DNA of 30,684 bases from a virus. Shown here one piece after another: positions 1 to 30,684 of the stretch (its first letter is position 1; every line of letters starts with the position of its first letter). Below the pieces are notes generated by a model. That model worked only from the letters and a program-made list of their open reading frames with translations, was not told where the DNA came from and searched no databases. The DNA lies in the IMG/VR virus record IMGVR_UViG_3300017951_000069, positions 1-30,684 of that record; one strand, written 5' to 3'. The position numbers and the translations under genes were made by a program.

Positions 1-193
1 CAAACACTGGTTTTACATTGGACCAGATGTACGCGCCTTTACGTGCATAGCAAAACTTCACGCAAGAGTCTGCCATAGGACATATTAGTTTACCAGACTG
101 TGATTTGTATGCTGGTAGGCCAAAGTTGAATACTCGTACGCCTAACTCTTGACTTGTTTTTTTAAGTTTACTATTTTGTGTAAGTAGATTCAT
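1..193 (-). CDS. gp88-like Cys-rich phage protein, N-terminal part (cut by window edge)
   Basis: The reading frame opens with ATG at 193 on the minus strand and stays open for 64 codons to the window edge. The visible protein has a conserved-looking Cys cluster, C38-P-M-A-D-S-C44-V-K-F-C48-Y-A. This arrangement is typical of the phage 'gene product 88' family, whose biochemical role is unknown; the Cys pattern suggests metal or Fe-S binding, which is inference. The gene is headed by copy A of the repeated promoter-like element at 211-250, about 18 nt upstream of the start. The C-terminal part lies outside the window, so length and completeness cannot be judged. Confidence 0.7.
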   Translation of the reverse strand, partial: MNLLTQNSKLKKTSQELGVRVFNFGLPAYKSQSGKLICPMADSCVKFCYARKGAYIWSNVKPVF

Positions 194-210
194 AACGCAA
201 TATTTATTAG

Positions 211-250
211 TTTATTATATTATCTATTTAGTTTCGTATTTAGTCTGTAA
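211..250 (-). promoter_or_regulatory. Promoter-like element, copy A
   Basis: Read on the minus strand the element is TTACAG, then an ATACG block, 8 free bases, then TAGATAATAT. All ten copies in the window share this spacing. This copy lies between the stop of the 91-aa gene and the start of the gp88-like gene. The left arm TGTAAC seen in other copies is degenerate here. Confidence 0.6.
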
Positions 251-251
251 G

Positions 252-527
252 CTAATCTAGTAATGCCATGTAAGCTTCCGGATTATTTACTCTAAACCAC
301 GTTAACGCACGATCAAAATCTTTAATCATTTTATCGTTTACTCTTTTAGGAGCTTTAGCAAAAACTACATTGCACCCCATAATAAAGTCGTATATACTAA
401 GCTCTATATTGTTTAGCTCATACGTTTCACCGCTAAACATATTAGTAACGGTTTCGCCTTCGGTATATAATTCACCGTTAAACCAATTAGGCAGTTTCTG
501 TTTCTTCTTCGCTGACATAACCTTCAT
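252..527 (-). CDS. Small conserved phage hypothetical protein (91 aa)
   Basis: The product resembles a family of small uncharacterised proteins that I recognise from marine phages, with the sequence NWFNGELYTEGETVTN near the N-terminus, then YELNNIELSIYDFIMG and a WFRVNNPEAYMALLD C-terminus. No function is known to me. The gene overlaps the end of the upstream 147-aa gene by 41 nt. ATG at 527 is the longest start; Met4 at 518 would shorten the overlap to 32 nt and is equally possible. Translational coupling with the upstream gene is likely. The stop codon sits 1 nt from promoter-like element A of the next operon. Confidence 0.75.
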   Translation of the reverse strand: MKVMSAKKKQKLPNWFNGELYTEGETVTNMFSGETYELNNIELSIYDFIMGCNVVFAKAPKRVNDKMIKDFDRALTWFRVNNPEAYMALLD

Positions 528-930
528 CTATTAATTCATCTGTAATTTCTTCGGCTAAACGATCACGTAAATAATCGTAACACTCTCGTACGGCATCGCT
601 TACATAATATGCATCTAAGTCGTCAACATATATTTTACCACCGTCTGCGATCGCATCTTCTAGTCTACCAGATAGATCATTCTCGTAGTAATGTACATCT
701 TCGTTTATACTTATATGCTCAGGGTTATGTGTTGCAATAAAAACCTCATAGCCGTCTGCAGTTGATTCGGCATACACCCAAAAGTCGGCATAGTTAGGCC
801 AGTCGTCAACTAGTTCAGTGTCGTAGTAATCTTGTACTGCGCATAGCATACTTTCTTCGCTCGCGTCTTCAGGGAAGCCACGCTTGTCAAGCATTTGTTC
901 GATCAACTCGTCGGTAATAATTTTACTCAT
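487..930 (-). CDS. Acidic hypothetical protein (147 aa)
   Basis: I do not recognise this protein. It is strongly acidic, rich in Asp, Glu and Tyr, with the highest charge density in the middle and C-terminus, which ends in a run of Glu/Thr. It lacks signal peptides, membrane segments and Cys clusters. Very acidic small phage early proteins include DNA mimics that inhibit host nucleases, but nothing specific here supports that role. It is the first gene of the operon driven by element B at 947-990 and overlaps the downstream 91-aa gene by 41 nt. Confidence 0.75.
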   Translation of the reverse strand: MSKIITDELIEQMLDKRGFPEDASEESMLCAVQDYYDTELVDDWPNYADFWVYAESTADGYEVFIATHNPEHISINEDVHYYENDLSGRLEDAIADGGKIYVDDLDAYYVSDAVRECYDYLRDRLAEEITDELIDEGYVSEEETETA

Positions 931-946
931 AATTAAATTTTTAATA

Positions 947-990
947 GTTACACTTATATTATCAGGCTATCGTCGTATTTATCTTGTAAG
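947..990 (-). promoter_or_regulatory. Promoter-like element, copy B
   Basis: This copy reads CTTACAAG, then ATACG, 8 bases, CTGATAATAT and GTGTAAC on the minus strand; the TAGATA block is changed to CTGATA. It overlaps the 3' end of the SH3-like gene: the TAA stop at 979-981 is part of the element. It heads the 487-930 / 252-527 operon. Confidence 0.65.
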
Positions 991-1263
991 TTGATAAAAC
1001 TTATAACTAGTATACACATTGCCTTTCGTTTTTACACGCAAAATATTATTTACGTTTATAGTTCGGTAGCCACGGTCGTCCATTGAAAATACAATAATGT
1101 TACCGCTTGCTGCCGCATCGTACTTAAGTTTACCACCGTTAAGGTGTGATTTTACACCAAACCGTGCATTGAAACTTCTAATAGTTCCGTCTTTTTTAAC
1201 GAAGGTGATATGAAATATTTTACCGTCGTTAAGATCTTTCGTTACATTTAATTTCCAGCTCAT
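979..1263 (-). CDS. SH3 beta-barrel-like small phage protein (94 aa)
   Basis: The sequence alternates short beta-prone segments and matches what I know of small phage proteins annotated as 'SH3 beta-barrel fold-containing': a basic N-terminus, then GVKSHLNGGKLKYD, then a stretch ending GYRTINVNNILRVKTKG. The role is unknown; related proteins are guessed to bind nucleic acid. The start codon lies 22 nt downstream of the tRNA-like RNA at 1286-1391. There is no own promoter-like element between them, so the gene probably shares a transcript with that RNA. The stop codon lies inside element B. Confidence 0.75.
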   Translation of the reverse strand: MSWKLNVTKDLNDGKIFHITFVKKDGTIRSFNARFGVKSHLNGGKLKYDAAASGNIIVFSMDDRGYRTINVNNILRVKTKGNVYTSYKFYQLTR

Positions 1264-1285
1264 AATAATTAATTTTAAAGTTAGT

Positions 1286-1391
1286 GGACGTGGCAGGAAT
1301 CGAACCTACGTTACTACAATTTAGGTACCGCTCCTCGCGGTATCTTTACGGCATTCGCCCACCTATTTTGTAGTCTAACCATTTCACGCCC
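1286..1391 (-). ncRNA. tRNA-like RNA with anticodon arm replaced by a long helix (candidate 1)
   Basis: On the minus strand a 5' GGGCGTG (1385-1391) pairs with a 3' CACGTCC (1286-1292), giving a 7-bp acceptor stem with one G-U. It is followed inward by a textbook T-arm (1293-1309; 5-bp stem, loop TTCGATT). A GG-containing D-loop-like stretch follows the 5' strand. No 5-bp/7-nt anticodon arm can be drawn. Instead 1313-1319 pairs with 1368-1374 (7 bp), 1322-1326 pairs with 1361-1365, and two small hairpins (1327-1341 and 1350-1359) cap the helix. The total is 106 nt. A P1 + T-arm + long P2 helix is reminiscent of a tmRNA tRNA-like domain, but no tag reading frame is contained. CCA is not encoded; the flank is ACTAAC. 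Confidence 0.6.
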
Positions 1392-1720
1392 AGTTGAGAG
1401 GCGGATAGCACTGGAATGTTAGGGACGCACGTCATTTACTAGTATGCCCTGACTTATACCCTTTTCTCTGTTTATACTATCTTTCGCTGTCATCGTTCAC
1501 ACAATTACAGGTGATCAAACCCTAGTGTCGTCAATATCTTGGCTTCCAGACTTAAACCTCTCTGCTAGCAATTCACTTATGTGTATTTTACCTGTGGCAT
1601 TTAGCAACGAAAATACCTAATTAAGCTACTCGTCTAGCTAAGCACCGCGATCATCGAGCCGTTTCTCGCATCCCGCTAAGGAATCACGCCTTTAGTCACA
1701 CGGTGCGTTGTGTAACAAAT
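1392..1720 (-). ncRNA. Non-coding stretch with strong RNA-structure potential
   Basis: No open reading frame of convincing length exists in this ~330-nt stretch on either strand. Read on the minus strand it contains several complementary pairs: GCACCG with CGGTGC enclosing ~50 nt, CGAG with CTCG around a 6-nt loop, CTA-AGG with CCTTAG, AGCTA with TAGCT around GACGAG, GTATTTT with AAAATAC, and ACAGGT with ACCTGT. The last two interleave like a pseudoknot. It lies between a gene stop and tRNA-like RNA 1 on the same strand. It could be the body of a longer RNA ending in the tRNA-like domain, or a separate RNA. I could not match it to tmRNA, a group I intron or RNase P. Confidence 0.35.
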
Positions 1721-1723
1721 AAA

Positions 1724-1960
1724 CTATTCTTTAGTTTTCTTTATAAATTTGTCGCCGTACTTTACATCGAACATACCGCATTCGAATAGGTTTACGTTTG
1801 CCCAAGTACAGAAGCTGTTGAACTCGCTGATTGTGAGATCAGTCCAGAGTAGTTTGTTTTCAAACTTAGTGATAAGTCGGCTTGCACTTGAATACTTTTC
1901 GGCTTCACTTAATAATCTTTTTTGGTATTTACTTTTTAGTTGTTGAAATAAATTTGTCAT
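1724..1960 (-). CDS. Hypothetical protein (78 aa)
   Basis: I do not recognise this protein. It has a helical, Lys-rich N-terminal half with coiled-coil-like heptads (roughly residues 5-40) and a C-terminal half with three aromatic-flanked Cys/Phe positions. The ATG at 1960 lies 18 nt from element C, which fixes the start. It is the first gene of a transcript that probably continues through the structured non-coding stretch and tRNA-like RNA 1 into the SH3-like gene. Confidence 0.6.
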   Translation of the reverse strand: MTNLFQQLKSKYQKRLLSEAEKYSSASRLITKFENKLLWTDLTISEFNSFCTWANVNLFECGMFDVKYGDKFIKKTKE

Positions 1961-1977
1961 AGTATTGTTTTTTTAAT

Positions 1978-2020
1978 GTTACATATATATTATCTATTGT
2001 GCTTCGTGTTTAGACTGTAA
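1978..2020 (-). promoter_or_regulatory. Promoter-like element, copy C
   Basis: A near-consensus copy: minus-strand TTTACAGTCTAAACACGA, 8 bases from ACG, then TAGATAATAT and ATGTAAC. The stop codon of the upstream 63-aa gene (TAA at 2010-2012) lies within it. It heads the 1724-1960 gene. Confidence 0.7.
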
Positions 2021-2201
2021 ATTGTTCTAAGGCTAATTCGATCGTACGTTGCATAACTGCACTGTGTACAGCATTGAAGTCGCTGTCGGCAATATCTTCA
2101 CCATCGAGAGTCCATTCAGTATTTTTATATAACTGTTCGAACCACCAGTCTGCTTGTGCACTTGCACTATTCTCTATTATTTTTTTATACTTACCTTGCA
2201 T
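2010..2201 (-). CDS. Hypothetical protein (63 aa)
   Basis: This is a small protein of unknown function with an aromatic DWWFEQLYKNTEW segment near the middle and a helical C-terminus. It overlaps the end of the upstream 60-aa gene by 11 nt, so the two are probably translationally coupled. Its last codons (Phe-Thr-Val-stop) are encoded inside promoter-like element C, showing how densely the block is packed. Confidence 0.65.
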   Translation of the reverse strand: MQGKYKKIIENSASAQADWWFEQLYKNTEWTLDGEDIADSDFNAVHSAVMQRTIELALEQFTV

Positions 2202-2373
2202 ATGTATACCCTTTATAGTTAAACCATTCTTTCATTCCATCTTTATCGGTATCGGGATTGTATATAAATCCGAATGCAGTGGGTAACTCGTCTAATAAGT
2301 AACCTGTGAATACTTTTCTGCCGATTTTTGCGGTAGGCTTACCGTCTACTTTGTAAAATTGAATTTTGTTCAT
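2191..2373 (-). CDS. Hypothetical protein (60 aa)
   Basis: I do not recognise this small basic/aromatic protein. It contains a DELPTAFGFIYNPDTDKDG segment; the DxDxDG-like run (NPDTDKDG) resembles an EF-hand-type Ca-binding loop but is too short to rely on. The start at 2373 lies 16 nt from element D. It forms an operon with the overlapping 63-aa gene downstream. Confidence 0.65.
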   Translation of the reverse strand: MNKIQFYKVDGKPTAKIGRKVFTGYLLDELPTAFGFIYNPDTDKDGMKEWFNYKGYTYAR

Positions 2374-2389
2374 TTGTTTATTTTTTATT

Positions 2390-2432
2390 GTTACACTAAT
2401 ATTATCTATTTGTTTTCGTATTCGCTCTGTAA
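2390..2432 (-). promoter_or_regulatory. Promoter-like element, copy D
   Basis: The minus-strand TTTACAG ... ATACGA, 8 bases after ACG, TAGATAATAT and GTGTAAC are all present. The upstream gene at 2406-2678 ends inside it: its last eight codons, Leu-Gln-Ser-Glu-Tyr-Glu-Asn-Lys, and the TAG stop (2406-2408) use element bases. Confidence 0.7.
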
Positions 2433-2678
2433 ATCGATTTCTTCATTTATATACCTCGCTATTTCGTAATAGTTTACGTCACTTAAAAAAGCTTTGGCAT
2501 AATCTACTAATACTGAATTAGCACCGTCCTTAGCACAGTTAGAAAATAAATACTCATCTAACCATTCTTGGAGTTCTTCAGCGGTGACATGATCGGACCA
2601 CACTACATTGCTGAATATTTCTAAGTTTACTCGCCAAGTGGCGTAGTTTGTCCACCCGTTATAATCTATAGTACTCAT
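2406..2678 (-). CDS. Small phage protein with GWTNYATW motif (DUF7249-like, 90 aa)
   Basis: The N-terminus YNGWTNYATWRVNLEIF matches a widespread family of small phage and plasmid proteins that share the G-W-T-N-Y-x-T-W signature. The family name is from memory and its function is unknown. The middle is helical and acidic (about residues 32-65), and the C-terminus contains an EIARYINEEI helix. It is the last gene of a three-gene operon under element E; its ATG overlaps the upstream stop by 4 nt (ATGA type). Confidence 0.75.
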   Translation of the reverse strand: MSTIDYNGWTNYATWRVNLEIFSNVVWSDHVTAEELQEWLDEYLFSNCAKDGANSVLVDYAKAFLSDVNYYEIARYINEEIDLQSEYENK

Positions 2679-2881
2679 AACTTTTCATATTTTAAAGATT
2701 TGTATGCGTTTACTTTTGCTGACTCGGATACAGCATTGCGGAATTGTATTTCACGATTACGATACTGTTCATCGGTACACCATTTTCGCCAAGCACGGGA
2801 GGTAGTATTTTCGCCCCACTTTGCTTCGAATTCTTCTACTTGCTTTAACTTTGCCGCTATTTGTTCACTTGTAATATTCAT
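2675..2881 (-). CDS. Hypothetical protein (68 aa)
   Basis: I do not recognise this protein. It is predicted to be mostly helical and charged, with a W-R-K-W-C motif near residue 31. It sits between two genes with 4-nt ATGA overlaps on both sides, strong evidence that it is translated as part of the 2406-3108 operon. Confidence 0.65.
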   Translation of the reverse strand: MNITSEQIAAKLKQVEEFEAKWGENTTSRAWRKWCTDEQYRNREIQFRNAVSESAKVNAYKSLKYEKL

Positions 2882-3108
2882 AACTGTTCCTCCACATTTT
2901 CTAAATCTAATCTTGCCTCTACATTTTCTAAAGCCAATTTATAACCGTACTGAATAGCCATTTGCATTAGTATAAAATCCGCACTACCACCATTAGATTG
3001 AGCAAACTCTTCTAAGTACTCTCGCGAGTCGGGTGTAGCAACTATTAATCTACCCTTCGGGCTTAGATTTGTTAATTCATTACTGATAAATTCTTTGATA
3101 CTTTCCAT
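2878..3108 (-). CDS. Hypothetical protein (76 aa)
   Basis: This is the first gene of a three-gene operon under element E. The product is acidic and helical, with an SPKGRLIVATPDSREYLEEF segment and a C-terminal duplicated N-V-E-x-x-L pattern (ENVEARLDLENVEEQL), which is also visible as a short DNA direct repeat (ACATTTTCTAAA on the plus strand near 2893 and 2921). The function is unknown. Confidence 0.65.
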   Translation of the reverse strand: MESIKEFISNELTNLSPKGRLIVATPDSREYLEEFAQSNGGSADFILMQMAIQYGYKLALENVEARLDLENVEEQL

Positions 3109-3124
3109 AATTATATTTTTATTT

Positions 3125-3166
3125 GTTACATTAATATTATCTATCGGTGGTCGTATTTAGACTGTA
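3125..3166 (-). promoter_or_regulatory. Promoter-like element, copy E
   Basis: The minus strand reads TACAGTCTAAATACGA, 8 bases after ACG, TAGATAATAT and ATGTAAC. The TAA stop of the upstream 69-aa gene (3157-3159) lies within it. It heads the 2878-3108 operon. Confidence 0.7.
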
Positions 3167-3366
3167 TACTCCTTACTCGTATCAGTATATATTTTACCGT
3201 CCGTATGTGTCATCCACTCTATACAACCCATACAAAAACCTTCCTGTATTAAAAACTCTTCCGGATTTTTAATCCACTTATCTAATCTTAATTCAAAACG
3301 GTATACTGTACCGTCTGAAAAATCTAATACTGTTAAATACATATCTTTACTTTTTAAAAATTCCAC
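3157..3366 (-). CDS. Hypothetical protein (69 aa)
   Basis: The function is unknown. The protein has a beta-rich N-terminal half (about residues 8-30) and a GFCMGCIEWM segment with a C-x-x-C pair that could bind metal or form a disulfide. It overlaps the upstream 97-aa gene by 13 nt and ends inside promoter-like element E. Confidence 0.6.
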   Translation of the reverse strand: MEFLKSKDMYLTVLDFSDGTVYRFELRLDKWIKNPEEFLIQEGFCMGCIEWMTHTDGKIYTDTSKEYTV

Positions 3367-3647
3367 TCTTTAGAATATAGTTTACTATCGATCACCTCTT
3401 GTACACCGCCATTCACCGCTTTGATCACATTTCGCAGTAGGTGAAACGGATTTTTATAATCATATATACAGTCAGGTAAATTCGGACCTCTCCAACCACA
3501 CTGCATGTTACTGATTGCAAAACTTGTTCCACTACTATTGGTGTATCGGTAGCCTACTGTACCGGACTGATTTTCGTACACGAAAAGTGTTTTTGGATTT
3601 AACCCACTTCTCTGTTGTGTGTTTACTTTTCCTATTAATTTTTTCAT
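3354..3647 (-). CDS. Hypothetical protein (97 aa)
   Basis: I do not recognise this protein. It is basic, beta-rich and Gly/Ser-rich in the first 45 residues, with a CGWRGPNLPDCIYDY segment in the middle and a helical C-terminal third. It is the first gene of the operon under element F, 20 nt from the element; the following 69-aa gene overlaps it by 13 nt. Confidence 0.6.
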   Translation of the reverse strand: MKKLIGKVNTQQRSGLNPKTLFVYENQSGTVGYRYTNSSGTSFAISNMQCGWRGPNLPDCIYDYKNPFHLLRNVIKAVNGGVQEVIDSKLYSKEWNF

Positions 3648-3666
3648 AGTTCACTTAGTTTTATTT

Positions 3667-3709
3667 GTTACATTTATATTATCTATTACTATTCGTATTT
3701 ACTTTGTAA
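3667..3709 (-). promoter_or_regulatory. Promoter-like element, copy F
   Basis: The minus strand has TTTACAAAGTAAATACGA, 8 bases after ACG, TAGATAATAT and AATGTAAC. It heads the 3354-3647 / 3157-3366 operon. No gene of credible length ends in this copy. Confidence 0.7.
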
Positions 3710-3845
3710 AAGTAATACTTTTGTTTACTCATTTTTTTTTCTTTACATATATAGCTTCACCTCTCTTGATCTGAGTTTACCTTTCACTTCAAAAAAAGTG
3801 TGACGTTAGGTAGTTATATTATTAGAGTAAGGGGCTATTGTCGCA

Positions 3846-4004
3846 CTATTCCATGCCCACTAACTCTATATTATATTTCTGTGCTGCGAATTTCATAAGT
3901 ATTTCAGTGAAGTGTCTCCCATCACCGTATAGATTTTCTATGTACCCTGCACTGTGAAAATATTGTAGTGCATTCATTACCTCTGATTTTTTTACTCTTG
4001 TCAT
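3846..4004 (-). CDS. Hypothetical protein (52 aa)
   Basis: The frame opens at 4004 with ATG-ACA-AGA, encoding MTRVKKSEVMNALQYF, and ends in VGMEstop at 3846. The product looks like a compact helical protein with a basic start. Element G lies 18 nt upstream at 4022-4064, the same spacing as at other real starts, and this is the main reason to trust so short a gene. The function is unknown. Confidence 0.6.
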   Translation of the reverse strand: MTRVKKSEVMNALQYFHSAGYIENLYGDGRHFTEILMKFAAQKYNIELVGME

Positions 4005-4021
4005 AATTACTATTTTTATTT

Positions 4022-4064
4022 GTTACACTTATATTATCTAAAGTCGATCGTGTCCGGCCTGTAA
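4022..4064 (-). promoter_or_regulatory. Promoter-like element, copy G
   Basis: On the minus strand: TTTACAGG, then ACACG, 8 bases, TAGATAATAT and AGTGTAAC. The middle block is GC-richer than in other copies. A GC-rich repeat (4069-4094) abuts it upstream. It heads the 52-aa gene. Confidence 0.65.
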
Positions 4065-4068
4065 ATTG

Positions 4069-4094
4069 CTATACGCTTCGCTTCGCTCCGCTTC
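4069..4094 (-). repeat. GC-rich AGCG repeat, copy 1
   Basis: On the minus strand GCGGAGCG is followed by AGCG-type units and GCGTATAGC, ending 5 nt before element G. Similar arrays lie beside elements I and J. The function is unknown; it could be an upstream activator site or a hairpin. Confidence 0.5.
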
Positions 4095-4180
4095 TTTACT
4101 TCACTGATCCGTTATTTAAATATGGTGTAGGACGGAGTCTACTCTTCCATAACCGGTGAGGTTACGGCCCCTTTGCTATA

Positions 4181-4196
4181 CACCCGTGGTCGGGTG
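4181..4196. other. Perfect hairpin
   Basis: CACCCG-TGGT-CGGGTG forms a 6-bp GC-rich stem with a 4-nt loop. It lies just after the end of the 32-aa gene on the minus strand and could terminate that transcript, although no U-run follows. Confidence 0.4.
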
Positions 4197-4204
4197 ATGT
4201 TATG

Positions 4205-4303
4205 TTAGTACCAGGTTGTTTCCCTTGGCGCTGGTCCGAGTGCTTTTCGGAACTGTTTTGCTTTTGCGATTACGAATAAGATCGTGTGCTTGAATTTTCT
4301 CAT
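4205..4303 (-). CDS. Small basic peptide (32 aa), tentative
   Basis: An ATG at 4303, 23 nt after tRNA-like RNA 2, opens a 32-codon frame starting MRKFKHTILFVIAKAK and ending ETTWYstop. It has a basic N-terminus followed by a short hydrophobic stretch (residues 7-13). The support is positional: the 979-1263 gene stands at the same distance from tRNA-like RNA 1, with the same ACTAAC leader. No homology is recognised. Confidence 0.4.
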   Translation of the reverse strand: MRKFKHTILFVIAKAKQFRKALGPAPRETTWY

Positions 4304-4326
4304 AGTTTTAATTGTTTAATGTTAGT

Positions 4327-4406
4327 GGATGCGATAGGATTCGAACCTATACCCCGTACCGTATCTCCTCCCTGAGTTCCTAGTACGATCAACCGATGCC
4401 ACACCC
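4327..4406 (-). ncRNA. tRNA-like RNA with enlarged anticodon loop (candidate 2)
   Basis: The minus strand 5' GGGTGTG (4400-4406) pairs with the 3' CGCATCC (4327-4333), giving 7 bp with two G-U pairs. The T-arm at 4334-4350 has a perfect 5-bp stem and loop TTCGAAT. A D-arm-like ATC-GGTT-GAT can be drawn at 4388-4397. The helix where the anticodon stem belongs is CGTAC (4383-4387) with GTACG (4355-4359), but it closes 23 nt instead of 7, and no alternative 5-bp/7-nt arm is visible. The total is 80 nt. No CCA is encoded and the 3' flank is ACTAAC, as in candidate 1. It could be a diverged or intron-bearing tRNA or a non-decoding tRNA mimic. Confidence 0.6.
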
Positions 4407-4427
4407 GTTTGGGGTCCGAGGACGTGA

Positions 4428-4685
4428 TTATATCACATCACTCGGGTCCATGTCTCTGACGAACTTAGGTAAGTCAAACGTCTGAGAGTAGTACTTGTAC
4501 TTGTTGAAACATTTCATGTTGTCAAATCTTTCTTTGTGGAAAGTATACACTTTGTCGTGGTTGTACTTGTGTACTTTGCCATCCCAGTCTGTGAATTGTA
4601 CGATCACATTTTTACCGATCAATGACTTTCTGATGATGAATCTTTTAGATACTAATACTTCTTGTTTTGTTTTTTTAGTTTTCAT
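4428..4685 (-). CDS. Basic hypothetical protein (85 aa)
   Basis: The product is a Lys-rich protein with a beta-prone core (I-V-Q-F-T-D-W-D-G-K-V-H-K-Y, about residues 28-41) and a C-terminal DLPKFVRDMDPSDVI. The pattern of small beta-strands with a D-G turn is like the SH3-like phage proteins, but the match is weak and I do not assign a family. It is preceded by two tandem promoter-like elements (H and I) and followed by tRNA-like RNA 2. Confidence 0.65.
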   Translation of the reverse strand: MKTKKTKQEVLVSKRFIIRKSLIGKNVIVQFTDWDGKVHKYNHDKVYTFHKERFDNMKCFNKYKYYSQTFDLPKFVRDMDPSDVI

Positions 4686-4701
4686 AATTTACTATTTATT
4701 T

Positions 4702-4746
4702 GTTATACATTTATTTTATCTACTTTACTTCGTATTTAGATTGTAA
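4702..4746 (-). promoter_or_regulatory. Promoter-like element, copy H
   Basis: The minus strand has TTACAATCTAAATACGA, 8 bases after ACG, TAGATAAAAT and a TGTATAAC variant of the left arm. It is the proximal of two tandem copies upstream of the 85-aa gene. Confidence 0.65.
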
Positions 4747-4770
4747 ATACTTTTTTATTATTTTATTTTA

Positions 4771-4812
4771 ATTACACTTATATTATCTACTCCACTCCGT
4801 ACCCAGTCTGTA
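4771..4812 (-). promoter_or_regulatory. Promoter-like element, copy I
   Basis: On the minus strand: TTACAGACTGGGTACG, 8 bases, TAGATAATAT and AGTGTAAT. This distal tandem copy lies 24 bp from copy H, with no gene between them. A GC-rich repeat abuts it. Confidence 0.65.
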
Positions 4813-4815
4813 AGT

Positions 4816-4861
4816 GCTATACGCGTTGCTGTACACGCTTCGCGCTATCGCGCTCCGCGTT
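4816..4861 (-). repeat. GC-rich AGCG repeat, copy 2
   Basis: The minus strand contains GCGGAGCGCGATAGCGCG, with a GCGC-GATA-GCGC hairpin, and ends GCGTATAGC next to element I. It also lies just after the stop of the 51-aa gene. Confidence 0.5.
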
Positions 4862-4866
4862 ATTGA

Positions 4867-5022
4867 TCAGGGTTCCAGGATCTCGGTCCCGATAACCTTG
4901 CTTGTGATCTCGTTGCTGTAGCAGACCTTCAGATAGTTATCCAGGTGTTGCTCGCTGTTGAACCGAATGACCCGTGAGTTGTAGTTCCCGAGCCAGTTCT
5001 TCGTGTCGATCCGGACTAGCAT
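4867..5022 (-). CDS. Hypothetical protein (51 aa)
   Basis: The ATG at 5022 lies inside the end of the upstream gene: the string ATGCTAG holds this start and that stop, giving a 7-nt overlap that favours translational re-initiation. The product begins MLVRIDTKNWLGNYNSRVI and ends GTEILEPstop. It is beta-prone and uses GC-richer codons than the neighbours. No family is recognised. Confidence 0.65.
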   Translation of the reverse strand: MLVRIDTKNWLGNYNSRVIRFNSEQHLDNYLKVCYSNEITSKVIGTEILEP

Positions 5023-5213
5023 AGCGATGGGTATACATTTTCATTTACAAAATCCCAGTGTTCATCGTTCAGATAATCGATCTGCTCTTCGGTTAGGACC
5101 GTGCCGTCTTCCAGCTCAGCTGATACCAGATACGCGTCGCAAAAGTCAGGGTAGTCTTGCATGTCTATACCCTCAAATTCCATGTGTCTTATTTGTGTTA
5201 AATCTATATACAT
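5016..5213 (-). CDS. Small acidic phage protein (65 aa)
   Basis: The sequence HMEFEGIDMQDYPDFCDAYL followed by LTEEQIDYLNDEHWDFVNE resembles a family of small acidic uncharacterised proteins common in marine phages, with conserved D-Y-P-D-F-C-D-A-Y. The function is unknown. It is the first gene of the operon under element J and is coupled to the 51-aa gene downstream. It is the outermost minus-strand gene before the divergent intergenic region. Confidence 0.75.
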   Translation of the reverse strand: MYIDLTQIRHMEFEGIDMQDYPDFCDAYLVSAELEDGTVLTEEQIDYLNDEHWDFVNENVYPSLC

Positions 5214-5230
5214 AACTATTAATTTTTATA

Positions 5231-5272
5231 TTCAACTATATTATCTACTATACCTCGTATCAGGACTGTAAA
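5231..5272 (-). promoter_or_regulatory. Promoter-like element, copy J
   Basis: On the minus strand: TTTACAGTCCTGATACGA, 8 bases after ACG, TAGATAATAT and a weak left arm. It heads the 5016-5213 / 4867-5022 operon and marks the left border of the divergent region. Confidence 0.65.
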
Positions 5273-5273
5273 T

Positions 5274-5318
5274 GCTATACGCGTATGCTATACGCTACGC
5301 GCTGCGCGCTCCGCTGCT
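5274..5318 (-). repeat. GC-rich AGCG repeat, copy 3
   Basis: The longest copy: the minus strand has GCGGAGCGCGCAGCGCG, with two GCGTATAGC-like units, directly beside element J. GCGC-GCA-GCGC can form a hairpin. Confidence 0.5.
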
Positions 5319-5631
5319 TACGCCTGCAACGACCGGGAAAAGCTAAAACCTGTACAGAAATTAGTTAGTCGCTAGTTGCACTGCTATAGTAACCGCAACC
5401 GTAATCCCGGAACCTCAACGCTAAAACGAAAAACGACAGGGGGGCTGGTCAAAAGAAACAGCTTTCCCATTCGATGGGGTATATGTATATATGTATATTA
5501 AGCCCTTTAGTTCCCTATATCTAACAAAAATACGACGGTAGCCCTTTATGTTATATGAGTAGTACCCTAGCGTCGCGTTTAAGAACAGTATTTACTATGT
5601 AATTATACTAAAATAACTAAAAACAAACATT
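5319..5631. promoter_or_regulatory. Divergent intergenic control region, no gene seen
   Basis: No credible reading frame exists here. The region separates the minus-strand small-gene block from the plus-strand late block. It holds a CCCAT-TCG-ATGGG hairpin (5466-5478), ATGTATAT-type AT repeats (5482-5499), two AGCCCTTTA direct repeats exactly 40 bp apart (5500-5508 and 5540-5548), and GTAATTATA (5599-5607) 33 nt before the first late gene. It is a plausible place for the late promoter and for operators; this is inferred from position. Confidence 0.45.
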
Positions 5632-6060
5632 ATGAGAAAAGGGATCGGACCTCGTGGTTTAGGTGTATCGCCGTTAAAACAGACCAAGAGGCAAAGTATA
5701 ATGCAGAACGAAGATGGTAGTGCCTACACTAAGGAGCAACAGGCAAAAGAGCATGGACAAAAACTGGTTAATAGCGTGCAAAATGTACCTTATGAAGGCC
5801 CAACCCAGGGTTCAGGTGCTATAGGTCTCATAGGCGGAGCCGCAGCTAAGGGTTTAGCCGCTATTGGTAGAGAAGTACTAAAAAGAGGAGCAGGCCCTTC
5901 TAAAACGGGTAATGTACTAATAAAAACTGCTCAAAAAATATTAAAGAAAACAAATCCAAAGCCCAAGCATAACCCCCATTTACGAGCAGGTTCTTATGGT
6001 AACGATACTTTTGATGCCAGAAGCCGAACATTTTACGGACAAAAACCAGGAAGTAACTAA
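5632..6060 (+). CDS. SPLK-motif small protein, tandem paralog 1 (142 aa)
   Basis: The product starts MRKGIGPRGLGVSPLKQ, and the next gene starts with almost the same 16 residues, so the two share a duplicated N-terminal module. A Gly/Ala-rich hydrophobic stretch (about residues 60-82, IGLIGGAAAKGLAAIG) is followed by a Lys-rich C-terminus with repeated K-P-K. A G-A-I-G-L-I-G-G-A-A segment could insert into membranes. The function is unknown. As the first gene of the plus-strand block, it sits just after the divergent control region. Confidence 0.75.
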   Translation: MRKGIGPRGLGVSPLKQTKRQSIMQNEDGSAYTKEQQAKEHGQKLVNSVQNVPYEGPTQGSGAIGLIGGAAAKGLAAIGREVLKRGAGPSKTGNVLIKTAQKILKKTNPKPKHNPHLRAGSYGNDTFDARSRTFYGQKPGSN

Positions 6061-6070
6061 AACAATGATT

Positions 6071-6364
6071 ATGAAAAAAGGAATTGGGCCTCGCGGGTTA
6101 GGTATTTCACCTTTAAAACAAGCTGATTATACTAAAGAACAGGAGAAAGCAATAAAACGAAACTACCCAAACTTTAATAGAGAAACCGATACTCTAATTT
6201 CCGGCACATCAAACAGCTTGAGTGGTGCCAGACACTTTAATACATACAATAGAAAGAATGCTTTAAACAAAGGCAAGATAAAAGATTATAATATAAAGAA
6301 ATCTTTTGCTGAAAAAAAGGATGGGAAGACAACATACTACACAGTAAGCGAAAAAAACAAATAA
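6071..6364 (+). CDS. SPLK-motif small protein, tandem paralog 2 (97 aa)
   Basis: I place the start at 6071 (MKKGIGPRGLGISPLKQ) because it aligns with the start of the preceding paralog; a frame open from 5996 would run deep into that gene, and ATG at 6065 adds only two residues. After the shared N-terminal module the sequence is unrelated: basic, Asn/Lys/Tyr-rich, with a Y-T-V-S-E-K C-terminus. The function is unknown, but it is likely a virion-associated or late protein like its neighbours. Confidence 0.7.
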   Translation: MKKGIGPRGLGISPLKQADYTKEQEKAIKRNYPNFNRETDTLISGTSNSLSGARHFNTYNRKNALNKGKIKDYNIKKSFAEKKDGKTTYYTVSEKNK

Positions 6365-6372
6365 AATAAGCA

Positions 6373-6636
6373 ATGCCACAAAAATTATCGCCTGCGGCGA
6401 GGAGGAGAAAGGCTGCAAGGGACTTAGCTTATGCTAATTCACCAGCAAGAAAGGCAAAAAGAGCTGAAAATCAGCGTTTAAGGCGTGCCGCAAAGAAAGC
6501 AGGTAAGAATATTGATGGTAAAGACTTTGATCACAAGACAAGAACCTTCAAAACAGTAGCTAAAAACCGTGGAAATGACGGTCAGGGTACAAAAAAGGAA
6601 GGAAAACGAAAATATAAAACAACAAAAGCAAGATAA
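6373..6636 (+). CDS. Highly basic small protein (87 aa)
   Basis: Roughly a third of the residues are Lys or Arg. It contains SPAARRRKAARDLAYANSPA, then a helical RAENQRLRRAAKKAGK, then GKDFDHKTRTFKTVAKNRGN and a basic tail. I recall small marine-phage proteins with the same D-x-D-H ... N-R-G-N layout, which remotely resembles an HNH-type fold, but the catalytic residues cannot be established. Nucleic-acid binding is likely from charge alone. Its last base overlaps the next start (TAATG). Confidence 0.7.
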   Translation: MPQKLSPAARRRKAARDLAYANSPARKAKRAENQRLRRAAKKAGKNIDGKDFDHKTRTFKTVAKNRGNDGQGTKKEGKRKYKTTKAR

Positions 6637-7697
6637 TGGCAAGAATTAAGACATATGCACTCGATTCTGAGATAAATACAGCCGATAAAATAATCGGAAG
6701 TGACGGAAAACCGGGTAGTACATACGGAGATACAAAAAATTACAGTATTTCAAGCCTAGCAAGCTACTTTTCTGGAGGCGAAGGCGCTGCAGGGGACTCT
6801 GCATACCAAGTTTGGCTAGATAATGGCAATACCGGAACAGAACAAGACTTTTTAGATAGCTTAATTGGCGCTGCGGGTGCGCAAGGACCCACTGGGGCAG
6901 CTGGGGCTCAAGGTGCCGCTGGTGCAGACGGTACATCTATAACAATACAAGGTACAAAAAACACAGTAGGTGATCTGCCGGCATCGGGAGACGTAGGAGA
7001 TTTATGGATTATAGATACCGCAGGAGGTGGTGCTGACGCTGGTGATGGATATGTATGGACAGATGGAGGGCAATGGCTTAATATTGGACCACTAAGAGGC
7101 CCGCAAGGTATTCAAGGAGCACAAGGTGCCCAAGGCATACAGGGTATTCAAGGAGATCAAGGTATACAGGGTATACAGGGTGTTGCAGGAACAAATGGTA
7201 CAGAATGGGAAAGAGTAAGTAACGTTACTGTAAAAATATGTGATCAAAACGGGAATGCAACAGGAGACTATGCTGCGCTGTCGTATGACAATGCAAATGT
7301 AAAAATGTATAGAGCATCAATCGAGAGCTCTTCTACTGACTTTATGTATTACTTTTCAGTAGACCTTACCGTAACAGGTAATGCTGCGGCAGAAACATTT
7401 TATAACGGCACCAACGCAATATCTTTATTATTTACCGGAATGCCTGATGATATTAATAATTCAATATTTAACCATCAAGTTTTTGCGTCTCTTGATTTCG
7501 TTGCTTCAGGAGCTAATAAGCAAGTAACCTCGGCACAGGGCGTTTTTGTGGCTGCTGACCGAATTAAAATTGCTGTTTCTTCAATAGATCTTGTAACAAA
7601 TAGATATCAAGGGCTAGAAGGTTTTAGCACAGAATTTATTGATGGAGCTCAAAACGCTTTAGCTATAAGAGTTAGCGGTATGTTCATCGCTGAATAA
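6636..7697 (+). CDS. Collagen-repeat fibre protein (353 aa)
   Basis: Residues 1-48 form an N-terminal module (MARIKTYALDSEINTADKII) that is shared with the fibre gene at 13522. Residues 52-77 are the SAYQVWLDNGNTGTEQDFLD linker typical of phage fibres. Gly-X-Y collagen-like repeats lie at about 78-99 and 155-187. Between them is a V-G-D-L-W-I-I-D ... W-T-D-G-G-Q-W module. The C-terminal ~165 residues are beta-rich and probably form a globular knob. The role is inferred to be a trimeric virion fibre or adhesin. Confidence 0.8.
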   Translation: MARIKTYALDSEINTADKIIGSDGKPGSTYGDTKNYSISSLASYFSGGEGAAGDSAYQVWLDNGNTGTEQDFLDSLIGAAGAQGPTGAAGAQGAAGADGTSITIQGTKNTVGDLPASGDVGDLWIIDTAGGGADAGDGYVWTDGGQWLNIGPLRGPQGIQGAQGAQGIQGIQGDQGIQGIQGVAGTNGTEWERVSNVTVKICDQNGNATGDYAALSYDNANVKMYRASIESSSTDFMYYFSVDLTVTGNAAAETFYNGTNAISLLFTGMPDDINNSIFNHQVFASLDFVASGANKQVTSAQGVFVAADRIKIAVSSIDLVTNRYQGLEGFSTEFIDGAQNALAIRVSGMFIAE

Positions 7698-7707
7698 TTT
7701 AAAAAAA

Positions 7708-7721
7708 ACGCGCAGGCGCGT
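7708..7721 (+). terminator. Possible terminator hairpin after fibre gene
   Basis: ACGCG-CAGG-CGCGT forms a 5-bp GC stem 10 nt after the fibre stop. An A-run precedes it and only a short AT tail follows, so it may act weakly. GTAATTATA (7720-7728), a candidate promoter motif, begins at its right foot. Confidence 0.4.
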
Positions 7722-7759
7722 AATTATACATATATTAATAACCTTTAAAACCAAAACCA

Positions 7760-8053
7760 ATGACGTTTTATTATTCGACTAATACGTGGAGTAGTCAACC
7801 ACAACCAAACGAAAACCATTTGAAACTATGGAACCATATTGCCGATAAGGCAAACTGGCGAATCGTCCAGTTACCAAATGGATATTACCAAACTGAATAC
7901 AAGGACCTACGCAAAGATGACGAGTGGTGTGATGTTACAAGGCGCGAAAGTATAGAAGCGGCCGAAACATCGATCGATAAAACAATCGAGCACTATCTAA
8001 AAAAGATAGACTTTGCAAATGGACCTAAAGTAGTAAAAACATTCGAAAAGTAA
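7760..8053 (+). CDS. Conserved phage hypothetical protein (97 aa)
   Basis: The protein has the segments WRIVQLPNGYYQTEYKD and DEWCDVTRRESIEAAETSID followed by IEHYLKKI. I recognise this combination from other marine phages, where it is uncharacterised. The first third is polar and aromatic; the last third is a predicted helix. It sits just upstream of groEL and after a hairpin, so it may begin a new transcript that includes the chaperonins. Confidence 0.7.
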   Translation: MTFYYSTNTWSSQPQPNENHLKLWNHIADKANWRIVQLPNGYYQTEYKDLRKDDEWCDVTRRESIEAAETSIDKTIEHYLKKIDFANGPKVVKTFEK

Positions 8054-8074
8054 TACAAATAAAAATTTAATTAA

Positions 8075-9643
8075 ATGGAATTTAATAACCCAAGTCAGAT
8101 AGTTAAAGATCTGACATTTGGCAGTGATGCCAGTAGTAAGATAATGTCAGGCGTCGAACAGTTAACTAACGCAGTAAAATCCACGCTAGGAGCAAGTGGT
8201 AAATGCGTTATCTATGAGGACGCCATGGGAAGACCGGTGATTACAAAAGATGGTGTAACCGTTGCAGAAAGCGTAGTCTTGATAGACCCGGTCGAAAATA
8301 TTGGAGCGACCTTAATTAAGGAAGCTGCAAGTAATACAGTTAAAGAAGCGGGGGACGGTACCACTACGGCTACTGTCCTTGCGTATTCGCTTTTAAAGCA
8401 AATAAAAGAAACAAACAATGAAGAAACGATTAGAAGCATTAAAGCTGGCATTCAACAATGCAGCGAAAAAGTTATGGTTTATCTTGATAAAACCAGTACT
8501 CCAGTTGAAGGCGAAATGTTACGGCAAGTTGCTACAATTTCATGTAACAATGACAAAGAGCTTGGAGAACAAATTGGAAAAGCTTACGAAAAAGTTGGCC
8601 GCGATGGAGTCGTTTTAATGGAGGAGTCGGAAACAAATGAAACTTATATTGAATTTGTTGACGGCGCACAGTTTGAAAGTGGTTTAAAATCACAACACCT
8701 AGCTACAGATAAAGATAAACTTATATCAACGCTAGAAGAGCCGTATGTTCTTATTATAGGCTCTAAGATACCAAACATACGAAAGATACAAAGCGTACTA
8801 GAATTTGTTATTAAAAACAAAAAACCTTTACTTATTGTGGCGGATATGGAGCAGCAGCCTTATGCTACTCTTGTTGCAAACAAAGTAAAAGGCAATATTA
8901 AAGTTAACATTGTAGACCCGCCGGGGTTTGGCCCAACTAAAATGGATTCAATGGAAGACTTAGCGTTTTTAACAGGAGCCAAGCTAATAAATGAAGAACT
9001 AGGTGATGATCTTGATTTAATTGATCCTTCTGTGTTAGGTCAAGCAGTAAAAGCTGTTACCGATAATAAAAACACCGTATTACAAATAGGTGATTTAGGT
9101 GAAGCTCTTGACGAACGCATAGAAAGTGTTAAGGCTAAAATTAAAGACGAAACGCACGGATATATTAAAAAGAAGCTTGAACAAAGACTTGCAATGCTTT
9201 CGGGTATTGTTGGTATTGTAAGAGTTGGTGCTGATAGTAAAGTTGAGCTTAAAGAAAAGAAAGATAGGGTTGAAGATGCAATTCACGCTACTAAGGCCGC
9301 TTTAAAAGAAGGTATTGTTGCCGGCGGAGGGGTTGCATTATTGAACGCGTCCCAAAAAGTAAAAGCTAATTCTATAGGAGAAAGACTATTATTAGACGCT
9401 ATAGTTGCGCCTTATAGAACAATACTAGAAAATGCCGGACTAGAGGTAGATCTTGATGTTAAAAGAAAAGGTTACGGTATAGATGTTATTACAGGTAAAA
9501 CTGTAAATATGATTAAGAATGGAATCATAGACCCGGTTTTGGTAACAAAATCGGCGCTCAAAAACGCGGTTAGTGTAGCAACAACGATTGTTTCTGCAGA
9601 TTGTATAATCAGTAATAAAAGATTAGGCGATGCAAGCAATTAA
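8075..9643 (+). CDS. groEL: Phage-encoded chaperonin GroEL (522 aa)
   Basis: This is a group I chaperonin: a double-ring ATPase that folds proteins in a closed cavity with GroES. The sequence is collinear with bacterial GroEL from end to end. ITKDG with Asp59 (E. coli D52) and the nucleotide-binding GDGTTTATVLA (Gly93-Ala103) are in the N-terminal equatorial domain. RVEDAIHATKAA with Asp401 (E. coli D398) precedes the conserved EGIVAGGGVALL. The ATPase residues are therefore intact. At 522 residues it is shorter than the usual ~545, and it lacks the Gly-Gly-Met C-terminal tail, ending KRLGDASN. It overlaps groES by 14 nt. The order groEL-groES is the reverse of the usual bacterial operon, arguing against a recent simple capture of the host operon. 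Confidence 0.96.
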   Translation: MEFNNPSQIVKDLTFGSDASSKIMSGVEQLTNAVKSTLGASGKCVIYEDAMGRPVITKDGVTVAESVVLIDPVENIGATLIKEAASNTVKEAGDGTTTATVLAYSLLKQIKETNNEETIRSIKAGIQQCSEKVMVYLDKTSTPVEGEMLRQVATISCNNDKELGEQIGKAYEKVGRDGVVLMEESETNETYIEFVDGAQFESGLKSQHLATDKDKLISTLEEPYVLIIGSKIPNIRKIQSVLEFVIKNKKPLLIVADMEQQPYATLVANKVKGNIKVNIVDPPGFGPTKMDSMEDLAFLTGAKLINEELGDDLDLIDPSVLGQAVKAVTDNKNTVLQIGDLGEALDERIESVKAKIKDETHGYIKKKLEQRLAMLSGIVGIVRVGADSKVELKEKKDRVEDAIHATKAALKEGIVAGGGVALLNASQKVKANSIGERLLLDAIVAPYRTILENAGLEVDLDVKRKGYGIDVITGKTVNMIKNGIIDPVLVTKSALKNAVSVATTIVSADCIISNKRLGDASN

Positions 9644-9887
9644 CCACTACGTAATAATAGATAAAATAAAAGAGGCTCCGAAGAAAGTAGGCGGCCTTGA
9701 ATTAACAGAATCGCAAGATAAAGACGTTAGATATTTAAAAGGTAAAGTTCTCAGTGTTGGCGATCAAGTTCCTGTTGTAAAAAAAGATGATATTGTAAGA
9801 TATGACAAACACGCAGGGCACGGTATACAATATAACGATACTCTTTACTACGTAATTAAAGTTAGCGATATAGTTATAGTAGAATGA
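9630..9887 (+). CDS. groES: Phage-encoded co-chaperonin GroES (85 aa)
   Basis: The product matches the cpn10 fold: NHYVIIDKIKEAP at the start, a KKVGGLELTES mobile loop, then YLKGKVLSVGDQ, VKKDDIVRYDKHAG and the C-terminal YVIKVSDIVIVE. The mobile-loop tripeptide that contacts GroEL is normally Ile-Val-Leu; here the corresponding residues are Leu-Glu-Leu, an unusual charged centre that may match the phage GroEL apical domain. Length is slightly under the usual 95-97. The start lies 14 nt inside groEL and the end overlaps the next gene by 4 nt (ATGA), so the three are co-translated. Confidence 0.92.
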   Translation: MQAINHYVIIDKIKEAPKKVGGLELTESQDKDVRYLKGKVLSVGDQVPVVKKDDIVRYDKHAGHGIQYNDTLYYVIKVSDIVIVE

Positions 9888-10324
9888 GATTAAGTTCAAG
9901 TGACTTAAGAGAAATGCAATTATTTAAGTATTACAGGCTCGTTCGTAAATGGGCCTGTAAATCTTATGATATATTAGATGCTGATTTAGAACTTTTAATC
10001 TATTTAGATTGCAAAGGTCATTTTACACGTAATGAATTTAAAGAAGGGTGTTATACATACAGCTGGGATAAAGCGCGATGGGAGCGGCTAAGAAGAAACG
10101 GCTGGATAGATGTATGGCGCCATAGAAACCGCACAACTATAAAGTACAGTGTGTATAAGACATCAATAAAAACTAAACATTTAATTAACCGTATTTATAG
10201 GATATTACTGGCGGAAGAAGATATACCAACATCAGAAGCAAGTGTATTTTATAAAAACAAATCGTACTCGGATAAAGTTTATAATAAAGCTATAGACGAT
10301 ATGATTAAAGACAAAGAAAGATAA
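9884..10324 (+). CDS. Putative winged-helix DNA-binding protein (146 aa)
   Basis: A helix-rich N-terminal half (LELLIYLDCKGHFTRNEFKE) leads into W-D-K-A-R-W-E-R-L-R-R-N-G-W-I-D-V-W-R, followed by a short beta-prone RTTIKYSVYKTS. This helix-turn-helix-then-wing order, with a basic recognition-helix-like segment, resembles MarR-type winged helices. The C-terminal part, TSEASVFYKNKSYSDKVYNKAID, is also found in related marine-phage proteins as I remember them. Regulator or packaging DNA-binding roles are both possible. The 4-nt overlap with groES ties its expression to the chaperonins. Confidence 0.55.
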   Translation: MRLSSSDLREMQLFKYYRLVRKWACKSYDILDADLELLIYLDCKGHFTRNEFKEGCYTYSWDKARWERLRRNGWIDVWRHRNRTTIKYSVYKTSIKTKHLINRIYRILLAEEDIPTSEASVFYKNKSYSDKVYNKAIDDMIKDKER

Positions 10325-10326
10325 TC

Positions 10327-10644
10327 ATGCCTTACAAACAAGCACCGAAGTCAATGGCTTTGAAAGCATTGATCGGAAAACAGAAAAACTTACCAGAAGC
10401 ATTAAAAGCAAAAATTTTAGCAGCACCAGAAACTCCGGCTAAGCAAGCCAAGGTTGTAGCCCAAAAAACTACAATCGATAAAAAAACAGGTAAAAAAACA
10501 GTAGAAAAACCAAAAGAGTTAGCTACTGAAAAAATAACAGCTGAAGAGTTTTTTAAAAAGGAAGGTGCTAAAGCTGACAAAAAGACTTTAGAAAGAATGA
10601 GCTCTGATAAATATAAATCTCCCGCTAAAAAATATAAAAAATAA
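10327..10644 (+). CDS. Lys/Ala-rich SPAK-motif protein (105 aa)
   Basis: The protein is very basic and low in complexity (Lys, Ala, Glu, Thr), probably helical or disordered. It ends in KSPAKKYKK, one of the repeated S-P-A-K motifs of this gene cluster. The start lies 2 nt after the preceding stop. I do not recognise a family; a DNA-associated or internal virion role would fit the charge but is inference. Confidence 0.7.
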   Translation: MPYKQAPKSMALKALIGKQKNLPEALKAKILAAPETPAKQAKVVAQKTTIDKKTGKKTVEKPKELATEKITAEEFFKKEGAKADKKTLERMSSDKYKSPAKKYKK

Positions 10645-10648
10645 AGCT

Positions 10649-11095
10649 ATGGCAAATAATCCAATAACTCAAAGAGTAAAAGCAGCTTTTAGCAAACTTA
10701 CCTATCCTGTAAATCAAGAAGTAACCTTGAATGCAGACGGAACGGGTGGGCCAATTATATCGCCTAGCGGCCACGTAGGTAAAGCGCCTTCATGTGGATG
10801 CGGCCAAAAAACTTGCAACTGCGGTAAATCACCCAATAAAATGGGGTATAGCTCTCCGGCCAAACAAACTAAAAAACCTAAGTTTACTGATAAGCTTTAT
10901 GAAAAAGCAGAAGTAATAAAAGATAAAATGAAAAATCTTGAGAAAGATGCGTTTATTAGATCTAATTATTCTTCTGAAGGTTACGAAGAAAGCAAAGAAG
11001 AAAAAAAAGCTCAAAGAAAATTAAAAAGACTAGGTAAAAAACTTACTCGGGTAGAAAAAAGAGAAAAGAAAAAAAGAGCCAAATACAATTATTAA
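10649..11095 (+). CDS. Cys-cluster, SPAK-motif basic protein with PITQ N-terminus (148 aa)
   Basis: The N-terminus MANNPITQRVKAAFSKL shares the P-I-T-Q-[RK] signature with two following genes. Residues ~50-60 hold C-G-C-G-Q-K-T-C-N-C-G, a tight four-Cys cluster likely to bind zinc or another metal. SSPAKQTKK follows, then a long Lys/Glu helix and an extremely basic C-terminus (KKLTRVEKREKKKRAKY). No known family is recognised. Its stop overlaps the next start by one base (TAATG). Confidence 0.7.
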   Translation: MANNPITQRVKAAFSKLTYPVNQEVTLNADGTGGPIISPSGHVGKAPSCGCGQKTCNCGKSPNKMGYSSPAKQTKKPKFTDKLYEKAEVIKDKMKNLEKDAFIRSNYSSEGYEESKEEKKAQRKLKRLGKKLTRVEKREKKKRAKYNY

Positions 11096-11475
11096 TGGGT
11101 TTTAATTTAAAAACTAAAGGCGAGCTTTTTGGTATTAACGAAGAGCTGTCTACGTATAACAACCCTGTATTTGAAAAAAAATTAGGAGACGGTATAATTG
11201 CAGAAGCAAATAGAGATGGTACAACATTTGTAGATTCTAGTGTTTCTGATGCTAAAAAGAAAGAGGCTGTTGATCACGAAAATGTGCATCACGAGCAAAT
11301 GCAACAAGGTAAGTTAGATTATACCGAAGATACAGTAACTTGGAAAAAGGATACTAAATCTCCTGCTAGAGTATATAAAAGAGATCAAGGAACACTAATA
11401 GCTATGGATTCAGGCAAAGCTGACGCAGAAGGCGGAGACTTTGAATGGGAACGAGAAGCTTATAAAAAATCATAA
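11095..11475 (+). CDS. Putative HExxH zinc metallopeptidase-like protein (126 aa)
   Basis: Residues 61-65 are H-E-N-V-H, a zincin HExxH motif. It is preceded by a helix (DAKKKEAVD) and followed by H-E-Q-M-Q, as in many small zincins. Near the C-terminus F-E-W-E-R-E-A-Y (116-123) offers Glu residues that could be the third zinc ligand, the gluzincin layout. A S-P-A-R motif (89-92) lies between. I recall related small marine-phage proteins with the same H-E-N-V-H-x-x-Q ... W-E-x-E arrangement. Possible roles are virion protein maturation or cell-wall entry; the substrate is unknown and catalysis is inferred from motif only. Confidence 0.6.
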   Translation: MGFNLKTKGELFGINEELSTYNNPVFEKKLGDGIIAEANRDGTTFVDSSVSDAKKKEAVDHENVHHEQMQQGKLDYTEDTVTWKKDTKSPARVYKRDQGTLIAMDSGKADAEGGDFEWEREAYKKS

Positions 11476-11477
11476 TT

Positions 11478-11654
11478 ATGGGATATAAATGCAAACCAAT
11501 AACGCAAAAAGCTAAAAGCTCACCATTCAAAATGAATACGGCATTAGTATATGGAGCTGGCGATATGAGTAAAAAATTTGTGGACGCCGCCGGAGCTATG
11601 GGTAAAGGTATAGACGAATCTACAGGTAACAATAAAGAAACTAACGACGAATAG
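11478..11654 (+). CDS. Small PITQ/SPFK protein (58 aa)
   Basis: A 58-codon frame starts 2 nt after the preceding stop and ends 1 nt before the next start, filling the gap exactly. It begins MGYKCKPITQKAKSSPFKMN, combining the PITQ[RK] signature and the S-P-x-K motif of the neighbours. The rest is Gly/Ala/Met-rich and helical, then polar. This perfect fit and the shared motifs make it convincing despite its size. The function is unknown. Confidence 0.75.
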   Translation: MGYKCKPITQKAKSSPFKMNTALVYGAGDMSKKFVDAAGAMGKGIDESTGNNKETNDE

Positions 11655-11655
11655 C

Positions 11656-12657
11656 ATGTACAATAAACCAATCACACAAAGAGTAGCTTTTGCTAGGGGC
11701 AAAAAGCCATCTGCTTTAAAGCAAACAGAAGATACGACTGTATTAAACAAGGAACAAATCCCAGTAGTCGTAGATAAGAAAACAACAAAATTACCTGATA
11801 CAGTAGAAACGCAAACTATAAAAGGCGATTTAATACCTAAAGAGAAATCTAAAAATAGAGTTAAAAAAGGAACGCCGGAATATGAGCAATATGTTAGAGA
11901 AAAAAAGCGTTGCTCTCAACTTACTAACGAACAAAAGCTTGACCCTAAAAACAAATGTACTGGGTTTGCCCAAAAAAGAGAGGCAGATAAAGAGGTAGAA
12001 GTTGTTGTGCCAGGAGGTGAAGCTACTGTCGAGGCACCTCAATACATGTATGACACTGGTGACGCGATGCCTGCTTGGATGCAGAGAAGCGTCGAAAGAG
12101 GCCTTTCGCAAAGCGCTAGAAAAACCGGTAAGTTTGCTTCTAAATTAGCTAAAGACCAGAAAAAATTAGCTAAGTTAAAAGAGGCTGGAAAAACTGATTC
12201 ACCAAAATATGCAAAATTAAAAGCAAGGGTAGGAGCAAGAGAAGGCGCTCTTACTGCCCAAAAGCTTTTTGCTGAAACGCAGATGGAAGCGGCCAGACAG
12301 GGTAAATCTCCCGGCAGTAAAAATATTGTGAATATTGGAACATTTAATCCTAACGTTAGAGTTAACGAAGTTGATGACGCTACGCGAAGAACAACTGTAG
12401 GCCGTCAAAAAACATTAGCAGATGTTAGCCCTTCAACTCAAGAATTAGAAAACCAAAAGAAATTGCAAAATGATGCAGAAAACGAGGCCAAAATTGATGC
12501 TGCTAAAAATCAAGACGCTGTAAATAAAAGAAATGCTCAAGATGAATCCGGCGAAAACAAAGATGTTAAAAGTGCTGCTGAAATGAGAGTTGGGCCGCTT
12601 AAAATGAAGTCATCATTCAAAATGGGTGGATTTGGTAGTAAAACTTATAAAAAATAA
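11656..12657 (+). CDS. Large basic, disordered PITQ-family protein (333 aa)
   Basis: The N-terminus MYNKPITQRVAFARGKK matches the PITQ signature. The body is Lys/Glu/Asp/Ala-rich and probably largely disordered, with a RCSQLTNEQKLDPKNKCTGF Cys pair, a helical KLAKDQKKLAKLKEAGK region, and G-K-S-P-G. The C-terminus contains PLKMKSSFKMGGFG. It is the biggest member of the motif cluster. It may be an internal virion or scaffold-like protein, but this is not demonstrable from sequence. Confidence 0.7.
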   Translation: MYNKPITQRVAFARGKKPSALKQTEDTTVLNKEQIPVVVDKKTTKLPDTVETQTIKGDLIPKEKSKNRVKKGTPEYEQYVREKKRCSQLTNEQKLDPKNKCTGFAQKREADKEVEVVVPGGEATVEAPQYMYDTGDAMPAWMQRSVERGLSQSARKTGKFASKLAKDQKKLAKLKEAGKTDSPKYAKLKARVGAREGALTAQKLFAETQMEAARQGKSPGSKNIVNIGTFNPNVRVNEVDDATRRTTVGRQKTLADVSPSTQELENQKKLQNDAENEAKIDAAKNQDAVNKRNAQDESGENKDVKSAAEMRVGPLKMKSSFKMGGFGSKTYKK

Positions 12658-12660
12658 ATT

Positions 12661-12978
12661 ATGGCTTTTCAAATGACACCAAAGTCTCCTCTATTTAAAA
12701 GGGGGGATGCACCTTCACGTAAAAAATCAAAAGGATATTACAATGAAGCTAAGCCAACCGGAACAGGTGCAGCTGCTGGGGGAGGTATGTCTCAGAAAGG
12801 CGTAGACAAATATAAAAAAGATAACCCAGGCAGTAAGCTTAAAACCGCGGTTACTAAAGACCCTTCTAAATTAAAGAAAGGGAGTAAAGCTTGGAAACGT
12901 AGAAAATCATTCTGTGCTCGATCAAAAGGCTGGACTTCAGAAAGAGGTAGGGCAGCTAGGCGCAGATGGAACTGTTAA
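12661..12978 (+). CDS. DUF6321-like basic protein (105 aa)
   Basis: The C-terminal two-thirds (GMSQKGVDKYKKDNPGSKLK, then TAVTKDPSKLKKGSKAWKRR, then KSFCARSKGWTSERGRAARR, ending RWNC) match my memory of DUF6321 proteins in cyanophages and other marine phages, including the S-F-C-A-R and terminal W-N-C residues. The role is unknown, possibly nucleic-acid binding. The N-terminal MAFQMTPKSPLFKRGD adds the cluster's S-P-L motif. Confidence 0.8.
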   Translation: MAFQMTPKSPLFKRGDAPSRKKSKGYYNEAKPTGTGAAAGGGMSQKGVDKYKKDNPGSKLKTAVTKDPSKLKKGSKAWKRRKSFCARSKGWTSERGRAARRRWNC

Positions 12979-12982
12979 TATT

Positions 12983-13126
12983 ATGAAATCAAAAGGACTA
13001 GGAGATTCAATAGAGAAATTTACTAAAGCAACAGGCATTAAAAAGCTTGTTGATAACATACCTGGAGACTGCGGGTGTGAAAAAAGAAAAAACAAATTAA
13101 ATAAAGCATTTCCTTATAAAAAATGA
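12983..13126 (+). CDS. Small conserved GLGD/CGC phage protein (47 aa)
   Basis: The product starts MKSKGLGDSIEKFTKATGIK and ends with DCGCEKRKNKLNKAFPY plus a basic tail. I recognise this pattern (G-L-G-D ... F-T-K-A-T-G-I ... C-G-C-x-x-R ... L-N-x-x-F-P-Y) from small genes next to holin or DUF6321 genes in marine Bacteroidota phages. The start at 12983 sits 4 nt after the DUF6321 stop; the frame is open further left but only over that gene. The end overlaps the holin start by 4 nt. Confidence 0.75.
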   Translation: MKSKGLGDSIEKFTKATGIKKLVDNIPGDCGCEKRKNKLNKAFPYKK

Positions 13127-13521
13127 AAAAAATTTGGCAATGGCTAACAGGTAGCGTAATCAAAGAAGTTGGCAACGTTATCGATAAGCTTACAACAACT
13201 AAAGAAGAAAAGTTAGAAGCACAACGTCTTATAACTGAAATTCTAGAAAAGGCTGATAAAGAAGCGCAAGAGCAAGTAACAGCAAGATGGCAAGCAGATA
13301 TGGCTTCAGATAGTAAACTATCAAAAAACATACGCCCTATGGTGCTTATCTATTTAACTGTTATATTTACGGCATGCGCTTTTTTTGATGGTAATATTGG
13401 GGAGTTCAGCATTGCAGATGAATACATACCTATATTTCAAACTTTGCTAGTTACCGTTTACGGCGCTTATTTTGTAGGGCGTAGTTGGGAGAAGGCAAAA
13501 TCAATGACAAAAAAAGATTAA
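13123..13521 (+). CDS. Holin, 3TM-type (132 aa)
   Basis: The N-terminal 20 residues are amphipathic (IWQWLTGSVIKEVGNVIDKL), followed by a charged helix (25-60) ending in RWQADMASDSKLSKNIRP. Two strongly hydrophobic segments lie at about 71-88 and 102-118, the second reading LLVTVYGAYFVGRSWEK. The R-W-x-A-D-M-x-S-D-x-x-L-S-K-N-x-R-P signature and the G-R-S-x-E-K end are hallmarks of the 3TM holin family related to gene-transfer-agent holins. It would permeabilise the inner membrane late in infection. No endolysin is recognised in this window. Confidence 0.85.
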   Translation: MKKIWQWLTGSVIKEVGNVIDKLTTTKEEKLEAQRLITEILEKADKEAQEQVTARWQADMASDSKLSKNIRPMVLIYLTVIFTACAFFDGNIGEFSIADEYIPIFQTLLVTVYGAYFVGRSWEKAKSMTKKD

Positions 13522-14211
13522 ATGGCAAGAATTAGTACGTATGTAATAGATAATAACATTACCGCCGCAGACAAGGTAATAGGTACTGATTCTTCTGGCG
13601 CAGTTACTAAAAACTTTAATTTAGCTGATTTAGGTGAGTTTTTATCTAAAGGCTATGTTAATGTAAACGGCCAACATTCTTGGACTTTTGTTAATCAGAT
13701 ACAAACTGGCGGACTGTATGGCCCTGCTAATGGTGCTTCAATAAGTAGTTTAACCACTATTAAGTTAAATGAAATAACAAGCGGCGAAAAAAATATAGAA
13801 GACTTTTTATTAGAATATAGAGGCAAAAGAATATTATTAGTTGATATAGTAGACCCTAATATATATGGGCTATTTGATGTAACAAGCATTGCAGAAGATC
13901 AAACTAATTTAAATAATTATGATATAGGCTTAGACCATATATCAAGCAATGGGATATTAACCCTAGATAAAGTATATGCAATATCAATGTACGCTCAAGA
14001 CGCGACATATGCGCATAGACAAAATAATGCTTCAACTACTTGGGTTATAAACCATAATTTAGGTAAATTCCCAAGCGTTAGCATAAAATTTTCCAGCAGC
14101 GACCAAATATATGAAAATGTTGGAGCTTTTGCTGGTGTAGAATATACGGATCAAAATAACTTAACAATTAACCTAGCGGCCGCGGAAAGTGGGTACGCTT
14201 ATTTAAACTAA
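13522..14211 (+). CDS. Tail-fibre protein with shared N-terminal module (229 aa)
   Basis: Residues 1-44 (MARISTYVIDNNITAADKVI onward) are clearly homologous to the start of the collagen-repeat fibre at 6636, suggesting a common virion-anchoring domain. The middle is beta-rich. The C-terminus carries the phage-fibre motif W-V-I-N-H-N-L-G-K-F-P-S-V followed by a terminal G-Y-A-Y-L-N. Such C-terminal domains are typical of fibre tips or trimerisation ends. It begins directly after the holin stop. Confidence 0.8.
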   Translation: MARISTYVIDNNITAADKVIGTDSSGAVTKNFNLADLGEFLSKGYVNVNGQHSWTFVNQIQTGGLYGPANGASISSLTTIKLNEITSGEKNIEDFLLEYRGKRILLVDIVDPNIYGLFDVTSIAEDQTNLNNYDIGLDHISSNGILTLDKVYAISMYAQDATYAHRQNNASTTWVINHNLGKFPSVSIKFSSSDQIYENVGAFAGVEYTDQNNLTINLAAAESGYAYLN

Positions 14212-14215
14212 AAAT

Positions 14216-15808
14216 ATGGCAATTCCATTTTTAAATCACTTAGACTTACGAAGTATATCGGAGTTACAAAACGCGATACTTCACAAAACAACAACAGCCA
14301 CAGCATCTAATGTTGAGGGTAAAATTATTTATGATACAGGCACTAATAGCTTGCAGTATTACAACGGAACATCTTGGATTAACTTGGATGGCTCTGGAGA
14401 TATTTCCGCGGTTGTAGCTGGTGCAGGTTTAACAGGCGGCGGCACTTCTGGTTCTGTTACATTAAATGTAGGAGACGGCGCGGGTATTACAGTTAACGCG
14501 GATAGTATTGAAGCAAATGTTGATGATATAACTACACAAATAGTATCTGATAATATTGTTGCTAAAACTGCTGCTGTTACAAATGGTAGCGCTCAACTAG
14601 CTACCGGTGATCAAATATATGACTTTACAGTAGCTTTACCTATTAGTACATTTACAAATGACTCGGGTTATATTACAGGTAATGAAACTATAACTTTAAG
14701 TGGTGATGTTACCGGCTCTGGTACCACTAGTATTACGACTACAATTGCATCTGCTGCTGTTGAATCAGGAATGCTTAATAATAATGTTATTTCCGGCCAA
14801 ACAGCTTTAACAAGCGGCTTAGCTGCAACGGATGAATTTTTAATTAGTGATGCAGGCGTTATAAAAAGAATGGATACATCTGTTCTACAAACGTATATGC
14901 AGAATAACCTTACCTTCAGTTCTGGAACAGTAACAGGTACTGGTACAACTAATAAAATTCCAAAGTGGGCTAGCTCAACATCTTTAACAGACTCTCTTAT
15001 ATCGGATAATGGGACAACCGTAACTATATCGGGTAACCTAGACGTTGAAGGAACAACTACAACTATAGATTCCACAACTGTTGCTATTGGCGACAACATG
15101 ATGAAGTACGCTAAAGATAATACAGCTAACGCTTCAGATATTGGTTGGTATGGTGTTATTAATGATGGTACTGAAAAATACTCAGGTATGTGGTATGACG
15201 CAAGTACTGGAACCTCAACGCCAAAATTTGCATTAGGTATTGCTACAACAGAACCGGCTGGAACAGGGACTATCGCTGTTACAGGTACATTAGTAGCCGA
15301 TCTAGAAGGTAATGCTGATACAGCTACAACACTAGAAACTTCAAGAAACTTTTCTATAACTGGTGATATTACAGCCGCTGCAGTTAGTTTTAATGGTTCT
15401 GGCAATGTTGTATTAAACGCTGATATTGATGCTAATGTCGTTGGTGCTGCTGAACTTAATGTTTCTGGTAATGGAACAAATGGACAAGTTTTGGCTTCTG
15501 ACGGTGATGGTACTTTTTCTTGGGCTGATGCTGGTGCTGACACTCAATTGGCAACAGCTGCTGCTCTTATTGACGTTAGCGCAATGGGATCAAACACGAC
15601 AGCCTCGTTCACACATAGCTTAGCGTCTAAAAACTTAATTGTACAAATGTATGATGTTACAACCGGTGAAGTCGTATTTGCGGATATTGACCACACTAGC
15701 AACAACGCTATTTCAATAATTTTTGCAGCAACTCCTACAAATGACATTAGAGTAGTTGTGATTGATGCTAAAAACGGGTTGACTGATAAAACAGTTAGTT
15801 ACTCATAA
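14216..15808 (+). CDS. Tail-fibre-like structural protein (530 aa)
   Basis: The protein is low in complexity and rich in Thr, Ser, Gly and Ala. An N-terminal TNSLQYYNGTSWINLDG module is followed by A-G-L-T-G-G-G-T-S-G repeats and N-K-I-P-K-W-A-S-S-T-S-L-T-D-S. A long beta-solenoid-like region includes GNADTATTLETSRNFSITGD, a module very common in phage fibres. The C-terminal ~75 residues (TASFTHSLASKNLIVQMYDV onward) resemble a fibre end domain. An apparently long antisense frame in this region is a shadow of the biased composition. Confidence 0.8.
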   Translation: MAIPFLNHLDLRSISELQNAILHKTTTATASNVEGKIIYDTGTNSLQYYNGTSWINLDGSGDISAVVAGAGLTGGGTSGSVTLNVGDGAGITVNADSIEANVDDITTQIVSDNIVAKTAAVTNGSAQLATGDQIYDFTVALPISTFTNDSGYITGNETITLSGDVTGSGTTSITTTIASAAVESGMLNNNVISGQTALTSGLAATDEFLISDAGVIKRMDTSVLQTYMQNNLTFSSGTVTGTGTTNKIPKWASSTSLTDSLISDNGTTVTISGNLDVEGTTTTIDSTTVAIGDNMMKYAKDNTANASDIGWYGVINDGTEKYSGMWYDASTGTSTPKFALGIATTEPAGTGTIAVTGTLVADLEGNADTATTLETSRNFSITGDITAAAVSFNGSGNVVLNADIDANVVGAAELNVSGNGTNGQVLASDGDGTFSWADAGADTQLATAAALIDVSAMGSNTTASFTHSLASKNLIVQMYDVTTGEVVFADIDHTSNNAISIIFAATPTNDIRVVVIDAKNGLTDKTVSYS

Positions 15809-15824
15809 TAATAAAATATAATTT

Positions 15825-18380
15825 ATGGCTCAAAAGTTTTTAACAAACATAGAGCTTGAAGCCGGCTTAGTAGATGGTAGTAATTCAACTGGAACCTCTG
15901 GTTATTTACTATCGTCTACAGGCACAGCTACAAGTTGGGTAGACCCAGCAGCAGTTTCTGTTGGAGAATCGGAACAAGTTCACATTGCTTGTAAAAACAC
16001 TTCTGGGGTTGCTATTTCAAAAGGTGATCCTGTATATATAACCGGCACAGTAGGCGCTTCTTTTATAATTCAAATTGCGGCTGCAGACGCTAGTAATTCC
16101 GCTAAAATGCCAGCGGTTGGTTTAGCAGAAACAGATTTAGGTTTAAATGCTGAAGGATTTGTAATTGTTTCAGGTGTACTTAAAAACTTAACAACAGATC
16201 CATTATCAACTAGTGACGGCACGCCGTCTTCAAATGATACAGTATATGTAAAAGCTGGTGGTGGTCTTACAAAAACAAAACCTACAGGCAGCGGTAATTT
16301 AATACAAAACGTTGGTAAAGTTGGTAGAGTTAATTCTGCAAATGCAGGATCTTTAACCGTATCAACCATTATGCGTACCAATGATGTGCCTAACCTTACC
16401 ACCGGCAAGATATGGGTTGGGTCATCTACATATACCACAGAATCTACAGTTGTCCACTTAGATGAGACTAATAGCCGTATGGGCATAAATACCAATTCAC
16501 CTCAAGTTCCTCTTGAAGCAAAGTATACTGGCACTGAAGATGAAATAGTAAGAATAGTAGGCGCGGCTTCCGGTAAGCCTCAAATGACTTTCTATAACGA
16601 CACTACTTTACATACAAAAATTGTTGCAGCAGGGAATAATGATTTTTCAATTACAAATACACATTCCACAGGCGATATATTTTTTGCGGCAGGTGGCGCA
16701 ACTAGACTTCATATAGACTCTAATAGCAATGTTGGTATTGGAACAACATCTCCACAAGAAAAACTAGACATCTCAGCAGGTAATATTCGATTAGATGATA
16801 GTAGGCAAATAACTTGGGCTACTACAGACGCAAACGTCGGGCGAGTGAGAATATCTGGTAGCGAGGCGGCTGATAATATAGCCTTTTTCACAGACAATTC
16901 TGAAAAAATGCGTTTGACCAATACTGGTTTAGGTATTGGAACAACATCTCCACAAGAAAAATTAGATGTAAGAGGCAATGTACATGTAGAAGCTAGTTCA
17001 CCATCTATAACACTTAAACATACTTCAGGATTTGCTCAAAATTATAGTATCACTAATGATAGTAATTTAGTTATAGAGAAAAATGGAACAGATGGTGGCG
17101 GCAAATTTATAATAAAAGACGAAAATGATTTAACTCCATTTACTGCTAGTTTTGATCTAAGTTCTCCAGATGTAATAATAAGCGGAGATTTAATAGCTAA
17201 AGACAAAACAGGCACTACACAGCATTTTATTGTAAAAGAAAATAACGGCAACGTTGGAATTGGAACGAGTGATCCTGCGTCAAGGCTAGAAGTAAACGGA
17301 GAAATTGATGCTAACGGAGGTGATGGTTATCGTATAGAAACAAAACCGTGGGCTTATTGGGCTTCAGATTTACTAACTTTAGGTGATTGGGACGGTGAAG
17401 GATATGCTACTCGTATAATGGGCAGTAATTCGTCAGAAGTGATGAGGGTTACTGGAACAAACGTTGGTATTGGAACAACATCACCAGCTAGAAAGCTTCA
17501 TGTTGCTGGCACCGCTAGGGTGGACAGTACCTTTTATTTGGGCACAGATGATAGTTGCGCATTTTTTAGATATTTTAATTCCCTTGTAATAACAAATAGT
17601 GCGTCCACGGCTATAAATCTTGGAGGCGGTCCTGGAAATGTTAATAACCACGTTTACATTGGGAATGGTAATTTAGATGTTAACGGAACCATACGAGGTA
17701 AGAACTACTTGTATTTAGAAGACGCGGCTGGAACTTTAAGAACAACCTTAAGATCTGAATCCACGTATGCAACATTAGATAACGGTTCTAATGTGCTTAA
17801 TTACAACGCCGGTAACCATTACTTTTTAGTTGGGCTTTCTGAAAAAATGCGTATTAATTCCTCGGGCAATGTTGGGATCGGCACAACCAGCCCAGGTGAA
17901 AAACTTGAAGTTAATGGAACTGTAAAAGCAACAGCAACTACAGATGCTTATAAAGGATATATTAAGCAAGCGTATAATTGCAGCCCTTTAATGAAAACGG
18001 CAAGTTCTGCATATAATTTTGTGCCTTTTACATCAACTATTCTTACGAGTACAGCTGATTATTATAATAGAATGGTCGCTCCCTATGATGGCAGAGTTAA
18101 AAAAGTTATATTAAAACACACTGGAGGAGCAACACCTACAGCCACAAATGTAAACTTTAAAAAACATATAAACGATGTAACATCATCAACAATATATACA
18201 GGTACTGTTACAGGCGGCGCGGCTGCTGGTATGCAAGCTGAGTATAACTTTAATAACAGCGATTTTACTTTTAGTGATGGTGATACTATAGGCGTATTAA
18301 TACAGGGGACCGGGATTGGCACCACAAAAACGCTTGGTGGAATGTCAGTGCAAATAATTGTAGAATATAATATTACTTAA
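15825..18380 (+). CDS. Large receptor-binding/fibre protein with VGIGTTSP repeats (851 aa)
   Basis: The N-terminus (~1-45) resembles the other fibres. Residues ~45-190 form a [15 protein letters not shown] module seen in phage structural proteins. Five units of the type [NL]-[VG]-G-I-G-T-[TS]-[SD]-P-x-x-[KR]-L are then spaced along the protein, with a sixth degenerate one, typical of intertwined fibre shafts. The C-terminal ~145 residues (from about 705) form a separate beta-rich domain that may bind the host receptor. Two repeat units are nearly identical at DNA level. Confidence 0.8.
16733..16761 (+). repeat. Direct repeat in fibre gene, unit 1
   Basis: GGTATTGGAACAACATCTCC followed by ACAAGAAAA recurs identically at 16932-16960. 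A shorter match (GTTGGTATTGGAACAACATC) occurs at 17463-17482. The repeats encode the G-I-G-T-T-S-P units and could recombine. Confidence 0.7.
16932..16960 (+). repeat. Direct repeat in fibre gene, unit 2
   Basis: The second exact copy of the ~29-bp repeat lies 199 bp after the first. That distance is not a multiple of three, but the reading frame through each copy gives the same peptide because the spacing is made up by a one-residue shift in alignment; the exact ends should be checked. Confidence 0.55.
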
Positions 18381-18381
18381 T

Positions 18382-18876
18382 ATGGCTAGTATAAATGATA
18401 ATATAAGAACCAAAAAACTTTATAAAAGTGGAGATACTACAAGAGCCTATAAAGACGCCAGTGGAGAAATTGTTGTGCCTTCTACAATAGCGTCAGATAT
18501 AGCCGCAATAACAGATATAACAGACGTTATAAACGACGGGGTTAATTACGAAAATACAAAATATTTTTTAAAAGAAATAGAAAACATAAGACTAGATTTA
18601 GAGGAGCTGCATGCTTTTGTAAAAGATGCTTTTGGAAAAGATTCAACTACTGCCGCGTCAAAAGGTGATACTGGTGCTACTGGACCACAGGGCCCAAAGG
18701 GTGACACAGGAGCCACAGGCGCACAAGGCCCTAAAGGTGATACCGGCGCTACTGGTGCTACGGGACCACAAGGCCCGGCAGGTAGTGATGCTTCTGTAAG
18801 TGGGTTTAAAGGTCAAAAAACAGTTGGTAAAGAAACCTGGACATTTGAAGCGGGGTTGTTAAAATCAGTAAAATAA
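18382..18876 (+). CDS. Collagen-repeat small fibre/structural protein (164 aa)
   Basis: The N-terminal half has a charged helical segment with heptad spacing (about residues 58-85, [20 protein letters not shown]), likely a trimeric coiled coil. Residues ~94-133 are strict Gly-X-Y repeats ([12 protein letters not shown]). The C-terminus is a short [18 protein letters not shown] tail. Coiled coil plus collagen repeats argues for a trimeric fibre. It starts 1 nt after the large fibre stop. Confidence 0.75.
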
Positions 18877-18883
18877 AAAAATT

Positions 18884-19201
18884 ATGACATACGATTGGAA
18901 TTGTAAAACAGTAGACGTACACCCTCAAGCAGAAGGTGAAACAAATGTGGTATATAATGTGCACTGGATTGTAACGGGCACAGAAGAAGATTATTCGGTT
19001 ACAAGTATTGGCACGCAGGTAGTTCCTTTAGACTCTGAAGCTGACTTTATACCCTTTGAAGATTTAACTAATGAAATAGTTGTTGGGTGGACAAAAGACG
19101 CTATGGGCGAAGAAGAAGTACAGGCTATTGAGGATAATATAGCTAATCAAATAATTGAATTAGCAAGCCCTACTTCTGTAACTATGACAATAGGAGATTA
19201 A
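18884..19201 (+). CDS. Conserved tail-region hypothetical protein (105 aa)
   Basis: The protein is acidic and beta-rich, with N-V-V-Y-N-V-H-W-I-V-T-G-T and a D-F-I-P-F-E-D-L-T-N-E-I-V-V-G-W motif. I recognise the F-I-P-F-E-D-L-T-x-E-I-V-x-G-W block from small proteins in the tail regions of marine phages (DUF7936-like, from memory). Its role in the virion is unknown. A 56-nt AT-rich gap follows. Confidence 0.7.
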   Translation: MTYDWNCKTVDVHPQAEGETNVVYNVHWIVTGTEEDYSVTSIGTQVVPLDSEADFIPFEDLTNEIVVGWTKDAMGEEEVQAIEDNIANQIIELASPTSVTMTIGD

Positions 19202-19257
19202 AGTAAGACGTAAATACGTAATACTTAACTATATGTAAAACAATTAAATTTAATAAA

Positions 19258-19500
19258 ATGGCAAGTAAAATTAAAAAAGACGAGTTAACTAAACTTCAAG
19301 ATTTAGTAAAGAACTATAATCAACATCAATTAAAACTAGGCGAGCTAGAGGTTGAAAAACACGGATTATTGCACAGCATATCTAATGTGCAGCAAGATCT
19401 TCAAAAGTTTCAAGATGAGTTAAGAGAGACCTATGGGGATGTTAGCATTGACATCAATGATGGCAAAATAAAAGAAAATGAGCCTAGTAAGGAAGATTAG
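19258..19500 (+). CDS. Coiled-coil small protein (80 aa)
   Basis: Most of the protein (residues ~5-60) is a heptad-bearing helix, including KNYNQHQLKLGELEVEKHGL. It ends in TYGDVSIDINDGKIKENE. Such L-G-x-L-E-x-x-K ... Y-G-x-v-x-I-N/D-I-x-D-G proteins are frequent in marine phage genomes and uncharacterised. It overlaps the next gene by 23 nt. Confidence 0.7.
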   Translation: MASKIKKDELTKLQDLVKNYNQHQLKLGELEVEKHGLLHSISNVQQDLQKFQDELRETYGDVSIDINDGKIKENEPSKED

Positions 19501-19696
19501 CATAGGAAGAGATTATAAAAATGACGCCATGCACTACTCTGTAGGCCAGGAAGTGTATGGTGGTCATATTATAGAAAATATAATAGAAGAAGATACTAAG
19601 TACTCTATTTATATTAAAAAGAATAATGAAATATTGCCGTGGAAAGATTTTAATAAGAACATGGCAATAGCGGTTGAATATGATTTGGAATATTAA
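19478..19696 (+). CDS. Hypothetical protein (72 aa)
   Basis: The protein is small and beta-prone, with DAMHYSVGQEVYGGHIIENI and Y-S-I-Y-I-K-K-N-N-E segments, compatible with a small SH3-like barrel. No family is recognised. It overlaps the preceding gene by 23 nt and the next by 1 nt (TAATG), so it belongs to the run of coupled genes leading to the terminase. Confidence 0.65.
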   Translation: MSLVRKISIGRDYKNDAMHYSVGQEVYGGHIIENIIEEDTKYSIYIKKNNEILPWKDFNKNMAIAVEYDLEY

Positions 19697-20286
19697 TGAA
19701 TGCTTTATTTAACTTTATAGTTGAACCAAAAACTGGTAGAACTACAGCTGTAAAAAAAATTGAAGACTCTGAATTAATATTAAATACTGAATTACAAAAT
19801 CATCACTATGTTAGCAGGCTTGGTGTTGTTAAAGCATTACCGCTTGCGTATAGCACAAAAATAAAAATTGATGATGAAATTTTAGTGCATCATAATGTAT
19901 TCAGAAGATTTTATGATATTAGAGCTAAAGAAAAAAATAGCCGTAGTTTTTTAAATGAAAACGAATTTATAGTACAACCGGATCAAATATTTGCATATAA
20001 AAGAAATGGCGAATGGAAATGTGTTGATGGTTATTGTTTCGTAAAACCAATAAAAGAAACTGAAAAGTTTTCAATTAATAAAGAAAAAGAAGGGGTTGGT
20101 ATTGTAAAATATACTGACGGCGTTGTTGAGCAAAATTCTTTAGTTGGTTTTAAACCGGGATTAGAATATGAGTTTTTTATTGAAAAAGAAAGACTATACC
20201 GAATACCAAGCAATTTAATTTTAATGAAATATGAATATCAAGGAGACGAAGAAGAATATAATCCAAGCTGGACACAAAGCAGTTGA
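19696..20286 (+). CDS. Possible divergent tandem GroES-like protein (196 aa)
   Basis: Two halves show a similar plan. The first has SRLGVVKALPLAYSTKIKID, D-E-I-L-V-H-H-N-V-F-R and a Q-I-F-A-Y strand. The second has YCFVKPIKETEKF, G-V-G-I-V-K-Y, S-L-V-G-F-K-P-G-L-E-Y-E-F and R-I-P-S-N-L-I-L. The order 'V-x-P-I / G-x-V-x-x / G-D-x-V-x-F / x-x-x-I-L' is that of the cpn10 barrel, so this could be a double, highly diverged GroES-like protein in addition to the clear GroES at 9630. The similarity is faint and the call is inference. Confidence 0.4.
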   Translation: MNALFNFIVEPKTGRTTAVKKIEDSELILNTELQNHHYVSRLGVVKALPLAYSTKIKIDDEILVHHNVFRRFYDIRAKEKNSRSFLNENEFIVQPDQIFAYKRNGEWKCVDGYCFVKPIKETEKFSINKEKEGVGIVKYTDGVVEQNSLVGFKPGLEYEFFIEKERLYRIPSNLILMKYEYQGDEEEYNPSWTQSS

Positions 20287-20506
20287 TGAGCTAATTAAAG
20301 TTGCTGAAGAAAAAATCATTACTAACACAGAGGATGATGTTTCTGCAGACAGGCTGAAAAACGCAGCCGCCACAAAAAAGCTTGCAATATTCGATGCCTT
20401 TGAAATATTAAATAGAATACAAGAAGAAGAGGCAATCCTTGAAAATAAACCTAAAGAAGAAAAAAAAGAAGCTTTCAAAGGTTTTGCAGAAAGAAGATCT
20501 AAGTAA
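20231..20506 (+). CDS. Candidate small terminase subunit (91 aa)
   Basis: The product is an all-helical charged protein: IIQAGHKAVDELIKVAEEKI, then DRLKNAAATKKLAIFDAFEI, then LNRIQEEEA and a basic tail. It lies directly upstream of the large terminase with a 1-nt overlap, the position normally held by the small subunit that recognises phage DNA for packaging. There is no strong motif, so the assignment rests on position, size and helical character. The 56-nt overlap with the preceding gene is the longest in the window. Confidence 0.55.
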   Translation: MNIKETKKNIIQAGHKAVDELIKVAEEKIITNTEDDVSADRLKNAAATKKLAIFDAFEILNRIQEEEAILENKPKEEKKEAFKGFAERRSK

Positions 20507-22716
20507 TGTACGAACAAACTTTATATAAGGTTGTTGAACCTATAAAAAATACTACCGTACATAGATTAAATAAAGGTAAGAAGTGGAGCTATGGCTATAA
20601 TAAAGAACACGATATTGTAGTTATTAGCAAAACGGGACAAATAGGTCAGATATACGAAATACAGGGGCTTAAAATAGCGCTACCTAAGGAGCCTAAAAAC
20701 ATCATTAAGGGTAACAACAAGTGGGAAGCTAAAGAGTACCCTAAAGAGCTTAAAAACATTAAAAGTATATTTGACTGGAAAACATATCCAGATGAATTTA
20801 AGGAAAAATGGGAAACGTATATCGACGAAGAGTTCAGACGACGTGAAGAAGGCTATTGGTTCTATAATAGAAGTATGGCTACTTACCTTACTGGTACTCA
20901 CTATATGTACCTGCAGTGGACCAAAATTGATGTAGGACGACCAAACTTTAGAGAAGCAAACAGATTGTTTTTTATATTCTGGGAAGCTTGTAAAGCGGAT
21001 AATAGATGCTACGGTATGTGTTATCTTAAAAACCGTCGATCAGGTTTTTCTTTTATGTCATCGGCTGAAGCAGTAAATTTAGCCACAATATCAAGCGATG
21101 CTAGATTTGGTATATTATCAAAGTCTGGTGCTGATGCAAAAAAAATGTTTACAGATAAAGTGGTGCCTATATCGGTTAACTATCCTTTTTTCTTTAAACC
21201 AATACAAGATGGTATGGATCGGCCAAAAACCGAGCTTGCTTATAGAGTGCCAGCTTCAAAGCTTACAAGAAAATCAATACAATCTTCTGATCAAAGAGAA
21301 CAGCTTGAGGGCCTTGATACGACAATAGACTGGAAAAACACTGGGGACAACTCGTACGACGGGGAAAAATTAAAACTATTAGTCCATGACGAAAGTGGCA
21401 AATGGGAAAGACCAGATAACATATTAAATAACTGGCGTGTAACTAAAACAACGTTAAGGTTAGGTAGTAGGGTTATTGGCAAGTGTATGATGGGGTCAAC
21501 ATCAAATGCTTTGGATAAAGGAGGTGAAAACTTTAAAAAACTTTATTATGCTTCAGATGTTACCAAGCGAAACCGCAATGGACAGACTGCTTCGGGATTA
21601 TATAGTTTGTTCATACCTATGGAATGGAACTACGAGGGATTCATTGATTCTTATGGGTTACCTGTATTCGACACTCCCAAAAAACCTACAGAAGGACCAT
21701 ATGGAGATCCTATTGACGTAGGAGTTATAGAACACTGGCAAAACGAAGCAGACGGACTAAAAAACGACCAAGACGCTTTAAATGAATACTACAGACAGTT
21801 TCCAAGAACAGAGGAGCATGCGTTTAGAGATGAAACTAAAAATAGTATATTTAATTTAACAAAAATATACGAACAGATTGATTATAACGAAGATCTACGT
21901 AATAGTAATGTAGTAAGTACTGGTAGTTTTAGTTGGGAAAACGGTATTAAAGATTCAAAAGTAAAATTTACACCCAACCCAAATGGTAGGTTTAAAATAA
22001 CTTGGGTACCGGGAATTGAATTACAAAATAAACAAATTGTTAAAAACGGTGTTAAATATCCCGGCAATGAACATATGGGTGCTTTTGGTTGTGACTCATA
22101 TGATATATCAGGAACAACAGACGGAAGAGGATCTAAGGGTGCGTTGCACGGATTAACTAAGTTTAGCATGGAGGACCACCCCCCGAACACGTTTTTTCTT
22201 GAATATGTTGCAAGACCGCAAACAGCTGAAATGTTTTTTGAAGATGTATTAATGGCTTTAGTATTTTATGGGATGCCATTGCTTGCAGAAAATAATAAAC
22301 CTCGTTTGTTATATTATTTAAAAAGAAGAGGTTATAGAGGATATTCGATGAACAGACCTGATCGTTTATGGAATAAATTATCAGTTGCTGAAAAAGAAGT
22401 TGGAGGTATACCAAACTCCAGTGAAGATATTAAGCAGGCTCACGCTGCTGCTATTGAATCTTATATAGACAAATACGTGGGTGTTAAATCAGATGGACAG
22501 TACGGAGATATGTATTTTAACAATACATTAAATGACTGGGCAAGATTTGACATTAATAAAAGAACAAAATTTGATGCCGCTATTAGTTCAGGGCTGGCTA
22601 TTATGGGATGTAATAGACATTTATACAGACCTGTTGCGGATAGAGAAAAACAAAAATTAAACTTAAGTATCGCTAAGTATACAAATAGCGGATCAATATC
22701 AAAAATAATAAAATAA
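20506..22716 (+). CDS. terL: Terminase large subunit (736 aa)
   Basis: This is the ATP-driven DNA packaging motor and headful nuclease. The ATPase domain shows CYLKNRRSGFSFMSSAE (residues ~172-188), corresponding to Walker A, with R177-R178-S-G-F-S; the usual Lys after Gly is Phe181. Walker B is LKLLVHDES with Asp295-Glu296, followed by the coupling motif MMGSTSN. The nuclease domain begins around HMGAFGCDSYDISGT, with Asp530 and Asp533 as likely metal ligands of the RNase H-like fold. Length fits large terminases of this phage type, and the portal follows after 2 nt. Confidence 0.9.
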   Translation: MYEQTLYKVVEPIKNTTVHRLNKGKKWSYGYNKEHDIVVISKTGQIGQIYEIQGLKIALPKEPKNIIKGNNKWEAKEYPKELKNIKSIFDWKTYPDEFKEKWETYIDEEFRRREEGYWFYNRSMATYLTGTHYMYLQWTKIDVGRPNFREANRLFFIFWEACKADNRCYGMCYLKNRRSGFSFMSSAEAVNLATISSDARFGILSKSGADAKKMFTDKVVPISVNYPFFFKPIQDGMDRPKTELAYRVPASKLTRKSIQSSDQREQLEGLDTTIDWKNTGDNSYDGEKLKLLVHDESGKWERPDNILNNWRVTKTTLRLGSRVIGKCMMGSTSNALDKGGENFKKLYYASDVTKRNRNGQTASGLYSLFIPMEWNYEGFIDSYGLPVFDTPKKPTEGPYGDPIDVGVIEHWQNEADGLKNDQDALNEYYRQFPRTEEHAFRDETKNSIFNLTKIYEQIDYNEDLRNSNVVSTGSFSWENGIKDSKVKFTPNPNGRFKITWVPGIELQNKQIVKNGVKYPGNEHMGAFGCDSYDISGTTDGRGSKGALHGLTKFSMEDHPPNTFFLEYVARPQTAEMFFEDVLMALVFYGMPLLAENNKPRLLYYLKRRGYRGYSMNRPDRLWNKLSVAEKEVGGIPNSSEDIKQAHAAAIESYIDKYVGVKSDGQYGDMYFNNTLNDWARFDINKRTKFDAAISSGLAIMGCNRHLYRPVADREKQKLNLSIAKYTNSGSISKIIK

Positions 22717-22718
22717 AT

Positions 22719-25145
22719 ATGGCTGAGTCAGTTATAAAAGATTTTTTTCCTAGTCAAGTAGCTAGTGATGCTGAGAAGATGTCAGCTGAATATGGGCTAA
22801 AGGTAGGTAGAGCTATTCAAGACGAATGGTTTAAAATGGATACCGGTACGACTAGATATAAAACAAATCAGCATGCTTTTCATCGGTTACGATTATATGC
22901 ACGCGGAGAACAAAGCATACAAAAATATAAAGACGAGCTATCTATAAACGGGGACTTGTCATATTTAAATTTAGATTGGAAACCTGTTCCTATTATACCA
23001 AAGTTTGTTGATATAGTAGTAAATGGAATATCTGAAAGATCGTTTGACATAAAAGCATATTCACAAGATCCTTATGGCGTTAGTAAACGTACAAAATATA
23101 TGGAGTCTATTATTCGTGATATGCAAACGCAAGAATTAAACGAAATAGCTTTAGAAGCTTTTGGTGTTAGTTTATTTGAAAATAACCCAGAAGAGCTTCC
23201 AGATACTAAAGAGGAATTAGAATTACATATGCAGCTTAGTTATAAGCAAGCTGTAGAAATTGCAGAAGAGCAGGCTATTAACACACTATTGGAAGGTAAC
23301 AGATACGATCTTACTAAGAAACGCGTTACTTATGATTTAACAACTATAGGTATTGCTGCCGTTAAAAATACATTTAACCAGTCTGAAGGCGTAAAGGTTG
23401 AATATGTTGACCCCGCTAATTTAGTTTATTCCTACACAGAGTCGCCTTATTTTGAAGATATATATTATGTTGGCGAAGTTAAGCAAGTTCCTTTAAACGA
23501 GCTTAAAAAACAATTTCCAGATCTTACCAACGATCAAATGGAAAGAATTAGTAAAACTGCATATACAAGCAATGGCTTTTATGACAGAACGTTAACTAAC
23601 TATAATGAAGCTGATTCTAACACCGTTCAAGTGTTGTATTTTAATTACAAAACTTACATGAACGAAGTGTATAAAGTAAAGGAAACAGCCACAGGGGCCA
23701 CAAAAATATTGGTACGTGATGATCAGTTTGATCCACCTGTTGAAGTTTTAGAGCAGCAGTTTGGCAAGCTATCTAGATCATTAGAGGTATTATACGAAGG
23801 TGTACTAATATTAGGAACTGATATATTGCTTAAATGGGCAATGGCTAAAAATATGATGCGTCCTAAAAGCGATTATACTAAAGTAAAAATGAACTATAGT
23901 ATTGTTGCGCCTAGAATGTATAAAGGAAAAATTGAATCATTAGTAAGCCGTATAACTGGTTTTGCTGATATGATTCAGCTTACACATTTAAAGCTACAAC
24001 AGGTAATGTCAAGAATGGTGCCAGACGGCGTTTATCTTGATGCTGACGGTTTAGCTGAAATTGATTTAGGTAACGGAACAAATTATAATCCGCAAGAAGC
24101 TTTGAATATGTTCTTCCAAACAGGTTCTGTAATTGGTAGATCATTTACTCAAGAAGGTGATATGAACCCTGGTAAAGTGCCAATTCAAGAAATCACAAGT
24201 GGTTCTGGCGGTAATAAGTTAGGGGCGTTAATTAACACATATAACTATTATTTACAGATGATCCGTGACGTAACGGGTCTTAACGAGGCTAGAGACGGCA
24301 GTACACCAGATTCTAGAGCTTTAGTTGGCGTACAAAAAATGGCCGCTGCAAATTCAAATACTGCAACGCGTCATATATTAAATGCTGGTTTATTTATAAC
24401 AGCAGAGCTGGCTGAATGCTTGTCACTAAGAATATCTGATATATTAGAGTTTTCACCCACTGCTGATGCTTTTATACAAAAGATCGGCGGTCACAATGTT
24501 GCTACACTGCAAGAAATGAGTGAATTGCATTTGTATGATTTTGGTATATTTATTGAACTAGCGCCAGATGAAGAAGAAAAAGCAATGCTCGAAAATAATA
24601 TTCAGACGGCATTATCAGCTGGTCTTATTGATTTAGACGATGCTATAGATTTACGTGATATTAAAAATATAAAGCTAGCTAATCAATTATTAAAAATTAG
24701 ACGTAAGCGTAAATTAGAGCGTGATCAGTTAATGCAACAGCAAAATATTCAAGCTCAAGCAGAGGCTAACGCACAAACACAACAAGTTGCTGCTCAAATG
24801 GAAGTTCAAAAGCAAAACGCTATCACTTCTCAAAAAATGCAACTTGAACAAACAAAAGCAGAATTAGATTTACAAAAGCTACAACAAGAAAAAATGGCTA
24901 AAATGGAACTAATGAAGCTAGAGTTTGAAATGAATATGCAGTTAAAGGATGCTGAGGTTGAAACATATAAAGCAAGAGAGTCATTTAAAGAAGACCGTAA
25001 AGATGACAGGACTAAGCTTCAAGCTTCACAGCAAAGTGAACTTATAGAGCAAAGAAAGAATAATACTCCGCCTAAAAACTTTGAATCGTCGGGTAACGAT
25101 ATAATTGGCGGTGGATTTGACTTAGGTTCCTTTGAACCCAAGTAA
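22719..25145 (+). CDS. Portal protein (808 aa)
   Basis: The gene sits between the large terminase and the scaffold/capsid genes, as portals do. The N-terminal half has the typical mix of helices and beta segments (for example WKPVPIIPKFVDIVVNGISE near residue 86), followed by V-E-Y-V-D-P-A-N-L-V-Y-S. The last third is a long Gln/Lys/Glu-rich coiled coil (roughly residues 645-770), matching the crown or barrel helices of large podovirus-type portals. It would form the dodecameric DNA channel at one capsid vertex. Confidence 0.85.
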   Translation: MAESVIKDFFPSQVASDAEKMSAEYGLKVGRAIQDEWFKMDTGTTRYKTNQHAFHRLRLYARGEQSIQKYKDELSINGDLSYLNLDWKPVPIIPKFVDIVVNGISERSFDIKAYSQDPYGVSKRTKYMESIIRDMQTQELNEIALEAFGVSLFENNPEELPDTKEELELHMQLSYKQAVEIAEEQAINTLLEGNRYDLTKKRVTYDLTTIGIAAVKNTFNQSEGVKVEYVDPANLVYSYTESPYFEDIYYVGEVKQVPLNELKKQFPDLTNDQMERISKTAYTSNGFYDRTLTNYNEADSNTVQVLYFNYKTYMNEVYKVKETATGATKILVRDDQFDPPVEVLEQQFGKLSRSLEVLYEGVLILGTDILLKWAMAKNMMRPKSDYTKVKMNYSIVAPRMYKGKIESLVSRITGFADMIQLTHLKLQQVMSRMVPDGVYLDADGLAEIDLGNGTNYNPQEALNMFFQTGSVIGRSFTQEGDMNPGKVPIQEITSGSGGNKLGALINTYNYYLQMIRDVTGLNEARDGSTPDSRALVGVQKMAAANSNTATRHILNAGLFITAELAECLSLRISDILEFSPTADAFIQKIGGHNVATLQEMSELHLYDFGIFIELAPDEEEKAMLENNIQTALSAGLIDLDDAIDLRDIKNIKLANQLLKIRRKRKLERDQLMQQQNIQAQAEANAQTQQVAAQMEVQKQNAITSQKMQLEQTKAELDLQKLQQEKMAKMELMKLEFEMNMQLKDAEVETYKARESFKEDRKDDRTKLQASQQSELIEQRKNNTPPKNFESSGNDIIGGGFDLGSFEPK

Positions 25146-25156
25146 TAATAAGTAAA

Positions 25157-25165
25157 GTAATTATA
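25157..25165 (+). promoter_or_regulatory. GTAATTATA motif upstream of scaffold gene
   Basis: GTAATTATA occurs 21 nt before the scaffold-like gene. The same nonamer is found before the genes at 5632 and 7760, each in a gap between gene groups. It is a possible late promoter or AT-rich leader element; three matches in AT-rich DNA is weak evidence. Confidence 0.3.
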
Positions 25166-25177
25166 TAATATTTTATC

Positions 25178-26413
25178 ATGGAAAACCAAGAAAACGAGGC
25201 TATTGAAAATGTAGCCGCAGAAACCAATGAGCAGCCAGTTGAAGAAACAGGTAAGCTAAAAGTAAAACGTCCAAAACAATTTGTTAAACAAAACACAGAA
25301 GACGACGTTATTAAAGTTGATTTAAGACAAAACAAAGAAGAAGATGCCGTTCAAGAGCAAAGCACAGATGCAGGCAATGATATTGTCGAGCAACCCCAAA
25401 ACGAGGGAGGTAGCGAAGAAGTGGTTGAAGAAGTACGGGACACCGAACAAAATGAAGAGCAACCCGTTCAAAATGAAGAGCAACCCGTTCTTGAAGAAAT
25501 AATTGAAGAAGAGGTACAAGAGCAAACCGAACAGTTAACAGAGGATGTAGCTGAAGCAATTGCTGAGCAAAAAGAAACAGGTGTTGAACTTCCTGAAAAT
25601 ATTCAAAAAGTTGTAGACTTTATGAATGAAACCGGTGGTACACTTGAAGATTATGTACGATTAAATCAAGATTACTCTCAGTTAAATGAAACACAATTAT
25701 TAAGAGAGTATTACGAAAACACAAGACCTCATCTTGATAAAGAAGAAATTGACTTTTTAATGGAAGACAATTTTGCATTTGATGAAGAGCTTGATGAAGA
25801 AAGAGATATACGTAAAAAGAAAATAGCTTATAAAGAAGAGCTAGCAAAGGCTAAAACCCACTTAGATGGACTAAAGTCTAAATATTACGAAGAAATTAAA
25901 GCTGGATCAAGGTTAAATCCTGAACAGCAAAAAGCGGTTGAATTTTTTAATCGCTATAATAAAGAAAATGCGGAAGCATCTAAAGTAGCTGAAAAGCAAA
26001 AGCAAGTATTTTTAAACCAAACCAATAATGTTTTTTCAAATGATTTCAAAGGTTTTGATTATCAAGTAGGAGACAAAAAATACAGATTTAATATTAAAAA
26101 TGCTAGCGAGATTAAAGAAACCCAAAGCGACATTAATAATTTTGTCAAGAAGTTCTTGAACGATAAAAATGAAATGTCAGATGCTAAAGGTTATCATAAA
26201 TCATTATTTACAGCTATGAATGCCGATAAGATAGCACAACACTTTTATGAGCAAGGTAAAGCCGACGCTATGAAAGAGAGTATGGCTAGAACGAAGAATG
26301 TTAATATGGACGCGAGAGGTGTGCATGAAAAAGTTACGTCTTCAAGTGGTTGGACTGTTAGAGCTATAAATGGGCAAGATACTTCTAAACTGAAAATTAA
26401 ACTTAGAAAATAA
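25178..26413 (+). CDS. Acidic scaffold-like capsid assembly protein (411 aa)
   Basis: The first ~130 residues are extremely rich in Glu and Gln, with a tandem duplication (QNEEQPV twice, visible as a repeat of CAAAATGAAGAGCAACCCGT). The centre is helical and charged (residues ~150-290), and the C-terminal third is basic. Size, charge distribution and position between portal and major capsid protein fit a scaffolding protein that guides procapsid assembly and leaves or is cleaved. No protease motif is recognised. Confidence 0.7.
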   Translation: MENQENEAIENVAAETNEQPVEETGKLKVKRPKQFVKQNTEDDVIKVDLRQNKEEDAVQEQSTDAGNDIVEQPQNEGGSEEVVEEVRDTEQNEEQPVQNEEQPVLEEIIEEEVQEQTEQLTEDVAEAIAEQKETGVELPENIQKVVDFMNETGGTLEDYVRLNQDYSQLNETQLLREYYENTRPHLDKEEIDFLMEDNFAFDEELDEERDIRKKKIAYKEELAKAKTHLDGLKSKYYEEIKAGSRLNPEQQKAVEFFNRYNKENAEASKVAEKQKQVFLNQTNNVFSNDFKGFDYQVGDKKYRFNIKNASEIKETQSDINNFVKKFLNDKNEMSDAKGYHKSLFTAMNADKIAQHFYEQGKADAMKESMARTKNVNMDARGVHEKVTSSSGWTVRAINGQDTSKLKIKLRK

Positions 26414-26433
26414 AAATTTAAAATTTAGAAAAA

Positions 26434-27921
26434 ATGGGATCATTTACTACCCAGGTAGCTGGGTTAACTCCAAGACCAGTCAAAGAATTGGCTTGGGATA
26501 ATTATTTAAACATTGACGATTTAAAATTCGATCAACAATTTTTGCCAGAAGTATACGAAAAAGAAATCGAAAGATTTGGAAATCGTACAATTTCTGGATT
26601 CTTAAGAATGGTAGGCGCTGAAATGCCTATGGCTTCTGACGTTGTAACTTGGGTTGAGCAAGGGCGTTTGCACATTGCTTATGATAGCCTTGTAATTGCT
26701 ACAGGACAAGCTCCAGTTGTAAATACAATTTCAGGATTACCTACTGGACACTTAATTCAACCAGGTATGACTATCGCTGTTTCTAACGCAAGTGGATCAG
26801 AAGTGGATAAAGCGTATGTAAAAACTGCTGCTGCTAACTCTATTACAGTTGAATGTTATGGACAATCTGCTGATGGTGGACTTTCTATTACTGCAAGTGC
26901 TGCTACAGATAAGAAATTATTTGTATATGGCTCTGAGTACGGAAAAGGTTCTTCAGGCGTAGGTAATCAAATTGAAGCTAGTTCTTCTTTCTTTAGCAAC
27001 AAACCAATTATTTTGAGAGACAAGTATTCAGTATATGGATCTAACGTTGCTCAAATTGGATGGGTTGAAGTTACTACTGAAGCTGGAACAGGTGGATACT
27101 TATGGTACTTAAAGTCTGAGCACGAAGCAAGACTACGTTTCCAAGATTATCTTGAAATGTCTATGGTAGAAGCTGAAAAATCACAAAATGCCGCAGGTAC
27201 AGCCGATAGAGCAATTACTCCAGTAGGTAGCTACGCTCAAGGAGGTGCTGAAATCACTGGTACTGAAGGTTTATTTGCTGCTATTGAAGATAGAGGTAAT
27301 GTATTTACAGGTCTTGACACGGCATATGGAAACTACGCTGCTGCTGATGCTGGTGCAGGTGCCGCTGGGTCTTATGTTACAAACAACGGTATTGATGAAT
27401 TTGATACTATTCTACAACAATTAGACACTCAAGGTGCTATCGAAGAAAATATGCTTTTCTTAGATCGTGCTACTGCTTTAGGATTTGATAATATGCTTGC
27501 TGCACTTAACGCTCCTTATGGAGGTGGTACTTCTTATGGTGTATTTGAAAACTCTGAAGATATGGCTCTTAACTTAGGATTTAACGGTTTCCGTAGAGGT
27601 TCTTACGATTTCTACAAAACTGACTGGAAATATTTAAATGACTCTACAACTCGTGGAATCATCGATGATATCGAAGGTGTATTAGTTCCTGCTGGAGTTT
27701 CAACAGTATACGATCAGCAATTAGGTACTAACATCCAAAGACCATTCTTACATGTACGTTATAGAGCTTCTGAAGCTGACGACCGTAGAATGAAATCTTG
27801 GATTACAGGATCTGTTGGTGGAAACTACACTAGCGACGAAGATGCAATGAATGTACACTTCTTATCAGAGCGTGCACTTTGTGTTCAAGGAGCTAACAAC
27901 TTTGTATTGTTCAAATCATAA
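26434..27921 (+). CDS. Major capsid protein (495 aa)
   Basis: The protein has segments typical of the HK97-like capsid proteins of Bacteroidota podoviruses: a VKELAWDNYLNIDDLKFDQQ start, then Q-I-G-W-V-E-V followed by GYLWYLKSEHEARLRFQDYL and E-M-S-M-V-E-A-E-K. Later come L-F-L-D-R-A-T-A-L-G-F and the C-terminal RRMKSWITGSVGG. An inserted beta-rich region (~residues 85-180) may be a surface domain. To the eye, codon use is more selective than in its neighbours (GGA, AAC, CGT, GCT frequent), as expected for the most abundant phage protein. A strong terminator follows. Confidence 0.88.
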   Translation: MGSFTTQVAGLTPRPVKELAWDNYLNIDDLKFDQQFLPEVYEKEIERFGNRTISGFLRMVGAEMPMASDVVTWVEQGRLHIAYDSLVIATGQAPVVNTISGLPTGHLIQPGMTIAVSNASGSEVDKAYVKTAAANSITVECYGQSADGGLSITASAATDKKLFVYGSEYGKGSSGVGNQIEASSSFFSNKPIILRDKYSVYGSNVAQIGWVEVTTEAGTGGYLWYLKSEHEARLRFQDYLEMSMVEAEKSQNAAGTADRAITPVGSYAQGGAEITGTEGLFAAIEDRGNVFTGLDTAYGNYAAADAGAGAAGSYVTNNGIDEFDTILQQLDTQGAIEENMLFLDRATALGFDNMLAALNAPYGGGTSYGVFENSEDMALNLGFNGFRRGSYDFYKTDWKYLNDSTTRGIIDDIEGVLVPAGVSTVYDQQLGTNIQRPFLHVRYRASEADDRRMKSWITGSVGGNYTSDEDAMNVHFLSERALCVQGANNFVLFKS

Positions 27922-27932
27922 GTTTTATATAA

Positions 27933-27977
27933 GTAAGGTTACCCTCGATGTATCTTCGGGGGTAATTCTTACCTTTT
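27933..27977 (+). terminator. Rho-independent terminator after the major capsid gene
   Basis: GTAAG...CTTAC plus an inner TTACCC...GGGTAA form a long imperfect stem. A CCTTTTATTA tail starts at 27972. It begins 12 nt after the capsid stop and would cap the abundant capsid message. Confidence 0.7.
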
Positions 27978-28002
27978 ATTAATTATTTAATTTTATTATA
28001 TC

Positions 28003-28827
28003 ATGGCTAAAAAAGCTAAAGCAGAAGAAACTGTTGAGGTTGCACCTCAGCCTGTAGTTGCTAAAAAAGTAGCTGCACCAAAACCACAAAAGCCTGAATG
28101 GGAATATAGAGACAGGCTATATACTTTAAGAAAAAATAAAACACCATTAACATATGTAATACCTTCAAAGCATTCTGGTAAAAATAAACTATTATGGTTT
28201 GACCCAGAAAAAGGATATCAAAGAGCTTTAAGGTATGTTACAAACCAGCCTACCCCTTTTGTAGATGAACAAACTGGAGTAGTTACGCTTGGTAGAATTG
28301 TGTTTAAAAATGGCGCTTTAAGGGTGCCAAAAGAAGACGTTGGTCTTCAAAAATTATTATCTTTATATCATCCTTTAAAGGATTTATTATATGAAGAATA
28401 TAATCCAGTTCAAATTTCAGTTAATGAAACAGAACAAATAGAGCTTGAGATTGAAGCATTACTTATTGCAAAACAAATGGACATTAACGAAGCTGAAGCA
28501 GTTTTAAGAGTTGAGTTTGGAAGCAAGGTAGATGAATTAAGTAGCTCTGAATTAAAAAGAGATCTTTTAATATTTGCTAAAAAGAAACCAGGGTTATTTA
28601 TAGAACTGGCTAATGATGATAACGTAGAGTTGCGGAACATCGGAATAAAAGCAACACAAGCTGGTATTATTCAGCTATCAAAAGATCAAAGAACATTTAC
28701 ATACGGTGATAATCAAAGAAAACTTATGACAGTACCTTTTGATGAGCACCCATATTCAGCGTTAGCCGCTTGGTTTAAAACTGACGAAGGTATGGAAGTG
28801 TTAAATCATGTAACAAAAAAATTATAA
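28003..28827 (+). CDS. Conserved structural-region hypothetical protein (274 aa)
   Basis: After a Lys/Ala/Pro-rich N-terminus (~30 residues, probably disordered) the protein shows KPEWEYRDRLYTLRKNKTPL, Y-V-I-P-S-K-H-S-G and LLWFDPEKGYQRALRYVTNQ. Then come a helical centre and a YSALAAWFKTDEGMEVLNHV end. I have the impression that such proteins follow the capsid gene in related marine phages, where they are described only as structural or hypothetical. A decoration or head-completion role is plausible but not shown. Confidence 0.65.
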   Translation: MAKKAKAEETVEVAPQPVVAKKVAAPKPQKPEWEYRDRLYTLRKNKTPLTYVIPSKHSGKNKLLWFDPEKGYQRALRYVTNQPTPFVDEQTGVVTLGRIVFKNGALRVPKEDVGLQKLLSLYHPLKDLLYEEYNPVQISVNETEQIELEIEALLIAKQMDINEAEAVLRVEFGSKVDELSSSELKRDLLIFAKKKPGLFIELANDDNVELRNIGIKATQAGIIQLSKDQRTFTYGDNQRKLMTVPFDEHPYSALAAWFKTDEGMEVLNHVTKKL

Positions 28828-28844
28828 GTTACCATTGTAGTGAT

Positions 28845-28865
28845 AGGCCGCTGTAATGGCGGCTT
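28845..28865 (+). terminator. Hairpin terminator candidate
   Basis: AGGCCGC pairs with GCGGCTT (7 bp, one G-U) around a 7-nt loop, followed by ATTTACTAT. It lies 18 nt after the 274-aa gene stop and before the next gene. Confidence 0.55.
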
Positions 28866-28888
28866 ATTTACTATAAATACAAAAACAA

Positions 28889-29614
28889 ATGGCAGTAAGT
28901 ATAGATACAGTTTATCAAAAAGTATTAGCAATACTAAATAAAGAACAGCGTGGATATATTACTCCTCAGGAATTTAATTTATTTGCCAATAGAGCACAGT
29001 TAGATTTATTTGAGCAGTATTTCTACGACATTAATCAATTTGGCAGAATGCACGGTAATAGCACTGAGTATTCAGACATGCTAAATGTATTAAATGAAAA
29101 AATTAATATATTTGAGACTACTGCTACTTTAACATATAGTACAGATCATTTTGATCTGCCTACAAACCTTTATCGTTTAGGTACAATTATATATGCTAAC
29201 ACCACAACTGACAACTTCGGTGTTACATCTACAGAGCCCATAGAGGCTGAAAGAGTTAATAAAAACGAAATTCTATACATTAACTCATCCCCGCTAACTA
29301 GACCAGCTAATACTAGACCTATATACACATCTGACTCAACAGGTGTTAATGTCTATGGGGCGGCTGAATTAACATCTGCAGTTACTTGCAATTACGTTAG
29401 AAAGCCAGCTACTCCCAACTGGGCATACCAGATTGTTTTCGGGGAGCCACTGTATGATGCAGCAAATTCAGTAAATTTTGAATTACACCCCTCTGATGAA
29501 ACAGAATTGGTTACAAAAATATTAGAATCAGCTGGATTGTTAATTAAAGACATTAGCTTCTATCAAGTTGGTGATAAAGAAGAAATGGAAACTGTACAAC
29601 AAGAAAAATCTTAA
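28889..29614 (+). CDS. Head-tail connector/ring-like structural protein (241 aa)
   Basis: The N-terminal VYQKVLAILNKEQRGYITPQ, then EFNLFANRAQLDLFEQYFYD, resembles a conserved structural protein of marine and crAss-like Bacteroidota phages, placed just after the capsid gene. The centre is beta-rich, and the end is a HPSDETELVTKILESAGLLI helix, as in adaptor proteins that stack below the portal. The assignment as connector is from family memory and gene order. Confidence 0.65.
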   Translation: MAVSIDTVYQKVLAILNKEQRGYITPQEFNLFANRAQLDLFEQYFYDINQFGRMHGNSTEYSDMLNVLNEKINIFETTATLTYSTDHFDLPTNLYRLGTIIYANTTTDNFGVTSTEPIEAERVNKNEILYINSSPLTRPANTRPIYTSDSTGVNVYGAAELTSAVTCNYVRKPATPNWAYQIVFGEPLYDAANSVNFELHPSDETELVTKILESAGLLIKDISFYQVGDKEEMETVQQEKS

Positions 29615-29617
29615 TAA

Positions 29618-30529
29618 ATGAGTTTAATCACCCAAACAAACGAACAGTATTACGAGGGACCAGATGGAATTTGGAACAGCTTAGATGAAAACTATGGTGA
29701 CTATCAATTCATTTCTCTTAAAGATATTATAAATAACTTTATTATAGCTTATGTTGGCGAAGATAAAATTATAAGTAAAATAAAAAGAACTGATATTGTA
29801 TTTCACGCTAAGCGCGGTGTACAGGAATTAAATTTTGATACGCTGCATTCTTTTAAAGCACAAGAAATTGAAATAGGCCCTCAGCTATATATGGTATTGC
29901 CGCAAGACTATGTTAACTATATAAAGTTTACATGGACAGATAGCGCTGGTATAGAACACGTAATATATCCCGCAAGCAAAACTTCTGATCCACCAGCTAT
30001 ATTGCAAGATGATAATTTTGAATATACGTTTGATAATAATGGTGAAATATTATATGCTCAGGAATCAGAAACTTGGAAAAAGTTTAGCTCTACTGGCATT
30101 AGCCCAGAAGACCCAATGTCTGAAGCAGCTGCCGCGGATAAAATATATGAGCAAAACTTAGGCAGACGATATGGTATTGATCCTCAGTTTGCACAATCAA
30201 ATGGCACATTTTTTATAGACCAAGTTAGGGGATTAGCAAGATTTAGCTCAAATATGGTGCATAAAATTGTAACATTAAAGTATGTTAGCGATGGACTTAA
30301 TGTTAAAGAAGAGGAAATGCGTATACATAAGTTTGCTGAAGAGGCTATGTATAAATACCTTGCGCACGCTATATTAGCAACAAGGGCTAATACCCCTGAA
30401 TATATGATAGCGCGTTTCAAAAGAGAAGCTGCAGCAACTAAGCGTAATGCTAAATTAAGACTTTCAAATATAAAATTAGAGGAAATCACGCAAGTATTGC
30501 GAGGTAAATCTAAACAAATAAAACACTAA
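29618..30529 (+). CDS. Conserved virion connector/tail protein (303 aa)
   Basis: The protein carries blocks that I recognise from marine Bacteroidota podoviruses: AKRGVQELNFDTLHSFKAQE, LPQDYVNYIKFTWTDSAGIE followed by H-V-I-Y-P-A-S-K-T-S, RRYGIDPQFAQSNGTFFIDQ, HKFAEEAMYKYLAHAILATR, and a RLSNIKLEEITQVLRGKSKQ end. In those genomes it is annotated as structural. It most likely belongs to the neck or upper tail ring. It starts 3 nt after the preceding stop. Confidence 0.7.
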   Translation: MSLITQTNEQYYEGPDGIWNSLDENYGDYQFISLKDIINNFIIAYVGEDKIISKIKRTDIVFHAKRGVQELNFDTLHSFKAQEIEIGPQLYMVLPQDYVNYIKFTWTDSAGIEHVIYPASKTSDPPAILQDDNFEYTFDNNGEILYAQESETWKKFSSTGISPEDPMSEAAAADKIYEQNLGRRYGIDPQFAQSNGTFFIDQVRGLARFSSNMVHKIVTLKYVSDGLNVKEEEMRIHKFAEEAMYKYLAHAILATRANTPEYMIARFKREAAATKRNAKLRLSNIKLEEITQVLRGKSKQIKH

Positions 30530-30532
30530 TAT

Positions 30533-30684
30533 ATGCCAGAATTTATTCACAGCTTCCAGCGTGGAAAAATGAACAAAGACCTTGATGAAAGGCTTGTTCC
30601 AAATGGAGAATATCGAGATGCTTTAAATTTAGATTTAGCAAATTCAGATGGGTCTAACATAGGCACATTACAAAGTGTTAAAGG
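30533..30684 (+). CDS. Tail stabilisation/tube-like protein, N-terminal part (cut by window edge)
   Basis: ATG at 30533 opens a frame that runs off the window after 50 codons. It starts MPEFIHSFQRGKMNKDLDER, then LVPNGEYRDALNLDLANSD and S-N-I-G-T-L-Q-S-V-K. The G-K-M-N-K-D-L-D-E-R-L-x-P-N-G-E-Y-R-D-A signature is that of the large tail 'stabilisation' proteins of crAss-like and related podoviruses (compared in the literature to P22 gp10). Only the N-terminus is visible. Confidence 0.75.
   Translation, partial: MPEFIHSFQRGKMNKDLDERLVPNGEYRDALNLDLANSDGSNIGTLQSVK

Follow-up and report, generated by a model that had tools for sequence, protein, structure and literature searches.

The window, the whole 30,684-nt stretch of viral DNA analysed here, carries on its minus strand an early-like module of small ORFs punctuated by ten copies (A–J) of a sequence element whose core reads TACAAACTAAATACGA-N9-GATAATAT. 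The original prediction had placed these copies ahead of short operons; all ten were located where it had put them, and nine of the ten 5' leaders measure 19–24 nt. The features of the array are as follows, with start sites (+1) predicted throughout.

Positions 2–193, minus strand: GP88-family ORF (Pfam GP88 match), truncated by the window end
Positions 211–250, minus strand: element A, predicted +1 at 212, heading the GP88-like gene with a 19-nt leader
Positions 947–990, minus strand: element B (CTGATAATAT variant), predicted +1 at 951, ORFs 487–930 and 252–527, leader 21 nt
Positions 1978–2020, minus strand: element C, predicted +1 at 1982, ORF 1724–1960 and a non-coding stretch beyond, leader 22 nt
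Positions 2390–2432, minus strand: element D, predicted +1 at 2394, ORFs 2191–2373 and 2010–2201, leader 21 nt
Positions 3125–3166, minus strand: element E, predicted +1 at 3129, ORFs 2878–3108, 2675–2881 and 2406–2678, leader 21 nt
Positions 3667–3709, minus strand: element F, predicted +1 at 3671, ORFs 3354–3647 and 3157–3366, leader 24 nt
Positions 4022–4064, minus strand: element G, predicted +1 at 4026, ORF 3846–4004, leader 22 nt
Positions 4702–4746, minus strand: element H (TAGATAAAAT), predicted +1 at 4708, ORF 4428–4685, leader 23 nt
Positions 4771–4812, minus strand: element I, predicted +1 at 4775, leader 90 nt to ORF 4428–4685
Positions 5231–5272, minus strand: element J, predicted +1 at 5233, ORFs 5016–5213 and 4867–5022, leader 20 nt

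Element J is the first of the array and adjoins the divergent late module, and H and I form a tandem pair with I as its upstream and H as its downstream member. Several copies (B, C, D and E) overlap the 3' end of the gene upstream, D overlapping that of ORF 2406–2678. The motif TACA-N8-ACG-N8-NN-GATAA occurs ten times on the minus strand and never on the plus strand in a pattern scan of the whole window, against a random expectation of 0.003 per shuffle (at most one in 300 shuffles), which bears out the constant internal spacing claimed for the ten copies. A scoring matrix trained on 117 sites from other genomes recovered the same ten at 30–51 bits, with element F on top (51.5 bits), compared with a shuffle maximum of 6, and found no further copy in the rest of the window, including the plus strand and the 25-kb late module.

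Across the clade to which these phages belong, the gap from TACGA to GATAATA is 9 in 428 cases, with 6 as the runner-up; a pattern one base shorter matches none of 32 records, whereas the correct spacing matches 25. Parts of the element as first described needed revision. A conserved block does lie at the claimed core, TAGATAATAT, but its invariant part is GATAATAT, as B reads CTGATAATAT and H reads TAGATAAAAT; the two bases preceding GATAATAT differ from genome to genome across the clade. The middle block ACG is conserved but belongs to a longer one, AACTAAATACGA, kept at positions that the search pattern left free. Likewise, the layout of a -35/-10 pair holds, but the -10 hexamer is GATAAT rather than TAGATA, and the upstream block spans -37 to -22 instead of a hexamer alone. 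The -29 to -22 part of that block lies outside the usual reach of sigma. Among about 85,000 prokaryote genomes the strict consensus turns up in just 5 stretches, and a BLASTN search of cultured phages with it gave weak matches (at best E 0.03 in the matches listed).

With GATAATAT set at -12 to -5, the predicted +1 falls 12 bp after its first G, and 94% of 963 copies have a purine there (A 0.48, G 0.46), at sites in whose selection the +1 base played no part; T or C precedes it in 71% of these clade copies. First ATGs of ORFs of at least 40 aa peak exactly at +1 (93, versus 4 and 7 at neighbouring positions) and again at 17–24 nt from it, and the leaderless share behind the element is about 11.5%. 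We infer that the elements act as promoters in cells. Were the element instead the operator of a phage regulator, such as a helix-turn-helix (HTH) protein, with no promoter core, its accompaniment by a conserved HTH protein gene and an upstream block that exceeds a -35 hexamer would be explained; this is very unlikely given the purine signature at +1, the leaderless starts at a fixed distance and the place of the -10-like GATAATAT as the most conserved part of the element. Nor are the outer arms retained jointly as a palindrome, contrary to the inverted repeats for a dimeric regulator proposed originally: the right arm accompanies TTACA in 87 of 341 copies and occurs in 111 of the 623 copies that lack TTACA. 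That arm, said to be usually present, is exact (TGTAA) in seven of the ten window copies; among 964 clade copies, roughly 20% have it exact. A palindromic operator was rejected on the weak association of the arms and the coincidence of the right arm with the predicted start site.

The possibility of a phage-encoded factor acting at the element, raised by the original prediction, now has a candidate in a sigma-70-family protein and a neighbouring HTH protein, both found in the same clade and at the same locus. The element and the sigma gene occur together in hundreds of related viruses. The element phages form one clade in which all contigs covering the relevant locus encode the sigma-70-family factor; five element contigs without it are all fragments broken at the sigma locus. 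The candidate sigma (~251 aa) has Sigma70 regions 2 and 4 and matches the PHROG sigma family at E 8e-25; its structure model is of moderate confidence (pLDDT 73), and its matches in structure databases are solved sigma factors. A sigma-first search, independent of the element, found the element at 148 of the 150 loci having 5 kb upstream, and in the first 80 sigma loci 360 element copies lie on the sigma strand versus 4 opposite. The element directly heads the sigma gene at no fewer than seven (at least 7) non-redundant loci, and in the remaining phages the nearest same-strand element typically lies 1.3–2.7 kb upstream of sigma. Six cultured element-less relatives have neither a sigma gene nor the exact element pattern anywhere in their whole records; on the terminase-portal tree, the joint presence of element and sigma maps to a single event and is therefore not independently replicated.

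Within its 30,684 nt the window itself has no sigma gene. In the sister phage G021, a GP88-family candidate (3730–4335) sits behind its own element, and the sigma gene occupies 64021–64770; with the contig taken as continuous across its ends, the candidate lies ~5.6 kb before sigma. From this distance, the sigma and HTH genes of the window's phage would be expected beyond position 1.

The HTH protein gene lies upstream of sigma at 170 of 172 loci, usually overlapping it (median gap -1 nt), and all nine members scanned contain an HTH_11 domain. In a fold search with its predicted model, the C-terminal 56 residues match TetR/IdeR-type DNA-binding domains (Z up to 6.6), and none of the fold matches listed covers the rest of the model. 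The TetR/IdeR-type DNA-binding fold is a common arrangement.

Host promoters look different. Bacteroidota sigma A promoters combine TAnnTTTG at -12 to -5 with TTG near -33, and the box takes the same position in Flavobacterium psychrophilum (PMC9723704). That box is missing from the element, whose consensus in this register is GATAATAT, so that the originally noted dissimilarity to the -33/-7 promoter holds. Region 2.4 of host RpoD reads WWIRQSILQ in three Flavobacteriales/Bacteroidetes MAGs; the matching stretch of the phage sigma is RIKGAIRR, in which G106 and R109 do not vary among 121 sequences. These two align to sigma-70 Q437 and T440, the residues that read -12, and the element has G at -12 where the host promoter has T. 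Host-type promoters on coding strands, in raw counts versus shuffles, are in excess in element-less relatives (elemo and Panino, not clearly Callevirus phi38:1) and not in the element clade overall; ahead of sigma they are not enriched (52 found versus 44 expected). Judged by its sequence, the element would represent a class of promoters ahead of phage genes, distinct from those of the host and probably read by the phage sigma rather than by host sigma A.

We consider it improbable that these are early promoters read by host sigma A, perhaps with a phage activator, while the phage sigma serves late genes. The array does sit among the small ORFs of an early-like module, the sigma gene is downstream of the array in most phages, so that something else must act first, and a search of the gaps of the structural strand found no repeated late promoter. 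Yet the element lacks TAnnTTTG in the -12 to -5 register (PMC9723704), is nearly absent from prokaryote genomes and heads sigma itself at several loci, and host-type promoters are in excess, by raw counts versus shuffles, in element-less relatives but not in the element clade as a whole. Least probable of all, and scarcely credible, is a phage-encoded RNA polymerase of the single-subunit or virion type. The long rigid promoter, the leaderless starts and giant proteins of at least 2,000 aa encoded on the late strand would suit such an enzyme, but the T7-like domain PF00940 was found in 0 of 42 element-bearing records, a result that is weak because control genomes gave no match either, and the sigma-70-family factor at the same locus already explains the -10/-35 layout.

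Promoters for the host RNA polymerase core carrying the phage sigma-70-family factor are, from the sequence evidence, the likely identity of the elements, with the HTH protein probably the partner of sigma there. Each promoter would span ~33 bp (-37 to -5): GATAATAT at -12 to -5 would serve as the -10 element, with transcription starting at the purine 12 bp past its first G, and TACAAACTAAATACGA at -37 to -22 would hold the -35 contact for sigma region 4.2 at about -36 to -30. The extra stretch at -29 to -22 may be the target of the HTH protein, whose gene stands just before sigma. The array would turn on operons of small genes, presumably early, and where the element precedes the sigma gene, positive autoregulation may follow. 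As sigma lies behind the array in most phages, the first round of transcription would need another route.

Sigma-like factors that take over the host core polymerase include phiEco32 gp36 and 7-11 gp47; they serve middle and late genes from six to eight promoters, bipartite in 7-11 (GTAAtg-16-aCTA), with starts 6–9 bp from the promoter element and a promoter sequence that shifts as sigma diverges (PMC8948821). Like these, the phage-encoded sigma proposed here would act on the host core polymerase; unlike in those systems, the array belongs to a module of early-like character, its consensus is rigid and much longer, sigma is preceded and usually overlapped by an HTH gene, and the hosts, judging from relatives, would be Flavobacteriia-type Bacteroidota. 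A phage sigma with a partner protein is also the arrangement in SPO1, where gp28 and gp33/gp34 form the middle and late systems and the late -10, GATATT, has G at -12. The sigma with its candidate partner and the G at -12 recall SPO1. SPO1, however, belongs to another phage lineage and infects a different host phylum, and in the present phages the partner would be an HTH protein encoded just before sigma. Flavobacterium sigma A promoters start a few bases after the box and give short leaders, with 5.5% leaderless mRNAs (PMC9723704). The element shares the box position, short leaders and leaderless starts, but has GATAATAT in place of TAnnTTTG, a strong -37 to -22 block and a leaderless share of ~11.5%. 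The cultured relatives Elemovirus, Callevirus and Maribacter phage Panino share the terminase and portal families and GroEL with the element phages, but have neither a sigma match nor the element.

In the literature searched, the transcription programmes of Flavobacteriia-type phages are little described, and neither the element motif nor the candidate sigma appears. From sequence alone, start sites are predicted to the single base across a clade represented in IMG/VR by at least 467 sigma loci, and a likely sigma factor and candidate partner are named for the element. In raw co-variation of sigma residues with element positions, the top column was Q229, the match of sigma-70 Q589; this candidate was rejected, as the residue has changed ~4 times along the tree and the variant bases were not gained preferentially alongside it, and the signal was dropped because it did not exceed shared ancestry in a tree-based test, which no residue-level signal survived. 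For HTH-protein residues, a comparison with the element made without a tree gave no clear residue signal or localisation. A bolder reading, less likely than not, is that two proteins read the element, sigma on -10/-35 and HTH on -29 to -22, and that the pair has diversified into many genome-specific codes (examples are L202, L208, L235 and L227), each shared by every copy within its genome. Expression signals from other phyla often fail in Bacteroidota (PMC9723704), and promoter codes specific to one genome, each with its matched sigma, would be a useful addition to the genetic parts available for Bacteroidota; if the two-protein reading is true, these phages offer Bacteroidota a large natural collection of sigma-promoter pairs that are mutually orthogonal.

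The ten copies of a promoter-like element that the original prediction had placed on the minus strand of the window, between positions 211 and 5272, are all present, and scanning found none beyond these ten in the 30.7-kb window. The pattern TACA-N8-ACG-N8-NN-GATAA matches 10 sites on the minus strand and 0 on the plus strand, with 0.003 matches per shuffled window. The window itself is a linear piece of a virus record, with a late module encoding terminase, portal, GroEL and tail proteins on its plus strand. At least 120 stretches with the element came out of a pattern scan of IMG/VR, and their alignment revealed conserved bases where the pattern had left them free: AACTAAAT between TACA and ACG, A after ACG, and a purine at a fixed distance after GATAATAT. 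Ten near-complete contigs (59–71 kb) carry 6–20 copies apiece, on a single strand in each and mostly clustered within a single stretch several kilobases long. The window has a dozen gene families in common with these contigs besides terminase, portal and GroEL, and a terminase–portal tree groups all of them as one fully supported clade, leaving MW202828 as sister and the cultured relatives Elemovirus (elemo) and Maribacter phage Panino outside. Across ~85,000 prokaryote genomes, the strict element was found in 5 stretches, at least 3 of which are contigs that combine several element copies with genes from this clade of phages.

Judged from sequence, promoter status of the element is the best supported step of the mechanism proposed here. 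With GATAATAT set at −12 to −5, a purine (A or G) occupies +1 in 94% of 963 copies, which were chosen blind to that base, and G accounts for 46% at +1 compared with 2–14% at surrounding positions. The closest ORF ATGs sit exactly on +1 in 93 cases, with 4 one base before and 7 one base after, and a second, broad ATG peak lies 17–24 nt from +1; predicted leaders are 19–24 nt for 9 of the 10 window copies (the +1 of copy B was placed by hand). Of 964 copies, about 15% fall within ORFs of at least 60 aa. The distance from GATAATAT to the upstream block is rigid, and altering the search spacing by one base made all element matches vanish. Flavobacterium promoters carry TAnnTTTG at −12 to −5 (PMC9723704); the element resembles them in start register but not in sequence.

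Support is next strongest for the identity of the candidate reader, a ~251-aa phage protein with sigma-70 regions 2 and 4 that is encoded in 10 of 10 contigs. It matches a PHROG sigma family, its solved relatives are sigma factors only, and a structure model likewise matched sigma factors. A search seeded with this protein returned 467 loci; the set analysed, with further seeds added, comprised 224. An element array is present in 148 of the 150 sigma loci with at least 5 kb upstream, and in the first 80 loci 360 copies lie on the sigma strand versus 4 on the opposite strand. Sigma was found in 20 of 25 long element-bearing contigs, the other 5 being fragments broken at the sigma locus; the 20 include G033, where the gene runs past the contig end, and G007 (the IMG/VR record behind locus L011), where two overlapping matches at 55767–56520 (−) contain several stop codons, reflecting an assembly error or a decayed copy. 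Both sigma, searched for in whole records, and the element pattern are absent from six cultured relatives. On the tree as sampled, a single joint gain, or joint loss, accounts for element and sigma, and their co-occurrence therefore represents one event. In 11 loci (7 non-redundant) the element immediately precedes sigma, leaving a leader only 0–3 nt long. Gene order in G021, the sister phage of the window, predicts that the window's phage has its sigma gene to the left of position 1. In the 129,537-base IMG/VR record behind loci L019 and L022 (G013), sigma gene and element array each occur twice, ~62 kb apart; the record may join two related genomes or be chimeric.

Two comparisons, and the scarcity of the element in prokaryote genomes, speak against host sigma A as the reader. 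At the positions that read −12 in sigma-70, three host-type RpoD genes of Flavobacteriales/Bacteroidetes MAGs encode Q and L, and the aligned residues of the phage sigma are an invariant G and R; the −12 base of the element is an invariant G. Coding strands show an excess of host-type promoters in MW202828, elemo and Panino. No such excess was found across the element clade as a whole, and none is clear in phi38:1 (Callevirus); in the clade contigs G002 and G008, individual strands reach about twice the expected number. The −14/−13 bases and the upstream block agree inside each genome and differ between genomes, which suggests a co-evolving reader; the spacer separating them is variable among copies. 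In a raw mutual-information scan, sigma residue 229 stood out; it corresponds to Q589 of sigma-70, which lies in the −35 recognition helix. On the tree this residue changed about four times and base changes were not concentrated with residue changes, so the signal was dropped as evidence.

The gene upstream of sigma usually overlaps it, with a median gap of −1 nt and an upper quartile of 93 nt, and encodes a ~207-aa protein with a C-terminal helix-turn-helix (HTH); in the cultured relatives, the search for this gene covered sequence stretches that are partial for Gundel_1 and phi18:3. After phage DNA entry, host polymerase would make the first sigma, which, likely with the HTH protein, would redirect host core polymerase onto the element array; where the element heads the sigma gene, the loop would be self-reinforcing. 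The role of the HTH protein and the timing are the least supported of these steps. Phage sigma regulons operate in SPO1 and T4. They are also known in phiEco32 and 7-11 (PMC8948821). The element clade, whose cultured relatives infect Flavobacteriaceae, would carry a variant in which the promoter is long and rigid, leaderless starts are frequent, sigma is coupled with an HTH gene and promoter codes are genome-specific.

Small RNA-like features and a neighbouring gene were also noted:

Window 1282–1391 (−), mini tmRNA-like RNA, 110 nt, Rfam tmRNA 33.7 bits
Locus L142, 2835–2916 (+), mini tmRNA-like RNA, 82 nt, Rfam tmRNA 36.8 bits
Window 4326–4406 (−), second tRNA-like 3′ end with T-arm and CCACTA, Rfam tRNA 19.7 bits, under cut-off
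Window 979–1263 (−), WYL_2 (Sm-like fold) small protein, Pfam above cut-off

Both tmRNA-like RNAs score below the Rfam gathering score of 47 and are without a tag-reading domain, and ARAGORN at default settings reported no tmRNA or tRNA at these sites. Permissive ARAGORN proposed a tRNA-Leu with a 306-nt insertion at window 1284–1673 (−), with the same 3′ end; the tmRNA-like reading fits better. The WYL_2 gene lies just downstream of the window tmRNA-like RNA. Separately, GTATAGCA occurs a few bases ahead of elements J, I and G (window 5279, 4821 and 4073, minus strand), and early regions of relatives show a modest excess of the word TATAGCA (204 and 268 occurrences versus ~166 expected per strand).

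No late promoter class was found in the gaps of the structural strand. A terminator-like hairpin at window 27922–28002 (+) precedes a late gene, with TTATTATATTATATC or a near match to it after the hairpin; most clade contigs share this arrangement, which may serve as a signal for processing or for translation.
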